Below, piece by piece: positions 1-64,000 of a stretch of 64,000 nucleotides of DNA. The DNA is from Anaerobacillus isosaccharinicus (GTDB lineage Bacteria; Bacillota; Bacilli; Bacillales; Anaerobacillaceae), in contig NZ_CP063356.1 of NCBI RefSeq assembly GCF_001866075.3, positions 858,164 through 922,163 on the forward strand. The letters run 5' to 3'. Both the position numbers and the translations under genes were made by a program. Numbering within the stretch: the first letter of the stretch is position 1; every line of letters begins with the position of its first letter. Below the pieces are notes generated by a model that was not told the origin of the DNA, made no database searches, and saw only the letters and a program-made list of their open reading frames with translations.

Positions 1-72
1 GGTGTTATCCCCGTAGAGTTAGCACCTTTTTAATACCATGGAGAATCCCATATTTCAACATAATAGAAAAAA

Positions 73-1335
73 CTAATAAGATGCCTTTTTAGAAATCTTA
101 CTCAGTACTGAAATATCATGACCAAACTTCCCCATTGCATCACAATCACATTTCAAGTCAGAAAAAGTTATATATGATATCGGCATACTCTTTAATGAAG
201 TCTGTAATGAAGGGCGTAGAAGTTGTGCTTGTATTTCTCTTTCCCTTTTTTTAGGGGCTATTAGATATAATTGACACTTACCATCACCCATGGATGTTGC
301 TAAATCGTGCAGACGTAAAATTCCAGAATAGATGGAAGTGCTTTTTTCAACTTCAAAGGCCCCAACAAACTGACCAATTTTATCAATCCAAATGACATCA
401 ATTAAAGAAACCGTCCTAAAAACATCTTCTGAAAAACATGCTTGAGGTAACTTTTTTAACGATAATTCCCCTAAAACTTTTCCTTGCCTTTGTTTACTAT
501 GATCGTTTTTAGCAATCCAAACCTCATACCCTAAATCCTTACCGAGTTTTGCTAATAAATATTGCATCTCACTATGATCATTTTCCTCTAATAGATCATC
601 AAGTACTTGCTGATGTCTTTTTTTAAAGGTTTTTAGTTTCTTCGCTTCACTTACCTCAATTACCATTTCGACATTCTCAGGAATTACAATTCTACCAATA
701 CCAATTTCAAATAGTAATCCACAAAATGCACCATAGTCATTAGAAAATAAATGACGATACTTTTCATTTGTTTGAATAATTGTCTCACGCATCTCTAAAT
801 ATTCGAGCCAAGAGCCTAATTTAATTTTTTTATGAAATAATGCATTAAAACCATTTACAATAGCGGTGTTGAATGGAGGGAAGAAGGTAGGGTGGAGAAA
901 ATACAATATATTAGCAACAGCTGGACCTAATCCTTTTATCTTCTTTTCATTTAGCTTTAGGATTTCGTCAACGACCTTTTTGTCATCTTTTGCTAATAGA
1001 CAAGCGTTTAAAAAACTACCGAACGCACTCTTATTCTCTTCATTTTCATAAATATCTGGTATCCGTAATTTCGGTTTCCAATAAAAAGCATGCGCAGCTC
1101 CTTCAAAAACTTGTTTCTGTTCAGATATCGCTGTAATTACTGTTTCCAGACTAGATTCTTTAAAATCATTTCCAAAAGTCTGATTTTGAATATCTAATAC
1201 AACATCTTTAATTCCAGCTTTAATCGTTCGAAATGATTTTAAACGGTCTTTGTCTTGAAGAAACCAAGTGTTATATACCGATTCAGTGTCACTTCGATAT
1301 TCTTCAATTAGTTTTTTGAGTGAACTATTCTCCAT
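73..1335 (-). CDS. HhH / PD-(D/E)XK-like nuclease candidate, 420 aa
   Basis: The N-terminal half contains a helix-hairpin-helix-like stretch (KIKGLGPAVANILYFLHP, about residue 132) typical of DNA-binding glycosylase folds. The C-terminal half has an Asp (D313 in LIDVIWID) followed by AFEVEKST (E328, E330, K331), which resembles a PD-(D/E)XK nuclease core. Both halves suggest a DNA-acting, restriction-like enzyme, but no methyltransferase lies next to it in the window. The start at 1335 follows AAAGGAGAACTAAA, a good ribosome site. No specific family is recognised; a solitary restriction-type or defence nuclease is inferred with moderate confidence. Confidence 0.55.
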   Translation of the reverse strand: MENSSLKKLIEEYRSDTESVYNTWFLQDKDRLKSFRTIKAGIKDVVLDIQNQTFGNDFKESSLETVITAISEQKQVFEGAAHAFYWKPKLRIPDIYENEENKSAFGSFLNACLLAKDDKKVVDEILKLNEKKIKGLGPAVANILYFLHPTFFPPFNTAIVNGFNALFHKKIKLGSWLEYLEMRETIIQTNEKYRHLFSNDYGAFCGLLFEIGIGRIVIPENVEMVIEVSEAKKLKTFKKRHQQVLDDLLEENDHSEMQYLLAKLGKDLGYEVWIAKNDHSKQRQGKVLGELSLKKLPQACFSEDVFRTVSLIDVIWIDKIGQFVGAFEVEKSTSIYSGILRLHDLATSMGDGKCQLYLIAPKKREREIQAQLLRPSLQTSLKSMPISYITFSDLKCDCDAMGKFGHDISVLSKISKKASY

Positions 1336-1417
1336 TTTAGTTCTCCTTTACGCTACTTCTCATCAAATCCAGTATTATTTTTTTTACAATTTTATTCAAA
1401 TATCGAAATCCAAAACT

Positions 1418-1600
1418 CTAAGTGTTGACAGGATCTTTACAGGAACAATTGGTTTCATTTTTGTTGCAAGAGCAAACTTCTTTACCCTCGCAACAATCAT
1501 TTTTTGCTTCCTTTTTCACCACTTTAATTAGAGAATAGGTAATAATAATAAGAACAGTTACTACAAAATAATTAGTAGCTACAGAAATTACGTCCAACAT
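1418..1600 (-). CDS. Cys-rich membrane miniprotein, 60 aa
   Basis: One N-terminal membrane helix (about residues 8-26) is followed by a cytosol-side basic patch and a tail with six cysteines (CC, CSC and NCSC clusters), like a tethered metal-binding peptide. It resembles in layout the small FeoB-associated Cys-rich membrane proteins, though homology cannot be confirmed by eye. A strong GAAGGAGGAAGAG ribosome site precedes ATG 1600. It is the next gene upstream of the multicopper oxidase on the same strand side of the island but is separated from it by a terminator, and it shares an upstream repeat with it (see 1654..1680). A role in metal handling is inference. Confidence 0.6.
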   Translation of the reverse strand: MLDVISVATNYFVVTVLIIITYSLIKVVKKEAKNDCCEGKEVCSCNKNETNCSCKDPVNT

Positions 1601-1611
1601 AACTCTTCCTC

Positions 1612-1658
1612 CTTCAAAAGTTTATTTTCTTCTTACATAATGAAATAAACTTTTGAAG
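1612..1658 (-). promoter_or_regulatory. 16-bp perfect inverted repeat in the leader of the Cys-rich miniprotein gene
   Basis: Arms at 1612..1627 and 1643..1658 are perfectly complementary with a 15-nt loop. In the transcript the second arm ends with the first GAAG of the GAAGGAGG ribosome site, so folding could mask translation start. It could instead be a DNA operator. No T-run follows, so it is not a standard terminator. Confidence 0.5.
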
Positions 1659-1680
1659 AAACAATAAAGAAAGTTTGTAT
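1654..1680 (-). promoter_or_regulatory. 11-bp-period direct repeat, candidate response-regulator box
   Basis: On the + strand this reads TGAAG and, 11 bp later, TAAAG within a 27-nt block that matches 25 of 27 positions of the block at 5099..5125 (upstream of the multicopper oxidase before IS insertion). Period-11 direct repeats upstream of a promoter are typical of OmpR/PhoB-family regulators. Confidence 0.45.
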
Positions 1681-1733
1681 AATTTCGAAATCATGAAAAT
1701 AGCATACTCAACATAAAAAGTTGCAATTAAATA

Positions 1734-1775
1734 AAAAAACTTCTACAAGCACACGTGTCATTGTAGAAGTTTTTT
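1734..1775 (-). terminator. Rho-independent terminator after the multicopper oxidase
   Basis: Arms 1734..1748 and 1761..1775 pair over 15 bp (core CTTCTACAA / TTGTAGAAG) with A-rich and T-rich outer ends, so it can act in both directions. It lies downstream of the oxidase stop at 1915 and upstream of nothing on the + strand. Confidence 0.75.
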
Positions 1776-1914
1776 AATAAATTCAAATTCAAAATTGTTT
1801 AATTTCCTGAGTAAATTTCATAATTCCCAATATCGAGCCATAATCTCTCTAAATAAGGTTACAAAGGGTTTATATTTAGTATTATTGTGGCGAGAATGAA
1901 AGATTTGAAATTTA

Positions 1915-3417
1915 TTATCCTGCGTAATCAATTAATGAGATCATTCCACTTTCCGCATGGTGTAGCTCATGGCAATGAAACACCCATTTTCCAGGATTAT
2001 CAGCAATTAATACAATTTCATATGTTTCATCTGGTTTAATATTTAGTGTATCTTTAAAGATTGGTGACCCTTGTACTGCTGCACCATTTTTAGAAATCAC
2101 ATAGAAGAAGTGTCCATGGCTATGCATCGGGTGGTCAACTCGACTATTATTCCTAATAGTCATCTTGATTACATCGCCTTCTTCAATTTCATAAACCTCT
2201 AAATCAGGGGCTTTCTTACCGTTAATAGTGAATGTATCATCTCCATCATTTGAAGCTAAGATCATTTCAAATTCCTTAGTTACATTATTAATTCTTTCAA
2301 TTTGTTGACTTTGACCATATTTAGTAATGTCAAACGTCGATAATGGTTCGTTGTTAATCTGAAGACGCTCGTTTTCGTACCCTTCATATACAAGAGGAAG
2401 GATAGTATATAATTTTTCTTCATTTGCTTCCGCATATATCTCTATTCCCCATGCTCCAGCATTATTTAAATTAATTTCTACATCATACCTTTCTCCAGGT
2501 GCGATCAAAAGAATTTCATTTGTAATAAATGTTGGTTCATTCACAGGTTGACCGTCATAATGTGTTATCTTAAATTCATGGTTAGGAATAGTAATTGTCT
2601 GTGTATATAAGCCTGAATTAATAAATCTTAAGCGATTAGAATCCCCTTCTTTCACTACAAAACTACTAATATCTGCTTCTGCCTTTCCATTAATCACAAC
2701 CGTATCATACATTTCATTCATCATCTCATTATGCGGTAATTCAATACTATTTCCGTTTCCATGAGAAGCATGGCTTGCTCCATGGGCGTTTCCATGACTT
2801 TCTCCATTTTGTTCAGTTTCGTCATACATCTCCTCAAGCATCGCTGACCATTCACTAATAAATACAACTTGATCTATTGCATATTCTTTTTTATTATTTT
2901 CTTCGATGATGATTGCTCCGTACATACCTCTAAATAATTGTTCTGCACTATTTTCATGGGAGTGGTACCAATACGTCCCTGGTATAGTTGCTGTAAATGA
3001 ATAAATAAATTCTTCTCCCGGTTGAATAACACTTTGTGTAATTCCCGGGACTCCATCCATTTCATTCACAATTGGTAACCCGTGCAAGTGTAATGCCGTC
3101 GGTTCTGGTAGTGAATTTAAAAAACGTAGTTCAACTTCGTCCCCTTCGTTTACTCTAATTTCTTCACCTGGCAACTTTCCATTATACATCCAAGCTCTAG
3201 TCACTCTATCACTTGAATATTGCCATTGCCCTTCTATTGCTTCAATCGCAAAAATCACTTTTCCATCAGAATCGGCTTTTACAGAATTATTCTCCTGATT
3301 AGTTTCTTCTGAAATTGTGTCCTCAACAATTTTTTCTGTTGATGACTGATTGCTACAAGCTAGCAAGATTACCCCTAAAAGTACCATTATTACTGTAAGT
3401 TTTAAATGTTTCATCAT
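1915..3417 (-). CDS. Multicopper oxidase, membrane-anchored lipoprotein, 500 aa
   Basis: A lipoprotein signal ends in ILLAC (Cys21). Copper-site motifs are all present: HLHG at 110-113, WYHSH at 150-154, HPMHSHGH at 429-436 and HCHELHHAESGM at 481-492, which supplies the type 1 Cys and Met ligands. The three cupredoxin-like domains and length fit CopA/CueO-like or laccase-type oxidases acting outside the membrane on Cu(I) or other reductants. A His-rich linker (about 208-219) could bind metal. AGGAGGGAA precedes ATG-ATG. Its original upstream region appears to be beyond the IS at about 3.44-5.06 kb, so present expression may depend on the IS. An Lgt paralogue nearby could lipidate it. A broken second copy lies at 26292..26640. 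Confidence 0.9.
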   Translation of the reverse strand: MMKHLKLTVIMVLLGVILLACSNQSSTEKIVEDTISEETNQENNSVKADSDGKVIFAIEAIEGQWQYSSDRVTRAWMYNGKLPGEEIRVNEGDEVELRFLNSLPEPTALHLHGLPIVNEMDGVPGITQSVIQPGEEFIYSFTATIPGTYWYHSHENSAEQLFRGMYGAIIIEENNKKEYAIDQVVFISEWSAMLEEMYDETEQNGESHGNAHGASHASHGNGNSIELPHNEMMNEMYDTVVINGKAEADISSFVVKEGDSNRLRFINSGLYTQTITIPNHEFKITHYDGQPVNEPTFITNEILLIAPGERYDVEINLNNAGAWGIEIYAEANEEKLYTILPLVYEGYENERLQINNEPLSTFDITKYGQSQQIERINNVTKEFEMILASNDGDDTFTINGKKAPDLEVYEIEEGDVIKMTIRNNSRVDHPMHSHGHFFYVISKNGAAVQGSPIFKDTLNIKPDETYEIVLIADNPGKWVFHCHELHHAESGMISLIDYAG

Positions 3418-3476
3418 TTCCCTCCTAATAAGAACAAGTAATTCGAACGCTCCTTACCCTTTTAATAGGGAAGAGC

Positions 3477-4817
3477 ATGTTTGATAAACCGACTGAGGCT
3501 CCAGTTAATAAACCATATCGCAAGCTTCAAGTTGATGATCTACCGATCATTGAAGTTCCAAAAAAACTAGATTTTCAAGTTTTATTAACCGAGCATCTTG
3601 AGTCTAAAGGTAAACCTCTCAAACCAGTACAAAGACGGTCGAATTCAACACCCGTTCCTTCATCAATGAAATGTCCTACGTGTGGTGCTCCAGCTGAGTA
3701 TTTATATGCGAACAATGGAGCGAAAGGACAATATCAATGTAAGGTGTGTTCATGTCTTTTCAGTGAGAAAAATCGTTATCTCAAGGAAGCAATCCTGAAA
3801 TGCCCTCACTGTTCAAAAACACTTGAAAAAGTGAAGGAAAGAAAAGACTTCCATGTGTACAAGTGTAAAAACGACGCTTGTTCTTATTACCAACATAAAC
3901 GTAATGCGATGACTCAAAAAGAGAAAAATCGGTTCAAAGAAGATCCTCAAGCCTTTAAACTTCGCTATATTTACCGCCAGTTTCACATTGATTTTCAACC
4001 ATTAGCGAAGCATTCACCAAAGAGACCACGAGTTGATCTATCAAGAATTTATGTGTCTCCACATACGCTTGGATTGATATTGACTTATCACGTCAATTAT
4101 GGACTTTCAGCCCGTAAAACAGCAGCGCTGATGAAAGACGTACATGGTGTTTCAATCTCTCGTCAAAGCATTTTAAATTACGAAAATAGTGTGGCCTTGT
4201 GGTTGAAACCGTATATTGATCACTATCCTTATGAGCTTTCAGATCAATTCTGCGGTGACGAAACGTACATCCGTGTGAATGGCCGTTGGCATTACCTATT
4301 TTTCTTTTTTGATGCCGTAAAGAAAGTCATTCTCTCTTATCCTGTGTCACCTAACCGAGACACAGCTACAGCTATTAAAGCGATAGACGAAGTGTTGTTA
4401 AAGCTTAGGAAAATCCCAGAAAACCTAACTTTCGTTGTCGATGGCAATCCCATTTACTTATTAGCACAACACTTTTATGCCCAGCACCAAATCCCGTTTG
4501 AGGTCATTCAGGTAATTGGCTTAACGAACGAAGACGAGGTGTCAAAAGAATATCGACCTCTCAAACAAATTATCGAGCGGCTAAATCGTACCTTTAAAGG
4601 AAACTATCGATCCACTCATGGTTTCGGTTCAGAACATGGTTCTGTTTCTTTTGTGACCTTGTTCGTTGCTTACTTTAACTTTTTAAGACCACATTCAGCT
4701 TTGGAAGGAAAAGTACCAGTAACAATTCCTGAGTTAGAGAAGCTTCCAAACATGCCTGCTAGATGGACAACTCTTATTGGTCTTGCCCAGGATTGGATAA
4801 GTAAGCAAACTGCCTAA
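3477..4817 (+). CDS. DDE transposase with N-terminal zinc-ribbon pairs, 446 aa
   Basis: Residues 60-140 contain paired CxxC motifs (CPTCGAP, CKVC, CPHC, and a CKNDAC) forming zinc ribbons. The catalytic part resembles the IS6/IS240-type integrase fold: CGDETYIRVNG gives the first Asp, FVVDGNP the second, and the final Glu lies in KQIIERLNRTFKG, followed by FNFLRPHSALEG. The start at 3477 follows AGGGAAGAGC. The gene appears intact. The exact IS family is not assigned. Confidence 0.8.
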   Translation: MFDKPTEAPVNKPYRKLQVDDLPIIEVPKKLDFQVLLTEHLESKGKPLKPVQRRSNSTPVPSSMKCPTCGAPAEYLYANNGAKGQYQCKVCSCLFSEKNRYLKEAILKCPHCSKTLEKVKERKDFHVYKCKNDACSYYQHKRNAMTQKEKNRFKEDPQAFKLRYIYRQFHIDFQPLAKHSPKRPRVDLSRIYVSPHTLGLILTYHVNYGLSARKTAALMKDVHGVSISRQSILNYENSVALWLKPYIDHYPYELSDQFCGDETYIRVNGRWHYLFFFFDAVKKVILSYPVSPNRDTATAIKAIDEVLLKLRKIPENLTFVVDGNPIYLLAQHFYAQHQIPFEVIQVIGLTNEDEVSKEYRPLKQIIERLNRTFKGNYRSTHGFGSEHGSVSFVTLFVAYFNFLRPHSALEGKVPVTIPELEKLPNMPARWTTLIGLAQDWISKQTA

Positions 4818-4843
4818 CTTTTGTTTAGCTGAGCCCTTCCTAG

Positions 4844-4992
4844 CCATCGGCGGAGCGCACTCTTGACAAACCGAACTTGCCAATGGTTTAAAATGGAAGT
4901 ACCAAGGGCTTATTTAGCTATGCCTTCTTTTGTCCTCTTCGCCCTTGTTAAACCTCTCGCTAAACCATTGGCGTGTTTGTCAAGAGCGATGG
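4844..4992. repeat. Imperfect inverted repeat behind the IS transposase
   Basis: Arms near 4844..4890 and 4961..4992 share CTCTTGACAAAC and GCCAATGGTTTA in opposite orientation around a loop of about 70 bp. It lies within the IS non-coding tail (4818-5064), perhaps a subterminal transposase-binding or transcription-blocking structure. Confidence 0.5.
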
Positions 4993-5098
4993 CGAGAGCT
5001 ACCACCAGTTAATTGGTAGAAAGTGTCATCAGCCTTTAGTTTTCATAGAACTTTTGACACTACCATATGTTTACAAATAATAGATTAAAGAAAAAATA

Positions 5099-5125
5099 TG
5101 AAGAAACATTTAAGAAAGTTTGTAT
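5099..5125 (-). promoter_or_regulatory. Regulatory-type repeat displaced from the multicopper oxidase
   Basis: TGAAG followed 11 bp later by TTAAG, nearly identical (25/27) to the block at 1654..1680. It lies just outside the IS end at 5064, where the promoter of the minus-strand oxidase gene would have been before insertion. Confidence 0.45.
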
Positions 5126-5175
5126 ATCTAGCAAATATTTATGCTTAAAAATAATCGCTTGCAATTTTACATAAC

Positions 5176-5215
5176 AAAAAAGCCTTTACAACATCAATGA
5201 TATTGTAAAGGTTTT
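5176..5215 (-). terminator. Terminator after the lgt operon
   Basis: Arms with core CCTTTACAA / TTGTAAAGG around a short loop, A-run on one side and T-run on the other, 60 bp downstream of the lgt stop. Confidence 0.7.
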
Positions 5216-5276
5216 ACATGGCTAAAAATCTGTGAATTGTTCTAAAGTATACAACGAAGTTATCCATCACATCACT

Positions 5277-6104
5277 TTAACCCTGAAGTAAATAGTAAAG
5301 AAGAAGAGACACAAAAGTTAATCCCCAAACATAAAACCAGATTTTCGCAATTTCATACCTTTCAACATTTGCTGGTCTGACAATTTTGGTTGTTTTCTTG
5401 CGATAAAGCATGACTAGAACAACGACAATAATACCAACAATACTCATTACATGACTTACACTGATAAAATCAAATAAAAGAGGGTTCTCTCTGAAAAATT
5501 CAACAATACCTCTTATTGTTAAGAAACCAATTAAATAGTGTAAAAATACTTGCCCTTGATAGGAACTACTTTTTAACCTTAACCACAAATAACCAAACAA
5601 GAGATAGTTTAATGTAAATTCGTATGCTTGAACAGGATGAAGCATTACCCCATCAACTCTAATTGCCCATAGGGGATCACTTGCTGTTGGGTATCCAAAA
5701 ACGTCACAACCAATTCTACTAATACCTTGAGCTAGAATGATAAATGGTGCAGCTATATCTAACGTTTTCCAAACTGGTAATTTATTTTTCCACAAATATA
5801 AAATACCAACTAAGAAACCACCTACCAAACCACCGTGAATTGAAAGTCCCCCTTTGTGTATAAAGAAAATTTCAATGGGATTCGAAAAATAATAAGCAGA
5901 ATTATACACTAGAACATATACCACACGCGCCCCTAGGACACCGCCAATAAATGATAACAGCACTCCATCTAACAGTAGCTTCTCATTCAAGCCTTTGCTT
6001 TTAGCCACCTTTAAAAAGTAGTACAATCCAACAAACACACCAATTGCGATCATCATTCCGAACAAATAAATATTAATAGGTCCAATACTAAATAATGGTT
6101 CCAT
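5277..6104 (-). CDS. lgt: Prolipoprotein diacylglyceryl transferase paralogue, 275 aa
   Basis: A seven-helix membrane protein of usual Lgt length. HGGLVGG at 90-96 matches the conserved H-GGL-GG motif containing the essential His. GISRIGCDVFGYPT at 127-140 corresponds to the Lgt signature RxGNFxNxE, with the Arg kept but the Asn/Glu part altered, so it is a divergent paralogue rather than a standard housekeeping copy. The reaction would be transfer of diacylglycerol from phosphatidylglycerol to the lipobox Cys. It is the last gene of a minus-strand operon, near a lipoprotein oxidase that is a plausible substrate. A 3' remnant of a second copy lies at 14931..15060. Confidence 0.85.
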   Translation of the reverse strand: MEPLFSIGPINIYLFGMMIAIGVFVGLYYFLKVAKSKGLNEKLLLDGVLLSFIGGVLGARVVYVLVYNSAYYFSNPIEIFFIHKGGLSIHGGLVGGFLVGILYLWKNKLPVWKTLDIAAPFIILAQGISRIGCDVFGYPTASDPLWAIRVDGVMLHPVQAYEFTLNYLLFGYLWLRLKSSSYQGQVFLHYLIGFLTIRGIVEFFRENPLLFDFISVSHVMSIVGIIVVVLVMLYRKKTTKIVRPANVERYEIAKIWFYVWGLTFVSLLLYYLLQG

Positions 6105-6166
6105 GTTGCCCCCTATCTCCCAATTGCTTAGATCTTTATTAATGATATTTAATTCGAGAAATCTAT

Positions 6167-6715
6167 TTACTTATTTCTATTGTTTTTAAAGGCAAGAATT
6201 ACTAGATATAATCCTGCCCCAACTAAGATGACTTTTCCTTGCCATGTCCATTGCGTAACTTGGTACACAGAATAGGCTTCAATCAATAAAGCTGGTACCT
6301 TTCCGATTGTACTAGCGATAGCAAAGATAATAAATGAGACCTTTCCTATCGAGCTGATAAAAGTAACTAAGCCTGATGGTACAAAGGGTAATAGTCTTAA
6401 CGACAAAATTAAATAAAAGGCTTCTTTACCTTGCTTCCAAAGTAACGTTTTTGCCTTTGGATATTTTTCAACTGTTAAAGTTGATAACTTTTTAAAGCCT
6501 TTACGATAAAGTAAAAAGGCAACAATTGCCCCAATCGATTCACCTAAAAATGAGATAAGCGTACCCGTCCAGAAGCCAAAAAAGATAATGTTTGCACCCG
6601 TAACAAAAAAGCTTGGGATAAAACCAAAAATGGCAACGATTATATTAATCACAATACTTATTATTAAGGCGTAATTTGAATATTGTTCAAAAAATAAAAC
6701 CAAACTTTCTTCCAT
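6167..6715 (-). CDS. TVP38/TMEM64 (DedA-type VTT domain) membrane protein, 182 aa
   Basis: Hydrophobic throughout with the VTT/SNARE-associated layout: a re-entrant region near FIPSFFVTGANIIFFG (33-48), GESIGAIVAF, then RLLPFVPSGLVTFISSIGKVSF with the conserved Arg and Pro. The family is involved in envelope lipid scrambling and membrane homeostasis. It sits between the miniproteins and lgt with short gaps, so it is probably co-transcribed. Start-proximal pieces of a second copy lie at 28900..28965. Confidence 0.8.
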   Translation of the reverse strand: MEESLVLFFEQYSNYALIISIVINIIVAIFGFIPSFFVTGANIIFFGFWTGTLISFLGESIGAIVAFLLYRKGFKKLSTLTVEKYPKAKTLLWKQGKEAFYLILSLRLLPFVPSGLVTFISSIGKVSFIIFAIASTIGKVPALLIEAYSVYQVTQWTWQGKVILVGAGLYLVILAFKNNRNK

Positions 6716-6732
6716 AAATGCTCCTAACTAGA

Positions 6733-6951
6733 TTAAGATGATTGTTTTTTAATTCCTTGCAATTCTTTTGATAAATTTTCGTTTTGATCGACTAATTTTG
6801 CCAATCTATTTTCTAAATCTTGTAGTTCATTACTTGTTTTAGTTTCTGGATTTTTGATTGTATTTTTTTTCGCAAGTGAAATTGATCTCCAACAAAAATA
6901 TATACATATTCCTTTTAATATCACTATTAGTAACAAAAGTGTACTCACCAA
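6733..6951 (-). CDS. TM plus coiled-coil miniprotein 1, 72 aa
   Basis: A single N-terminal membrane helix (about 3-22), a short basic linker and a C-terminal coiled coil of leucine/asparagine heptads ending ENLSKELQGIKKQ. The C-terminal pattern resembles the next two genes. Immediately downstream of miniprotein 2 and upstream of the TVP38 gene. Function unknown. Confidence 0.65.
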   Translation of the reverse strand: MVSTLLLLIVILKGICIYFCWRSISLAKKNTIKNPETKTSNELQDLENRLAKLVDQNENLSKELQGIKKQSS

Positions 6952-6969
6952 ATATCCTCCTGCAAAAAT

Positions 6970-7212
6970 TTATTTTTTACTATGTTTTAATTTATTTATC
7001 TCTTCTAGTAAAAGTTGATTTTGCCTTTCAATTATATCAAGTTTTGTTTGTAGTCCTTCAACATTAGTCGGCGAATTTACACTATTTTTACTTAAGTTGT
7101 TATCGTGACCATTCTTTGAACAGCAACCTCCACCGCTTTTTTTCATCCAAAACACCATGACAACTAACACAATGACGAAGAAAAAATTGATAAAGTTAGC
7201 ACCGACATCCAT
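6970..7212 (-). CDS. TM plus coiled-coil miniprotein 2, 80 aa
   Basis: Membrane helix (about 7-23), then KKSGGGCCSKNGHD with a vicinal Cys pair that could bind metal or form a disulfide, then a coiled coil ending RQNQLLLEEINKLK. It is preceded by GGAGAAAATGAA and overlaps no neighbour. Same architecture as its two neighbours. Function unknown. Confidence 0.7.
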   Translation of the reverse strand: MDVGANFINFFFVIVLVVMVFWMKKSGGGCCSKNGHDNNLSKNSVNSPTNVEGLQTKLDIIERQNQLLLEEINKLKHSKK

Positions 7213-7251
7213 TTCATTTTCTCCTTTTCCCCTTTTTAAGGTTGGATTTTT

Positions 7252-7458
7252 TTATCTAGATCTTTTCATTCTTTCGATTTCTTCTAACATCTGTTCATTT
7301 TGTTTCATTAATTTACTCATATTTTCCTGTAATTTCTCAGTTTGAAGCGTATTCCCTGCTCCATGATCCTTGTTTTGTGTTCCCCTCATAATCAAGTATA
7401 ATAATCCCCCCATCATTAACGGACAGGCTAATAGTGCAAGAAAAGCTAAATTATCCAT
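7252..7458 (-). CDS. TM plus coiled-coil miniprotein 3, 68 aa, first gene of the operon
   Basis: Membrane helix containing LLACPLMMGGLLYLIMRG, reminiscent of small membrane proteins found beside copper genes (DUF2933-like layout; not confirmed), then a coiled coil ending KQNEQMLEEIERMK. A good AAGGAGGGAAATTA ribosome site precedes ATG 7458. Candidate promoter: TTGACA at about 7506-7511 read on the minus strand. A regulatory repeat lies upstream at 7548..7579. Confidence 0.7.
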   Translation of the reverse strand: MDNLAFLALLACPLMMGGLLYLIMRGTQNKDHGAGNTLQTEKLQENMSKLMKQNEQMLEEIERMKRSR

Positions 7459-7547
7459 AATTAATTTCCCTCCTTAAATTTCGATAAACATAGTAAAAAC
7501 CTATTTTGTCAAAAAATTTCCAATTGTTAATGTTAATTTTAATATTT

Positions 7548-7579
7548 AATTGTTATGAAAGTATGGAAAAATGGTGAAC
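7548..7579 (-). promoter_or_regulatory. Regulatory repeat upstream of the miniprotein-lgt operon
   Basis: A 32-nt block with two AAAG-type half sites 11 bp apart. Near-identical blocks occur at 15065..15096 and 29045..29076, each beside remnants of the same operon, showing that this promoter region was duplicated with it. Confidence 0.5.
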
Positions 7580-7679
7580 ATTTTTTGTTATAAGCGAAGG
7601 ATGAATTCAAAGCCTCTAAAAAAGGATAGAAATGATCCCCTTTGTAAAAGTTTTTCTTAATATCTATATCAAAAACACT

Positions 7680-7883
7680 CTATTTCTTATTGGGAAATTT
7701 TAAGATAATCCATATAAAAATTAAGATCAAAAGGGGAATAATGAACCATAAACAGATTTGAAACAAAATACCAAAAAATATAAGTGTTGAATAATGACTT
7801 AAGCTAAAAAGAATAGCCATTGCTAGGCACGATAAACCAATAACGATAAAAGAGAGTGCAATTAACCAATCGGTTTTTTTCAC
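7680..7883 (-). CDS. Two-TM small membrane protein, 67 aa
   Basis: Two hydrophobic helices separated by SLSHYSTLIFFG. It is clearly a paralogue of the 66-aa protein at 20652..20852, which lies in the same position after an intact histidine kinase gene. Here it follows a broken kinase gene with a 4-nt overlap. It is the only reading frame of this duplicated block that remains intact. Function unknown; a kinase partner is possible. Confidence 0.6.
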   Translation of the reverse strand: MKKTDWLIALSFIVIGLSCLAMAILFSLSHYSTLIFFGILFQICLWFIIPLLILIFIWIILKFPNKK

Positions 7884-8420
7884 AATGTTCCCCCCTCTTT
7901 CTTTGACAGCGGGAAAGCTACCACCACCGTCGTCCCTACATTTACTTTACTTTTTATTGCTATAGTGCCATTTTGTAGTTCTACTAGTTTTTTCATTATT
8001 GATAGTCCAAGCCCAGATCCTCCATATTTACGCGATCTAGATTTTTCCACATGATAAAACCTTTCAAATATATATGGTAAATCCTCGTCAGAGATTCCAA
8101 CTCCAGTATCTTTAATATCTATCTCCAACATGAATATAGGGGACATTTGAGACAACAACATTACCGTTATCATCTACTACGTAAAGAAGGATTTGAGATA
8201 AGGCAGCCATAAGATCTAGTACTTCGTATATGCCCGTATCGTAATTATTAGTAATTAGCGAAGCATATTGAGTTAATAATTGTTGAGTAGTATCTTTAAC
8301 ATTTTTATAATAAAATCCTGAAAAAATTTCGTGAATAAAAAACCCAAGTGGAAATAATATCGAAAGAAAAAGAGCAGTCATTGTGCCACCTAATTTTAAA
8401 TTTATTCTATTTATGCTCAT
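7880..8420 (-). pseudogene. Histidine kinase pseudogene with large internal deletion
   Basis: The N-terminal 100 or so residues (TM1 and start of the sensor) and the C-terminal 70 residues (GTGVGIS-like G1 box and GGSGLGLSI G2 box) align with the intact kinase at 20865..22250, but about 285 residues between them are gone, including HAMP, the phospho-accepting His and the N box. The junction lies near 8120-8130 at a shared TTGGAGATA stretch, and the two pieces are out of frame. Confidence 0.85.
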
Positions 8421-9119
8421 TTTTAGTCCTCTGCTCAAATTGATAGCCAACACCCCATACTGTCCGAATCGGTGAAAAATTTAATCCAGCTTTGATTGTT
8501 TTAAATCTTATATTTTTAACATGTGTATCAACTGTACGGATATCACTAAGATTTTCATCTCCCCAAATTTGATATAGTAACTGCTCTCTTGTGAAAACTC
8601 GACTAGGATGTTTGGCTAAGCTGTACAGCAAACTAAATTCCTTGGGAGTTAGCACAATCTCATCTTCTCGTATCAACAATTTTCTTGCTTCCCAATTGAT
8701 TGTCATTTCATTGAAAGTAATTATCTTATTACTTTCATATTCATCCTGTAATTCTGTTCTGCGTAGTAAAGCATTAATTCTTGCTAGTAATTCCTCTTTT
8801 TCAAAGGGCATCGTTAAATAATCATCTGCTCCGCTATTTAGACCTTGTACTTTATCTCTTGTTTCTCTTCTGGCAGTTAGCATGATAATTGGGTTTTTTT
8901 TCAACTCTCTCGAATTTGCTTACAAACTTCAATCCCGTCAATTTCTGGCATCATTAAATCTAGAACAATTAGATCTATTGAACACTCTTTAACAATATTA
9001 ATAGCCTCGTAACCGTCTTGAGCTTCTTTAACTTCAAACCCTTCGCTAATTAAAAATATTTCCAGTAGTCTTCTCATATTCCATTCATCATCAACAATTA
9101 ATACTCTCTTCTTCTCCAT
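8407..9119 (-). pseudogene. Response regulator pseudogene (OmpR/PhoB type), frameshifted
   Basis: Homologous along its length to the intact regulator at 22237..22947. The receiver start (MEKKRVLIVDDEW) runs in one frame to KQIRES and the rest resumes in another frame at KKNPIIML, with an A8 tract at the break near 8895-8905. In the receiver, the conserved Lys of the TKPF motif is Met (YLTMPF). The winged-helix part is otherwise intact. Confidence 0.85.
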
Positions 9120-9156
9120 ATAAACCACCCCATTAATACAACTATATTTACTGATT

Positions 9157-9325
9157 ACCAATCCTGAGGCCAATGGCGAATAGGCACGGGAAAACCTGTT
9201 TTCTTTCTGTTCACTACTTGATCAGGTACAATTTCCTCAAGTGCTTTTCTAAGTACAAATTTTTGATTAGCTACAAAGTAAAGTGGAATAGCAGCAGGCA
9301 ACAGGATCATCGATATGAAATCCTA
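9157..9325 (-). pseudogene. asnB-type asparagine synthetase remnant
   Basis: Two short pieces match the intact gene at 22987..24921: PAAIPLYFV and LRKALEEIVPDQVVNR followed by GFPVPIRHWPQDW and a stop. All of the amidotransferase domain and most of the synthetase domain are missing, and the pieces are joined by deletion and frameshift. Its position before the regulator pseudogene mirrors the intact module. Confidence 0.8.
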
Positions 9326-9416
9326 ATATTATATTTTAGATAAAAATTATGTTTAAACTATGAACTTGTTCTTCTAAATTAAATAAATGGAGGTTATCCT
9401 CTTTAAAGTTTAATGA

Positions 9417-9477
9417 ATGTTTTAAATATTTAAGCAATCTGAACTTTCAGTCCAGATTGCTTAAATATTTAAAACAT
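9417..9477 (-). terminator. 25-bp perfect stem-loop between endopeptidase and asnB remnants
   Basis: Arms 9417..9441 and 9453..9477 pair perfectly around an 11-nt loop. A weaker hairpin with the same AATCTG core sits at the matching place (25044..25070) in the intact module, so this is the terminator of the NlpC/P60 gene. Confidence 0.7.
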
Positions 9478-9532
9478 CTTTATCTTTGTTCAAAAAGGAA
9501 TATCCCTATTTGAAAATGGAGCGCAAATCTTT

Positions 9533-9929
9533 TTATACATTCAAAGCCCTGTATAAAAACACAACAAATTGCGCTCTTGTCACAATCAGGGAATCCATTT
9601 AATTTTTTTGCTCTCCAAATAATTTAATTTGTTTGAAAGCCCAGTGGCTTTCCTGTACGTCATGGTTCATTCCTGGTTGCAATAAATAGAGATAAAACTT
9701 TTTGTTCAGGTGGATCTAGCAATACTCTTCTTGCACCTAGAAATCTTGGACCCCAATAGAATGGGTCATTTACGGAAGCAATCGCAATTCCCCGTGATGA
9801 TGTTGCACTAATAAATTGTCCATTCCTTATGTAAATTCCAGAGTGAGATGGTACAGGTTTGTATGTTTCAAAAAATACTAGATCTCCCGTTACTAATTCC
9901 GACCTTTGAACTATAGCTTTTCTGCTCAA
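9533..9929 (-). pseudogene. NlpC/P60-SLH endopeptidase pseudogene
   Basis: Compared with 25089..26090, this copy has lost the signal peptide and the catalytic DCSGF segment, keeps RSELVTGDLVFFETYK through GPRFLGARR with the HSG His, shifts frame near 9680, and then jumps from the first SLH repeat (HWAFKQIKLFGEQK) to the last residues of the third (VTRAQFVVFLYRAL). Head and tail remain while the middle parts are deleted. Confidence 0.85.
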
Positions 9930-9979
9930 AATCCTACCTCCTACTTTTTTGTCCTCCGACAAAATATAGCAAAGGATTT

Positions 9980-10006
9980 TGAAGAAATAATGAAGGTTCG
10001 ACAAAT
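9980..10006 (-). promoter_or_regulatory. Regulatory repeat upstream of the endopeptidase pseudogene
   Basis: TGAAG and TGAAG spaced 11 bp; same place and sequence type as 26141..26167 upstream of the intact gene. Confidence 0.5.
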
Positions 10007-10140
10007 TTCTATCAGTCCATGTTTCCCTATAGTACTAAAAACGATTAAAAGCAACCGAGTAGGTTGCCTTTTATCGTTTTTAATATTAAAATGTCGATTG
10101 TCCTACTCACACCGAATTGGAGTCGCAGTATCAATGGATG

Positions 10141-10656
10141 CTAATCCAGACGCTTCTCCTGTTGCTTACGCCAGCCGTACCGGGTAATACCCCGGGGCTT
10201 GTACACTGATAGGATCATGATCAAAAGCAATACCAACAGGCCACCACCGGCGTGGAGAAGACCTCCCCCACCCCCCAACCCGCTGAGGTCGGCACTGGGG
10301 TCTTTCGCTACTTCTGCTAGGAAGCTCACTGTCTGCCTGTACGAAAGCAATATAATGGTGGCAAGAACGGTTAGCATGAGCTTCGCCACGACCCAATAGT
10401 GTCGGAACAAGCCCCACGTGGTACCTAGCGACATGACAATCCCGGTTAATAGCGAGGCGAAGGCCAACGGGACGAGCGCAAACCTGGTGATTGGCTCCAT
10501 CGCTAGATAAGCGCCACGCACCATCTGAGCATCCTCGCTAGTCAGAACGGCGGCGACGAGAGCGAGGTAAGCAATGACCGCACCGATCCATCCGACCGAG
10601 GCGGTGATATGGGCGGTGAGAGCCAACTTACGGAGGTTAGGTGACATTATCATCAC
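10141..10656 (-). CDS. DUF2269-like integral membrane protein, 171 aa
   Basis: Four or five membrane helices with an early HITASVGWIGAV segment (His in a helix) typical of CopD/DUF2269-like membrane proteins, and a glycine-rich loop (GLGGGGG) near 128. The gene is visibly GC-rich compared with its surroundings and uses GCC/CTG-type codons, so it looks like recent transfer from a high-GC donor. ATG overlaps the upstream gene stop (ATGA), giving translational coupling. Function unknown. Confidence 0.7.
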   Translation of the reverse strand: MMIMSPNLRKLALTAHITASVGWIGAVIAYLALVAAVLTSEDAQMVRGAYLAMEPITRFALVPLAFASLLTGIVMSLGTTWGLFRHYWVVAKLMLTVLATIILLSYRQTVSFLAEVAKDPSADLSGLGGGGGLLHAGGGLLVLLLIMILSVYKPRGITRYGWRKQQEKRLD

Positions 10657-10883
10657 TGACTTCCAATGCCACCGAACGTTGTTTGGTCACTGAACGATAT
10701 GTGGCGGCCTGGGCCGTGGTTACCACCGCCAATGATAATCATAATGACTACTAGCAGTATCAGGACGATCGCAATTATTCCCGACACCTTCACCCAGCGT
10801 GGTGTGCTTGGTGGTCCATCCTCGGTCGACCTAACGCCGCTGTCGTCGCCCTTGTCACTGTTGGAGTTTGGTAATTTACTCAC
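10653..10883 (-). CDS. Single-TM small protein, 76 aa, GC-rich
   Basis: A polar, charged N-terminus, a membrane helix (about 33-53) and a short tail GGGNHGPGRH. GTG start with GAGGAGGATATCT upstream. Coupled to the DUF2269-like gene by overlap and sharing its unusual high GC. The pairing suggests they work together; function unknown. Confidence 0.65.
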   Translation of the reverse strand: MSKLPNSNSDKGDDSGVRSTEDGPPSTPRWVKVSGIIAIVLILLVVIMIIIGGGNHGPGRHISFSDQTTFGGIGSQ

Positions 10884-11260
10884 TCAGATATCCTCCTCTT
10901 TGTTTTTATTTTCTCGTAGTATAAAACCAGTATAGCAATGTTTCACTAGTATATGCCTGTAAAACGACAAAATAATACACAGATCATCAGCACCCAAAAC
11001 CGTTTTTTCCATTTTTATAGGTTTATTTTAGATTTTAATCATTGTTTCTTGCACGGTAACGATTAAAAATACCCTTGTGTATGCACTTTCAATTCACGCT
11101 TTTACAATTACTTTCTACCACGTTTTATACAATATGTGTGGACGAGTGGTTTAGAATAGAAAAATTGGTTTCAAATTCTCCTGATTAGGTTTTAATTCAA
11201 TTTAATAAGTCTTAAATATTTTTCCGGTTAAAGACTCTCATTTACAAAGGTATCTCTTTG
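10884..11260. other. Non-coding stretch
   Basis: AT-rich, no convincing gene, marking the return from the GC-rich insert to local composition. No terminator or repeat recognised. Confidence 0.5.
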
Positions 11261-11896
11261 TTACTTCATTCTTTTTGTATGAATGAAGAAAACTACTAAG
11301 TGTGTAAGCCATATCCCTACGATCAAAATAACAAATGGTGTCCGTAACCAATTTGTGGAATTTGGATTGTGGAAAAATAGGAAGTAAGCCGTGTGTAAAA
11401 TAACAAGCAAATATAGAATATGAGCTTTTTGTTGAACATACAGCCACGATTTCCTTCCTAATAATCTAATACTAATTTCATTGGATGTTATCGTTAGAAT
11501 AATAATATAGACAAGAGCTACAATACCAATGATGTTACCTAATGCAAAACCTGGGTGTAGAACCCAATCCCCCACAAAGGGACTGAATACGTAAAAAAAC
11601 CTAAATAATTGCCATTCCACCCAACCATTCAAAATAATCAATAGATGAATGATAGCTGTAACTCCTGCCCAGATCCCGAAATCTCTTCGCCAAACCAACC
11701 ATTTATTTAGTGCTTTGAGCACTTTAGAAAGTGCTCCTAATAGCATAATAATACTTAAAAATAAAAGAGACACATCAGCAAAGGCCCTATTCCATGCGTG
11801 CATCGTATCCCACTGGCTTCTGCTCAAGTAAAAAAGTACAGTAAAAGAAATCGCTAGTGCTCCAACTAACATATGTCTGCTCAAAGTTTTCCCCAT
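11261..11896 (-). CDS. Ferric reductase-like / MsrQ-like transmembrane protein, 211 aa
   Basis: Six hydrophobic segments with helix-borne histidines (AIIHLLIILNG and KAHILYLLVILHTAYF) that fit haem ligation in the ferric-reductase transmembrane domain. Such proteins move electrons across the membrane, for example for methionine sulfoxide repair or iron reduction. The start at ATG 11896 is chosen because GGAGGG stands 6 nt upstream; a longer frame to 11932 lacks this. A 48-aa membrane gene lies upstream, cut off from its promoter by IS copy 1. Confidence 0.75.
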   Translation of the reverse strand: MGKTLSRHMLVGALAISFTVLFYLSRSQWDTMHAWNRAFADVSLLFLSIIMLLGALSKVLKALNKWLVWRRDFGIWAGVTAIIHLLIILNGWVEWQLFRFFYVFSPFVGDWVLHPGFALGNIIGIVALVYIIILTITSNEISIRLLGRKSWLYVQQKAHILYLLVILHTAYFLFFHNPNSTNWLRTPFVILIVGIWLTHLVVFFIHTKRMK

Positions 11897-11959
11897 TAAA
11901 ACCCTCCAAAATGGTAATAAAGTTGGTTGCACCTAAAATAGCTTAGAAATTAATTTTTA

Positions 11960-12106
11960 CTAATTTGTTCCTTTTTGGTTTTCCTTTTTTAAAATTTCTA
12001 CAGTTACCCTAGCTGCAATGATGATGATTACCATCATTGAAAATGCATATAAATACCCTCCATTTTCCCATTTAGGAAGATGTACAATTGCCTCTGTAAC
12101 ACTCAT
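11960..12106 (-). CDS. 48-aa membrane miniprotein
   Basis: MSVTEAIVHLPKWENGG leads into one membrane helix and a basic tail. AAAGGAGGTATTT precedes ATG 12106. A longer frame upstream would begin inside the IS end and is rejected. The IS end at 12128 lies only about 10 bp upstream of the ribosome site, so the native promoter has been displaced. Likely co-transcribed with the ferric-reductase-like gene. Confidence 0.65.
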   Translation of the reverse strand: MSVTEAIVHLPKWENGGYLYAFSMMVIIIIAARVTVEILKKENQKGTN

Positions 12107-12127
12107 AAATACCTCCTTTCTAGTAGA

Positions 12128-14013
12128 TAGACTCTCGGCATTTGCCGAGCCTTGTGGCTCAAGGTTTTCTTGAGCCAATTTATTTGTATCCCTCCTATTT
12201 CTAGGTGGGATTTTTACTTTAGATTTCTTTTTCAATTGGGAATTAATTGTTGAAAAATATCATAAAAAAACTAAAAAAACACTTGACTTTTTAGTGCAAC
12301 CCCAATAATCGCCGAGGAGGAATTGACTTCCTAACAATACGGTGAAATGGGGGATTTAAATGAAACCTGCGCTAATACCACATATCTCATATCAAAACTT
12401 CGTTTTAGACCAATTAAATACTCATTACTCAGGCGGTATACTGACTCTCGTACGAAAAGATTGGACTATTATCTCAAAGTTATGGATCACGGATCTTTCT
12501 TTTACTACTACTTGGCTTCATGATTTATATTCAGTTAAAGGTCCTGAGCCACGTGATCCTGCTTCCATGCTTCGCTCTTATCTTTTGTGTTTATTGACAA
12601 GTCCGACCCTGAGTATTACAGAATGGGTGAACCAACTCCATCGTGTTCCTCTTTACACGATCCTTAGCGGCTTTGAACCTGGGGATGTTCCAGGGGTCGG
12701 TACTTTTTATGACTTCTTCAGACGGCTATCAGGTTTTGAGAAGGCTAATGTAAAACCTTTTATTAAGCTCAAACGAAAAAAGAAGAAGAAGAAAAAACCG
12801 AAAAAGGGTGAAAAAGCAACTCCTAGAAACCCTGGTATTATTAGAAAATTAGTGGATCGTCATTTACGCAATGGCTCAAAACAAAAACAATTGCCGGGAG
12901 ATCAATTATACGCGTTTTTTCAATCTCAATTTCTTGAAGTTTCAGCGAGATTGGGTTTGCTTGGGGATCCCCATTCCCTTGGTGTTGTTGGAGATGGGAC
13001 ACCCGTGGAAACAGCGAGATACCCAAGGAGCAAACCTATTTGTGATTGTAGTGCCCAAGGACTAACGAATTGTACTCATCCTCGTCGATATTCTCAACCT
13101 GACATCGACTCAGGTTGGGATAGTTCAAGGGAGAGGTACTTCAACGGATATCATCTCTACATGATATCCACTAGCGATAGCCAATACGACTTGCCGCTAT
13201 ATCCACGGCTGCATCCTGCTTCCCGGCATGATTCAGTCAGCCTAGTGGTTAGCTCAATTGAATTTTCGCAACGGTACACCTTGGGCACAATTGATAAAAT
13301 CCTTCTCGATGCCGCACATGATGCAGAACCGATTTACGAATTACTGGACCATCATAATGTGGAACCGTTTATTGATCTTAATGTTCGAACAAAGAAAAAC
13401 TTCAGTACGGAAAGTGATATTCAAATTTCTCCCATAGGCGTGCCTATTTGTCCAATCGGTAAGGAAATGAAACCCAACGGTTTTGACATATCTCAAAACC
13501 GCCAAAAGTGGCGTTGTCCACTAGCTTGCGGATCGAAAAATACATGTTCCACTCCGTGTTCTAAAGCGAAGTATGGCCGCACATTTCATACGTTTAAGCG
13601 AGATAATCTTCGTCTGTTCACTAAAACACCAAGATCTTCTGAAAAGTGGAAACTCATTTATAAACGAAGAACTTCAGTTGAACGTTCGAACAAAAGAGAA
13701 AAAGTCGATTATCACTTAGAAGCTGGGCGCCATCGCTCTACAAAAATGTGGTATGTCCGCCTATACTCAATCATGATGTGTCAACACATAGATGCTTGGT
13801 ACAGTAGTCAGAAAGAGACTTTGAACATTCAGGAAATCATCTTTACTAAAAGCGCCTAGACAATTTTTAAAAAATAGAATAACTGTAGGCTTATTTGGTG
13901 CATACTTTTTTGAAAACACTATGAAAACACATCATTTTACTGTCCTGTTAATGAATTTTCCAGTGAATTTTTTACAAACTCTCGATAAACTCATCATTTA
14001 TTCCGAGAGTCTA
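12128..14013 (+). mobile_element. IS copy 1 (IS4-superfamily-like), 1886 bp
   Basis: Bounded by TAGACTCTCGG and its inverse CCGAGAGTCTA. The left end has two hairpins (CTCGGCATTTGCCGAG and GGCTCAAG/CTTGAGCC) that may block read-in transcription. Three further copies occur at 37923..39805, 39812..41697 and 57342..59224. No clear target duplication was found. Confidence 0.85.
12360..13859 (+). CDS. DDE transposase of IS copy 1, 499 aa
   Basis: Catalytic residues are visible in the IS4-like order: GDGTPVET (first Asp), LLDAAHDAEPIY (second Asp), and RRTSVERSNKREKVDY (Glu). A lysine-rich stretch near 137-150 (KRKKKKKKKPKK) likely contacts DNA, and a Cys-rich insertion (CPLACGSKNTCSTPC) lies before the Glu, a layout also seen in IS1182-type enzymes. 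The family assignment is therefore left open. Intact; closest in sequence to copy 3. Confidence 0.85.
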   Translation: MKPALIPHISYQNFVLDQLNTHYSGGILTLVRKDWTIISKLWITDLSFTTTWLHDLYSVKGPEPRDPASMLRSYLLCLLTSPTLSITEWVNQLHRVPLYTILSGFEPGDVPGVGTFYDFFRRLSGFEKANVKPFIKLKRKKKKKKKPKKGEKATPRNPGIIRKLVDRHLRNGSKQKQLPGDQLYAFFQSQFLEVSARLGLLGDPHSLGVVGDGTPVETARYPRSKPICDCSAQGLTNCTHPRRYSQPDIDSGWDSSRERYFNGYHLYMISTSDSQYDLPLYPRLHPASRHDSVSLVVSSIEFSQRYTLGTIDKILLDAAHDAEPIYELLDHHNVEPFIDLNVRTKKNFSTESDIQISPIGVPICPIGKEMKPNGFDISQNRQKWRCPLACGSKNTCSTPCSKAKYGRTFHTFKRDNLRLFTKTPRSSEKWKLIYKRRTSVERSNKREKVDYHLEAGRHRSTKMWYVRLYSIMMCQHIDAWYSSQKETLNIQEIIFTKSA

Positions 14014-14373
14014 TGTAGTGCTTCCCAAACCTGAAATAATAGATCTATTACAATTGATATTAAAAATAACATAGCAAAATTTTGCTAACAGGTTCGGTTT
14101 TCGTGGAGAAAATAGAAATAACCCATTAAAATGAGGTCACGATTGAGCCCCATTGTCCCCTTCACAAAGGGAAAACAATAGAACAGGCACGATAGCACTC
14201 CCACCTTGCCCTTCAACAGTACGTTTTAAGATTATAAATTGAATTCTTGTTGTTTTTATGAAGTTGATCATATAAATTGTACATTTATACTTGAAGTCAC
14301 ATAAGGCTGTTGGATTGCTTCACAAACCACTTACATACCTTTATTATCCTCAACAATCCCTCTGAATTTTAAT

Positions 14374-14436
14374 AAACATACTAAGATTAGTAGTACAGAC
14401 CCCGGCCAGGGTTTGTCTACTAATCTTAGTATGTTT
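14374..14436. terminator. Long bidirectional stem-loop
   Basis: Arms 14374..14393 and 14417..14436 pair over 20 bp (core CTAAGATTAGTAG) around a GC-containing 23-nt loop, followed by a T-run on the + side. Confidence 0.7.
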
Positions 14437-14458
14437 TTATACTTTCTTATCTTTTAAA

Positions 14459-14496
14459 AAAGTCTTTTACAAGATCATTGACATTGTAAAGGACTT
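14459..14496 (-). terminator. Terminator after spx
   Basis: Hairpin with AGTC(C)TTTACAA / TTGTAAAGGACT arms, just after the spx stop; same type as those at 1734 and 5176. Confidence 0.65.
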
Positions 14497-14502
14497 AATA
14501 GA

Positions 14503-14901
14503 TTAACTATTCAATGCTGAAATTGCATTTCTCAAAAAGAGTGTACGTTCTTTTCGTGGAGTAAAACATCGAATTTGGTCTTCGCTAAATCCCACTATTA
14601 AACGCTTGTTATCAAATAAGATTGGGCTTCGAATCATCTCGGGATTTTTACTCATCTTCTTAATAATGTCTCTCAAAGAAAGAGCATTATAATCATTCTT
14701 AACTACCCTAAATGATACTGAACGTTTTGAGATAATTTCATCAATTCCAGTTTCAGTCTTTTGGATAATCCGTTTTAATTCATATATACTCAAGCGTTCA
14801 ACAAACATATTTCTTTCTTTAAATTTAATGCCATGCTCTTCTAACCATTCTTTCGCTCTGCGGGATGACGAACAACCAGGAGAAACTAATAGTGTAACCA
14901 T
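14503..14901 (-). CDS. Spx/MgsR-family regulator with a CSSS motif, 132 aa
   Basis: Length and sequence fit the ArsC-like Spx family, which binds the RNA polymerase alpha C-terminal domain and redirects transcription under thiol stress. WLEEHGIKFKERN, TGIDEIISKRS (carrying the Gly equivalent to Spx G52) and GFSEDQIRCFTPRK are conserved. The redox switch, normally CxxC at 10-13, is C10-S-S-S13, so the intramolecular disulfide cannot form. It may be redox-blind or use another Cys (Cys111). Monocistronic by its flanks. Confidence 0.85.
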   Translation of the reverse strand: MVTLLVSPGCSSSRRAKEWLEEHGIKFKERNMFVERLSIYELKRIIQKTETGIDEIISKRSVSFRVVKNDYNALSLRDIIKKMSKNPEMIRSPILFDNKRLIVGFSEDQIRCFTPRKERTLFLRNAISALNS

Positions 14902-14930
14902 AGTCTACCTTCTTTCAAAATATTGTATTT

Positions 14931-15060
14931 TAGCTTTGGAGTAAATAATATAAAATTAAAGACAATAATGTTAATCCCCAAATATAAAACCATGTCTTTT
15001 CAATTTCGTATCTTGGAACACTGGTTGGCTTGATAACCTTTGTTGTTTTCATACGATAGG
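14931..15060 (-). pseudogene. 3' remnant of a second lgt
   Basis: The last 40 or so codons of lgt (YEIEKTWFYIWGLTL...LYYLLQ) are recognisable by close match to the end of 5277..6104. The rest of the operon is deleted and the remnant abuts a copy of the operon's upstream repeat at 15065. Confidence 0.8.
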
Positions 15061-15064
15061 TTTA

Positions 15065-15096
15065 AATTGTTATGAGAGTATGGAAAAAGGGTGAAT
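15065..15096 (-). repeat. Second copy of the operon upstream repeat
   Basis: Near-identical to 7548..7579; a deletion has brought it next to the lgt tail. Confidence 0.6.
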
Positions 15097-15154
15097 AAAT
15101 TTTGTTATGTGGAAGTGTAGTATTTAATAGCCAAGTTGAACTTTCTAATACTCC

Positions 15155-15799
15155 TTATACCGTATCCCTAACATTATCTTTTCTCGTCTTAACCTTAATA
15201 CCTATAACAAAAAGCACCAAAAGGGAGACTAAGAGATAAGCGATATACTGCTGATCTAGTGAAATAATTCCTAATGAAAAAATGGACAGAACAAAAACAA
15301 AAATTGTATGACCAATAACAGTACTTAGGATAAAATCTTTCTGGTGTATGTTGCTAATTCCACTTACAATATTTATGATACTAGAAGGTATAATAGGGAG
15401 CATTCGTGCAATTAATATAGTAAAGAAACCGTTTTCCTCAACTTTTTTCTTTAATTGAACGTCTTTATAATTTTGTCCCCAAGAATGAATAGAGTATCTC
15501 GCAAGATAAAAAACCAAAAGAGAACCCAAAATATTCCCAATAAGGCTCCAAAAGTAGCCATATATAAACCCGAATAACCATATATTAAACGCTGTTAGTA
15601 ATAGAAATGGAACTAGTGAAAATAAATTTTGGATTATCATCAACCCCATAGTTACTAATAAAACACTCTTAAAATCTCCCCCCATTATTTTTTTTAATGT
15701 AGACCATTCTCCTGCCTTAATAAAATCTATCCATTCTTTTTGATTAAAAAGTAAAATTACCATTATAAATAAGGTTATAAGAACAATCCCAATTTTCAT
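15155..15799 (-). CDS. TVP38/TMEM64-family membrane protein, 214 aa
   Basis: Five or six hydrophobic segments with the VTT-domain signature: FSLVPFLLLTAFNIWLFG, IGNILGSLLVFYLAR and RMLPIIPSSIINIVSGISNI. Distinct in sequence from the 182-aa protein at 6167..6715, so not a recent copy. GGAGAGAGTAGCA precedes ATG. Probably monocistronic now, as only an lgt remnant follows. Confidence 0.8.
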   Translation of the reverse strand: MKIGIVLITLFIMVILLFNQKEWIDFIKAGEWSTLKKIMGGDFKSVLLVTMGLMIIQNLFSLVPFLLLTAFNIWLFGFIYGYFWSLIGNILGSLLVFYLARYSIHSWGQNYKDVQLKKKVEENGFFTILIARMLPIIPSSIINIVSGISNIHQKDFILSTVIGHTIFVFVLSIFSLGIISLDQQYIAYLLVSLLVLFVIGIKVKTRKDNVRDTV

Positions 15800-16146
15800 T
15801 GCTACTCTCTCCTTATTGGTTCAGTTGCAAATAATGCAAATTCACTCATCTACTATTAATTGAATTAAACTAAGTATAAATAATAAATTTGATGAATTTA
15901 TGAAGTTATAAAAAACAATGTGTTACTAAATTAACAAGGCTAGTTAAACATGTTTCAATATTAAAATCCTAAATTCGCCACTTTATAACAAAAAAATAGC
16001 CATAAAAGGGAGACTGCTGAAAAAGTCTCACTATCGCCTTCTTGAAAAAGGAAGAGGAAACTCTTCCTTTTTTCGTGCGCAATTAGTCATTAGTAAAGAA
16101 AAAGGTGGTATTATAGAGATAGTAAATAATAGAAGATGGTGAAACT

Positions 16147-17406
16147 ATGCTATCCAAAAAAGAGTTAGTATTAAGTTCGTATAGTGGACTTTATGATATA
16201 TTGATCCCAAAAGATCATTTCTTGAGGAAGTTTAATAATTTAGTGATTTTGAATTTATCTATGATGAGTTAAGAGATATGTATAACGAGGCATTTGGCGC
16301 TACAGCCAAGTGCCCTATTTTGATGTTTAAGTTATTACTACTTAAAGTGATGTACCAAATGTCTGATAGTGATTTAATTGAGAGAGCTACGTTTGATATG
16401 TCATTTAAATATTTCTTAGATGTAGCACCTGAAGATAAAATTGTTCATCCTACAAGCTTAACGAAGTTTAGAAAACTGCGATTAAATGATGCTTTATTAT
16501 TAGATGTCGTCCTAATCAAAAAGACTGTTGAAATTGCTTTAGAAAAAGGGCTTATAAAATCCAATCAAATCATTGTCGATTCAACGCATACAAACAGTAT
16601 GTTTAACTCCAAGTCCCCTGTTGAAATTTTACAGGAACAGTCAAAACAATTAAGGAAAAGCGTTTATAAACAGGACGAGACATATAAAGAGAAGATGCCA
16701 ACCAAACCAAATACGAATGATTTAGTGGACCATTTCAACTACTGTACTCAATTAATTGAAATCTTTAAAAATGATGAAAAGTTGTACATAAAAGATGAGG
16801 TTAAATTAAAGGCCCACTTACTAGAAGAGGTCGTCAATGTTGATATAGAACAACTAAACTCAACAGTAGGAAAGGATGCAAAAGTGGGACATAATAGTTC
16901 AGATTTTTCATTTTTTGGATATAAAACCCATATCGCGATGGTACCAAAGCGTATTATAACATCGGCCGTTGTTACGACAGGTGAGAAACATGACGGAAAA
17001 CAAGCAAAAGAGTTAATAGAAAAGTCAATTGAAAACGGAATTGAAGTTAAAGCATTCATTGGTGACGGGGCTTACTCTGAAAAAAATGATCGAATATGCA
17101 AAAGAGAAAGAGTTTAAGTTAGTATCAAAATTAAGCAAGACTGTATCAGAGGGAAATAAACCGGCATCAGGGAAATTTCTTTACAATAAGGATGCCGGGC
17201 TATATGTATGTACAGCTGGACATATGGCGGTTTAAAAAGCATTACATAGAAAGAAAAAACACGCGACTGAAGGAACCGTATTAAGAGAAACCAATTACTA
17301 TGATATTGAGAAATGTAAGGTTTGTCCTTTTAGAGAAGGTTGTTATAAACAAGGTTCAGCAAGCAAGAGTTACACTGTAACTTTGAAGATAGATTTTCTT
17401 ATGAAG
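16147..17406 (+). pseudogene. IS1182-family transposase pseudogene
   Basis: IS1182-type sequence: a start MLSKKELVLSSYSGLYDILI, PILMFKLLLLKVMYQMSD, SFKYFLDVAPEDKIVHPTSLTKFRKLRL, VDSTHTNS (first Asp), SFFGYKTHIAM and FIGDGAYSEK (second Asp). Frames break near 16250 and 17085, an in-frame stop occurs at 17233, and IS66 interrupts the remainder at 17406; only a short tail follows at 19864 and the Glu-containing end is absent. Confidence 0.85.
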
Positions 17407-17459
17407 GTAAGCGTCAAATAATGCCCACCTAGTTTTTCAGGTGGGCATTAGTGTATTCT

Positions 17460-19055
17460 TTATTTAAGTTTAGCAGGGATCCTGCATTCATTTGGAATGG
17501 ACTTTGACCACGGAAGGAATTGGTCAAGTGCTTCCTGATCATCTAGGTCTATTTGTGGTAAGTGTTCAAAAAGATAAGTTAAATAATTTAATGGATTTAA
17601 TTGATTCTCTTTGGCAGTTTCGACAATGCTGTAGATGACCGCACTGGCGGTTGCTCCTTTCATCGATTGGGCAAACAACCATGCTTTTCTTCCCATAACG
17701 AATGGTTTAATTGAACGTTCTGCTCTATTATTATCGAGTTCAAGTCGCCCGTCTTTCATAAAGACAATGAGTTTTGACCATTGGTTTAAACTATAATTTA
17801 TGGCATCGCCTAATTTGCTTTTAGGTGGAACTTGAGGGCGTTTGGATTTTAGCCATGCCAAATAAGCGTCCAACACAGGTTGACTACGTTTTTGACGTTC
17901 TTCTTTTCGCTGTTCAGGACTACAATTTTCAAATTCCTCTTCTATCTGTTTTTCAATTTTAAATAATTGCGTACAGAAGTGAAGACCTTCAGCTGCGAGA
18001 CTCGTAGATTTATCTACACTTGCAGGCAAAGATTTGAGCGTTTCGTCGTATTTACGGCGTGAATGCGCCCAACAGCCAACTAACTCCACATCCTTCATAT
18101 CATGGTAACCTGCATAACCATCGACATGAAGATAGCCCGCAAATCCTTTTAGAAAGGCTTTCGGGTGTTTACTATGGCGAGAAGTTTGATAGTCATATAA
18201 GACAATCGGTGAAACATCCCGACCAGATCGATACAACCACATATAGGATTTGGAAGTTGCTAATTTATCAGGTTCTGCTAAAACTTGAACGGTTGTTTCA
18301 TCTGCGTGCAGACGGTCAAGATGAAGCAGTAACTCATGCAGGCGATTGTATAACGGTGAGAGCCACTTTGTTGCACCATATATTACCCAATTGGCAATCG
18401 TTTGGCGTGATAGAAAGACACCCAGCCGTTCAAATTGTTTTTCGATTCGGTACAACGGCATTCCTTCTACGTATTTTTGATTCATGATATATGCCATTGC
18501 AGAAGGAGAAGCGAGACTTTTTGGAAAGACTGCCGCAGGCATTTTAGCTGTGACAACCGGCGTTTCTATTCCTTCGCGTTCACATTGACGGCAACTGTAT
18601 ATATGTCGAACATGTTCAACGACTGTTACTTGAGCAGGAATAATTTTTAGCTCACGTCTTGTTTGCGTACTCATTTCATGTACAGTTTCACCGCAACACA
18701 AACAGACCTGCTCTTCTTCGGATAAACGATAATGGATCGTTTCCGTAGGCAAGTTTTCAAGCTTCGCATCTCGTTGTCCTACATGCTTCTTTCGATTATA
18801 AGTAATCGTTTCAAGTGTAGGTTCTTCCATTTTTACATCCGCTGTGATTTCAGCTTCATTAAAAAGAGGAAGTTCGATTTGATCCGGATTTGTTTTTTCA
18901 CTCGAAGCCCCGAATTTCTTTTGTTGGCTTAGTCGGAATTGCTCTTCCAACCATTTGATTTTTGCCTCTAGGACTTCTTTTTGTTTTTCCAAATCCGCAT
19001 TTTTCGCTGCGAGTTCTTCAATTGTATCTAGTAGTTCATTCGTCGTTTTTCTCAT
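17460..19055 (-). CDS. tnpC: IS66 transposase TnpC, 531 aa
   Basis: N-terminal coiled coil ([18 protein letters not shown]), then a zinc-binding region (CLCCGE, CRQCER), then the catalytic core with [12 protein letters not shown] (Asp), VDGYAGYHD (Asp) and [18 protein letters not shown] (Glu). Length is normal for the family. No disruption seen. Confidence 0.93.
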
Positions 19056-19102
19056 ATAAATAGAATAACATATAGAGAGGTGTCGTGGTTGATCAATTCT
19101 CT

Positions 19103-19459
19103 CTATATGATAAATTTTGCACTCATTTTTGGATGGGCTTGTTTTTGTTCAAGTGGAAGTCCATCCAAGAGCCAGTTGAATTGGCGAGGACTGATCGATA
19201 GCGGCTTAGTAGTTTGTTCATCTGGCCATTGAAAAACGCCTTTTTCCAGTCGGCGATAATATAACCAAAACCCATTATGATCCCAATGAAGGATCTTTAG
19301 TTTATCTCGTTTGCGATTACAGAACACAAATAGATTGGAAGAGAAAGGATCCAATTGGAAACTCATTTGAACAATCGCTGCCAAACCATCAATCGACTTT
19401 CTCAGATCTGTTGCACCCGCCGCTAAATAGACTCGTTGAATAGGTGTTTTACTTAACAT
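19103..19459 (-). CDS. tnpB: IS66 Orf2 protein TnpB, 118 aa
   Basis: Contains the family hallmark [20 protein letters not shown] and [29 protein letters not shown]. The start at 19459 overlaps the end of tnpA by 11 nt, consistent with translational coupling. Required for IS66 transposition; biochemical role unclear. Confidence 0.9.
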
Positions 19460-19772
19460 GGGATTGAAGAACCTGAAGTACTTCATTTAAAAGTGAATGG
19501 CTGAAGCCTTCTTTAATTTCGATTGAAACATCGCCTACCTTAACTGTTAAAGTAGCTGTTTCTTCAATCGAGTTGGATGAATCAATGGCAACCCATTGTG
19601 TAAGAGGATAAGCGACGTGAGTCGGCTCAGTTTCCAATCTTTTCATCCAGCTATACATACTTTGAACACCTACTTGATTTTGTTCACACCAAGCTTTGAC
19701 ACTTGGCACTCCACTGGATCTGTAGGCGTCGATGCGATCTTCCCACATTTGTTTACGTTCATCTACTGACAT
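19449..19772 (-). CDS. tnpA: IS66 TnpA, helix-turn-helix accessory protein, 107 aa
   Basis: WEDRIDAYRSSGVPSVKAWCEQNQVGVQSMYSWMKRLE is the usual N-terminal DNA-binding part. ATG 19772 is preferred over an upstream frame start because TTAGGAGG stands just before it. Confidence 0.88.
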   Translation of the reverse strand: MSVDERKQMWEDRIDAYRSSGVPSVKAWCEQNQVGVQSMYSWMKRLETEPTHVAYPLTQWVAIDSSNSIEETATLTVKVGDVSIEIKEGFSHSLLNEVLQVLQSHVK

Positions 19773-19973
19773 AAAAAACCTCCTAACAATTGATGTTAAT
19801 GTGATTATCACAAAACACGGTAATTATTAGAAGGTGTGGAGTATTTGACGCTTACTTATGAAGGGTTTAAAACAAGAAAAAGATTAGGGAATGTCGAAAA
19901 TCATTCCCTAATCTTTTTCTTTTTATTGCGGTAATTTTAAAATGATAATATTTTCAGCAGTCTCCATAAAAGG

Positions 19974-20603
19974 CTATTTTTTTTGATCAATATCTTCAAG
20001 ACACTTTTGTTTTAACTTATCTAGACCAAATCTCACAGTAAATTCAGAAAATTCCTCGCGTTTTTTTCCATTTTCTCTATAAGTTTGGATAAGTCTATCC
20101 ACAACTTTGTATAATAGATCTGGTCCTAGTTGTTCCTTAAATAATTGTCCTATCCTAGCATCTTGCCCCCTAGCTTGACCACCAATATATAGATCATATT
20201 TCTCATGACGCTTAATGATCCCGTATCATTTATTAATGGTTCCCCACATGCATTTGGACAACTAGTGTATGCTGGACGTAAAGGAAATGGTACCTCCTGC
20301 CCTGCAATACGTTTGTTTAATTCTATCGCTATAGGCATGCCTTCCTCTTCCGCCACTTGACGAAAATTTACATATTCTTAAACTTTTTACATACGGCCCT
20401 ACTGGATAGCGGCTAAACCCGACGTTCTCCAATTCTTTCTTCGTCACTTCTAGTTTTGATTCAGGAATTTCTATATACAACTGCTGAAATGTAGTGATTT
20501 CCACCTCTGTATCCTCATCTAAATGTTTTACCAATTCTATAAGTTGCTTGTGAGTAAGCTTGGCTCCAAAACCAATACCTCCGTTAATTGCTAGTGGAAC
20601 CAT
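19974..20603 (-). pseudogene. Nitrite/sulfite reductase-like haem protein, pseudogene
   Basis: The sequence begins MVPLAINGGIGFGAKLTHKQLIEL with the ferredoxin-like half-domain, then VGPYVKSLRICKF, then in another frame AEEEGMPIAIELNKRIAG and RPAYTSCPNACGEPLIND, which supplies one Cys pair of a sirohaem/Fe4S4 site. At least two frameshifts (near 20370 and 20220) and loss of the other Cys pair show decay. The stop TAG lies inside the stem of the terminator that the IS1182-like element split. Confidence 0.8.
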
Positions 20604-20651
20604 TTTTTTCTCTCTATGTCTCTGTCCTCCATACCAATAAAATGTGTAATT

Positions 20652-20852
20652 TCATTTATTATTAATCTTTAAAGTAATATATAACGCCATTATAAGCAAG
20701 AAGGGAACTAGAAACCATAAACAAATTTGAATTAAGAAGCCGAAAAATATGAGTGTAGAGTAGTGTCCTAAGCTAAATATAATGGCCATTGTTAAGCAAG
20801 CTAGACCAACAATTATAAAAGACGTTGCAATAACCCATTCACCTTTTTTCAA
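20652..20852 (-). CDS. Two-TM small membrane protein, 66 aa
   Basis: Paralogue of the 67-aa protein at 7680..7883 with the same SLGHYSTLIFFG loop. It follows the kinase stop by 12 nt, so it is the last intact gene of the wall module operon. Conservation of both copies while neighbours decayed suggests a real protein. Function unknown; a kinase accessory is one possibility. Confidence 0.7.
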   Translation of the reverse strand: MKKGEWVIATSFIIVGLACLTMAIIFSLGHYSTLIFFGFLIQICLWFLVPFLLIMALYITLKINNK

Positions 20853-20864
20853 GTTTCTTCCCCC

Positions 20865-22250
20865 TTAAGAAAGTGGAAAAATAACTACCACTTTTGTCCC
20901 TATGTTCACTTTGCTTTCTACTGTAATTGCACCATTTTGTAGTTCGACTAGTTTTTTTACAATCGATAGCCCTAGTCCTGAACCTCCATATTTACGCGAT
21001 CGAGACTTTTCTAATCGAAAAAAGCGTTCAAAAATAAATTGTAGGTTTTCTTTTGAAATTCCGATTCCAGTATCCTTAATAATTATTTTTACTTCTTTTT
21101 CATCAACTAGAATCTCTAAACAAATAGTTCCATTATCGGTATATCTAATGGCATTTTCAATTAAATTAATAAATATTTGTTCTAGTCTTAGACCATCTCC
21201 ATAAATAAATGGTACCTCGCTAGGGACTTTTATTGAAAAAAGAAGCCCTTTTTGTTCAGCTCTGTATTTAGTCTTCTGAAAGACATCTTCAACAATTTGA
21301 GTTATATCAATTTCAACGTTATTTAGAACAATTTTTCCTTCTTCAATCATAGATAAATCCGACAAGTCATTAATTAAATTAGTTAAACGAGTTGTTTCAT
21401 TATCAATAATATTAAGGTATTGTAGTTTCTCTTCATTTGAATTATACAGTTCTTCTTTTAAGACTCTTGAATAACCCTTTAAATAAGTTAATGGCGTTCG
21501 CAGTTCATGAGAAATATTAGCAAAAAACTCGCTCCTACTATCTCTATACCTTTTTAAATCCATAGCCAAATCATTTATAGCTGTACCTAACGATCCTATC
21601 TCATCTTTGGACCTAATTACTAACCGAGTATTTAAGTCCCCTTTAGCAATTTTTCGAGTCGCCCTTTCCATTTTTACTAAAGGATTGGATAATTTCTTCG
21701 AAAGAATTAGGGTAAATCCAGTCGCCAGGAGAAAAGAACCTAAGGCAGCAAAAAATATTAAACTTCTTATTTTTTCTAAAGAGGCAATGACACTCTCAAT
21801 TGGTGTTAGGATATAAACAGCACCTATAAACTGATCGTCTTTAAAGATTGAAGACCCTGAAATGTAATATGTTTTATGGTGGGTTTCATCATAAATATTT
21901 TCTTGTTTAAAACCTCTTCTAAGGTTTGATAATTCTTCTAAAGTAATTTTGTCTCCAAGATGTATATACGGTGCGTTTGAGACAATGACATTACCACTAT
22001 TATCTACTACATACAGTAAAACTTGGGATAAGGTAGCTATAAGATCAAGTGCTTCATATATTCCAGTTTCATGATTATTCGCTATTAGTGAAGCATAGTG
22101 GTAAGAAATTTGTTGAGTGTTTTCTTCTACATTTTTAAAATAAAAACCTGAAAAAATTTCATGAATAACAAATCCTAATGGAAATAATAAGGCAAGAAAA
22201 AGTGCAGATATAGTTGCTCCTAATTTCAAATCTATTCTATTCAGATTCAT
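20865..22250 (-). CDS. Membrane sensor histidine kinase, 461 aa
   Basis: TM1 (about 11-33), an extracytoplasmic sensor of about 125 residues, TM2 (about 165-188), HAMP (190-240), a DHp helix with FFANISHELRTPLTYLKGYSR containing the phospho-accepting His, then HATPase boxes: NLIENAIRYT (N), KDTGIGIS (G1), FERFF (F) and GGSGLGLSI (G2). It overlaps the regulator gene by 14 nt. Signal unknown; co-transcription with an amidotransferase suggests cell-wall or envelope stress. Confidence 0.93.
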   Translation of the reverse strand: MNLNRIDLKLGATISALFLALLFPLGFVIHEIFSGFYFKNVEENTQQISYHYASLIANNHETGIYEALDLIATLSQVLLYVVDNSGNVIVSNAPYIHLGDKITLEELSNLRRGFKQENIYDETHHKTYYISGSSIFKDDQFIGAVYILTPIESVIASLEKIRSLIFFAALGSFLLATGFTLILSKKLSNPLVKMERATRKIAKGDLNTRLVIRSKDEIGSLGTAINDLAMDLKRYRDSRSEFFANISHELRTPLTYLKGYSRVLKEELYNSNEEKLQYLNIIDNETTRLTNLINDLSDLSMIEEGKIVLNNVEIDITQIVEDVFQKTKYRAEQKGLLFSIKVPSEVPFIYGDGLRLEQIFINLIENAIRYTDNGTICLEILVDEKEVKIIIKDTGIGISKENLQFIFERFFRLEKSRSRKYGGSGLGLSIVKKLVELQNGAITVESKVNIGTKVVVIFPLS

Positions 22251-22947
22251 TTTTTACCCTCTGCTCAAATTGGTAGCCTATCCCCCATACTGTCCGAATT
22301 GGTGAACAATTTAATCCGGCTTTCAAAGTTTTTAATCTGATGTTCTTTACATGTGTATCAACTGTTCGAATATCACTTAGATGCTCATCTCCCCAAATTT
22401 GATACAATAGTTGTTCCCTTGTAAAAACTCTAGTAGGATGTTTAGCCAAAGTATAAAGCAAATGAAATTCCTTCGGTGTAAAGTCTACAACATCTCCTTG
22501 AATTAATATCAATCTAGAATCCCAGTTAAGAACCAGCTGATTAAAAATTAACTCTTTAGTAGTGTCAAGATCGGCTTGAGTTTCAGTCCGTCGAATCAGG
22601 GCATTAATTCTTGCTAACAGCTCCTCTTTCTCAAATGGTTTAGTTAAATAATCGTCAGCACCACTATTTAATCCTGCTACTTTGTCTTTTGTCTCTCTCT
22701 TGGCGGTTAACATAATTATAGGTGTGTTATTTGTTTCCCTGATTTGCTTGCAAATATCAATCCCATCAACAACAGGCATCATTATGTCAAGAATTATTAG
22801 GTCAATTGAAAATTGCTTTATAGTAGTTATTGCCTCTTGGCCATCTTGAGCCTCCATTACTTCAAAACCTTCACTCATTAAAAAGATCCTGATTAATTTT
22901 CTCAAATTCCATTCATCATCGACAATTAAGACTCTCTTCTTATTCAT
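22237..22947 (-). CDS. OmpR/PhoB-family response regulator, 236 aa
   Basis: Receiver with acidic pair D10-D11, phospho-acceptor D54 in LDIMMP and Lys in YLTKPF, followed by a winged-helix effector domain (DFTPKEFHLLYTLAKHPTRVFTREQLL, DIRTVDTHVKNIRLK). Lies 39 nt after the asnB-type gene and overlaps the kinase gene. A candidate binding pattern with 11-bp period is found upstream of several genes in the window. Confidence 0.94.
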   Translation of the reverse strand: MNKKRVLIVDDEWNLRKLIRIFLMSEGFEVMEAQDGQEAITTIKQFSIDLIILDIMMPVVDGIDICKQIRETNNTPIIMLTAKRETKDKVAGLNSGADDYLTKPFEKEELLARINALIRRTETQADLDTTKELIFNQLVLNWDSRLILIQGDVVDFTPKEFHLLYTLAKHPTRVFTREQLLYQIWGDEHLSDIRTVDTHVKNIRLKTLKAGLNCSPIRTVWGIGYQFEQRVKNESE

Positions 22948-22986
22948 AGTAAATACCTCATGTAAACAGTTATTTTTAAGTTCGAT

Positions 22987-24921
22987 CTACAAAACTAATT
23001 CAGCTTGTTTAGTTCCAATTAGACTATTTTGACTTTGAATATCCTTTTCTATAAAAATTTGATGCCAGATCATAAATGTAAGAATAGCCCATATGTGGCG
23101 GCTAAAATCTAAACTTTTCTTACTAAGAAATATACTACTTTTTCTATCAAAGTTCCCCTTTCTATGTTTTTCCAATAACTTAAGAATATAAGCTTTATTA
23201 AACAAATACTCCGTATTACTAAAAATTATTAAGTTCCTTGCCCAGTCATATAACTCATCTTGAAGCCAATGTCTGATAGGTACTGGAAAACCTAATTTTC
23301 TTCTATTCACTACATGGTCTGGAACAATTCCTTCAAGAGCCTTTCTCAACGCATATTTTTGTTCTGATCTTGTAACCTTAATATTCGAATGAAGTTTGGA
23401 TGCAATACTAAACACTCCTTTATCTAAAAACGGTACTCTAAGCTCGATAGAATGTGCCATTGTCATTCGATCTGCTTTTACAAGAATATCCCCACTTAAC
23501 CAAGTATGCATATCAATATACTGCATTTTTGAAACATCATCGTAGTGTGGAATTTTATCATAGTAAGGTTTAGTTATATCTTGATAGCTTTTAAGGAAGT
23601 TATATTTTTGTAAAAGCAATTCCTTCTCATTTTCACTAAAAAGTTTTGCATTTCCGATATATCTTTCTTCAATTGGTGTGCACCCTCTTTCAATAAAATT
23701 TTTGCCCTTTATATTAGATGGGAAATAACTTATTATGGATTTCAACCTTTCCTTGTTACTAGCAGACATAGACGAGAAGCCTTTTAAAGAGATAGGCTCT
23801 TTATAAATGCCGTACCCACCAAATAATTCATCCGCCCCTTCCCCGGATAAAACCACTTTTACATGTTCTCTAGCTAACTTTGATACAAAGTAGAGAGGGA
23901 TTGCTGCTGGATCTGCGACAGGATCATCCATATGCCAAATTATTTTTGGTAGCTCCTGGATAAACTCATTAGGCGATATTTCTTTTGATATATTTTCAAC
24001 CCCCATCTTATCAGCACTTTCCTTTGCAACATTAATTTCACTATAACCTTCCCGTTCAAAGCCTACCGTAAATGTTTTAATATTTGGATTTACTTCTTTT
24101 GCAAATGCAACAATACTGGTCGAATCAATACCGCTTGATAAGAAAGATCCAACAGGGACATCACTTCTCATATGAAACTGAACAGAATTCCTTAAAACTT
24201 TAATGATTTCTTTTGTACTTTCATCAATGTTCCCAATTACAGGTGTAAAATTGGGTGACCAGTATTTTTTTATTTTTAGGGGCTGACCTACTTTCTTTTT
24301 AAAATAACAGCCCGGTTCCATTTTCAAAATATCACTTGACATTGTAAAAGGCTCAGGCACATATTGATAAGTCAAATAATGGTGCAGAGCATCTTCGTTA
24401 ATTTCATTGCGTGCCTTTGCTAATAACAGGCTTTTCTTCTCAGAAGCAAAAAATAAATCGCTACCATCCTCGAAATAATAAAATGGTTTAATTCCAAATC
24501 TATCTCTAGCTCCATAAAGAACTTTATCAAAAGTGTCCCAAATTACTATTGAAAACATTCCCCTTAATTCTTCAAATGCTAGTTCTTTTTTTTCTGAGAA
24601 TAAAGCAATTATTACTTCCGTATCGGTATCTGTTTTAAACGAATATCCCTTTTTTTGTAAAATGACTTTCAATTCAAGATAATTATAAATCTCACCATTA
24701 AATACAATCGTATATCGATTATTTTCTGATGTCAGGGGCTGTTTCCCACTTTTAAGGTCTATAATACTTAGCCTTCTAAACCCAAACTTTACATGATCCC
24801 CAAAGTAGTATCCAACATCATCAGGTCCCCTATGAATTATTAAGTTTGTCATATTTACTAATGTATTGTTATTTATTTCATTCTCCTTATTATCAGTAAT
24901 AACTCCAACAAATCCACACAT
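22987..24921 (-). CDS. asnB: Glutamine-dependent asparagine synthetase-type amidotransferase, 644 aa
   Basis: Cys2 (MCGFVGVI) is the N-terminal nucleophile of the class II glutaminase domain; RGPDDVGYY and NGEIYNYLEL follow. The synthetase domain has the PP-loop LSSGIDSTSIVAFAKE and GEGADELFGGYGIYKE. In Bacillus subtilis some AsnB-family members amidate meso-diaminopimelate of peptidoglycan, and the neighbouring NlpC/P60-SLH gene supports a wall role here, but true asparagine synthesis cannot be excluded. AGGAGGAAAATAGATA precedes ATG. First gene of an operon with the two-component system. Confidence 0.88.
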   Translation of the reverse strand: MCGFVGVITDNKENEINNNTLVNMTNLIIHRGPDDVGYYFGDHVKFGFRRLSIIDLKSGKQPLTSENNRYTIVFNGEIYNYLELKVILQKKGYSFKTDTDTEVIIALFSEKKELAFEELRGMFSIVIWDTFDKVLYGARDRFGIKPFYYFEDGSDLFFASEKKSLLLAKARNEINEDALHHYLTYQYVPEPFTMSSDILKMEPGCYFKKKVGQPLKIKKYWSPNFTPVIGNIDESTKEIIKVLRNSVQFHMRSDVPVGSFLSSGIDSTSIVAFAKEVNPNIKTFTVGFEREGYSEINVAKESADKMGVENISKEISPNEFIQELPKIIWHMDDPVADPAAIPLYFVSKLAREHVKVVLSGEGADELFGGYGIYKEPISLKGFSSMSASNKERLKSIISYFPSNIKGKNFIERGCTPIEERYIGNAKLFSENEKELLLQKYNFLKSYQDITKPYYDKIPHYDDVSKMQYIDMHTWLSGDILVKADRMTMAHSIELRVPFLDKGVFSIASKLHSNIKVTRSEQKYALRKALEGIVPDHVVNRRKLGFPVPIRHWLQDELYDWARNLIIFSNTEYLFNKAYILKLLEKHRKGNFDRKSSIFLSKKSLDFSRHIWAILTFMIWHQIFIEKDIQSQNSLIGTKQAELVL

Positions 24922-25043
24922 TATCTATTTTCCTCCTAAGGAAACTGAAACTTTTCCTATTTTCTAATCCCAATCTAATATACTCTAAAATTTTGTATAA
25001 ACTATGAACTTATTCATTAAAGTATTTTTCACACTAATTGAAA

Positions 25044-25070
25044 ACAATCTGAACTACTTGTTCAGATTGT
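25044..25070 (-). terminator. Hairpin after the NlpC/P60-SLH gene
   Basis: Arms ACAATCTGAAC (25044..25054) and its inverse (25060..25070), 20-45 nt after the stop of the endopeptidase gene, separating it from asnB. Confidence 0.65.
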
Positions 25071-25088
25071 ATCTTATCTTGAATTTTG

Positions 25089-26090
25089 TTATTGCAAGAC
25101 TCTATAGAGGAACACAGCAAACTGTGCTCTAGTAACAGCTTCTCTTGGACGATATGTATGATCGTCAAAACCTAAAGTAATTCTATTTATAGCTAGTTTA
25201 CGGATCGCAGAATACGACCAATCTGATTCAGATATATCTCTAAAAGTTATGTCTTCTTCTCCTTCAGCTAACGTGAAAACTCGAGAAAAAAGTACCGCTA
25301 TTTGCTCTCTTGTTAAGTATGCATTTGGTCTAAATGTTCCATCCTGAAAACCATTAAAATAACCCGCCTCATAGGTAGCGTTAATGGCGTTAAAAGCCCA
25401 AAATTCTGAAGAAACATCTGAAAAAGCCATATTTTCTATTTGAGTCTCAAGTCCCATAACATTAGCAATTATTGTAGCAGCCTGAGCCCTTGTAAGATTA
25501 TCGCTCGGCTTAAATAAGCTATTTGGGAACCCATTTATTATCTTTTGCTCTCCAAGCAGTTTAATTTGGCTAAAAGCCCAATGGTTTTCAGGTACATCAT
25601 GGTACATTCCTGGCGGTAAAGTCGAAAGGGTCTGTTTTACTTCCTGTTCCTGTAATATTCTTCTTGCTCCTAAAAACCTCGGTCCCCAATAGAATGGATC
25701 GTTAACTGACGAAATCGCGATCCCTCTTGAAGATGTTGCACTTATAAACTGCCCATTTCCGATATATATCCCTGAGTGAGAGGGTCCTGGTTTGTATGTT
25801 TCAAAAAATACTAGGTCACCAGCCACTAGTTCCGATCTTCGAACGGCTCGTCCTGCTCGGAATTGTTCATTAGCCGTCCTCGGCAAGTTAATACCATGTT
25901 GCTGAAGTACATAACCAATAAAACCCGAACAATCAAAACCTCTAGGAGTGGTACCACCAAATAAATATGGTACACCTAATTGTCCTTTTGCAGTCCTTAC
26001 TATGTCATCATGTTTAGATGCTAAGGTTTGCATTGGTAAATGCAATAAAAAAATTAATACTAGTATAATTAATTTAACTTTTTTTCCCAC
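25089..26090 (-). CDS. Secreted NlpC/P60 endopeptidase with three SLH domains, 333 aa
   Basis: GTG start at 26090 chosen because AATGGAGGTAGAATA precedes it and a signal peptide (KLIILVLIFLLHLP...TLA) begins there; a longer frame lacks both. The NlpC/P60 domain has RGFDCSGFIGYVL (nucleophile Cys) and GPSHSGIYIGNG (His). Three SLH repeats follow (YHDVPENHWAF, FSDVSSEFWAF, FRDISESDWSY), which tether the enzyme to wall polymer. It would cut peptide cross-bridges near DAP. Own terminator and an upstream regulatory repeat at 26141..26167. Confidence 0.92.
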   Translation of the reverse strand: MGKKVKLIILVLIFLLHLPMQTLASKHDDIVRTAKGQLGVPYLFGGTTPRGFDCSGFIGYVLQQHGINLPRTANEQFRAGRAVRRSELVAGDLVFFETYKPGPSHSGIYIGNGQFISATSSRGIAISSVNDPFYWGPRFLGARRILQEQEVKQTLSTLPPGMYHDVPENHWAFSQIKLLGEQKIINGFPNSLFKPSDNLTRAQAATIIANVMGLETQIENMAFSDVSSEFWAFNAINATYEAGYFNGFQDGTFRPNAYLTREQIAVLFSRVFTLAEGEEDITFRDISESDWSYSAIRKLAINRITLGFDDHTYRPREAVTRAQFAVFLYRVLQ

Positions 26091-26140
26091 TATTCTACCT
26101 CCATTAGTTTTAACTACCAACAAAATGTAACAAATAATTT

Positions 26141-26167
26141 TGAAGGAAATATGAAGGTTCATAAAAT
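26141..26167 (-). promoter_or_regulatory. Candidate response-regulator box upstream of the endopeptidase gene
   Basis: TGAAG repeated after 11 bp (+ strand TGAAGGAAATATGAAGG). Matches the position and type of 9980..10006, and resembles 1654..1680 and 5099..5125. A TACATT -10-like hexamer lies about 12 bp downstream in the direction of the gene. Confidence 0.5.
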
Positions 26168-26291
26168 ACTTTTTGGGAATATCCTCCTGTAATTAAAAAA
26201 AACAACCAAATAAATAAAACTTAGAAATGTCCTAAGCTTTTTAAAAATTTAACGGAATCCTATTTATGTAAAAAAACTTTATTTTATTAAT

Positions 26292-26640
26292 CTAAAAAGA
26301 ACTTCCTAATCCATTATTGTTTCCATGTGCGGCGTGGCCAGCACCATGACCTGCATTTTTATCCCCTTCATTATACATTTCTTCAATAATTGCTGACCAT
26401 TCATTTATAAATACAACTTGACCTATTTTATAGTCATGATCTGCATCACTATCTTCCATTACAATTGCTCCATACATGCCTTTAAATAATTGTTCTGCAC
26501 TGTTTTCATGAGAGTGATACCAGTACGTCCCGGGTATGGTAGCTTTGAATGAATAGATAAACTCCTCACCCTGGTTGGATAACGCTTTGTGTAATACCTG
26601 GAACCCCATCCATTTCATTGACGATTGTATCCATTTAATC
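26292..26640 (-). pseudogene. Multicopper oxidase remnant
   Basis: Matches residues 117-225 of the intact oxidase: NEMDGVPGITQSVIQP, then after a 1-nt insertion near 26573 GEEFIYSFKATIPGTYWYHSHENSAEQL, and a His-rich stretch HGAGHAAHGNNN before an early stop. The signal peptide, first HLHG and all C-terminal copper motifs are missing. Its upstream end is joined directly to an IS4-type transposase fragment. Confidence 0.88.
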
Positions 26641-26899
26641 GTCGTGAAAGCTGAGAAATACTAATCGAATCAGTGGTGATTCCTTTTTGAAGCTGGTCAT
26701 CGAAAAGACAATCACTAAGCGCATGAAGACTTTCTACTTCTTCGAGCTGTGCGTAAAGTAATAATTTTAAAAATGATTCCGTCGTAAGTTTTTTCGTATA
26801 GAAATCTAATTTCAATGTTTTCACTTGATCATCAAATAATTCATGATTTATCAGTGAAAACCATTGTCGAAATGACGTTTTTCGTGTAATCTTATCCAT
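26637..26899 (-). pseudogene. IS4-family transposase N-terminal fragment
   Basis: MDKITRKTSFRQWFSLINHEL through LEEVESLHALSDCLFDDQLQKG and SISISQLSRRLNG is the typical N-terminal domain (DUF4372-like) of IS4-family transposases; the catalytic part is absent. The fragment ends where the oxidase remnant begins, so an end-deleted IS lies in the gene. Confidence 0.8.
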
Positions 26900-27261
26900 G
26901 ATATTGGTCCTTTTTATTGGATTTGGACGGGATTACCACCTGACTTATCCATTATAAAGGACTTTTTTTATGCATGGAGTTAAGTGATTGAAGATTTTGA
27001 GTATTTTAAATATTAAAATCTCTTTAGTGCAACACTAGTGATCCTGAGTATAATTAGAATAGTGATTTTCTCAAATAAGGAAAAATCTTTTTTCAGTTAT
27101 TAGTAATAAGAAATCTATGCCATTGAATAGTAAATTATCTAAATACAAAATCTAATTTCAAATCGATTAAAAATAAATCAGTGGGCAGAACATCCGAAAC
27201 TTCATAAATAGTTCAAAATTCCATGTCATACTACTCTAAAAGAAACATAGGGGGGATATGC

Positions 27262-27804
27262 ATGGGGAAGTTATTATTTATGAAAAACTTTATTAGTTCG
27301 CCTAAAACTATTGGTAGTATCACACCTAGTTCTAAAAGATTAGCTAGGACATTGATTAAACTTGGTGAAATTTCTAATAATTCGATTGTTGTAGAGTTAG
27401 GATCAGGAACAGGAATTATTACACAAACAATTCTTGATACTGTTGATTTAAAAACGCCTCTTTTAATTTTTGAAAATGATACATCCTTTCATCCACAATT
27501 AATGAGATACCATAATACGATCTTATATGATAATGCCTTTTTACTTAGTAGTAAGCTGAATACGCTAAGGGAGGGCGTTGACATAGTTTACTGTGGATTA
27601 CCACTATTAAATTTTTCAGATGCGCAAGTTGATGAATTGCTTAATCAAATTTACGATGTTTTAAAACCCGGAGGAAAATTGATTTGCTTTCAATACACTC
27701 CTTTACTATTCCGAAAATTCAATAAGGTTTTTAACAAATGCTATTTAACCTTTGTTTTTCTGAATATTCCTCCTGCATTTGTTTTTACTTGTGTAAAAGA
27801 ATAA
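27262..27804 (+). CDS. Class I SAM-dependent methyltransferase, 180 aa
   Basis: Motif I VVELGSGTGIITQTIL and LKPGGKLICFQYTP fit the Rossmann methyltransferase fold; MKNFISSPKTIGSITPSSKRLARTL is characteristic of phospholipid N-methyltransferase / rRNA dimethylase-like small enzymes (PmtA-like). ATG 27262 follows AGGGGGGATATGC; an in-frame start 39 nt earlier is less well placed. It lacks neighbours that reveal the substrate. Single gene flanked by remnants. Confidence 0.75.
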   Translation: MGKLLFMKNFISSPKTIGSITPSSKRLARTLIKLGEISNNSIVVELGSGTGIITQTILDTVDLKTPLLIFENDTSFHPQLMRYHNTILYDNAFLLSSKLNTLREGVDIVYCGLPLLNFSDAQVDELLNQIYDVLKPGGKLICFQYTPLLFRKFNKVFNKCYLTFVFLNIPPAFVFTCVKE

Positions 27805-28084
27805 TCTACTCTACTTCTTAAATTAGCAAGTTTTCTAAACTTTTAAAAATTATTTTACCTTGCAATACTTTCCTTAACCCAATAAATAGAAAAACAACCT
27901 AGGGTTTCCTAACGGGTTCACTTTAGAGGTGCAAACAAGCCATTCGCAAGCAAAACCACATGCGATTTTTCAGTAGGAATAACATGTGATTTTTTGTTGT
28001 TATACCAATGTTTTATCGTTAAATATATATAAAATCACACGTTAATACACATGCCTATTCACATAGCTGGAAATAAATATTTTC
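27805..28084. other. Non-coding stretch with weak hairpins
   Basis: Contains a hairpin-like CACATG/CATGTG pair before a T-run near 27950-28000, perhaps the methyltransferase terminator. Nothing else recognised. Confidence 0.35.
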
Positions 28085-28556
28085 TTCTCGTGTTAGTGCT
28101 TTAAGTTGACTTTGTTCCTTTATAATTAATTCTTGAACCATCATACAACTACGGTAACTAGGCGGATCAAAAGAAATATAAATAGATAATTACCTTCTTG
28201 AAAAAGCATCTACTAAAAATGTTTCCCAAGGTCTCCCTAGATTTTTCCCCGTTACAGTACACCTTAGTTCTATATCTAATTCGGTATGAATGACAGATTT
28301 CAAAAATCCTATCTCCATGTCTTGGAGATTCTTGCCACAACTCATAAAAAAACTCACCACTTGCATAAGCAGCTTTGGATCCTTTTCTACTTTTAACTTG
28401 ATCGTATTTGGGTGTTTTTTTCACATTCTTTGTAAATGTATAATAACTAGGTGGCTCATAACCTTGCTTTTTACATTCTTGCTGGAATTGAAGAAAAGCT
28501 TTCATCATACTTGATTGCTTTATATTTTCATACTTCTCTTTTATAAATGTGTCCAT
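28085..28556 (-). pseudogene. Mu/TnsB-type integrase-core transposase fragment
   Basis: YYTFTKNVKKTPKYDQV, GSKAAYASGEFFYELWQESPRHGDRIFEICH and then, in another frame, HTELDIELRCTVTGKNLGRPWETFLVDAFSRR and SFDPPSYRSCMMV, which together form the first part of the catalytic core (Asp of HTELD and Asp of VDAFSR). A frameshift near 28290 and another near 28195, and loss of both ends, show it is dead. Confidence 0.75.
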
Positions 28557-28710
28557 TAATACTTGTACATCACTGTTTTTGATAATCTAGATTTGAGCCA
28601 CTTTTAAACGTTTTGATCACATAAAAAATGAGCCACATGATTCCCAATTCTATTACTCTCTCTTATGATAGGAAGTGACCAAACTTACTTCATATGAGAG
28701 GACGAAAAGG

Positions 28711-28899
28711 ATGATCGAAATGGCTCAATTTCATAATATCAAATTCTTAAAAGAGGTTGAAGGTTTATCGTAAAGGCAAATTGCGACAAAACTTGGAATT
28801 TCTCGTAACACCGTGAGTAAATACCTAAAAAATAATACAGCACCAACAACTATCTTACGAAAATATGTTTTTGGAACAAAGGAATATTCTCCGGAAACA
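28711..28899 (+). pseudogene. IS21-type IstA N-terminal fragment
   Basis: MIEMAQFHNIKFLKEVEGLS, an in-frame TAA, then RQIATKLGISRNTVSKYLKNN, a helix-turn-helix typical of IstA, ending at about 28899 where sequence of the TVP38 gene remnant begins. Confidence 0.7.
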
Positions 28900-28976
28900 A
28901 AAAAGCTTGGGATAAAACCAAAAATGGCAACGATTATATTAAATCAAACTTTCTTCCATAATTTCTCCTAACTTGA
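28900..28976 (-). pseudogene. TVP38/DedA gene remnant
   Basis: 28900-28945 matches 6600-6645 and 28946-28976 matches the gene start at 6690-6725, with the part between deleted. It is followed (upstream) by a copy of the operon's upstream repeat. Confidence 0.75.
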
Positions 28977-29044
28977 TTAAGATAAATCTTGCTTATTTAA
29001 TTCTTCTTCTATAAATCAACTTGTTATTTTCAATTTTAATTTTA

Positions 29045-29076
29045 AATTGTTATGAAAGTATGGAAAAAGGGTGAAC
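29045..29076 (-). repeat. Third copy of the operon upstream repeat
   Basis: Near-identical to 7548..7579 and 15065..15096. Confidence 0.6.
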
Positions 29077-29141
29077 AATTTTTCGCTTTAAGAAGAGCGG
29101 TGAAATGACCTTAGAAGTTAGACGAATTTTTATAAACCAAT

Positions 29142-29188
29142 AAAACAAAGGTGCTACCTCAATTTTTTTAGAGATAACACCTTTGTTT
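29142..29188 (-). terminator. Terminator after bdbC
   Basis: AACAAAGGTG / CACCTTTGTT arms with a T-rich loop, 60 nt downstream of the bdbC stop. Confidence 0.7.
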
Positions 29189-29244
29189 GTCATTTATTAA
29201 ATTTTAGAAATCCGCAAAGCAAGCGTCTTCTCCTATTGCTACTA

Positions 29245-29661
29245 CTATCGTACTTTTTTACTAATTAATAAAAATACCGTAATCAAAACAAAGGCTGTTA
29301 GCGCTAAAAATGGGATCGTAATAAAGCCAAGCCAGTTAATCCACGCTACATCACAGGGTATTCCTTGTGAACAAGGTTTAACACTTGCAAAGCCCGGTAC
29401 CTTTTCTAATAGATAATGGTAAAAGGCAATCAGCCCACCGATAATTGAAAATGGCAGCGCATATTTCGTTATTTTTAGGTCGTTTGTATACGCAGCAATT
29501 CCTAGTAAAACAGCTAATGGGTACATGGCAATTCTTTGATACCAGCAAAGCTCACATGGTAGAAATAGACGGATTTCACTAAAATACAAGCTACCTAACG
29601 TAGCTACTACAGCAACAAACCAAGCAAGGTATAGGAATAGTGCAGAACGAGAAAAGGACAT
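29245..29661 (-). CDS. bdbC: DsbB-like thiol oxidoreductase BdbC, 138 aa
   Basis: Four membrane helices with CELC in the first external loop (residues 36-39) and the second Cys pair in KPCSQGIPC (about 97-103), as in DsbB/BdbC. It reoxidises the partner BdbD and passes electrons to quinone. Start overlaps the bdbD stop (TAATG). Confidence 0.9.
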   Translation of the reverse strand: MSFSRSALFLYLAWFVAVVATLGSLYFSEIRLFLPCELCWYQRIAMYPLAVLLGIAAYTNDLKITKYALPFSIIGGLIAFYHYLLEKVPGFASVKPCSQGIPCDVAWINWLGFITIPFLALTAFVLITVFLLISKKVR

Positions 29662-30344
29662 TATTGGCCTAATCCCCTTTCAATTAGCAGTTTAATATAA
29701 TCATAGTCAAATGGATCTTCAAGCATTGTTCCATTAATCATAATACTAGGCGTAAATTGGACATTAAATTCTTCAACTAATTGATGATCAAGAAGGACAT
29801 CATCTTTGTAAGTCAATTCTAGAATGTCTCGTTCTAACTGATCAAGGTTAATTTGCGGGACCGCTTTTTGGGCAACGTCGATTACCTTATCTACTGTAAT
29901 CCAATAATCATCATGGTTTTGTCTAGTTGGTTGTTCACTATAAAGCGCTTTGTTAAAATCCCAAAACGCGTCGGGATCTTGATTCCAAACAGACTCTCCA
30001 GCTAATGAACCTAAATAAGATTCTTCACCATGGAATAATACGTTGATATACGAGAATGTTATTTTTCCAGAATCAATAAAGTCTTTTTTAAGTTGTGGAA
30101 AAATATGTTCACTCCATTCTTTACAAGCAGGACATTTATAGTCACCAAACTCAACAACTGAAACAGGCGCATTTAGATTACCCAACGTTGGTTGGTTATC
30201 AATAGGTACATGATTTGCAAAAACAACATCATTGCTTTCTGTATTTTGCTTGCTATTCAAAACGACAATGACACTTACTAGAATAACGACCGCAATGGTA
30301 ACTAAAATTAGCGGTTTCATAGGGTTACTATTTGTTTTTGACAT
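29661..30344 (-). CDS. bdbD: DsbA-like thiol-disulfide oxidoreductase BdbD, 227 aa
   Basis: Membrane anchor (about 11-29), thioredoxin fold with FGDYKCPACKEW (active CPAC) and the cis-Pro region QFTPSIMING. Introduces disulfides in exported proteins. Forms an operon with bdbC. Confidence 0.92.
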   Translation of the reverse strand: MSKTNSNPMKPLILVTIAVVILVSVIVVLNSKQNTESNDVVFANHVPIDNQPTLGNLNAPVSVVEFGDYKCPACKEWSEHIFPQLKKDFIDSGKITFSYINVLFHGEESYLGSLAGESVWNQDPDAFWDFNKALYSEQPTRQNHDDYWITVDKVIDVAQKAVPQINLDQLERDILELTYKDDVLLDHQLVEEFNVQFTPSIMINGTMLEDPFDYDYIKLLIERGLGQ

Positions 30345-30422
30345 TTTTTCACCTCATAGTAGATTTAAATCAAGAGTGCAGCATAAGTTATTATACTACA
30401 AGAGGTGAAATTCCCGCCACTT

Positions 30423-30465
30423 AAAATGTCCACGAGCGGTGTCAGACACCGCTCGTGGACATTTT
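30423..30465. repeat. 43-bp near-perfect palindrome
   Basis: Two 21-bp arms (30423..30443 and 30445..30465) around one A, centre GGTGTCAGACACC. It lies between bdbD and the YusW-like gene. Such GTGTCAGACACC palindromes recur in Bacillus genomes; no T-run, so it looks like a dispersed repeat rather than a terminator. Confidence 0.6.
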
Positions 30466-30500
30466 ACGCTTATTTTCCACGTGGAGTGGACAATTTCTTG

Positions 30501-30893
30501 TTAATTATCAATTTTTATTTTTTCACCATTATCAAATTTCACTTCTAATTCAAAATCCTCGACATCTGTTTTATTAATACTAAGGATCTCTAGTATTTTT
30601 TGTTTTAAATTTTCCTGATCCATCTTAGGTTTTAATTCTAGTTCTTTCATCAAAGGTTCGATGATCGCTACCGCATTTTTTCCATGTGCAGTAACGCTTC
30701 CCGGCACAGAGTACTTCGCCTCAATTTTATCAACTGCCTTTACCTCGTACTCGATGTCATATTTGGTATTATCTTTTAGTTCAATCTCAATTTCAAAATC
30801 AATGATCGTCGGTATAGTAGTCGCGTACACAGACTGGGCTGTCATAAAACTTAGAACAAATAAGGTAAAAATGACTAATGCGGTTTTCTTCAT
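30501..30893 (-). CDS. YusW-like secreted protein, 130 aa
   Basis: Signal peptide (KTALVIFTLFVLSFMTAQSVYA), then an acidic, lysine-rich domain with FEIEIELKDNTKYDIEYE and FELEVKFDNGEKIKID, matching the YusW-like layout. Function unknown in the family. Monocistronic. Confidence 0.7.
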   Translation of the reverse strand: MKKTALVIFTLFVLSFMTAQSVYATTIPTIIDFEIEIELKDNTKYDIEYEVKAVDKIEAKYSVPGSVTAHGKNAVAIIEPLMKELELKPKMDQENLKQKILEILSINKTDVEDFELEVKFDNGEKIKIDN

Positions 30894-31012
30894 TCAAATC
30901 CCTCCTGATTTTTATCTTCAAGAAGTAAAATACCCAAAACCTTTATCGGTATCCATCTTATGTAAAAAATTAACAATGACGTCACATTTCTCCCCAATGA
31001 AAGAACATAATT

Positions 31013-31052
31013 AAAGAAAGAGATTTGATCAACTGATCAAATCTCTTTCTTT
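31013..31052. terminator. Perfect 19-bp bidirectional terminator overlapping the GH65 gene end
   Basis: Arms 31013..31031 and 31034..31052 (core GAGATTTGATCA). The last seven codons of the phosphorylase gene form one arm. Confidence 0.8.
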
Positions 31053-33284
31053 TAGCGAGGTTTTAAATCCGTTCTTTTCAACAATAAAGGTCTCATCATA
31101 AACGGTTATTTCAAGTTCGTAACCTTCGATCAACGTAATACTCAACTCTGTTCTGGTAAGTTCTATCTTCAACTTACGATTTTGGTAATTAACAACAAAC
31201 GAATACCCTTCCCACTTCTCAGGAACAAATGGCGCAAATGAAATTCCACTTTCTTTAATACGCATTCCGGCAAAACCGTAGACAATTGCTAACCACGTCC
31301 CACCCATGTTCGCCATATGAAGTCCATCTTTCGTATTGCCATGTGTATTATCTAAGTCAAGACGGGCAGTCTTGATAAAGTAGTTATACGCTTTTTCGTG
31401 GTATCCAAGCTTTGCAGCCATTATGCTGTAGATACAATACGATAACGATGAGTCGTGAGTTGTAATTTTTTCGTAATAATCATACGAACGCTTCATTGTT
31501 TCTATCGATTGCTCATCTTCCAGTAGAAAATGGGCAAGTACAGTATCTGCTTGTTTTAACACTTGGTAACGATAAAGTGTTAATGGGTGAAAATGTAGTA
31601 ATAGTGGGTATTTTTCTTTTGGTGTCGCTTCGAAATCCCAAACAGCTTTTTGTAAAAATGTATCATCTTGTGGATTGATTTGTAACTTCTCATCATAAGG
31701 CAAATACATTTTTTCAGCTGCTTCATGCCATTCTTTCACTTCTTCTTTTGTCACTTGGTCACTGTTGATCAGTCCAGATATTTTCGCAGCCCATGATAAG
31801 TTCCACTTTGCCATTGCATTCGTATAATAATTGTTATTAACGATACACGTATATTCATCTGGCCCAGTGACATCATCTATTCGGAATGTTCCTTCATAAT
31901 AATGACCAACATCAATCCAAAGTCTTGCTGTCTCAAATAATACTTCTGCGCCAAATTCTTTTAAAAATTCAAGATCGCCCGTGACTAAATAATATTGTAT
32001 ATAACTGTATGCAATATCAGCGCTTATATGGTACTGAGCTGTTCCTGCAGGAAAAAATGCAGAGCATTCGGTTCCAGAGATTGTGCGCCACGGAAATAAC
32101 GCTCCTTGCTTATGGCCCATTTCTCTTGCTCGAGCCTTTGCATCTTCTAAAATCGAATGACGGTATTTTAACAATTTTTTTGCTATTTCTGGATTTGTCA
32201 TCATAAATACTGGGAAAATATAAATTTCCGTATCCCAAAAGTAATGCCCTTCGTAGCCTTCACCAGAAAGTCCTTTTGCGGCAATGTTACTAACTCCATC
32301 TTTGCCTACTGACTGAAGCAATTGAAATAAATTAAAACGAATTCCTTCTTGAAGCTTTTCATCGCCTTTTATTTCGACGTCTGCATTTCCCCAAAAGCGA
32401 TCTAAATAGCAATATTGGTCTCCAAGCATTTCTTCGAACGTTTCAGCTCTTGTACTTTGTAGTATTTCTAGCCCTCTTTTTACTATGTCTTGACCGTGTC
32501 GAAGCGTGTCCACATAAATGTTAAGCTTTGTATACTGAATACGTTCGCCACCAGGGAAGGTTAAGCTCTCACAAATGCCAGTCTTCGTTACTTCTACATC
32601 GTATTGATAACCAACGGTTGCACTACTTTCTGAAATGCAGGCAACTTCTAATTTCGAAGCCTCTGTTTTATTGAGGACAATGTTAACATTTTCTTCTCGG
32701 CAGACATCGATCACTGAGAGTCGCTTTGCATGCCCTGATGCTAAGCGTGGATCATTGTTGTCAACATAGTTAGAAATATCACCATCTATCGTTGAAAAAA
32801 GTTTAATTTCTTCTATCCTAGAAAGAGGAATGATTTGAATATCAATCGCAAAAAGCTCTTTTTTTGTAAATGAAACTAGGCGGCGGATAATCAGTTGTAT
32901 TTCTTTTTGGTTAGGCGATTTCCAGTGAATAATTCGATCAGAATAGCCTCGATCGAGATGTAGCTGTCTCTGAAACGAAATAACTTCTCCTTCAAATAGC
33001 GAAAAACGCTCGCCATCTATAAAAATTTCAATTTTTTGTGCATCCATTACATTCAAAAGCTTTTGTTGTGTTTCTGGAAACGCAAATAGTTTTTCTCCAT
33101 ATTGAATTTCTGTTATATCATGAAAGGCGTTGATATAGCTTCCACGAATTGATTTATATCCATCTGCGTAGCCTTCTTCAAAGTTTCCACGGATACCTAA
33201 ATAGCCATTTCCTATAGCAAATAAGCTTTCATCGATTACTAAATTTTGTTGGTCAAGCTTATCGCTTGAAAGTGTCCAAGTCAT
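31029..33284 (-). CDS. GH65 disaccharide phosphorylase, 751 aa
   Basis: Glycoside hydrolase family 65 with N-terminal beta-sandwich, then an (alpha/alpha)6 barrel. FWDTEIYIFP at 348-357 and catalytic Glu478 in DDVTGPDEY are present, and ISGTECSAFFPAGTAQYHISADIAY forms part of the substrate pocket. It would split an alpha-linked disaccharide (maltose, kojibiose, nigerose or trehalose; the exact one is not clear) with phosphate to give glucose and beta-glucose 1-phosphate. The next gene converts the latter to glucose 6-phosphate. Confidence 0.9.
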   Translation of the reverse strand: MTWTLSSDKLDQQNLVIDESLFAIGNGYLGIRGNFEEGYADGYKSIRGSYINAFHDITEIQYGEKLFAFPETQQKLLNVMDAQKIEIFIDGERFSLFEGEVISFQRQLHLDRGYSDRIIHWKSPNQKEIQLIIRRLVSFTKKELFAIDIQIIPLSRIEEIKLFSTIDGDISNYVDNNDPRLASGHAKRLSVIDVCREENVNIVLNKTEASKLEVACISESSATVGYQYDVEVTKTGICESLTFPGGERIQYTKLNIYVDTLRHGQDIVKRGLEILQSTRAETFEEMLGDQYCYLDRFWGNADVEIKGDEKLQEGIRFNLFQLLQSVGKDGVSNIAAKGLSGEGYEGHYFWDTEIYIFPVFMMTNPEIAKKLLKYRHSILEDAKARAREMGHKQGALFPWRTISGTECSAFFPAGTAQYHISADIAYSYIQYYLVTGDLEFLKEFGAEVLFETARLWIDVGHYYEGTFRIDDVTGPDEYTCIVNNNYYTNAMAKWNLSWAAKISGLINSDQVTKEEVKEWHEAAEKMYLPYDEKLQINPQDDTFLQKAVWDFEATPKEKYPLLLHFHPLTLYRYQVLKQADTVLAHFLLEDEQSIETMKRSYDYYEKITTHDSSLSYCIYSIMAAKLGYHEKAYNYFIKTARLDLDNTHGNTKDGLHMANMGGTWLAIVYGFAGMRIKESGISFAPFVPEKWEGYSFVVNYQNRKLKIELTRTELSITLIEGYELEITVYDETFIVEKNGFKTSLKERDLIS

Positions 33285-33308
33285 GTTTTACACCTCTGTT
33301 GTATATGA

Positions 33309-33980
33309 TCAATATGCTTTAAATTTTGTTGCAATTTCTTCATAATCAAGCTCGCTTGTGTTACTGACTAGCAGATCAGCCTTACCTAGTGACTCTTTTA
33401 AACCAACACCAACTGCAAACATTCCAGCTCCTTTAATGGCTTCTACTCCAGCTTTTGCATCTTCAATTCCGATACAATTTTGCGGATCGACATTTACCAT
33501 TTTTGCTGCAGTTAAAAAAATCTCAGGGTCAGGTTTCCCTCTCTTAATCTTAGTTACATCTACAATTTCATTAAAATATTGTTTTAGTTTTAAATTATTA
33601 ATAATTGCAGGAGCGTTCTTACTTGCTGATGCAAGGGCGATTTTCACGTTGTTTTGCTTCAGTTGTTCAAGAAATGCTACAATTCCTACTAATATGTCTT
33701 TTTCAGAAATATTTATTATCAGTTGCTTATATACTTCATTTTTTTCTTCTGCTAGAACTTCCTTTTCTTCGTTTGAGTAAGAGTTTTCTTTTCCGCCCAC
33801 TTGTAAAATCAGCTCTAACGATTTCATTCGACTTATTCCTTTTAGCTTTTCATTTATGTCTTTGTCAAAATCAATGCCAATTGAGTTTGCAAGCTGTCTC
33901 CAGGCTAAATAATGGTATTCTGCAGTATCTGTAATGACCCCATCAAGATCAAAAATAGCCGCTTGTAATAATTTACCCAT
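33309..33980 (-). CDS. pgmB: Beta-phosphoglucomutase, 223 aa
   Basis: HAD fold: IFDLDGVITDTAEYHYLAW (nucleophile Asp and general acid Asp), SASKNA, KRGKPDPEIF and GIEDAKAGVEA. Isomerises beta-glucose 1-phosphate to glucose 6-phosphate. ATG 33980 is preferred (AAAGGAA 9 nt upstream); a TTG two codons earlier is possible. Operon with the GH65 gene (24-nt gap). Confidence 0.93.
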   Translation of the reverse strand: MGKLLQAAIFDLDGVITDTAEYHYLAWRQLANSIGIDFDKDINEKLKGISRMKSLELILQVGGKENSYSNEEKEVLAEEKNEVYKQLIINISEKDILVGIVAFLEQLKQNNVKIALASASKNAPAIINNLKLKQYFNEIVDVTKIKRGKPDPEIFLTAAKMVNVDPQNCIGIEDAKAGVEAIKGAGMFAVGVGLKESLGKADLLVSNTSELDYEEIATKFKAY

Positions 33981-34195
33981 TAACAAACATTCCTTTCAGT
34001 TTGACGTTTGACTCGATACCCAGTACTGTTTTCAACGATCTAGACAAAGCCATTTTCAATCTATTTATCGATAAATAACCGATACCAATCTTCAATCGTT
34101 CAATTTTTAACTCGTTCATATATTCCAACCAATCACTTCCTTAGTTTGGTAAAAACTGTCTCAAATAATCAGCATCGTTAATTACTTGAGACAAT

Positions 34196-34228
34196 GAAAA
34201 TGACCGGTGTTTGCAAACGGTCATTTTC
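34196..34228 (-). terminator. Hairpin between leader ORF and pgmB
   Basis: GAAAATGACCG / CGGTCATTTTC arms. Another pair (TGTCTCAA/TTGAGACA, 34157..34193) follows directly. They end or attenuate transcription starting from the operator region before pgmB. Confidence 0.6.
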
Positions 34229-34298
34229 CTGCTCTAGTTAATTTTGTGCGATCTATAACTATTTCCAATTTGTACTTTTTTAGTAATCGCATATTCAT
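34221..34298 (-). CDS. 25-codon ORF at the head of the sugar operon
   Basis: AGGAGGAAGGTCAAT precedes ATG 34298; the frame runs MNMRLLKKYKLEIVIDR and stops inside the terminator hairpin. Related operons often have transporter genes here, so this may be the stub of a deleted transporter gene or a small leader peptide. Confidence 0.4.
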   Translation of the reverse strand: MNMRLLKKYKLEIVIDRTKLTRAGK

Positions 34299-34318
34299 AT
34301 TGACCTTCCTCCTTTCTT

Positions 34319-34336
34319 TTTGAAAAGCTTTTCAAA
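34319..34336. promoter_or_regulatory. LacI-family operator, perfect 18-bp palindrome
   Basis: TTTGAAAAGCTTTTCAAA directly upstream of the sugar operon ribosome site. Related sites: CTGAAAGGCTTTTCAG at 34386..34401, and half-conserved ones near 34414 and 34434. A central CG-like step replaced by GC fits LacI/CcpA-type half sites. Confidence 0.75.
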
Positions 34337-34467
34337 TAAATATATAAAATACCCAAACTTTTTTAATTATGAACCTAATTTTACTCTGAAAGGCTTTTCA
34401 GAGATTGCTAAATAAAAAGGCTTTTCGAATTCTCTAAAAGCTTTTCATGTTTTCCGAAAAAAGTGTG

Positions 34468-35472
34468 TTAAATTTCTTTAACAGACTTTCTTTCAATAAT
34501 TTGATGGGGTAAATAGGTGCGCAATTGCTTTAGTTCATTGCCGTTGATTAAATCTTCTAGCTTTTCAACAGCTTTATAACCAATCTCATACATTGGTTGT
34601 GCTACTGTCGTTAAAGGTGGAATACTCATAGATGCTACTTTAGTGTTATCGTAACCGATGACCGAGAGATCATTAGGAACATCAACTTTGATTGAATGCA
34701 AATAGGAGATTGCCCCTAATGCCATTTCATCACTAGCACAAAAGACAGCTGTAATGTTGTTGGATTGATAAAGTCGTTCCATTGCCTCAAATCCATCTTG
34801 AAAACGATAATGGCCAAATTGCACGTTTTTGTCAACATTTACAGGCAAATGATGGTCACGTAGACACCTCATATATCCTTGCAGCCTTGATTGGCCTGCA
34901 ATAATATCAGTTGTTGGGCCACTAATCATACCGATCTCTTTATGCCCCTTAGAAACAAGGAATAACGTTGCGTCATAACCACCTTGTTCATCATCAACCT
35001 TCACTGACGGAAGTGGATATTCTAAGCAATGGGTTGATGCTAAAACAAACGGAATCGCTAATCGTTCCATAACTTTATAATCATCCGGAAACACTGCTTC
35101 ACTCATATATAAAATCCCATCCACTTGCTTCTCATTTAGGACATTAATATACGCATGCTTACGGTCTTTATTTAAGTCAGTGTTACAAATGATTAAGTTC
35201 ATCCCACGCACATTCGCAGCTTCTTCCATACCTTTAAGCACTTCTGCCGAATACATGTTAGAAACATCTGGAATTAACACTCCATAAGTTCGCGTCCGTT
35301 TATAAATAAGGCCCCTTGCTAAAGCATTCGGATGATATTTTAACGTCTTAATCGCTGCTAATACACGTTCTCGCTTTTCAGGAACAACTGTTTCTGGATT
35401 ATTTAATACCCGAGAAACGGTACTCATCGAAACATTAGCTAAGGTTGCTACATCTTTCATAGTAGCTTTCAT
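34468..35472 (-). CDS. LacI-family transcription regulator, 334 aa
   Basis: N-terminal helix-turn-helix TMKDVATLANVSMSTVSRVLNNPETV with the hinge NALARGL, and a periplasmic-binding-like effector domain. Ending VEKLEDLI..LPHQIIERKSV is normal. Likely represses the phosphorylase/mutase operon downstream and itself, as matching palindromes occur in front of both. Confidence 0.93.
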   Translation of the reverse strand: MKATMKDVATLANVSMSTVSRVLNNPETVVPEKRERVLAAIKTLKYHPNALARGLIYKRTRTYGVLIPDVSNMYSAEVLKGMEEAANVRGMNLIICNTDLNKDRKHAYINVLNEKQVDGILYMSEAVFPDDYKVMERLAIPFVLASTHCLEYPLPSVKVDDEQGGYDATLFLVSKGHKEIGMISGPTTDIIAGQSRLQGYMRCLRDHHLPVNVDKNVQFGHYRFQDGFEAMERLYQSNNITAVFCASDEMALGAISYLHSIKVDVPNDLSVIGYDNTKVASMSIPPLTTVAQPMYEIGYKAVEKLEDLINGNELKQLRTYLPHQIIERKSVKEI

Positions 35473-35500
35473 GTTTGACCACCAGTTTCTAATTTATGGT

Positions 35501-35518
35501 TTGAAAGGCTTTTCAAAT
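35501..35518. promoter_or_regulatory. Operator upstream of the LacI-family gene
   Basis: TTTGAAAGGCTTTTCAAA, the same palindrome as at 34319 with one change, 29 bp upstream of the regulator start; implies autoregulation. Confidence 0.7.
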
Positions 35519-35945
35519 TGATTATAGAAAATTAAAGCCTATTTTTCAAGTGTTTTTTAATAATAAAAAAAGTTCTTTGGTAATGGACCACTCTCCCTCT
35601 TCTTACTTGTTCCGAAAAAATTGATGAAACAGTCACATATTTAAAAGCTAGGATTATGTTAGAAAAAGGTGAGAATACCTGGATAATCAATTAGTCGATA
35701 ATTGTATTGATAAAATGAAATTATCCTCGTCAATAGTTCAGCAAAGGCGTTACTTAGGCTGTTCACCTACTCTTTAGCAAAAAAAACAAAGGTACATCCT
35801 CTTAGTTTATTATGACTTATTGAATATCAAGCTTATCTGAGATAATAGATAAATCGATTGAGAATTTACCTCGACTTTACGTCCATCTTTTTCATAAACC
35901 GTTACAGAATCCATTCGTTCTACTTCGAAATAACCTATGCCTAGT
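35519..35945. other. Non-coding stretch
   Basis: No supported gene. A 75-codon frame at 35810..36037 overlaps the acetyltransferase gene and lacks a ribosome site. Confidence 0.4.
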
Positions 35946-36452
35946 TTAAAAGAATTTATAATAAAGAACGGTAGAATGTAGTTCTCCATTTGCCGATTTA
36001 GCATAATAAGGGATCTTACCAACTTGAATATAACCAATTGAAGAATAAAGAAGATTAGAAGGGTCTCCTTCTCTTGTATCGAGAACTAATAATGACCTGC
36101 CCTCCTGCTTGGCTCGTTCTTCAGCTTTCTTCATAAGTGAACGACCAATACCATTACGTCGATAATTAGGGTGTGTCATTAGCTTTGCAATTTCAGCTCT
36201 ATGACCACCATTCTGCTTAGTACATAGATGTAATTGTACGCTTCCAACTATCTGATTGTTAATTTTGGCGACAAATAAAAGAACTTCTGGATTTAAGACA
36301 TTCATCCAATATTTTTTAGCAGCGGAAAATTGCAGTGGTGGTAAAAAGCCAATCGATGCATCATCTTCTATTACCTTTATCAAAAGATCTGAAAGTTCAT
36401 TAACGTGTTCTTCAATAATTTCTACTTGTTCAACTTTTACATTATTAACCAA
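35946..36452 (-). CDS. GNAT-family N-acetyltransferase, 168 aa
   Basis: Acetyl-CoA loop HPNYRRNGIGRSLMKKAEERAK with the R/QxxGxG/A pattern, preceded by AEIAKLM and followed by LVLDTREGDPSNLLYSSIGYIQVGKIPYYA. TTG start at 36452 is chosen because GGAGG lies 8 nt upstream; the longer frame begins within that ribosome site. Substrate unknown; amine or antibiotic acetylation possible. Confidence 0.85.
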   Translation of the reverse strand: MVNNVKVEQVEIIEEHVNELSDLLIKVIEDDASIGFLPPLQFSAAKKYWMNVLNPEVLLFVAKINNQIVGSVQLHLCTKQNGGHRAEIAKLMTHPNYRRNGIGRSLMKKAEERAKQEGRSLLVLDTREGDPSNLLYSSIGYIQVGKIPYYAKSANGELHSTVLYYKFF

Positions 36453-36616
36453 CAAAACCACCTCCAAATATATTATCTTCCTAAATTTAAATGAATTCTA
36501 TTAACTATGGCTCTTCACTAATTAGGGATTTATTAAACTCCAAAACCATTTCTTCATTACTGGAAAATCCTTTCTATTAGCTTTTTTTCTCCATTTTTCA
36601 TAGTGTCTTTTAGAAA

Positions 36617-36644
36617 AGAGCGTTTCTTTTTTTAGAAACGCTCT
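36617..36644 (-). terminator. Terminator
   Basis: AGAGCGTTTCT / AGAAACGCTCT arms with a T-rich loop, downstream of the 78-aa membrane gene. Confidence 0.7.
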
Positions 36645-36764
36645 CGAAAAGATAGAATATAATAAACAGCTATTAAGTATCCTCCCACTTAGAAATAATA
36701 CTTTGCTAAGTTATCACTACTAATTCCCTTATTAGCGTTAAACATATCCCAAAACAAGTGTATT

Positions 36765-37001
36765 TTAAGAGGCTTTAGATTCTGATTGGCTTTTTGACTT
36801 CTTACTTGATTTCCTATTAAAATAGTAAACTAATAAATAATAAATAACGGCACAACTAATAATAAAAAAACGAAACTCCCATATTGTATATGTTGAATAT
36901 TTTATGGAGTTGTTACTTGCCTCAATTAAAGATGTTAAGAACCATCCTCCAAAAACTATTATTCCAATTAGATTTAATGCTTTTTGTGTATTTCCGTCCA
37001 T
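36765..37001 (-). CDS. Two-TM small membrane protein, 78 aa
   Basis: MDGNTQKALNLIGIIVFGGWFL, a short loop, a second helix with CAVIYYLLVYYF, and a Lys/Ser-rich tail. TAGGAGTGATTGTT precedes ATG 37001. Function unknown. Confidence 0.6.
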   Translation of the reverse strand: MDGNTQKALNLIGIIVFGGWFLTSLIEASNNSIKYSTYTIWEFRFFIISCAVIYYLLVYYFNRKSSKKSKSQSESKAS

Positions 37002-37270
37002 AACAATCACTCCTAAGTTTTTGATAGCAAGCTTGTTGAGCTATTCTGCTCATACTTGAATAAGTAAATTTTAACACTATCTTCCAAATACAAAAAGGCA
37101 TTTTGTAAAGAAAAATAAATGGACCTGGTTTGATAAGTAACCAAGTCCATTACCGCTAAATTTTTTCACTGAAGCACTCTTAGTTTATCAGTTAGTTCAT
37201 GACTGCACTAATCATTACTTCACCAGAATTTATTATAAAAAAAAATAAACAAAACAATATAATTTGATTT

Positions 37271-37897
37271 TTATTTTTCCTTATTCTCTACTTTCTTTTT
37301 CATAACTTCTGCCATATGTTGAGAATGTAAATTGGGCTCACTTTGTAATTGAGCAATAATGTTCTGGTAATCTTCGTCATTACGATTTTGGCTCAGTTTA
37401 TATGCAGCTTGCATTTCACTTATTTTAATTTTAAATCCAACAATCCCTTTTAGTTGAGTTTCTAAGAGTTGAGGTGATAGATTATCCCATAGGATCGGGT
37501 TTTTTCGATGTTTTTCATATTTTTCAAGCAAACTAGTAAGGTCCTGTATTAATTCTTCTTTCTCCATAATGCTTGCATATCCATAGACATGGACGGATTG
37601 ATAATTCCAAGTGGGAACATTTTCATGTTCATACCAAGAAGAAGATATGTAAGCATGAGGTCCTTGAAACATTATTAGCACTTCCTCACCGGTATCGAAT
37701 GTTCTCCACTGAGGATTTCCATATGCCATGTGACCAGTAATATAATAATCATCTCCTACTTTACTTAGTTCTAAAGGAATGTGAGTCGCTATTGGTTTTC
37801 GATCTTTTATTGTTACTAGAGTTCCAAATGAGTTTTCATTAACAAAATCAATAATCTCGTCATAATCTGTGACCTTAAAATATTTAGGTATAAACAT
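37271..37897 (-). CDS. paiB: PaiB-like FMN-binding protein, 208 aa
   Basis: FSFGTLVT-like start, IATHIPLEL, ITGHMAYGNPQWRTF, VLIMFQGPHAYISSSWY and VPTWNYQSVHVYG are the PaiB (transcriptional regulator / split-barrel) motifs. In Bacillus subtilis PaiB acts with PaiA on sporulation and protease genes; here no paiA is adjacent. ATG 37897 after GGAGGGATCAAAGC. IS copy 2 inserted 25 bp upstream of the start. Confidence 0.88.
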   Translation of the reverse strand: MFIPKYFKVTDYDEIIDFVNENSFGTLVTIKDRKPIATHIPLELSKVGDDYYITGHMAYGNPQWRTFDTGEEVLIMFQGPHAYISSSWYEHENVPTWNYQSVHVYGYASIMEKEELIQDLTSLLEKYEKHRKNPILWDNLSPQLLETQLKGIVGFKIKISEMQAAYKLSQNRNDEDYQNIIAQLQSEPNLHSQHMAEVMKKKVENKEK

Positions 37898-37922
37898 GCT
37901 TTGATCCCTCCTTAACTTATGA

Positions 37923-39805
37923 TAGACTCTCGGCATTTGCCGAGCCTTGTGGCTCAAGGTTTTCTTGAACCAATTTATTTGTATCCCTCCTATTTCTAGG
38001 TGGGATTTTTACTTTAGTTTTCTTCTTCAATTGGAAATTAATTGTTGAAAAATATCATAAAAAAACTAAAAAAACACTTGACTTTTTAGTGGAACCCCAA
38101 TAATCGCCGAGGAGGAATTGACTTCCTAACAATACGGTGAAATGGGGGATTTAAATGAAACCTGCGCTAATACCACATATCTCATATCAAAACTTCGTTT
38201 TAGACCAATTAAATACTCATTACTCAGGCGGTATACTGACTCTCGTACAAAAAGATTGGACTATTATCTCGAAGTTATGGATCACGGATCTTTCGTTTAC
38301 CACTACGTGGCTTCATGATTCATATTCAGTTAAAGGTCCTGAGCCACGTGATCCTGCTTCCATGCTTCGCTCTTATCTTTTGTGTTTATTGACAAGTCCG
38401 ACCCTGAGTATTACAGAATGGGTGAACCAACTCCATCGTGTTCCTCTTTACACGATCCTTAGCGGCTTTGAACCTGGGGATGTTCCAGGTGTCGGTACTT
38501 TTTATGACTTCTTCAGACGGCTATCAGGTTTTGAGAAGGCTAATGTAAAACCTTTTATTAAGCTCAAACGAAAAAAGAAGCAGAAGAAAAAACCGAAAAA
38601 GGGTGAAAAAGCAACTCCTAGAAACCCTGGTATTATTAGAAAATTAGTGGATCGTCATTTACGCAATGGCTCAAAACAAAAACAATTGCCGGGAGATCAA
38701 TTATACGCGTTTTTTCAATCTCAATTTCTTGAAGTTTCAGCGAGATTGGGTTTGCTTGGGGATCCCCATTCCCTTGGTGTTGTTGGAGATGGGACACCCG
38801 TGGAAACAGCGAGATACCCAAGGAGCAAACCTATTTGTGATTGTAGTGCCCAAGGACTAACGAATTGTACTCATCCTCGTCGATATTCTCAACCTGACAT
38901 CGACTCAGGTTGGGATAGTTCAAGGGAGAGGTACTTCAACGGATATCATCTCTACATGATATCCACTAGCGATAGCCAATACGACTTGCCGCTATATCCA
39001 CGGCTGCATCCTGCTTCCCGGCATGATTCAGTCAGCCTAGTGGTTGGTTCAATTGAATTTTCGCAACGGTACACCTTGGGCACAATTGATAAAATCCTTC
39101 TCGATGCCGCACATGATGCAGAACCGATTTACGAATTACTGGACCATCATAATGTGGAACCATTTATTGATCTTAATGTTCGAACAAAGAAAAACTTCAG
39201 TACGCAAAGTGATATTCAGATTTCTCCCCTAGGCGTTCCTATTTGTCCAATTGGAATGGAAATGAAACCCAATGGGTTTGACAAATCTCAAAACCGCCAA
39301 AAGTGGCGTTGTCCACTAGCTTGCGGAACAAAAAATACATGTTCCACTCCGTGTTCTAAAGCGAAGTATGGCCGGACATTTCATACGTTTAAGCAAGATA
39401 ATCTTCGTCTGTTCACTAAAACACCGAGGTCTTCTGAAAAGTGGAAACTGATTTATAAACGAAGAACTTCAGTTGAACGTTCGAACAAAAGAGAAAAAGT
39501 CGACTATCACTTAGAATCTGGGCGTCATCGCTCTACAAAAATGTGGTATGTCCGCTTATATTCAATCATGATGTGTCAACACATAGATGCTTGGTACAGT
39601 AGTCAGAAAGAGACTTTGAACATCCAAGAAATCATCTTTTCTAAGAGCGCCTAGTCATTTTTAAAAAATAGCAGCCGTAGGCTTATTTGGTATACACTTT
39701 TTTGAAAACACTATGAAAACACATCACTTTGCTGTCCTGTTAATGAAATTCCCAGTAAATTTTTTACAAATCTTCGATAAACTCATCATTTATTCCGAGA
39801 GTCTA
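37923..39805 (+). mobile_element. IS copy 2, 1883 bp
   Basis: Same TAGACTCTCGG ends as copy 1. Left end abuts the paiB leader. Direct tandem with copy 3, only 6 bp (TTTTAA) apart. Confidence 0.88.
38155..39654 (+). CDS. DDE transposase of IS copy 2, 499 aa
   Basis: Full length. Shares diagnostic residues with copy 4 (VQKD near the start, STQSD, CGTKNTC, FSKSA at the end) rather than with copies 1 and 3, but shares the KKKQKKK lysine tract with copy 3. Confidence 0.85.
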   Translation: MKPALIPHISYQNFVLDQLNTHYSGGILTLVQKDWTIISKLWITDLSFTTTWLHDSYSVKGPEPRDPASMLRSYLLCLLTSPTLSITEWVNQLHRVPLYTILSGFEPGDVPGVGTFYDFFRRLSGFEKANVKPFIKLKRKKKQKKKPKKGEKATPRNPGIIRKLVDRHLRNGSKQKQLPGDQLYAFFQSQFLEVSARLGLLGDPHSLGVVGDGTPVETARYPRSKPICDCSAQGLTNCTHPRRYSQPDIDSGWDSSRERYFNGYHLYMISTSDSQYDLPLYPRLHPASRHDSVSLVVGSIEFSQRYTLGTIDKILLDAAHDAEPIYELLDHHNVEPFIDLNVRTKKNFSTQSDIQISPLGVPICPIGMEMKPNGFDKSQNRQKWRCPLACGTKNTCSTPCSKAKYGRTFHTFKQDNLRLFTKTPRSSEKWKLIYKRRTSVERSNKREKVDYHLESGRHRSTKMWYVRLYSIMMCQHIDAWYSSQKETLNIQEIIFSKSA

Positions 39806-39811
39806 TTTTAA

Positions 39812-41697
39812 TAGACTCTCGGCATTTGCCGAGCCTTGTGGCTCAAGGTTTTCTTGAGCCAATTTATTTGTATCCCTCCTATTTCTAGGTGGGATTTTTA
39901 CTTTAGATTTCTTTTTCAATTGGGAATTAATTGTTGAAAAATATCATAAAAAAACTAAAAAAACACTTGACTTTTTAGTGCAACCCCAATAATCGCCGAG
40001 GAGGAATTGACTTCCTAACAATACGGTGAAATGGGGGATTTAAATGAAACCTACGCTAATACCACATATCTCATATCAAAACTTCGTTTTAGACCAACTA
40101 AATACTCATTACTCAGGCGGTATACTGACTCTCGTACGAAAAGATTGGACTATTATCTCAAAGTTATGGATCACGGATCTTTCTTTTACTACTACTTGGC
40201 TTCATGATTTATATTCAGTTAAAGGTCCTGAGCCACGTGATCCTGCTTCCATGCTTCGCTCTTATCTTTTGTGTTTATTGACAAGTCCGACCCTGAGTAT
40301 TACAGAATGGGTGAACCAACTCCATCGTGTTCCTCTTTACACGATCCTTAGCGGCTTTGAACCTGGGGATGTTCCAGGGGTCGGTACTTTTTATGACTTC
40401 TTCAGACGGCTATCAGGTTTTGAGAAGGCTAATGTAAAACCTTTTATTAAGCTCAAACGAAAAAAGAAGCAGAAGAAAAAACCGAAAAAGGGTGAAAAAG
40501 CAACTCCTAGAAACCCTGGTATTATTAGAAAATTAGTAGATCGTCATTTACGCCATGGTTCAAAACAAAAACAATTGCCGGGAGATCAATTATACGCGTT
40601 TTTTCAATCTCAATTTCTTGAGGTTTCAGCGAGATTGGGTTTGCTTGGAGATCCCCATTCCCTTGGTGTTGTTGGAGATGGGACACCTGTGGAAACAGCG
40701 AGTTACCCAAGAAGCAAACCTATTTGTGATTGTAGTGCCCAAGGACTAACGAATTGTACTCATCCTCGTCGATATTCTCAACCTGACATCGACTCAGGTT
40801 GGGATAGTTCAAGGGAGAGGTACTTCAACGGATATCATCTCTACATGATATCCACTAGCGATAGCCGATTCGACTTACCGCTATATCCACGGCTACATCC
40901 TGCTTCCCGGCATGATTCAGTCAGCCTAGTGGTTAGCTCAATTGAATTTTCGCAACGGTACACCTTGGGCACAATTGATAAAATCCTTCTCGATGCCGCA
41001 CATGATGCAGAACCGATTTACGAATTACTGGACCATCATAATGTGGAACCGTTTATTGATCTTAATGTTCGAACAAAGAAAAACTTCAGTACGGAAAGTG
41101 ATATTCAAATTTCTCCCATAGGCGTGCCTATTTGTCCAATCGGTAAGGAAATGAAACCCAACGGTTTTGACATATCTCAAAACCGCCAAAAGTGGCGTTG
41201 TCCACTAGCTTGCGGATCGAAAAATACATGTTCCACTCCGTGTTCTAAAGCGAAGTATGGCCGCACATTTCATACGTTTAAGCGAGATAATCTTCGTCTG
41301 TTCACTAAAACACCAAGATCTTCTGAAAAGTGGAAACTCATTTATAAACGAAGAACTTCAGTTGAACGTTCGAACAAAAGAGAAAAAGTCGATTATCACT
41401 TAGAAGCTGGGCGCCATCGCTCTACAAAAATGTGGTATGTCCGCCTATACTCAATCATGATGTGTCAACACATAGATGCTTGGTACAGTAGTCAGAAAGA
41501 GACTTTGAACATTCAGGAAATCATCTTTACTAAAAGCGCCTAGACAATTTTTAAAAAATAGAATAACTGTAGGCTTATTTGGTGCATACTTTTTTGAAAA
41601 CACTATGAAAACACATCATTTTACTGTCCTGTTAATGAAATTCCCAGTAAATTTTTTACAAATCTTCGATAAACTCATCATTTATTCCGAGAGTCTA
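39812..41697 (+). mobile_element. IS copy 3, 1886 bp
   Basis: Same ends and orientation as copy 2. Right flank is AT-rich non-coding DNA. Confidence 0.88.
40044..41543 (+). CDS. DDE transposase of IS copy 3, 499 aa
   Basis: Full length; nearly identical to copy 1 at both ends, with a private cluster of substitutions at about 40540-40900 (RHGSK, TASYP, DSRFD) not found in the other three copies, suggesting gene conversion from an unseen copy. Confidence 0.85.
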   Translation: MKPTLIPHISYQNFVLDQLNTHYSGGILTLVRKDWTIISKLWITDLSFTTTWLHDLYSVKGPEPRDPASMLRSYLLCLLTSPTLSITEWVNQLHRVPLYTILSGFEPGDVPGVGTFYDFFRRLSGFEKANVKPFIKLKRKKKQKKKPKKGEKATPRNPGIIRKLVDRHLRHGSKQKQLPGDQLYAFFQSQFLEVSARLGLLGDPHSLGVVGDGTPVETASYPRSKPICDCSAQGLTNCTHPRRYSQPDIDSGWDSSRERYFNGYHLYMISTSDSRFDLPLYPRLHPASRHDSVSLVVSSIEFSQRYTLGTIDKILLDAAHDAEPIYELLDHHNVEPFIDLNVRTKKNFSTESDIQISPIGVPICPIGKEMKPNGFDISQNRQKWRCPLACGSKNTCSTPCSKAKYGRTFHTFKRDNLRLFTKTPRSSEKWKLIYKRRTSVERSNKREKVDYHLEAGRHRSTKMWYVRLYSIMMCQHIDAWYSSQKETLNIQEIIFTKSA

Positions 41698-42007
41698 TTA
41701 TAATTTACCAGTAACCCCTAAACCTCCATGCAGTATCATAGCTTCGCTTGTTATACGAGATCTAAGTCCCAACCAGCCTCAATCATGTTTCTACAAGTAG
41801 GGGGCGAACGGTTTAGTTGACGGGATCAATGCCCCACGAGCAGTTACGTTCTACCCTGGCTACTGTTATAATAAGACCATATAAAAAAAGGTCAACCAGA
41901 AATATTTTCATATCTGGCTAACCTTATAATACGAACGAAGCAGTTTATTAATTATGATGGTATTTTCCTATTATGTTATTTTACCCATATACGAAGGAGG
42001 AAAAAAA
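41698..42007. other. Non-coding stretch with a hairpin
   Basis: Contains a hairpin near 41888..41930 (AGGTCAACCAGA / TCTGGCTAACCT) that may end transcription ahead of the following lipoprotein gene. No gene recognised. Confidence 0.4.
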
Positions 42008-42550
42008 TTGAAGAAATCATTTATCATAATAATTATGGTATTACTACTGGCTGCTTGCACTTCACAAGATTCTCATAAGTCTTATAAGAGTGTAATTGAG
42101 CTAGATGACCTAAAGTTTGAAGTCGAAGACTATGAAATACGAAGCAGCAATAATCCTGATGATAAAAACGTTCAAGTATTTGTAAAAAAAGCAATTCATT
42201 ATCAATTTAGCCTTTTGAATACTGGCATTGAGAAAATAGGCTCCGATAATATTGACGACGAGAAATTGGAAGTATATATTGAAGCCCATGAAAATTTATT
42301 AGATTTTATGGAACCGAACCTTTTTGAAACTAACAAGTCTAACATGCGGAGTGGAAGTGGAAGTGGAAGTCAGCAAACATATTTAAATCCTAATGAAAAA
42401 GGTGAGTATTTCTTCACATATATCATTGCTGATATCAAAGATTTGGAATTGATAAAAGAGAATGCATTAGATGCTGATATTGTTGTCTTACTTACAAACT
42501 CTTCGGGTATAAGTGAAGAAATAAAAAGAATTACTCTAAATAAAAAATAA
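42008..42550 (+). CDS. Small lipoprotein, 180 aa
   Basis: TTG start after AAGGAGGAAAAAAA. Lipoprotein signal KKSFIIIIMVLLLAAC, then a soluble acidic domain with FSLLNTGIEKIG and a SGSGSGS linker, resembling extracytoplasmic binding-type lipoproteins (a DUF4352-like fold is possible, not confirmed). First gene of the + strand mini-gene array. Confidence 0.75.
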   Translation: MKKSFIIIIMVLLLAACTSQDSHKSYKSVIELDDLKFEVEDYEIRSSNNPDDKNVQVFVKKAIHYQFSLLNTGIEKIGSDNIDDEKLEVYIEAHENLLDFMEPNLFETNKSNMRSGSGSGSQQTYLNPNEKGEYFFTYIIADIKDLELIKENALDADIVVLLTNSSGISEEIKRITLNKK

Positions 42551-42580
42551 ATGTGTTTTCAAAAATAAATAGTATTTTTA

Positions 42581-42630
42581 GACGGGGTTATTAAAACAAA
42601 ACAAATGCTTTATTCGTTAGTTAGGCAGTG
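42581..42630 (+). repeat. Array hairpin repeat, weak member
   Basis: Starts GACGGGG and ends GTTAGGCAG; only loosely like the other members (45528, 45765, 46326, 46731), but in the same place between two array genes. Confidence 0.3.
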
Positions 42631-42678
42631 CATTATAGATTTAATTTGACCTTGTGCTTCAAAATAGGGGGAATCTCG

Positions 42679-43440
42679 ATGACCTATATTTATGGTTTGG
42701 TTTCGGTTGCGATGAGTGTGATTATAGCTTTTATATTTGGGATTCCGATTATTTCTGAATGGGGTCTTACTTATTTTCACTTTGAATACCTCATCTTAGG
42801 TTTTGTAGCTCCAATGGGATATTACTATTTTGTCTTCAACAAAGAAAAAACATTTAATAAAAAACATATCTTACCAGGTTTATCTTTTGGATTAGTAGCT
42901 TTGTTTATAATCCTAGTTATTCATTATTTCGTTCTATCACATTTGCTTGTTTCTTTTCTTCCATATTTAAGTTCAGTTAAATTGGAAATTCTCGTCTTCA
43001 TTATCGGAAGTATCATTCTCCCCTTATTTAAGATAATAGGACAAATCAAATGTAAGAAATGTAAAAGTGGATATTTTATTGAAGAGTTGCTTTTTAAGGT
43101 AGGTAAAAAAGATTATCGAGATGATATTAAAAAGTTTATCCAATTGGCAGCCAATAATAGTGATAGAGAACTAAGAAATTTTATAAAAGAACGAAGGTTA
43201 TGTACTGGCTATTCATCAATGAACCACGAAGAAAAACCTTCATCGTATTCGTTTTATTTGATTACATGTAAAAATTGTAAATCTCAATATATTGTTAGCG
43301 AAAAAAGTAAAGAGAATAATGATGGCTCTTCGCTAATTTCTATTGGTACACGAGATTTCATTAAGAATAATAGTCTAGTAATCTTCTCAACTTTTACTAG
43401 GTTTTCATACTTAAAATCGACCGTCAAGGAAACCACTTGA
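42679..43440 (+). CDS. Membrane protein with two zinc-ribbon CxxC pairs, 253 aa, tail altered by IS
   Basis: Four membrane helices in the first 140 residues, then CKKCKSGYF and CKNCKSQYI. ATG 42679 follows AGGGGGAATCTCG. The last 15 or so residues are encoded by the hairpin end of the ISL3-type element, so the native C-terminus was probably lost. Function unknown. Confidence 0.65.
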   Translation: MTYIYGLVSVAMSVIIAFIFGIPIISEWGLTYFHFEYLILGFVAPMGYYYFVFNKEKTFNKKHILPGLSFGLVALFIILVIHYFVLSHLLVSFLPYLSSVKLEILVFIIGSIILPLFKIIGQIKCKKCKSGYFIEELLFKVGKKDYRDDIKKFIQLAANNSDRELRNFIKERRLCTGYSSMNHEEKPSSYSFYLITCKNCKSQYIVSEKSKENNDGSSLISIGTRDFIKNNSLVIFSTFTRFSYLKSTVKETT

Positions 43441-43458
43441 CCGACGATTTTAAGTATG
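43406..43458. terminator. Hairpin at the ISL3 element's 3' side
   Basis: CATACTTAAAATCG and its inverse (43406..43419, 43445..43458) flank a second GTCAAG/CTTGAC pair, placed directly downstream of the transposase stop. Confidence 0.55.
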
Positions 43459-43490
43459 AAAGTGCATAGTTAGGTTGAGAAGGAGATAAT

Positions 43491-44729
43491 CTAAGCATGA
43501 GGCTTCACTCGTAAAGTAAACTTATTAGCCGTTGCGTAGATCATGGCAATAAAGTTTTCAATTGATCGGTAGCCTCTTGCTTTCCGCTTTGATGCTTGAA
43601 CAAGGCTATTAATTCCTTCAAGTAAACCATTGGTCATTCTTGAAGCGAACCAACGTAATATACCTTTTTCATGTCTTTTGAGTGTCCGAGCAACATCAAC
43701 TATTGGCTCTAAACGTGAACGTATTGCCCAATTGTACCAATCATCAAAATACCAACCTGAAAACATTTGGCTAGTTGACCAAAGTCCTTGTAGAGCTAAT
43801 CTCAACCGATAAGCCTTAGCTGTATTTAAATGGCTATCTTTTAACTTCATAAGTTTTTCATGTTGAGACTGGGATAGGTTTTGTGAGTTCTTCAACCATA
43901 AATAACGTGTTTTTTTTAGCAATGGCTCATCATTCTGTTCCTGTCTGCGAACCTTATCGACAGCTTCGTTGACTAATTTCATAACGTGAAATTTATCGAA
44001 CGTAATGTGTGCCTTTGGAAAAGCTTCTTCAATACCTTTAATAAAAGCCGGTGACATATCGCAACAGCACTCCAGGATTGAAGTCGCTTCTATTCCTTTA
44101 TTTTCAAGGTGTTGCTTGAATGATTGGATCACAGAGGCATCTTTACCTTCAATGGCGAAAATGACACGTTTAGAATCAACATCTACAAATAACGTCACAT
44201 AGCGATGGCCTCGTCTGCTTGAAGTTTCATCAACTGCAATACGAGTTATGTTTGAGAGATCAAGCTCATCCATATTTTTTTGTACATAATAATGGAAGAC
44301 TCTCCACAATCTCGTATCATGTTCATTTACTTCACGAGCAACTGCGGCAACAGGCATTTCTTTCATTAACTGCATAACTTGGGCTTCGAATAGCCATGTG
44401 AACCCAGCTTTTGGTCGAGACCAATCAACTTGCACAGTTAGAACCTTATCGCAAATATCACATTTTATTCTTGGTAACCTTGCATGTAGATATGTCTGGT
44501 ATTGCCAGAAATCCTTATGACGCCACATCCTGTCGTCATTTGCGATATCATGAACACCATTATGTTCATTTCCACAATGTGGACATGGGAACTTAGCTCC
44601 ACGTTTGAAATCTAAAAAGACATGAAACTGATCTGAACTTTTTACTAATTTGTAGTCTTCAATATACCATGGATCTTGGATATCTAATGCCTCTTGAAAT
44701 AGACGGTATTCTTTTTCGAAATCTTGCAT
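43491..44729 (-). CDS. ISL3-family transposase, 412 aa
   Basis: Zinc-finger CPHCGNEHNGVHD plus CDICDK at the N-terminus, then RIAVDETSSRRGHRYVTLFVD (Asp), CDMSPAFIKGIEEAFPKAHITFDKFHVMKLVNEAVD (Asp), and NGLLEGINSLVQASKRKARGYR (Glu), all diagnostic of ISL3. Full length with GGAGTG before ATG. The IS ends were not resolved by eye. Confidence 0.92.
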   Translation of the reverse strand: MQDFEKEYRLFQEALDIQDPWYIEDYKLVKSSDQFHVFLDFKRGAKFPCPHCGNEHNGVHDIANDDRMWRHKDFWQYQTYLHARLPRIKCDICDKVLTVQVDWSRPKAGFTWLFEAQVMQLMKEMPVAAVAREVNEHDTRLWRVFHYYVQKNMDELDLSNITRIAVDETSSRRGHRYVTLFVDVDSKRVIFAIEGKDASVIQSFKQHLENKGIEATSILECCCDMSPAFIKGIEEAFPKAHITFDKFHVMKLVNEAVDKVRRQEQNDEPLLKKTRYLWLKNSQNLSQSQHEKLMKLKDSHLNTAKAYRLRLALQGLWSTSQMFSGWYFDDWYNWAIRSRLEPIVDVARTLKRHEKGILRWFASRMTNGLLEGINSLVQASKRKARGYRSIENFIAMIYATANKFTLRVKPHA

Positions 44730-44910
44730 TCTTACACACTCCTGACCGTTTTATTAGACTTTTTATCTAGTATGGTCAGGTCTTTTAATCTATAAACAAA
44801 TACTAATTAGCGAGGAAGCATAATGATGATATTTCACTAAAGCACTCCTACGAAATAATAGCTTGCATTAATTTAAGCAAAGAAATTCAGGTAAATTGAA
44901 AAATTGTTAA

Positions 44911-44985
44911 TTATTTCACTTAAACAAACGATAAGCGATAGCTTAAAGAAAGGTTATCACCTTTCTCCTGTTGAAGTGCAATAGT
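44911..44985 (+). repeat. Array hairpin repeat 1
   Basis: TTCACTTAAACAAACG followed by AGCGATAGC and GGTTATCACC, in front of the lipoprotein gene at 45056. Same layout as the stronger members but a weaker stem. Confidence 0.4.
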
Positions 44986-45055
44986 AATTAGAATTCATTG
45001 ATGAAAGTGTTTGGAAGAAATTAAAGAATATAAGTTATGAATTGAGGGATTAAGA

Positions 45056-45487
45056 TTGTTGAAAAGAATTATCATGTCAGGAATTGCATTAAGCATGGCT
45101 ACAATAATTGGTTGTAGTAACGAAGAAAATAAAGTACAAGTAGATGAAGAAGTTCAAACCGCAATCAATGTAGTAGAAGAATATCTTTTAACTGAGGACA
45201 TTGAACAGGCAAAAACATTTTTTGGTAGTGAGGTCTATTTTCCAGCAGATGAAGAACCGAATGCAGAACATAATCCAAATCAAATAAATTTCCCTAATAA
45301 TTACTATTATGAGTGGAATTCAAATGAAAAAAATAAGAAAGAGTTGATTGATTTTTCAGTAGATAGCAATGAAATTTACCTTTATTACAAAACAACGACA
45401 TTTGGAAAGTATAATATTGTTTTTAAATATACAATGACTAAGGAAGATGATTGGAAAATTAGTAAAATAGAAGCTGTTGTAGACTAA
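45056..45487 (+). CDS. Small lipoprotein, 143 aa
   Basis: TTG start (two adjacent TTG codons). Signal KRIIMSGIALSMATIIGC with a usable lipobox, then a compact domain resembling DUF-type extracellular lipoproteins with DDWKISKIEAVVD at the end (an NTF2-like fold possible). Single gene between two array repeats. Confidence 0.7.
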   Translation: MLKRIIMSGIALSMATIIGCSNEENKVQVDEEVQTAINVVEEYLLTEDIEQAKTFFGSEVYFPADEEPNAEHNPNQINFPNNYYYEWNSNEKNKKELIDFSVDSNEIYLYYKTTTFGKYNIVFKYTMTKEDDWKISKIEAVVD

Positions 45488-45527
45488 GATTGATGACTTG
45501 TATATTGTGAAATTTTGTACTTAAAGT

Positions 45528-45568
45528 AACGGGTGCGGTAGCTTTACAAAGGTTGTGGCTTAATACGC
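45528..45568 (+). repeat. Array hairpin repeat 2
   Basis: AACGGGTGCGGTAGC, a short ACAAAG loop and GTTGTGGC, between two array genes. Confidence 0.5.
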
Positions 45569-45640
45569 AAAAAAAGAAACCATTGGAATTATTATTTCGT
45601 ATAAAAATTATATAATTTCCGAGGTGGAGAGGGGGGAAAC

Positions 45641-45727
45641 ATGATTTCAAATATTTTAGTACCTATTTTAACTTTAGCTGTACTCGTCGGTGTTGGACTA
45701 TTATTATTCAGGCTCTTCAAACGTTAA
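45641..45727 (+). CDS. 28-aa membrane peptide
   Basis: MISNILVPILTLAVLVGVGL and LLFRLFKR: one membrane helix with a basic C-terminus. A very strong ribosome site GAGGTGGAGAGGGGGGAAAC precedes the ATG. The peptide resembles membrane-active small proteins or type I toxins in layout, but no antisense RNA gene was identified. Confidence 0.55.
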   Translation: MISNILVPILTLAVLVGVGLLLFRLFKR

Positions 45728-45764
45728 TTTGAAATAACTGAATTTAAAAACTCTTATTGTGTTT

Positions 45765-45813
45765 AACGAAGAGCGATAGCAAAACAAGCTTTCGCCTATT
45801 CAACTACTGGGCA
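45765..45813 (+). repeat. Array hairpin repeat 3
   Basis: AACGAAGAGCGATAGC, loop with ACAAG, then GCTTTCGCCT, ending TGGGCAG. Confidence 0.55.
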
Positions 45814-45855
45814 GAAGAGTTTAATAAAGAAAAAGAAAGAATTGGAGTGGGAGAT

Positions 45856-46319
45856 TTGAAGAGGTTTGTTTTAGCAATATACATTTGTAGTTTACTCATT
45901 GTTACAGCTTGCGGAAATGAAAAACAAGATAGTATTGGTATTGTAGATTTTCAATTAATCCCGAATGAAACTGATATTATAGCAATTCATGTTGGTGGGG
46001 TTGATGAAGATGGTGTATCGACAGATGAAACAAATATAACAATTGAAGAAAAACAGAAAATAAAAAAAGTATAAGCTTTAATAGGCGATATCCACTTTTA
46101 ACCAATAGAAAAACAAGATGTTTTAGACCAAGAATTACATAAAACTATTGGTTACAGTTTATTATTGAAGATTTCAATTCACAAAAACATTCGAGTTTAT
46201 GGTTATTAAGCGATGGTGAAACGATAATTATTCCTACTTGGGAAAAACAGTATTATATTAAAAGTGGTGTTGGTAGTTTATACCAAAAAATACTAGACTT
46301 ATTAGAGCTTCAATTTTAG
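45856..46319 (+). pseudogene. Small lipoprotein, frameshifted
   Basis: TTG start after GGAGTGGGAGAT; lipoprotein signal KRFVLAIYICSLLIVTAC, then IVDFQLIPNETDIIAIHVGG. The frame stops at 46074, while homologous-looking coding sequence continues in other frames to WLLSDGETIIIPTWEKQYYI and ILDLLELQF at 46317, so one or more frameshifts have broken it. A 72-aa product could still be made. Confidence 0.6.
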
Positions 46320-46325
46320 TTACTT

Positions 46326-46390
46326 TTCACTAACGGAAGGCGTTACTGGAACAAGCAGCAGTGACGCTTTCTTTGTATCTATTGAAGCAG
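46326..46390 (+). repeat. Array hairpin repeat 4, best member
   Basis: TTCACTAACG, left arm GGAAGGCGTTACTG, loop with ACAAG, right arm CAGTGACGCTTTC, T-rich stretch, ending TTGAAGCAG. Confidence 0.6.
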
Positions 46391-46509
46391 AATACTTGAA
46401 CAAGATTTTAAATCTGAAACCATATATTGTATACTTCCGTAAATAAATATTAGAAAAATTAGAATTTTGTTTTGACGGGTATTGACACTACAAAAAGGAG
46501 ATGAGATTA

Positions 46510-46713
46510 ATGAGAAAAAAGTTAGTCGGGAATGGCATTAGTTCCTTTGGATTGGGTGTAATAGTAAGTTCAATTGTTTATCCTCTCGGTTTTATGAACT
46601 CTCAATCCGTTTTTTATGGAATGCTGGTAATCGGAGCGGTTTTACTTCTAACTGGAAAACTTATTGGTAAAACGCAGAAAGAAACTGAGATTATTAGTAC
46701 CAAAATACAATAG
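46510..46713 (+). CDS. Two-TM small membrane protein, 67 aa
   Basis: MRKKLVGNGISSFGLGVIVSS and a second helix GMLVIGAVLLLTGKLIG. ATG 46510 is preferred (GGAGATGAGATTA upstream). Function unknown; one of the array genes. Confidence 0.6.
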   Translation: MRKKLVGNGISSFGLGVIVSSIVYPLGFMNSQSVFYGMLVIGAVLLLTGKLIGKTQKETEIISTKIQ

Positions 46714-46730
46714 CGTTACCATTATTGATG

Positions 46731-46782
46731 TAACGGTGAGCAATAGCACAAGAAGGCTGTTGCTTCTGTTGCATTGAGCAGG
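46731..46782 (+). repeat. Array hairpin repeat 5
   Basis: TAACGGTGAGCAATAGC, loop ACAAGAAG, GCTGTTGC, then TTGCATTGAGCAGG, the shared tail. Confidence 0.6.
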
Positions 46783-46831
46783 ATAGTTCCTTAGTAATTA
46801 CGATATTAGTTCTTTGAAAAAGAGGTGAAAA

Positions 46832-47143
46832 ATGAAATGCGATGATTGTGGATATGACCACAATGAGGTATTAAAGCATTGGGAATACAGGGGCGAAAGT
46901 AATAATGACGGATTTACTTATACTATCCTTTCCAATACTTATGATGGAGAAATACTTAAAGAAATACTGAGTCATGCATTGTCAATACATAAACCACCAT
47001 TTGATTTATTTATAGATACTTGTGTTGTGGAAACACATGAATGTAAAAATTGCTTTTTAAAATATTTAAAAAGTGCAGAAGAACGGAGAAGAATAGAGCA
47101 ACAATTTTTTGATTTAGGTATTACCTTACATGAATTCTTTTAG
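46832..47143 (+). CDS. Zinc-ribbon-type small protein, 103 aa
   Basis: MKCDDCGYDHNEV and HECKNCFLKYLK provide two CxxC pairs for a zinc ribbon, with an acidic middle and a helical C-terminus. AAAGAGGTGAAAA precedes ATG. Function unknown; array gene. Confidence 0.65.
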   Translation: MKCDDCGYDHNEVLKHWEYRGESNNDGFTYTILSNTYDGEILKEILSHALSIHKPPFDLFIDTCVVETHECKNCFLKYLKSAEERRRIEQQFFDLGITLHEFF

Positions 47144-47152
47144 TATTAAACT

Positions 47153-47212
47153 CAACTAAAGAGTGCAATAGTTTAACAATCTGTTGTTGCCGCTGTGGTG
47201 TTAATGAGCAGG
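47153..47212 (+). repeat. Array hairpin repeat 6
   Basis: GAGTGCAATAG, loop, CTGTTGTTGCC, ending GTTAATGAGCAGG; followed after 6 bp by the group II intron. Confidence 0.5.
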
Positions 47213-47218
47213 TTTGTT

Positions 47219-48131
47219 GTGCGAAACGTTTCTACCCCAAATTGAGAATGGTCACATTACTCAGGTAAAAGGTAGACAATTCCCTTCGGGGAGTTGAAGG
47301 GTTATATCGAAGAGTCAAATGATTGAGTAACGTCTTGAAGGGCTCTCTCTTAGTCGAATAGCACTAAAATTGGTAAGAATGATAGTGTTATAAGCTCGGC
47401 AAAAAGGCGTGAGAATTTACCGTAACAGTTCGGCTGACGAAAGCCTGCCCGCGGGGGTGGTGTAAATCATGATGCTTGAGTTGAATGAATATGGTGAGAA
47501 TGCTAAATAATCTAAGAAGAAGGATTAAGCTGACAAACTTCATAATGTACGGGTCTAAACGCTTACTACATAGAGATGTGTATATCACCAAATTGTGAAG
47601 TTAGCAGTGGATGAGTAAGACTCGCTAATATGAAAGTCCACGATATGTTACAGGCATATAAACGGCTAACAGGCTTACAGGAAGCACCTAAGTTCATTCT
47701 ATAGTAGATATAATTCAACGTTGTAAGCTGATAACGTGGAGGGCTTACTCCCAAAGAAAAGGTAATAAGGAAAGCAATAATGAGATTAGCTATTGTATAA
47801 CTTATTTTTGTATCAGTGAAAGTGGAGGCACAGTACCAATGAAATGTCTAATCCGCACGGAGGGATAGCCACTAGACTAATGAAGATTTATTTATTCATG
47901 CAAGGCAAATCTTTATCGGTTAATAAGGTTCTTGTGAATAGAGGTTTACCTCCCGCGGGAGGCACCGACTTATTGAAACGGAAGAATTGAGACACAAAAG
48001 GTACTAAAATATCAAAAGTGTTAATGGTTAAATAGAGTTGGATTAGTTGGAACGCCGTATGAGGTGAAAGTCTCATGTACGGTGTGAACGAGGGGAAAAG
48101 GGAGCGATAATTTCAAACCCTTACCTATTCG
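47219..48131 (+). ncRNA. ORF-less group II intron (about 0.9 kb)
   Basis: Begins GTGCG, the usual 5' end. Near the 3' end a domain V hairpin is clear at about 48050-48088: CCGTATGAG, GTGAAAG loop, CTCATGTACGG, followed by a domain VI-like stem with an unpaired A and the end TTACCTATTC. Stop codons throughout exclude a maturase gene, and no reverse transcriptase is present in the window, so it would need a maturase supplied in trans or be defunct. The 3' boundary is approximate (within a few nt). Confidence 0.75.
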
Positions 48132-48140
48132 TATGAGTAG

Positions 48141-48176
48141 TAACAGTGACGCTTTCTCTGTAAATATTGAGTCAGG
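48141..48176 (+). repeat. Array hairpin repeat 7, right half only
   Basis: CAGTGACGCTTTCT matches the right arm of repeat 4 and ends TTGAGTCAGG; the left arm is missing and the group II intron takes its place. Confidence 0.5.
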
Positions 48177-48202
48177 TTAACAAAATACAAGGGGGGATAT
48201 TG

Positions 48203-48472
48203 ATGTGGGAAATTCCGATTTACTTAATCTTTGCACCTGTTTTAACAATCATCATTTCTTTACTCTGCAGAATTAGGTTTAAAAAGTATTTTATGGCACC
48301 TTTAATCATATTTTTTATTCTCAACATCCAAACAGTAGTAGTTCCAATATTTTATAACGTGGGTTGGGAAGGTATTTTTGGGTGGGCAATTTTTTATACT
48401 GTTATATCGCTAATTATTTCTTTAATTATGTGGAGTTTTAGGAAAAAATACTCTTTTCCAAAGTCTGCATAA
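48203..48472 (+). CDS. DUF2651/YbeF-like membrane protein, 89 aa
   Basis: Three hydrophobic helices starting MWEIPIYLIFAPVLTIIIS, like Bacillus DUF2651 proteins. ATG 48203 follows AAGGGGGGATATTG. Function unknown; last gene of the array. Confidence 0.65.
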   Translation: MWEIPIYLIFAPVLTIIISLLCRIRFKKYFMAPLIIFFILNIQTVVVPIFYNVGWEGIFGWAIFYTVISLIISLIMWSFRKKYSFPKSA

Positions 48473-48519
48473 TACATCAGATATAGTGACTTTATACTTT
48501 GGAAAAGTTGTAACAAAAT

Positions 48520-48562
48520 TTCACTAACGGGGGCCTCGTAGCTCTCTATGTCTCTTTGAGCC
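48520..48562 (+). repeat. Array hairpin repeat 8
   Basis: TTCACTAACGGGGGCCTCG start and TTTGAGCC end, after the DUF2651-like gene. A separate AAAAAAGTGACC-type hairpin follows at 48563-48625. Confidence 0.45.
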
Positions 48563-48872
48563 AAAAAAAGTAACCCACCCTGTGCGTTTGGTCGACGAAT
48601 AAGGTAAGGTCACTTTTTTGGTATTTAATTGCCTATAGTAACCGCCAACCGTTCATTCTGCTGACAATTACTTTAAGAGCTTGGATGTTAACGCATCTTT
48701 GCTCTTTTTTAGTTTATTAAAAAATTATTAATTTATGGCTGACTTTTAAAGAAATATATTTTAGATATACTTTTATATCTTATACCTATTATAAGTTAAT
48801 TGGTACACAGTGTAAAGATAACGGACAATTTTTAACATGTTTTTTTCTATTACTAAATATACAATACTTAAA

Positions 48873-49226
48873 TTACTTAGTTAGAATTTGCGATAAAACA
48901 AGAACTCCAATAACACCAATGAATAATAAAATTAAAGAAGCTACATATCTTTTCCCTTCGAGATACTTCCACTCCATAAATGATTTGACGCTAAAAATAA
49001 TAATATATAAGCCAATATGTATCCATTTAGTTAAAGCTTGATTAGTAGGATCAAAAATGAAACTTCCAAAAATAAGAATAAAAGTAATACCATATAAAAT
49101 AATATCTATTATACCTTTTGCCTCACTTTGATAAACATACTTATATTTTCCTTTTAATAACCATTTATCAAAAAACCAGTCAAAAAAGAGAACAATAATT
49201 AGCCATATTAAAAGTACAAGTCCCAT
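48873..49226 (-). CDS. DUF4181-like membrane protein, 117 aa
   Basis: Four membrane helices with FFDWFFDKWLLKGKYKYVYQSE and KSFMEWKYLEGKRYVASLI, which fits DUF4181 family proteins. Weak ribosome site. Function unknown. Opposite orientation to the array. Confidence 0.65.
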   Translation of the reverse strand: MGLVLLIWLIIVLFFDWFFDKWLLKGKYKYVYQSEAKGIIDIILYGITFILIFGSFIFDPTNQALTKWIHIGLYIIIFSVKSFMEWKYLEGKRYVASLILLFIGVIGVLVLSQILTK

Positions 49227-49364
49227 TTAATCACTACCTTTCATTTAAACTCTCTATATATTTTACCACATTTTACAAATACCTTCTATCTGATGTCTTA
49301 CCTTGCTTATTATATCTCACCACCTTTTTAATAGTTTTTTCATGCTTTCAATGAAATCTTGATG

Positions 49365-49391
49365 AGGCTGTTGAGATAGTCCCAACAGCCT
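49365..49391 (-). terminator. Terminator after the 172-aa gene
   Basis: AGGCTGTTG / CAACAGCCT arms, 45 nt downstream of the stop. Confidence 0.65.
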
Positions 49392-49436
49392 AAAATTTAA
49401 TCTTATTAAACTTAAACTTCAGAACAATAGCAGTGT

Positions 49437-49955
49437 TTATGGAGTAATCCATCCACCAGTAGTTTGAATACGTTTCAAGACATAAGAATTATTATTATTA
49501 GCTCTGTTCTGCTCAGGAGTGAGATTTGGATTATGATTACCATATACTAACTCCGCAACTTCACCATCTGACATCCTAAATTGAAGATAAGATAATTCAA
49601 CTTCAATTGCAGTATATGATCCGTTCATATTGAAAATGTCTTGAATTTGATTTCTCAATAAATTATAACCGCCATTTACTACATTTCTAGTTGCTTGTCT
49701 ATTTGATGCAGTCAATGAATTTGAAATTCTAAAAAACATATCAACCATAAAACCAACAGGTGTAGGTGCTTTTCTTCGAATAAGTGAACGAATTACCTCT
49801 GTTGTTGCTCCCCACCAAGTATTCATACTTGATATAGAGACACCTGCTTCAAGCGAATCCAAAGCACTTTTTTGTCCTATTGCTAGTTGATTTAATTGAC
49901 TTCTTTGAATGATTTCAGTCCGAACAAGCTCTCTTGTGCCGACATATGTTGACAT
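49437..49955 (-). CDS. Hypothetical protein, 172 aa
   Basis: Soluble, with an Asn-rich tail (NHNPNLTPEQNRANNNNSYV). AAGGGAG stands 8 nt before ATG. No family recognised and no signal peptide. Probably functions with the YvrJ-like miniprotein next to it, which is inference. Confidence 0.6.
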   Translation of the reverse strand: MSTYVGTRELVRTEIIQRSQLNQLAIGQKSALDSLEAGVSISSMNTWWGATTEVIRSLIRRKAPTPVGFMVDMFFRISNSLTASNRQATRNVVNGGYNLLRNQIQDIFNMNGSYTAIEVELSYLQFRMSDGEVAELVYGNHNPNLTPEQNRANNNNSYVLKRIQTTGGWITP

Positions 49956-50067
49956 GAAAACAACTCCCTTTTAATTTTTTTAACAAGAACTTCCGCGCGG
50001 TTATTGCTTGTTACTATTAAAAGAGTATTTAGTAAAAAAAAAACAACCAAACACTAAAATTATTTGA

Positions 50068-50223
50068 CTAATTTTTATTCTTCATAATAATTTGAAGTTG
50101 CAAAATTGCATCAGTCAAGTTTTCTATTCTTTTTTCAAACCTAATTAACAGGTAAATGGCAATCACTACTGGAAAGCCAAAATTACCTAATAGTGTAACC
50201 ATCTGAGAAAATTCAATTTCCAT
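50068..50223 (-). CDS. YvrJ-like membrane miniprotein, 51 aa
   Basis: MEIEFSQMVTLLGNFGFPVV, IAIYLLIRFEKRIENLTDAI: the LGNFGFPVVIAIYLLIRFE pattern is characteristic of YvrJ. GGAGGAATGTTAA precedes ATG 50223. One membrane helix, then a charged helix. In Bacillus YvrJ is linked with the SigO system; no such genes are seen here. Its coding sequence is short and easily missed. Confidence 0.75.
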   Translation of the reverse strand: MEIEFSQMVTLLGNFGFPVVIAIYLLIRFEKRIENLTDAILQLQIIMKNKN

Positions 50224-50428
50224 TTAACATTCCTCCTTCTATACTTTAAAAGAGATTTTAAACCTTGATATATCAACTTAATTTTTAAAATAGGACTATT
50301 TTAACTCAAATAATTTACTGGTAAATGATATGGTAATTATACAAACGTTTGTTCCTATTTTATTCAGAAAAAGGTTGATTAAAATATAAAAAATACCCTT
50401 TATAAAGTAAAGGGAAGGGGAGTTAAGA

Positions 50429-50632
50429 ATGAATGAAACACTAAACCAATTTATTAAGGATAATCAGAATTTACTTGAACAACCTATCGTGAAATCATTT
50501 TTAATGATAGAAGATAACTATAATTTATTTAGAGAAGCCATTTGCGAACCAACTGTTAACGGGCACATTAAATCTTCTAAAAGTCTATTGAATTTTTCAA
50601 ATTCCTCCGGAATTGCCTATTCACTTCCCTGA
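50429..50632 (+). CDS. Small hypothetical protein, 67 aa
   Basis: MNETLNQFIKDNQNLLEQPIVKSFL with helical character; GGAAGGGGAGTTAAG precedes ATG. Possibly an accessory gene of the DDE/AAA transposon that follows. No family recognised. Confidence 0.5.
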   Translation: MNETLNQFIKDNQNLLEQPIVKSFLMIEDNYNLFREAICEPTVNGHIKSSKSLLNFSNSSGIAYSLP

Positions 50633-50676
50633 AATAATATGCTAAGTTTTTTGCATATTGAGGGGGAGGTTTTTTT

Positions 50677-51207
50677 ATGATTAAAATTCATGACTTCGGA
50701 ATTGGGTTGGTTGAGTATGGGGAAAGAGGAAAGAAGAATGATTTTCCATTGTTTGATGAATGTCCTAATTGTAAATGTCTAGCTCATGGGAACCTACATC
50801 GAAATGGGTATTATTGGAGGTATGGAATAACTGAAGAAGAGACATCATATATTCCCATTTGCCGTCTTAGATGTCTAGGGTGCAAAGTGAATATTTCTAT
50901 TCTACCAGATTTTCTAATACCGTATTTCCAGCATACCGTCAAAACCGTATTGGATCGCGTTAATCAGATTCTACAAAACAAGAGAGTAAATGGCAGCCGT
51001 CAATTGTTGAGATTTTATCTTTGTCGATATTTAAAATGCATTAATTGGATTCATACATTCTTTATTAGTTTGGGGGAGATTAGTGGAAAGTCGGGGGATA
51101 TAAAAAAAGAGGCCATAAAATATATGAAAATGATCCATGATTTTGGCGAATCACCCTTCTTACGAAGGTCACAGGGTCACTTAGCAAAATACCTTATGGC
51201 AAATTAA
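50677..51207 (+). CDS. Zinc-ribbon protein, DUF6431-like, 176 aa
   Basis: CPNCKCLAHGNLHRNGYYWRYG and CRLRCLGCKVNISILPDFLIPY give paired CxxC motifs, then a helical part with RQLLRFYLCRYLK. This type accompanies DDE transposase/AAA ATPase genes and may bind transposon DNA. GAGGGGGAGG precedes ATG. Role inferred from context. Confidence 0.6.
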   Translation: MIKIHDFGIGLVEYGERGKKNDFPLFDECPNCKCLAHGNLHRNGYYWRYGITEEETSYIPICRLRCLGCKVNISILPDFLIPYFQHTVKTVLDRVNQILQNKRVNGSRQLLRFYLCRYLKCINWIHTFFISLGEISGKSGDIKKEAIKYMKMIHDFGESPFLRRSQGHLAKYLMAN

Positions 51208-51340
51208 TTCTATCATATTTGAGTGAATTTAAAAATAATCTCATTCCCACATAACTTTTTCATAGTCACAAAATAGCAAAAAAAGTAGAATTATAACCAT
51301 GGATGACCGGTCGTCCTTCGATTAAAAGGAGGAAGATTCC

Positions 51341-52012
51341 ATGAATGAAAAAGAACGCGAACAAGTGGCTTTATTTCGATATGGCTTAATAGCCCCGCTC
51401 TTTAATGGGCAAGTAGATTCGAAAGAATACTTAAAGGGATTAGAAGGGAAAGTTCATTCTATTCCTTATTATGGTGAAAAGAAAATTGCGCAGAAAACAA
51501 TGAAAGAATGGCTTCTTAATTATCGAAGGAATGGTTTTGAAGCTTTAAAACCAAAGAAACGTATAGATCGCGGGAACTCACGCAGGCTATCCCCTGATGA
51601 CCAAGATCAAATTCTTGAAATACGAAAAAAAACTCCCCATATGCCAGTTAGTGTTTTCTACGAACAACTAATCGAACGAGGAGAGATACAAAAAACCCAA
51701 ATATCTTACTCTACTATAATTCGATTATTAAAAAAACACAACCTTATTGGGAAACAAATGTTGGCCATACCGGAAAGAAAACGTTTCGCTCACGATAAGG
51801 TGAATGTGTTGTGGCAAGCTGATCTGTCACATGGGCCATATGTACCAATCAATGGAAAAAAGACAAAGACATTTTTAATAGCCTATATAGATGATTGTTC
51901 AAGGCTAGTTCCATATGCACAATTTTTCTCTTCGGAGAAATTTGATGGGTTAAGAGTGGTCACGAAGGAAGCTTTAATTCGGAGAGGAAAGCCAACTATC
52001 CTTTATGCGGAC
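51341..52012 (+). pseudogene. Integrase-core DDE transposase, 5' part (split by RIT element)
   Basis: Helix-turn-helix region (KTMKEWLLNYRRNGFEALKPKKR), RIIRLLKKHNL, then the core: VNVLWQADLSHGPY (first Asp), FLIAYIDDCSRLV, and ILYAD (second catalytic Asp), where the RIT element begins exactly after the Asp codon. The 3' part resumes at 55511 in the same frame; the whole would be about 420 aa. AAAGGAGGAAGATTCC precedes ATG. Confidence 0.9.
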
Positions 52013-52096
52013 TATACCGAAAAAAATACTATGCCGAATAAACTTATAAATCCTTCATAAATAAACAGTTTACGAAGGATTTTCGGCATAGTGTTT
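52005..52096 (+). repeat. RIT element left terminal inverted repeat, 92 bp
   Basis: Perfect inverse of 55393..55484. Begins with the target octamer ATGCGGAC. Internally it contains a smaller palindrome (TGCCGAA...TTCGGCA). Confidence 0.9.
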
Positions 52097-52101
52097 AGCT
52101 T

Positions 52102-53145
52102 TTAGTCCAGACTATAAATCAGTTTTCTTATATCCTTGGTTTTCCAAAGCGGGGATTCTTCCACTGCCTCAGGGCTTGTTTTCTTTATGGCTTCATGAAT
52201 CATATCCAACGTTGCAAAAGCATAGAAGTTTGATGTTGTTGAAAGACTTTCATGACCAAGCATTTCCATGATGACTGTGAGGGGCATACCTTTTCGGTAT
52301 AACGTCATAGCTCTTGTTTTCCTGATTAAGTGGCAGTGAACATGCCGTGGGATTTCAGGACAAATCATTCTTGCCTGGTTTGCATATTGACCTAAAAGGA
52401 GATTTATCGTATCCGTAGACAAGGCATGAGGCTTCCCATCCCTCATCGAATAGAACAATGGAGCCCCGCCATCTGTGTTTGGATGCGGATGGAATTCCTG
52501 AAGATAACGCTTGATGTGAGCAACAGTTTTCTCCATCAGGGGCACATTACGACTTTTGTTGCCTTTACCGGTTAGCGTAACGAAAGGTGTTTTGACGTTG
52601 ATAATGTGCAGATCCCGAAGGGTAATATCTACAAGTTCCTGCGCTCTGGCAGCCGTATCATACAACATAATGAACATCATGCGATTGCGTCTTCCCTTTT
52701 GTGTATCTGTTTTAGGCGTTTTTAATAATGCTTCAATAGCTTCATTTGTCATATATAATATGGACTTTTTGTGTTCCTTCATTCCGCGAACGCTACGAAC
52801 ATCGTTGTATATTGCAACAAGCGTAATATCCTCGTCTGCGCAATACTCCATGAACGATTTTAGTGCAGTCAATCGAAGGTTGCATGTTTTGGCTGCTAGA
52901 TTTTGCACTTCATTCATCCAGACAAAATAATCTTTAATGTGTTTCCTATTTAGAAAGTCAAACGTAATGTCCTGTCGTTCAATCCCTTTTTGGATTTCCA
53001 AGTAATCAATAAAGTAACTCATGGACTTCTTATACGAATTTATTGTGTTTTGGCTAAGGTTTCTTACCTTGGGCAGGTATACATGAAGGAAGCTACGAGC
53101 ATAATGCCAAAATTCGGGCTCAATCTGCTTTCTACTCTTCATCAT
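52102..53145 (-). CDS. ritC: RIT tyrosine recombinase, third gene (RitC), 347 aa
   Basis: SAM-like N-terminal domain (FLHVYLPKVRNLSQNTINSYKKSM), catalytic core with DTAARAQELVDI (Arg), HCHLIRKTRA (His-x-x-Arg), LGHESLSTTSNFYA (His and Tyr). ATG 53145 overlaps the end of ritB and follows GGAGGTGGATT. Confidence 0.88.
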   Translation of the reverse strand: MMKSRKQIEPEFWHYARSFLHVYLPKVRNLSQNTINSYKKSMSYFIDYLEIQKGIERQDITFDFLNRKHIKDYFVWMNEVQNLAAKTCNLRLTALKSFMEYCADEDITLVAIYNDVRSVRGMKEHKKSILYMTNEAIEALLKTPKTDTQKGRRNRMMFIMLYDTAARAQELVDITLRDLHIINVKTPFVTLTGKGNKSRNVPLMEKTVAHIKRYLQEFHPHPNTDGGAPLFYSMRDGKPHALSTDTINLLLGQYANQARMICPEIPRHVHCHLIRKTRAMTLYRKGMPLTVIMEMLGHESLSTTSNFYAFATLDMIHEAIKKTSPEAVEESPLWKTKDIRKLIYSLD

Positions 53146-54103
53146 AATCCACCTCCGGAAGCAACCCTTCAAGTATTTTAGTTTTTTCGGAGAAAGTAGA
53201 AAAAAACTCAGGCACAAGATGAAGATAGTAGTAGGTGCTTTCCAAACAGGCATGTCCCATGTAACGCACCAAATATGGAAGCATGGAATTCACATCGGAT
53301 TCTTCCTTAAGCCATTGATTGAGTTTGTCGAAGGCAAAATGATGGCGAAAATCATATGCTCTTGCCTTCGAGCCTGACTCATGCCCCAAACCAGCCGCCT
53401 TCCATATCTTATTGAAATTCGATCCAATAGACGTACTCTGGTAACAACTATGGGATTTTACCGGAAAGAAATACGTTCGATCTGGAAATATATTATCTAT
53501 GACAGCATCGTATTTCAAATATAGTTGTTTAAGGTCTTCCGGAAGAAACAACCTTCGGTCTTTAGGGCCTTTTGAATGGATTACATCGATATAGCCAGTA
53601 TGAAGGTTAACGTTTTTTCGCAGAAGCAACCGCGCTTCACTTGTTCTCAATCCACAACAATAAAGCAATCTAAAGTACATGGGTAGGACAAGATGGCGGA
53701 CAGGATTTTCCTTGCGAGGGCCTAGTGTGTCGCAAGCATCGAAAAATCGGATAATTTCTTCATCTGTGAAAAAATGTGGTATCGTTCGGATTTGCTTTCG
53801 ACAGATTTTGTTGGTGACAACATATGCATCTGAGTATCCAGAATGTTGCAGGTATTTGCCAAACTCACGAATAGGTGCCACACGTACTCGTTGGGTGTTT
53901 GGGCATTCGTTATCCCGTAAGATAACCCAACCTTTAACAATCTCGTTCAATAAAACCTCTTCGGATTCGCGTTTTGCACAATAGCGATCAAACTCGTGGA
54001 GATAGTATTCGCTTGTTTTATACTTCCAGCCTAGTGAGTGTTTAAACGCTACAAAAGACTCCATGAAAGAAGCTAGTTTACTAACATATGCCTTCTCCAT
54101 CAT
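53132..54103 (-). CDS. ritB: RIT tyrosine recombinase, second gene (RitB), 323 aa
   Basis: YCCGLRTSEARLLLRKNV (Arg), AYDFRHHFAFDKL (Arg-His), YMGHACLESTYYYLHLVP (His, Tyr). Start at ATG-ATG 54103 overlapping the ritA stop (ATGA), preceded by GAAGGGGCTCAA. Confidence 0.88.
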   Translation of the reverse strand: MMEKAYVSKLASFMESFVAFKHSLGWKYKTSEYYLHEFDRYCAKRESEEVLLNEIVKGWVILRDNECPNTQRVRVAPIREFGKYLQHSGYSDAYVVTNKICRKQIRTIPHFFTDEEIIRFFDACDTLGPRKENPVRHLVLPMYFRLLYCCGLRTSEARLLLRKNVNLHTGYIDVIHSKGPKDRRLFLPEDLKQLYLKYDAVIDNIFPDRTYFFPVKSHSCYQSTSIGSNFNKIWKAAGLGHESGSKARAYDFRHHFAFDKLNQWLKEESDVNSMLPYLVRYMGHACLESTYYYLHLVPEFFSTFSEKTKILEGLLPEVDYDEE

Positions 54104-55332
54104 TTGAGCCCCTTCACTTTCATAGGAATGACGGCTAAGGTTAATGCACAATCACGCATCTTTTCTTCGTCAGTAGACAGATAAACGTCGGCTGAGTTTG
54201 GGTTGACATGCCCAAGTGTTGATGAAATTGTTTGTATGGCAACCCCATTTTTTAACATTTTTGAGGCGACATGATGTCTAAGGAGGCGGGTGCCTTTAAG
54301 TTCGTTGTTAACTCTTACTCCTGCACATGTAAATATTTTTCTTACTATGGTGTAACAACTCGAATGTTCTTTCAACGGTACATGTGGGGCATTTCGAGAT
54401 AAAAATACGCACGATGAATCTGATTTAGGACGGTCATTCGTGAGATACCTTACTAATGCATTGCCGATTGCAGGAAGAAGGGGTAAAACTAAAGGCTCAT
54501 TCGTCTTCTGTTGGACTATGTTAATAACATCCCCTTGCCAATCTATATCTTTTAACCTTAAGTTCAAAATATCCACGGCCCTGATTCCAGTAAGAAGCGA
54601 TAATAATATAATAGCTTTGTCCCTTGAAGATACAGCATCGGTTTGTAATACATCCCATACAGCCCGTTCTTCCTCCTCCGTTAATACGGGAATAATTGTC
54701 CTTTTTCTCAGGAGTTTATCAGGAACGGCTGCAATAAGTCTGTTTCCACCTTCTGCAAAACGCAAAAATGATCTTAATCCGGAGGCCGCCGTTCGAAGAC
54801 TTCCAGAGTCCCAGGTTTCTCTTAGTTCATCAAAAAACTTATAGATTGATTTAAGAGGGACAGCTTTCAACTCGGTATAGCCCAATTTTTCAATAAAAAT
54901 AAGGAACTTGCAGGAAGTATTTCGATACGATTCTATAGTATTTTTACTTTTTTTCTCCTCTTGTAGAAACGCTAGAAAATGGATATGAAGGTCCTGGAAT
55001 TTAATAGTTGAGGGCTTATCGACCTTACTATCCCTGCTTGGTTGCCAGCCAAAATAGCCTCTTTCTTCATATTCCCTTAATTTTCTTATGCATGAAGTGT
55101 GTAGCTTTTTACGTGAATGGCAGTATTGTCCTGTCCTTCTGTCTGCAGAATCATTCACGAAATGCTCAACCAATTCTTGAGTTAAAGTTTCTGTCCCCAT
55201 GATAGCGGCAGACTTCAACAGTCTTTCATATACCCTTTTGAAACTATGAATCGTTGATTGACAATAACCTGCTTTTTCAAGCGCTTCAAGTACCATTTTT
55301 ACACTACTTTCCACAGTTGGTTTCTTTACCAT
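54100..55332 (-). CDS. ritA: RIT tyrosine recombinase, first gene (RitA), 410 aa
   Basis: LLTGIRAVDILNLRLKDI (Arg), GTRLLRHHVASKML (His-x-x-Arg region), LGHVNPNSADVYLSTDE (His, Tyr). ATG 55332 follows GGAGGAATTACT; a longer frame upstream is rejected. First gene of the trio, coupled to ritB. Confidence 0.88.
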   Translation of the reverse strand: MVKKPTVESSVKMVLEALEKAGYCQSTIHSFKRVYERLLKSAAIMGTETLTQELVEHFVNDSADRRTGQYCHSRKKLHTSCIRKLREYEERGYFGWQPSRDSKVDKPSTIKFQDLHIHFLAFLQEEKKSKNTIESYRNTSCKFLIFIEKLGYTELKAVPLKSIYKFFDELRETWDSGSLRTAASGLRSFLRFAEGGNRLIAAVPDKLLRKRTIIPVLTEEEERAVWDVLQTDAVSSRDKAIILLSLLTGIRAVDILNLRLKDIDWQGDVINIVQQKTNEPLVLPLLPAIGNALVRYLTNDRPKSDSSCVFLSRNAPHVPLKEHSSCYTIVRKIFTCAGVRVNNELKGTRLLRHHVASKMLKNGVAIQTISSTLGHVNPNSADVYLSTDEEKMRDCALTLAVIPMKVKGLK

Positions 55333-55392
55333 AGTAATTCCTCCTAAAAATAGTTTGGACGTTAGTCCACTTCTATTATGGAAAAAATAGCA

Positions 55393-55484
55393 AAACACTA
55401 TGCCGAAAATCCTTCGTAAACTGTTTATTTATGAAGGATTTATAAGTTTATTCGGCATAGTATTTTTTTCGGTATAGTCCGCAT
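55393..55484 (-). repeat. RIT element right terminal inverted repeat, 92 bp
   Basis: Perfect inverse of 52005..52096, ending GTCCGCAT, the inverse of the target octamer. Confidence 0.9.
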
Positions 55485-55510
55485 TATGACGAATTCGTCA
55501 TAATGCGGAC
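55477..55510. repeat. 34-bp perfect palindrome at the RIT right junction
   Basis: GTCCGCAT, then the 18-bp palindrome TATGACGAATTCGTCATA, then ATGCGGAC. The two octamers are inverse copies of the target; the last one abuts the resumed host gene at 55511. Confidence 0.9.
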
Positions 55511-56101
55511 AACGGCAAGATTTATAGATCTGAAACGCTTCAATACGCCTGTGCCCAGCTGGGAATTACACTGGCCCATACCCAACCTTATGATCCACGT
55601 GCGAAAGGTAAGGTAGAAAGGCTGTTTAAAACGATTCAAACACGATTTTATCCGTTATTACAAACCGACCCAGTACACTCCCTAGAGGAGTTAAACGAAC
55701 GGTTCTGGAACTGGTTAGAAAGGGATTATCATAGAAGAGCTCATGCCTCATTAGACAATAAAACACCGCTTGAGGTATTTGAATCTCAACTAAAGGATAT
55801 AACATTTCTAGAGGATTTGTCTATACTAGAGACGATTTTCTTGAAACGAGAACAGCGAAAAGTGAAACCTGATGGCACAATTTCAATAGATAAAAAACTC
55901 TATGAGGTCCCATCCTGCTTTATTGGTCAATCTATCGATGTGAGATTTGACGAAAATGGGATCTATGTCTTTGAAGAAAACAAAGAAGTAGCTAAAGCCA
56001 TACCTGTATCTATGAAGGATAATGCACATGTCAAACGAATTCGCTCCCCATTTGCATTGACTCAATCGGCTGATGTGAAGGGAGAACAAGATCATGTATA
56101 A
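55511..56101 (+). pseudogene. Integrase-core DDE transposase, 3' part (split by RIT element)
   Basis: Resumes NGKIYRSETLQYACAQL, with AKGKVERLFKTIQ giving the catalytic Glu, then a Mu-type C-terminal beta domain (FLKREQRKVKPDGTISIDKKLYEVP). In frame with 51341..52012. The last codons overlap the ATPase gene start by 8 nt. Confidence 0.9.
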
Positions 56102-56897
56102 ATCATTTTACTCCCTAGCACGAGTACCATTCTCAAAGGATATACGACCTTCGGAGGCATATCTTTCTCCTGATTACCAAGGTGCTTTACAAGCATTAAA
56201 TTATCTACAGAAATCAAAGGGAATGGGCCTTCTAATTGGCGATCCTGGTGCAGGAAAAACCTTTACCTTACGGTCCTTTAAGGAATCATTAAACCCGTCT
56301 TTATATCATGTAGTCTATTTCCCTCTTTCAACGGGCGGTGTTATGGATTTTTATCGAGGATTAGCCTATGGATTAGGAGAGGAACCGAAGTTCCGTAAAG
56401 TCGATCTATTCAGGCAAATTCAACAAGGGATTGAGCGCATGTCAGTGGAACGCAAGATTACCCCTGTTTTCATTTTGGATGAAATGCATATGGCAAAGGA
56501 TGCGTTTTTGCAGGATATAGCGCTATTATTTAACTTTCAAATGGATTCAACCAATCCATTTATCCTAATTTTAGCTGGGTTACCTCACTTAAAAACTAGA
56601 TTAGCACTAAACCATAATCGCCCACTCTCACAGAGAATGATTATGAAGTACGAGATCCAGTCATTATCTAAAGAGGAAGTATCAGACTATATAAATCACC
56701 ATATGAAGTTAGCTGGAGCAAAAATGCCCATTTTTACGGAAACCGCTATAGAAGCAATTGCCACACGCTCTCAAGGTTGTCCAAGGGTTATAAATAAATT
56801 AACCATTAACAGTTTATTATTTGGGTCTCAATTAAAGAAAGAACAGATAGATGAGGAAATCGTCAGATTAGCTATTGAGGAAAATGGATTATCGTGA
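56094..56897 (+). CDS. ExeA/TniB-like AAA ATPase of the transposon, 267 aa
   Basis: Walker A LIGDPGAGKTFTL, Walker B VFILDEMHMAK, sensor LAGLPHLK and C-terminal GCPRVINKLTINSLLFG. Such ATPases select targets for DDE transposases of the Mu/Tn7/Tn552 type. Overlaps transposase and next gene (4 nt), forming an operon. Confidence 0.88.
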   Translation: MYKSFYSLARVPFSKDIRPSEAYLSPDYQGALQALNYLQKSKGMGLLIGDPGAGKTFTLRSFKESLNPSLYHVVYFPLSTGGVMDFYRGLAYGLGEEPKFRKVDLFRQIQQGIERMSVERKITPVFILDEMHMAKDAFLQDIALLFNFQMDSTNPFILILAGLPHLKTRLALNHNRPLSQRMIMKYEIQSLSKEEVSDYINHHMKLAGAKMPIFTETAIEAIATRSQGCPRVINKLTINSLLFGSQLKKEQIDEEIVRLAIEENGLS

Positions 56898-57151
56898 AAC
56901 GCGGGATACTAGTATTTGACCACCATCAGGGGGAATGGCGAGTATGGATTGGGCAGCAACCTTACTGGATAGAACAAGGTTACACGTTTGAACTTCGGAT
57001 TAAGAACAGGCATTTTCATGCTTATTTAGAAAAGGATTTTGATTGGTTCGTAACTCTAGATCAGGAGGTAAGGTTTGTCCTGCATACTTATGAGGTTTAC
57101 AAAATACGGCTAATACTACAGGATTATATTCGCATCGATGCCTCTTTATAG
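56894..57151 (+). CDS. Small transposon accessory protein, 85 aa
   Basis: Coupled to the ATPase gene by a 4-nt overlap (GTGA). Basic/aromatic beta-rich sequence with FHAYLEKDFDWFVTLD. No family recognised. The transposon right end is probably within 57160-57300 where GTGCTATTTTTTTCAC-type sequence occurs. Confidence 0.55.
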   Translation: MKRGILVFDHHQGEWRVWIGQQPYWIEQGYTFELRIKNRHFHAYLEKDFDWFVTLDQEVRFVLHTYEVYKIRLILQDYIRIDASL

Positions 57152-57341
57152 AGGCTTCTTTTTTCCGAAAAAAGCCGGTATATTTTGAAAGGAAATTTGC
57201 ATATACCGAAATAAAGTGAAAAAAATAGCACATTATTTCAGATTTTCTCCTGGATTAAAGTGAAAATGGGAGTCCGGAATAATGTGCCCGTTTACATTAT
57301 ATTCTAAAATAGTTTCTACTAAGATGAATACATTACCATAA

Positions 57342-59224
57342 TAGACTCTCGGAATAAATGATGAGTTTATCGAAGATTTGTAAAAAATTTACTGGGAATT
57401 TCATTAACAGGACAGCAAAGTGATGTGTTTTCATAGTGTTTTCAAAAAAGTGTATACCAAATAAGCCTACGGCTGCTATTTTTTAAAAATGACTAGGCGC
57501 TCTTAGAAAAGATGATTTCTTGGATGTTCAAAGTCTCTTTCTGACTACTGTACCAAGCATCTATGTGTTGACACATCATGATTGAATATAAGCGGACATA
57601 CCACATTTTTGTAGAGCGATGACGCCCAGATTCTAAGTGATAGTCGACTTTTTCTCTTTTGTTCGAACGTTCAACTGAAGTTCTTCGTTTATAAATCAGT
57701 TTCCACTTTTCAGAAGACCTCGGTGTTTTAGTGAACAGACGAAGATTATCTTGCTTAAACGTATGAAATGTCCGGCCATACTTCGCTTTAGAACACGGAG
57801 TGGAACATGTATTTTTTGTTCCGCAAGCTAGTGGACAACGCCACTTTTGGCGGTTTTGAGATTTGTCAAACCCATTGGGTTTCATTTCCATTCCAATTGG
57901 ACAAATAGGAACGCCTAGGGGAGAAATCTGAATATCACTTTGCGTACTGAAGTTTTTCTTTGTTCGAACATTAAGATCAATAAATGGTTCCACATTATGA
58001 TGGTCCAGTAATTCGTAAATCGGTTCTGCATCATGTGCGGCATCGAGAAGGATTTTATCAATTGTGCCCAAGGTGTACCGTTGCGAAAATTCAATTGAAC
58101 CAACCACTAGGCTGACTGAATCATGCCGGGAAGCAGGATGCAGCCGTGGATATAGCGGCAAGTCGTATTGGCTATCGCTAGTGGATATCATGTAGAGATG
58201 ATATCCGTTGAAGTACCTCTCCCTTGAACTATCCCAACCTGAGTCGATGTCAGGTTGAGAATATCGACGAGGATGAGTACAATTCGTTAGTCCTTGGGCA
58301 CTACAATCACAAATAGGTTTGCTCCTTGGGTATCTCGCTGTTTCCACGGGTGTCCCATCTCCAACAACACCAAGGGAATGGGGATCCCCAAGCAAACCCA
58401 ATCTCGCTGAAACTTCAAGAAATTGAGATTGAAAAAACGCGTATAATTGATCTCCCGGCAATTGTTTTTGTTTTGAGCCATTGCGTAAATGACGATCCAC
58501 TAATTTTCTAATAATACCAGGGTTTCTAGGAGTTGCTTTTTCACCCTTTTTCGGTTTTTTCTTCTTCTTCTTTTTTCGTTTGAGCTTAATAAAAGGTTTT
58601 ACATTAGCCTTCTCAAAACCTGATAGCCGTCTGAAGAAGTCATAAAAAGTACCGACACCTGGAACATCCCCAGGTTCAAAGCCGCTAAGGATCGTGTAAA
58701 GAGGAACACGATGGAGTTGGTTCACCCATTCTGTAATACTCAGGGTCGGACTTGTCAATAAACACAAAAGATAAGAGCGAAGCATGGAAGCAGGATCACG
58801 TGGCTCAGGACCTTTAACTGAATATGAATCATGAAGCCACGTAGTGGTAAACGAAAGATCCGTGATCCATAACTTCGAGATAATAGTCCAATCTTTTTGT
58901 ACGAGAGTCAGTATACCGCCTGAGTAATGAGTATTTAATTGGTCTAAAACGAAGTTTTGATATGAGATATGTGGTATTAGCGCAGGTTTCATTTAAATCC
59001 CCCATTTCACCGTATTGTTAGGAAGTCAATTCCTCCTCGGCGATTATTGGGGTTCCACTAAAAAGTCAAGTGTTTTTTTAGTTTTTTTATGATATTTTTC
59101 AACAATTAATTTCCAATTGAAGAAGAAAACTAAAGTAAAAATCCCACCTAGAAATAGGAGGGATACAAATAAATTGGTTCAAGAAAACCTTGAGCCACAA
59201 GGCTCGGCAAATGCCGAGAGTCTA
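57342..59224 (-). mobile_element. IS copy 4, 1883 bp, inverted relative to copies 1-3
   Basis: Same ends (TAGACTCTCGG / inverse). Orientation opposite to copies 2 and 3, so recombination could invert the 16-20 kb between them. Confidence 0.88.
57493..58992 (-). CDS. DDE transposase of IS copy 4, 499 aa
   Basis: Full length, closest to copy 2 overall, but carries the KKKKKKK lysine tract of copy 1 rather than the KKKQKKK of copies 2 and 3. Confidence 0.85.
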   Translation of the reverse strand: MKPALIPHISYQNFVLDQLNTHYSGGILTLVQKDWTIISKLWITDLSFTTTWLHDSYSVKGPEPRDPASMLRSYLLCLLTSPTLSITEWVNQLHRVPLYTILSGFEPGDVPGVGTFYDFFRRLSGFEKANVKPFIKLKRKKKKKKKPKKGEKATPRNPGIIRKLVDRHLRNGSKQKQLPGDQLYAFFQSQFLEVSARLGLLGDPHSLGVVGDGTPVETARYPRSKPICDCSAQGLTNCTHPRRYSQPDIDSGWDSSRERYFNGYHLYMISTSDSQYDLPLYPRLHPASRHDSVSLVVGSIEFSQRYTLGTIDKILLDAAHDAEPIYELLDHHNVEPFIDLNVRTKKNFSTQSDIQISPLGVPICPIGMEMKPNGFDKSQNRQKWRCPLACGTKNTCSTPCSKAKYGRTFHTFKQDNLRLFTKTPRSSEKWKLIYKRRTSVERSNKREKVDYHLESGRHRSTKMWYVRLYSIMMCQHIDAWYSSQKETLNIQEIIFSKSA

Positions 59225-59250
59225 TTATAATACATAGGAGGGAACAATCT

Positions 59251-60090
59251 GTGCAACTAACTAAAGCCTGGGAAGCATACAAAGCTGAGAAACGAATTGA
59301 AGGATTTTCGCCTCATACTTTAAATGCCTACCAACTGCAAGCAAATCTCTTAGTCCGTCACTTCCAAGATGTTAACCCCCAATCTGTTGCAACCCAAGGT
59401 ATTAAAGATTACTTAGCTTTATCCAGCGAAGGATTAAAACCATCGAGTCTTGCTCATCGTGTTCGATTTATCCGATCATTTTTTCGTTGGTTACACGAGG
59501 AAGGTCATATAACCACTAATCCAGCTGCAAAAATCAAGGAACCAAAAGTAGGAAAACGAATCCCAAAGTTCTTAACAGAACGTGAAATTGAACATTTAAG
59601 TGAAGGGTGCCATTCCGCAATGGAGAAGGCCTTGTTTGAGTTTATGTTTTCGACGGGATGTAGAATTGGTGAGATTGTTTCATTAGATAAGAATTGTATT
59701 AATATCGGTAATCGTTCAGCGATTGTAAGAGGGAAAGGAGATAAAGAGCGTGAAGTGTATTTTAATATCAGATGTGATATTTGGTTAAAGCGTTACCTTC
59801 AAGAGCGAACAGATCAAGAGCCAGCCATTTTTGTGACGGAGCGAAATCCACACCGAATGAGCATAGCCCAGATGAGTTATGTTATCAAGCGGATTTCGAG
59901 TCGAGCTGGTATCGACAAAAGCATACACCCTCACCAATTGCTCCATAGTTATGCAACTCATTTGCTTAATAACGGAGCTCCTCTTGATGTTATACAGAGT
60001 TTACTTGGGCATGAAAGAAGTGAAACTACTCGTATCTATGCTCAGTTGAGTGGAAAATTGAGACAAGAATTTTATAGAAAGTACTTTTAA
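59251..60090 (+). CDS. XerC/D-like tyrosine recombinase with altered active site, 279 aa
   Basis: GTG start after AGGAGGGAACAATCT. N-terminal SAM-like domain (GFSPHTLNAYQLQANLL, RFIRSFFRWLHEEGHITTNPA), catalytic Arg in STGCRIGEIVSL, HPHQLLHSYATHLL, LLGHERSETTRIYAQLS with His and Tyr. The usual HxLRH is HQLLH: the second catalytic Arg is Leu (codon CTC, one change from CGC). Either inactive or altered. IS copy 4 sits 26 bp upstream. Confidence 0.85.
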   Translation: MQLTKAWEAYKAEKRIEGFSPHTLNAYQLQANLLVRHFQDVNPQSVATQGIKDYLALSSEGLKPSSLAHRVRFIRSFFRWLHEEGHITTNPAAKIKEPKVGKRIPKFLTEREIEHLSEGCHSAMEKALFEFMFSTGCRIGEIVSLDKNCINIGNRSAIVRGKGDKEREVYFNIRCDIWLKRYLQERTDQEPAIFVTERNPHRMSIAQMSYVIKRISSRAGIDKSIHPHQLLHSYATHLLNNGAPLDVIQSLLGHERSETTRIYAQLSGKLRQEFYRKYF

Positions 60091-60123
60091 TCTAAGTTAA
60101 ATTTTAATAATAATTTTTAGAAG

Positions 60124-60157
60124 AAGGTACCATTTATATTAGTTAAGGTACCTTTTT
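60124..60157 (+). terminator. Terminator after the recombinase
   Basis: AAGGTACC / GGTACCTTTTT hairpin, 30 nt past the stop. Confidence 0.75.
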
Positions 60158-60619
60158 GAAGTATATCCTCTTTTCATGAACTTATTTTTAATTATTTACT
60201 AAAACTTAAGGTTCATTGCTGCGCAGTAAGAGTCTTTTATTAATATAAAGCTACTCAACAATTTGCCCTTGTTTGCAGGATACTTACCTTATTGAAAATC
60301 ATCCAATTATTTCGTATAGCAATTGATCTCAAAACTATGTTTTTTATCTTTTATCATCAGAAATTTTGAAGTGGTAAACAGTCTGTCATTCTTCGGAGTG
60401 CGTAATTGTTCGTACAATATTTCTAACAGATAGGATTTTAAGTAACCGTCCCTGCGCTAAAAAATAAAAGTAGATGTCCTAGTTAGACTATTTGCTCTTG
60501 TTTGGGATTTTTTCGTGCAATAGGATTATTCGTGTGGTGAAGGGCGGTGAAACAATGAAAAGAAACGCAAGGATCATCCCTGCACTTTCGTGTTTTTAAC
60601 TTTTTGTATCAAGTAACAT
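60158..60619. other. Non-coding stretch
   Basis: No gene seen. Near 60563-60600 a hairpin (GCAGGGA / TCCTTGC read on the minus strand) is probably the terminator of the subtilase gene. Confidence 0.4.
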
Positions 60620-63163
60620 TTATTTTCTATATGTAACTTCTGTAGATACAGTAGTACGATTTTCAACACTAACTTTAGATTCAATTTTATTTTTTATGAC
60701 AGAATATAAATCAACTTCTGTCTCAGGTGCCTCAATACTTACTATTAAAGAATATCTAATCTTTGAATTATATTTCTTTAAGTTCGTTCTCAGTTTCCAC
60801 CATCCCGTTATTGGATAAACAGCTATATGATTGCTTTGACTTAATTCACTTGCTGTTCCTTCCCAAATATCAGAATGAACGGATCCTACGTTTCTATTAT
60901 ATGCCCCAATAACCCAACGGCTACTATCGTTTTTTACCTCACCTTTATCTTGTTCATCATCTCGCATAGCCTTATTAATTCTCTTCAAGAAATTATCTTG
61001 ATCCTCAGTTGAATTATTAACATCAAACTGCAGGCCACAAGAAGGATATCGGTATTTATCTTTCCAGCCAACTTCTCCAGGACCTGGTTCAATAAAATAA
61101 GACAATGTAACTCGCATCTTTACATTTTTATCTTCCAGACTAAGTAATACATCATCTGGCCAAGGTATATTATGAATATGCATTTCTTTTGAAGTAATGC
61201 TTCCACTAGCCTTCTTATAAAAAGGTTGAATTTCATCTTCTATAATAAGGTTAACTCTATTAGAAACACTCCAAAGTGCTTTCGAAAGATTTGGCACACC
61301 ATACCCACAAGTTCTCAATAAGTTTCTATAATCCATTCTTTTTGGGGGATTATTCTCAAAACAAGCATTTTTCATTGCATCTGTCCATTCAGCTGAATGA
61401 ATCATCAAAGCCCTTATTGTTTCTGGCCATAGTTCAGGATAATGATGTAGAATATTTGCACCCATCCATGCCGCTTGTGCTGTTGCAGAACTTGTCATAC
61501 TAAGTGTATCGAATGATTTACCCGTCGCAGCATCTTTACTTGTCGTCAAAAGTTGTAGATCTGGTAATTCTGTATAAAAATTAGAATTTTCATCATAAGC
61601 TAAATTTCCACCCTCTAAAACTATATCCGGTTTCACCGGCCATTTAATACTCCACGTAAGTGAGCTAGAGGTAAACGGTGAGAAACAGCCAGGTTCCACA
61701 ACTGGATGATATGTACCAATTAATTCTTCAGGTATTTGGTATTTGACTGTATAAGCACCTACAGTAATAGCATTCCAAGCTTGTGCAGGATCTTCAATTG
61801 CATGGTTGATGACAGCAGTTTTTACATCACCTGATTCGCTAATCTCTGTAACACTTGTATTTCCTGCAGAAATGAACATTAGCTTTCTTATTATATCCGT
61901 TTCCTCTATTACATTTGCACCTGAAATAATAGAATCAATCGCTCCTGACCATGAGGAAGGTCGTCCATCACCTTTATGTGTATTGGTGGGAGCCGTAATA
62001 GCCATACAAAATGCTCTATTAGTCTCAGGATTTTGTATTTCCGCTAAACTAATAGCACTTTCGGTAACATATCCATATAATTCTCGTTGATTATCATCAC
62101 TACGATCAAATAACTTTACAGACTCTAAAAAGTGATTAACTACAACAGGAGTAGTATTTTCAAGTTTATCTTCAAGTGTAAAGTAAGATGCTATTCCAGC
62201 CATTCTTGTACCATGATTAGCAATGTCATACACATCTTTTGAAGGATCTACTGCATGCATATTTTCATCAGTTAAAAGTGGCGCTAGCAAATCATGACCA
62301 TTATTAACACCTGTATCAAGTAAACAGACCGAAGTATTTGACTGTTCTGAAATATCTAGTCTTTCTACTAAATCTTTTACAAAGTCTCTTTGATCTAATT
62401 CAGAAAGCTCTTCAAAAAAGCTTGTTGGGGTAACCATAATTCTGAATTCTGCAATTCTAGAACTTAACCATTGCAATTCTGATAATTGCTGCTTATTGGC
62501 TCTTACTCCTAATACGACCCTCTCTGGAAATACTATTTTTTGATTTTTATGCTGGATTTGTCTTTCATCACAAATTTGAAAAAATTCTCCAATAATGGTG
62601 TCCACTACTTCTTTCATATCAAACATTAACCACACTTCACACCATTTAGGAGTATTGTTGGGTAATTCATTTTTATCGCTCATCCAAAGAGCATCGACCA
62701 TTGCTAGATTAATACTCTCTATTGTTCCAATTACTTTTTCTTCAGTCTCTGTTTCTTTGTACTTATTTAATTTCTTAACAAAAAAATCCCTTTTGTTTTC
62801 AGGGACAAAAACAGTAGAGCTTACAACTTTTTGCTCCTCACCATCATCTTCACTTTTTATATTACAAATCCTAACTTTTTGCGTTGTATTCTCTAAGCTT
62901 TTAGTAATCAGATCATAACCAGCCTGACCCTTAATTTCTAAATATACACCGTGTTGAGAAGATACCGAAACTGCACCTAAAGTTTCCTGTTGTTTTTCAG
63001 CTTCTTCCCACGCTTTTGTTAAGCTTTCTTCTAATCGTTCTGCATGGCTACGTCTACTAGTTCTAACGGGATAATTACCTTTTCCACCGTTGGAGACAAT
63101 TGGTGTGTAATTAACTGTTTGAGAGGATTGATTAATATATAAGTTGCTTAATTCTGGTTTCAT
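60620..63163 (-). CDS. ietS: IetS-like subtilase (S8 family), 847 aa
   Basis: Catalytic triad: CLLDTGVNNGHDLL (Asp), ANHGTRMAGIASY (His), LSMTSSATAQAAWMG (Ser), with FISAGNTS as the oxyanion Asn region. No signal peptide, so a cytosolic protease. The long N-terminal part and beta-rich C-terminus fit the subtilases paired with AAA ATPases (IetS of plasmid pTiC58, where IetS is a toxin and IetA its antitoxin; such pairs also act in phage defence). The ribosome site lies inside the end of the ATPase gene, 7 nt gap, so translation is coupled. Confidence 0.88.
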   Translation of the reverse strand: MKPELSNLYINQSSQTVNYTPIVSNGGKGNYPVRTSRRSHAERLEESLTKAWEEAEKQQETLGAVSVSSQHGVYLEIKGQAGYDLITKSLENTTQKVRICNIKSEDDGEEQKVVSSTVFVPENKRDFFVKKLNKYKETETEEKVIGTIESINLAMVDALWMSDKNELPNNTPKWCEVWLMFDMKEVVDTIIGEFFQICDERQIQHKNQKIVFPERVVLGVRANKQQLSELQWLSSRIAEFRIMVTPTSFFEELSELDQRDFVKDLVERLDISEQSNTSVCLLDTGVNNGHDLLAPLLTDENMHAVDPSKDVYDIANHGTRMAGIASYFTLEDKLENTTPVVVNHFLESVKLFDRSDDNQRELYGYVTESAISLAEIQNPETNRAFCMAITAPTNTHKGDGRPSSWSGAIDSIISGANVIEETDIIRKLMFISAGNTSVTEISESGDVKTAVINHAIEDPAQAWNAITVGAYTVKYQIPEELIGTYHPVVEPGCFSPFTSSSLTWSIKWPVKPDIVLEGGNLAYDENSNFYTELPDLQLLTTSKDAATGKSFDTLSMTSSATAQAAWMGANILHHYPELWPETIRALMIHSAEWTDAMKNACFENNPPKRMDYRNLLRTCGYGVPNLSKALWSVSNRVNLIIEDEIQPFYKKASGSITSKEMHIHNIPWPDDVLLSLEDKNVKMRVTLSYFIEPGPGEVGWKDKYRYPSCGLQFDVNNSTEDQDNFLKRINKAMRDDEQDKGEVKNDSSRWVIGAYNRNVGSVHSDIWEGTASELSQSNHIAVYPITGWWKLRTNLKKYNSKIRYSLIVSIEAPETEVDLYSVIKNKIESKVSVENRTTVSTEVTYRK

Positions 63164-63170
63164 TTATTGC

Positions 63171-64000
63171 CTAAGCCTCCTTATATTTATAATAATTCTT
63201 CCGATCTTTAATGTAATTTAATAGTATGTTTTTTGTAATCAGCTGATCCTCTAAGATAGAATACTTAACTGCTTCCTCACACGCTTTAACAATGTCTGCA
63301 TGATTTAATCCTTTAGCCTCTTTGTACACATCTTCTGTAAAAATATTGTTAGATGCTTTGCCATGAAGCTTCATCTTAAATAATCTTGTGATTTGTTCGA
63401 TATCAGGATTTTTATATTCCATCACATCATCAAATCGTCTAAATAGAGCATTATCTAAAATGCTCGGATTATTGGTTGCTGCGATGATAATACTATAGGA
63501 TTCATCATCTTCAAGATTCTGTAAAAATGAATTTAAGATTCTTCTCATCTCGCCTACATCATTATCTAAGTTTCTATCTGACCCTATAGCATCAAACTCA
63601 TCAAATAAATATACCCCTCGAACTTCCTTTATCTGATCAAATACTTGTCGAAGTTTTGCACTTGTTTCACCCATGTATTTCGTTATCAACCGATCAAATT
63701 GTATTACATAAAGCGGTAAATATAACTCGTTGGCTATAACCGAAGCAGTCATGGTTTTCCCTGTACCAGGATCACCTGCAAGTAACAGTTTTGAACGATT
63801 CATAAGTCCATTTTTTCTTAAGAGATCTTTTTTGTGATACTCATTGATTACACGTTTGATTTTTTCTTCTATCTCAACCGAAACGATTAAATCAGATAAA
63901 TGGACATGAGTCATCTTTTGTTCAAGAATGTCTAATCCTTTATTTAATGCTACAACCTTATTTTTGTTTAGATATTTTGGGTTTTGAATAATTTCTTTAA
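63171..64000 (-). CDS. ietA: IetA-like AAA+ ATPase, partial (runs off window)
   Basis: Walker A LLLAGDPGTGKTMTAS, Walker B GVYLFDEFDAIGS, sensor IAATNNPSILD and arginine finger ALFRRFDDV: a classic FtsH/Cdc48-like AAA domain. An internal ATG at 63914 begins a 247-aa frame, but the same frame stays open to the window end (DILEQK upstream of it), so the true start lies beyond 64000. Partner of the subtilase. Confidence 0.88.
   Translation of the reverse strand, partial: KEIIQNPKYLNKNKVVALNKGLDILEQKMTHVHLSDLIVSVEIEEKIKRVINEYHKKDLLRKNGLMNRSKLLLAGDPGTGKTMTASVIANELYLPLYVIQFDRLITKYMGETSAKLRQVFDQIKEVRGVYLFDEFDAIGSDRNLDNDVGEMRRILNSFLQNLEDDESYSIIIAATNNPSILDNALFRRFDDVMEYKNPDIEQITRLFKMKLHGKASNNIFTEDVYKEAKGLNHADIVKACEEAVKYSILEDQLITKNILLNYIKDRKNYYKYKEA

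Follow-up and report, generated by a model that had tools for sequence, protein, structure and literature searches.

A Candidate Integron-Like Cassette System with Paired-Core Hairpin Repeats in Anaerobacillus isosaccharinicus and Its Relatives

Small genes separated by hairpin repeats form arrays in Anaerobacillus isosaccharinicus and in other members of its order, and a family of 279-amino-acid (aa) tyrosine recombinases lies close to such arrays. We read positions 42008 to 48562 of the window (the whole stretch analyzed, 64,000 nucleotides [nt] of contig NZ_CP063356.1) as part of one such cassette array, belonging to a gene-capture system that resembles integrons and occurs in relatives of Bacillus (our probability, about 0.82). 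A first-pass annotation, made from the DNA letters alone, had suggested a cassette-collecting system, and this reading is supported by the comparisons reported here. Recombination itself is inferred from sequence, without activity data; we observed neither an excised circle nor a junction.

Repeats of the window and their architecture

The hairpin repeats of this stretch were confirmed as real and as part of a large system. Five of the eight repeats originally listed matched profile rep3 in a search of a 9-kb stretch (E values, 3.4e-7 to 8.9e-13); the profile was built from 228 matches from many genomes, a few of them the window's own repeats. The remaining three fared less well, with a weaker match at 44927, only a right half at 48141, and only a left end at 48520 (Table 1). 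No repeat was found between 42008 and 43440 in the profile search, even at an E value of ≤5. The description of a one-direction array holds in that small same-strand genes lie between the repeats, but the array is broken up by a minus-strand transposase gene, which we take to be ISL3-like, and by a group II intron.

Table 1. Features of the window (positions count from its first letter; AAC, position at which this motif of the repeat is read)
Feature	Position	Strand	Basis or remark
Transposase ORF of an insertion sequence that interrupts the stretch	43491..44729	-	ORF listing
Repeat r1, right half degenerate	44917..44990	+	AAC 44927; 19.6 bits with earlier profile rep2; fold z -3.6
Cassette gene, 143-aa lipoprotein-like ORF (by eye)	45056..45487	+	No Pfam match at E≤0.01
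Repeat r2, right end missing	45518..45575	+	AAC 45528; E 3.4e-7, model positions 2-49
Possible cassette gene, 28-aa membrane peptide ORF	45641..45727	+	Read from sequence
Repeat r3	45764..45825	+	AAC 45765; E 3.3e-11
Cassette ORF, lipoprotein-like	45856..46074	+	ORF and cassette comparison
Repeat r4	46325..46402	+	AAC 46332; E 8.9e-13; fold z -3.9
Cassette gene, small membrane ORF	46510..46713	+	ORF and cassette comparison
Repeat r5	46722..46793	+	AAC 46732; E 3.8e-11; fold z -5.6
Cassette gene, 103-aa CxxC-containing ORF	46832..47143	+	No Pfam match at E≤0.01
Repeat r6	47150..47218	+	AAC 47154; E 1.2e-12
Group II intron lacking a reverse transcriptase ORF, in 1R arm of r6	47219..~48134	+	3' end approximate
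r7, right half of a further repeat	48139..48176	+	37 nt at 48141, 81% like 46354-46390
Cassette gene, DUF2651 membrane ORF	48203..48472	+	ORF and Pfam
r8, left end of a degenerate repeat	48518..48534	+	E 0.21
279-aa cassette integrase homologue	59251..60090	+	Catalytic Arg 231 is Leu (R231L)

Sequence comparison resolved the repeat (~78 bp) into two core-like sites around one hairpin. The left core consists of TTNAANTAAC, a spacer of ~6 nt, and the 2L arm, and the right core of the 2R arm, a spacer of ~6 nt, and GTTANTTNAA; the conserved arms lie outside the hairpin stem. Contrary to the proposed end at TTGAGCAGG, the repeat continues through GTTAGTTNAA, a mirror of the left end TTNAACTAAC. 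Across 430 distinct sites (those at ≥18 bits), the inner 8-bp stem covaries (6 of 8 pairs; z, 4.6 to 11.8). The attC-type outer pairings were rejected on the same sites, with z values of -0.8 to 1.7 for 1L/1R and at most 3.3 for 2L/2R (likewise on 36 sites); since neither has covariation support, an attC structure is not claimed. Covariation of the arms was also absent, both for the ends of a cassette and across a single repeat (best z, 1.85). A hairpin had been read in each listed repeat; single-sequence folding beat shuffles in only three of the eight, and the predicted fold at 44927 is not that of the consensus; support for the hairpin therefore comes from covariation across a large number of sites. 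In 1.97 Mb of DNA fetched for the analysis, 550 matches were obtained at an E value of <0.05 (some loci overlapping), versus 0 in the reversed-sequence control. Three sites, each from a different genome (the window, L117, and L127), have a group II intron in the 1R arm, and the 5' ends of these introns are similar.

Distribution of the arrays and exchange of cassettes

A covariance model built from the repeats, the check proposed at first pass, recovered them in relatives. The source genome carries 95 sites (model from 36 sites, E≤1), most of them within arrays of small genes that share a strand. Sites were present in all seven genomes of the genus, the source genome included (E≤0.01), and in 83 of 299 genomes of its order in the GTDB set (E≤1e-5); a phylum-wide draw of 398 genomes yielded only two with sites, both from the same order. 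The range had been given as Bacillaceae, and under current NCBI taxonomy all six named species checked (of nine exact-pattern matches) do belong there; in the GTDB set, sites extend over 43 of the 116 genera of the order, and one genome from another order of the class has both integrase and sites. Over the pooled loci (leaving out L165, which overlaps other loci; L120 repeats part of L149), 97.9% of neighboring sites are on one strand, with a median spacing of 679 bp. The longest open reading frame (ORF) is on the strand of the site in 319 of 340 cassettes, which makes the arrays co-oriented and mostly single gene. Products encoded by 80 of 298 eligible ORFs included GNAT, NUDIX, and SUKH proteins and unknowns, and the kinds of genes resemble those of chromosomal integrons. 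A plasmid search with the window array gave 288 records; 39 of the 40 matches listed were to the intron and one (H19) was to a cassette gene.

Gene content between repeats had been expected to vary, and genes are indeed exchanged, with alignments breaking at the repeats and homologous cassettes sitting among different neighbors. Genomes from two different GTDB families share one cassette at 95.6% identity. Within the window, the cassette at 45818 to 46336 aligns over 523 bp, at 92.7% identity, with one from G006, a genome of the same genus, and that at 46388 to 46735 aligns over 348 bp, at 97.4% identity, with a G005 cassette that has different neighbors; the r5 hairpin and the gene after it are common to the window and G002 (L157:9387). 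Of 740 alignment ends each way, the 3' ends fell within 10 bp of the left core in 106 (5.8 in the shifted control) and at the right core in 9 (control, 4.2), and the 5' ends fell at the right core in 36 (control, 4.3) and at the left core in 33 (control, 7.1). Pairs of sites with a common upstream gene had a common hairpin in 2 of 35 cases and different ones in the other 33, with a median hairpin identity of 0.60, equal to the background; with a common downstream gene, the hairpin was common in 7 of 14. These categories are small (33, 2, 7, and 7), and exclusion of group II intron insertions and of pairs in which the other flank still looked similar had removed 1 pair out of 36 and 6 out of 20. 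A tandem duplication was also observed (L046:14792 and 16950). The two crossover positions match no single simple scheme.

A linked recombinase family and its attI-like site

A linked recombinase, also among the checks proposed at first pass, was traced by listing recombinases close to arrays (among the matches listed); six array heads inspected first had suggested no adjoining recombinase except in L133. The resulting 279-aa family occurs in 58 of the 299 genomes of the order. Neighborhoods were fetched for 39 of these 58 genomes plus G179, and 42 of the 47 integrase neighborhoods (40 genomes) contained a site at an E value of <0.01, 35 of them at least two (reversed control, 0); the site profiles were partly derived from those same loci. 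The other five neighborhoods had no site at this threshold, and homologues at 45% (L241 and L242) and 43% (L243) identity had none with either profile. Genome-level co-occurrence was only moderate, with a site model from one genome: 26 of 299 genomes had both, 57 sites only, 32 integrase only, and 184 neither (Fisher P = 0.0014). The integrase of one clade is mostly divergent from the array and at its head (as in L160, L162, L163 [a broken copy], and L165); the other clade is codirectional, with 126 of 127 sites (E<0.05) in the orientation of the integrase. In the window, the integrase gene is found downstream of the array and is oriented the other way; insertion elements separate the two.

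The R-K-H-R-H-Y catalytic set is retained, with R, K, H, R, and H in all 47 aligned sequences and Y in 46 (Asp in L234). Among the 47 are XerD and four distantly related homologues, but not the window copy; L205 and L209 were omitted from alignment A5 and the tree (bad start, frame break), L227 and L234 from A5 only, and L199 and L229 (short reads) were not extracted. The 279-aa enzyme is 29% identical to XerD of the source genome. The integrase P0002 scored below every NCBIfam cutoff (bits/cutoff: XerC, 205.0/335.15; XerD, 208.9/329.6; XerA, 208.5/220; integrase_gron [TIGR02249], 95.5/265). A structure model (pLDDT, 90.7; pTM, 0.67; an earlier prediction was poor, with pLDDT 48) gave XerA (5hxy) as the top Foldseek match, followed by archaeal Xer proteins and integron integrase 2a3v (TM-scores, about 0.5 to 0.6). 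A catalytic Arg is missing from the window copy, which is thus probably inactive; the second copy of the source genome lacks the first 19 residues, so the arrays of this genome may now be frozen. The best IntI match in the source genome was XerD-like, two genes from a Fur-like gene, and was rejected as IntI.

An attI-like simple site (one core, no hairpin) adjoins the integrase in part of the divergent loci. Its score reached the 95% level of random windows from the same locus in 7 of 24 divergent-type loci (1.2 expected) and the 99% level in 3; the other 17 fell under the 95% level, three of them just under. By eye, these sites are similar on the integrase side and different, with the first gene, on the gene side. 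In at least four loci (L049, L163, L165, and the window), the 5' side of the integrase is disrupted or contains an insertion. Taken as a mechanism, the recombinase would bind the 10-bp arms and exchange strands at the spacer; cassettes would enter at the attI-like site via the right core, and shuffling within arrays would proceed mainly via the left core and could carry the hairpin along with the downstream gene. The hairpin may offer a folded single-stranded substrate or fix the polarity of the site.

Alternative explanations and related systems

The repeats might be ordinary terminators or intergenic stem-loops behind stable small genes, in arrays that grew in some other way. Some hairpins do resemble terminators, and the first-pass annotation had allowed that the repeats double as such, but in the one 20-kb stretch tested (L039) there was no enrichment, with 11 terminator-like sites (GC stem plus T run) versus 9.0 (SD, 3.3) in shuffles. 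This explanation is also at odds with a stem that excludes the conserved arms, with exchanged genes that break at repeats, and with a recombinase family close to the arrays, and we regard it as highly improbable. A 2008 survey (PMC2267715) described Bhal-1 of B. halodurans, a family of intergenic stem-loops of 74 nt, whose identity with the present repeat is unknown from the part of that source available; like ours, the bcr1 and other Bacillus repeats treated there are short, intergenic, and stem-loop forming, but that part mentions no cassette arrays or linked recombinase. Exchange by RecA between similar repeats, with no site-specific enzyme, would fit the similar same-strand repeats and the tandem duplication; nevertheless, the hairpins involved are mostly dissimilar and the breaks fall at an arm of 10 bp, from which we infer too little homology for RecA, and this is the reading that we credit least. 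Host XerC/XerD could instead move cassettes at dif-like sites, as with Acinetobacter pdif, the 279-aa enzyme being a passenger. The cores, with arms of about 10 bp and a ~6-nt spacer (no dif sequence was compared), are compatible with this, and the enzyme is missing in 57 of the 83 site-bearing genomes at the threshold used. However, sites are confined to one order in the phylum draw, whereas XerC/XerD are, to our knowledge, near universal, and the enzyme is close to the arrays and distant in sequence from XerD; host Xer action thus seems very unlikely, if a little less so than the terminator reading. In the available parts of the pdif literature, the modules moved by XerCD on Acinetobacter plasmids likewise have genes between short two-arm sites with a spacer, swapped as modules; here, the sites on either side of a gene share one orientation, each repeat combines two cores with a hairpin, the G000 arrays that were studied lie on the chromosome, and the linked recombinases form a separate family.

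The arrays could also be true integrons with merely divergent attC and IntI, which would be compatible with the gene-capture reading; we consider this unlikely, though the least so of the alternatives. The overall plan is alike: a head-of-array integrase in one clade, a simple insertion site in part of the loci, co-oriented small accessory genes with repeats in between, arrays without integrase (CALIN-like), four arms in attC-like order, and an integron integrase among the Foldseek matches. Against it, the integrase of the Bacillus relatives is XerA/XerD-like, its XerD and XerA scores exceeding that of integrase_gron, which stays far under its cutoff. IntI-type integrases have a specific insertion; the window copy matches the integron integrase profile in two pieces, with positions about 180 to 234 unmatched, much like XerD. 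The outer site pairings lack covariation while the inner stem covaries, each repeat has two core break sites, and the hairpin seldom moves with the preceding gene, unlike a gene and its following attC. Group IIC introns tied to integrons (PMC7923331, available in part) recall the group II introns in the 1R arm, but the target here is the present repeat and not attC, and the subclass is undetermined.

Within the gene-capture reading, we lean slightly toward a separate, perhaps independently evolved Bacillota analogue of the integron, with a XerA-like integrase, paired cores around a hairpin, and hairpin and gene separately recombinable (right core for capture at the attI-like site, left core for shuffling), widespread in Bacillus relatives and overlooked because integron searches target IntI and attC. 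No description of such a system was found in the literature searched. According to the available portion of the IntegronFinder 2.0 survey, complete integrons are almost absent from Firmicutes, with one in Limnochorda pilosa and a few CALIN. In the present sample of 299 genomes of one order, the integrase family of the proposed cassette system is present in 58 and the sites are present in 83. Such a system would account for the dozens of small accessory genes gathered by these bacteria and would give a second case of the evolution of a gene-capture platform, together with a recombination tool native to Gram-positive hosts.

Repeat structure and occurrence

A profile of the approximately 78-bp repeat (228 matches, 109 fetched loci) reads CTTATTAAACTAACGGGTGCGATAGTTGAACAAGGCTGTCGCTTCTGTTGTTGAACTAACGAGCAGGTTAGTTGAATA, with a hairpin between a left core-like site, TTAAACTAAC-GGGTGC-GATAGTTGAA, and a right core-like site, TTGAACTAAC-GAGCAG-GTTAGTTGAA. 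The four-arm order recalls that of integron attC sites, whose arms are named 1L, 2L, 2R, and 1R. Across 430 distinct sites, six of eight pairs in the inner stem (19 to 26 with 35 to 42) covary (z, 4.6 to 11.8; remaining two, 2.7 and −1.5); no covariation was found for the outer 1L/1R pairing (z, −0.8 to 1.7), and that of 2L/2R reached at most 3.3 (z is a guide only; shuffles ignore relatedness of sites). Given this weak 1L/1R and 2L/2R covariation, the arms look, from sequence alone, like binding sites and not partners in the fold.

The first-pass annotation had read window positions 42008 to 48562 as a run of small genes on the plus strand with related hairpin repeats between them; the repeats are indeed present, and the stretch is interrupted twice. 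Its further suggestion, that the repeats double as terminators, was unsupported in the only 20-kb stretch tested. Pfam matches (E ≤ 0.01) were obtained for three of eight window open reading frames (ORFs), of which two passed the cut-off: DUF2651 and, on a minus-strand ORF outside the array, DUF4181. The window's group II intron lacks a reverse transcriptase, and ltrA-bearing relatives occur on Niallia and Sporosarcina plasmids. Insertion sequences abound in the region, and four near-identical 499-aa transposase-like genes lie within the 64 kb.

Positions of repeats and neighboring features in the window
Feature	Position	Strand	Remark
Repeats with recognizable left end (n = 6)	AAC at 44927, 45528, 45765, 46332, 46732, 47154		
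Right half of repeat	48139-48176		
Left end of repeat	48526		
Insertion sequence	43491-44729	minus	Interrupts stretch
Group II intron without ORF	47219 to about 48134		Interrupts stretch
Integrase copy	59251-60090		Downstream of window array, insertion elements between
Transposase-like genes (four)	12360, 38155, 40044, 57493		
Recombinase trio	52102-55398	minus	Three genes side by side
ATPase/protease pair	60620-63914	minus	Adjoins integrase

The window's genome (G000) is a single contig of 5.23 Mb, of which the window occupies positions 858164-922163; in it, a sequence model of six window copies (R1) found 66 strongly clustered places (E ≤ 10) and a one-stem model of 36 sites, four of them in the window (R2), found 95 sites (E ≤ 1; best first-look candidates only were scored). 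The main clusters lie mostly on the plus strand at 3.594 to 3.687 Mb, 2.21 to 2.29 Mb, and 561 to 566 kb, with another in the window, and a profile search of about 340 kb of the genome plus the window gave 145 matches (E < 1). Those of the 145 in the three largest clusters split 72 plus/7 minus, 36/5, and 10/0. The covariance-model search of relatives that had been proposed recovered sites in 7/7 genomes of the genus, G000 included (E ≤ 0.01; the family search returned the same 7), in 83 of 299 order genomes, spread over 43 of 116 genera (E ≤ 1e-5), and in 2 of 398 genomes drawn from the phylum (G000 and G086, of the same order). An exact degenerate pattern occurred in nine stretches among 84,980 species genomes: two were titled “Bacillales bacterium” and one “Bacillus sp.,” and the other six came from named species, which are Bacillaceae per NCBI. 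The order is as assigned by genome taxonomy and was equated with Bacillales by inference; NCBI currently places Anaerobacillus arseniciselenatis in Caryophanales, Bacillaceae. These counts are lower bounds, because R2 derives from one genome and large searches used stricter filters.

The associated recombinase family

An IntI profile search of G000 returned nothing above the cut-off. Among the tyrosine recombinase matches listed for 12 genomes was a family, about 280 aa in length, that lies near arrays. Member P0002 scored 208.9 bits against XerD, 208.5 against XerA, and 95.5 against IntI (all under curated cut-offs) and is 29% identical to the XerD of G000; structure prediction (pLDDT, 90.7) gave a fold matching those of XerA, archaeal Xer, and integron integrase 2a3v. 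Five of six catalytic residues are kept in 47/47 aligned sequences and the Tyr in 46/47; in the window copy, Arg 231 is replaced by Leu, and, judging by this substitution, that copy is probably dead. A quick tree joined 43 family rows (98% SH-aLRT), with arrangement labels (assigned by hand from strand and side counts) mostly tracking its clades; deep joins are unsure owing to long branches.

In gene maps of loci L160 and L162, the integrase heads the array and is divergent from it, as are a broken copy in L163 and, with an insertion sequence between, the copy in L165. The L049 copy lacks its first 19 residues and lies upstream of the array behind insertion sequences, and the layout of L161 is less regular. 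Orientation was counted with a G000-trained profile (E < 0.01) after setting every integrase on the minus strand: 70 matches lay where a divergent head would place them in both side and strand, 12 were on that side but the opposite strand (the window's included), 28 on the other side and the same strand, and 28 on the other side and the opposite strand, these last mostly from a second integrase set (about 64 to 70% identical to P0002) that is co-directional with its array. For this set, a refined profile placed 126 of 127 sites in integrase orientation, 90 of these downstream of the integrase. The linked recombinase sought since the first-pass annotation is this family: with both profiles, 42 of 47 integrase neighborhoods (40 genomes: 39 of the 58 integrase-bearing ones below, plus G179) held a site (E < 0.01), and 35 held two or more, with 0 matches in reversed-sequence controls; the profiles were partly built from the same loci. 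Neither profile found a site at E < 0.01 in L198, L220, L221, L227, or L234.

At E ≤ 1e-70, the family occurs in 58 of 299 genomes and 34 of 116 genera of the order and in 6 of 398 phylum-draw genomes (three of the order). Of the order genomes, 26 had sites and integrase together, 57 had sites alone, 32 had the integrase alone, and 184 had neither; the two are associated, though not tightly (Fisher p = 0.0014). A 51% identical integrase in a genome of the same class (L240) accompanies sites; two phylum-draw homologues (45% identity) had none.

In some divergent loci, the interval separating the integrase from the first gene contains, by eye, a single simple core that lacks a hairpin (TTGAAGTAACGGGCAGGATAGTTGAACAAG in L160, TTGAAGTAACGGGCAGGTTACTTGATG in L202, TTGAAGTAACGGAGTTGGTTAGCACAATAG in L200), similar on the integrase side and varying with the gene on the other. 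Scored against 960 random windows from the same loci, themselves containing repeats, 7 of 24 divergent loci were at or above the 95% control level, against 1.2 expected, and three of them (L160, L198, and L211) also reached 99%; L201, L203, and L204 fell just under 95%, and 14 of the 24 scored had nothing attI-like. By eye, L213 and L214 of the co-directional clade have a half-site of this kind after the integrase. A putative attI-type primary site is supported only in part of the loci.

Several further observations concern these genes. Repeats flank the integrase on both sides, cassette-like, in L223 and L226 (part of the co-directional clade). L241 and L242, which belong elsewhere in the phylum, hold about 45% identical homologues and lack these sites; by eye, the homologue in L241 adjoins phage-tail-like genes. 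The window's recombinase trio is RIT-like; it has matches at six places in the genome, and a second trio has them at four. In same-genus G006, the matches listed included a trio in many copies. The window's AAA ATPase and S8 protease genes (families by eye) may be a defense module or an element component; a similar pair, with a broken protease gene, adjoins the integrase in L133 (G005).

Cassette exchange and cargo

Homologous cassettes were found in unlike surroundings: the one at window 46388-46735 matches G005 (97.4% over 348 bp), and G148 shares one with G000 across GTDB families (95.6% over 707 bp). In 370 alignments (multi-copy elements removed; 740 ends each way, within 10 bp of a core), 106 3′ ends fell at the left core (shifted control, 5.8) and 9 at the right (4.2), and 36 5′ ends fell at the right core (4.3) and 33 at the left (7.1). 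The variable gene content between repeats that the first-pass annotation had proposed as a check is borne out by these alignments.

Flanks were compared at 317 sites, in pairs selected because only one of the two flanks matched as far as the repeat. After filtering, the upstream gene was common with a different hairpin in 33 pairs (15 families) and with a common hairpin in 2; the downstream gene was common with a different hairpin in 7 (6 families) and with a common hairpin in 7 (7 families). Unfiltered, with flanks ≥95% alike, the hairpin was common in 8 of 10 downstream-gene and 2 of 11 upstream-gene pairs; 27 pairs had hairpins ≥90% alike and neither gene common. End counts and flank pairs thus mark the left core as the main break and the right core as the second. 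The left spacer was kept with neither flank (identical in 2/27 and 0/7; random pairs, 6%), the pattern that strand cuts to either side of this spacer would give. By these alignments, the hairpin goes with the next gene more often than with the previous one. In the window's genome, a cassette block has recently been duplicated in tandem, the copies (L046 positions 14792 and 16950) lying about 2.16 kb from each other.

The longest ORF lay on the site's strand in 319 of 340 cassettes (medians: cassette, 604.5 bp; ORF, 143 aa). In 80 of 298 eligible ORFs, the Pfam families matched included GNAT (8), SUKH (3), and NUDIX (2); in all, 59 families were matched, the majority a single time. In three genomes, one site each carries a group II intron in its 1R arm, and the 5′ ends of these introns are alike (a possible fourth, in L163, is doubtful); they recall the integron-associated introns of PMC7923331.

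Relation to integrons

Searches of an open-access library (preprints not covered) listed no description of the system. The IntegronFinder 2.0 paper gives Firmicutes one complete integron and a few CALIN. A 2008 repeat survey (PMC2267715) describes Bhal-1, an intergenic 74-nt stem-loop family of B. halodurans, which may or may not be the present repeat. The system works like an integron but is not classed as one, because it failed the integron tests on the type of integrase, the folding of the sites, and the cassette unit; the unit is reversed relative to an integron cassette, the hairpin tending to accompany the following gene. In the best account, with which the original cassette-collecting guess agrees, these arrays belong to a gene-capture system of Bacillus relatives that resembles integrons, which we infer would excise and insert cassettes and in which the hairpin would have a role.
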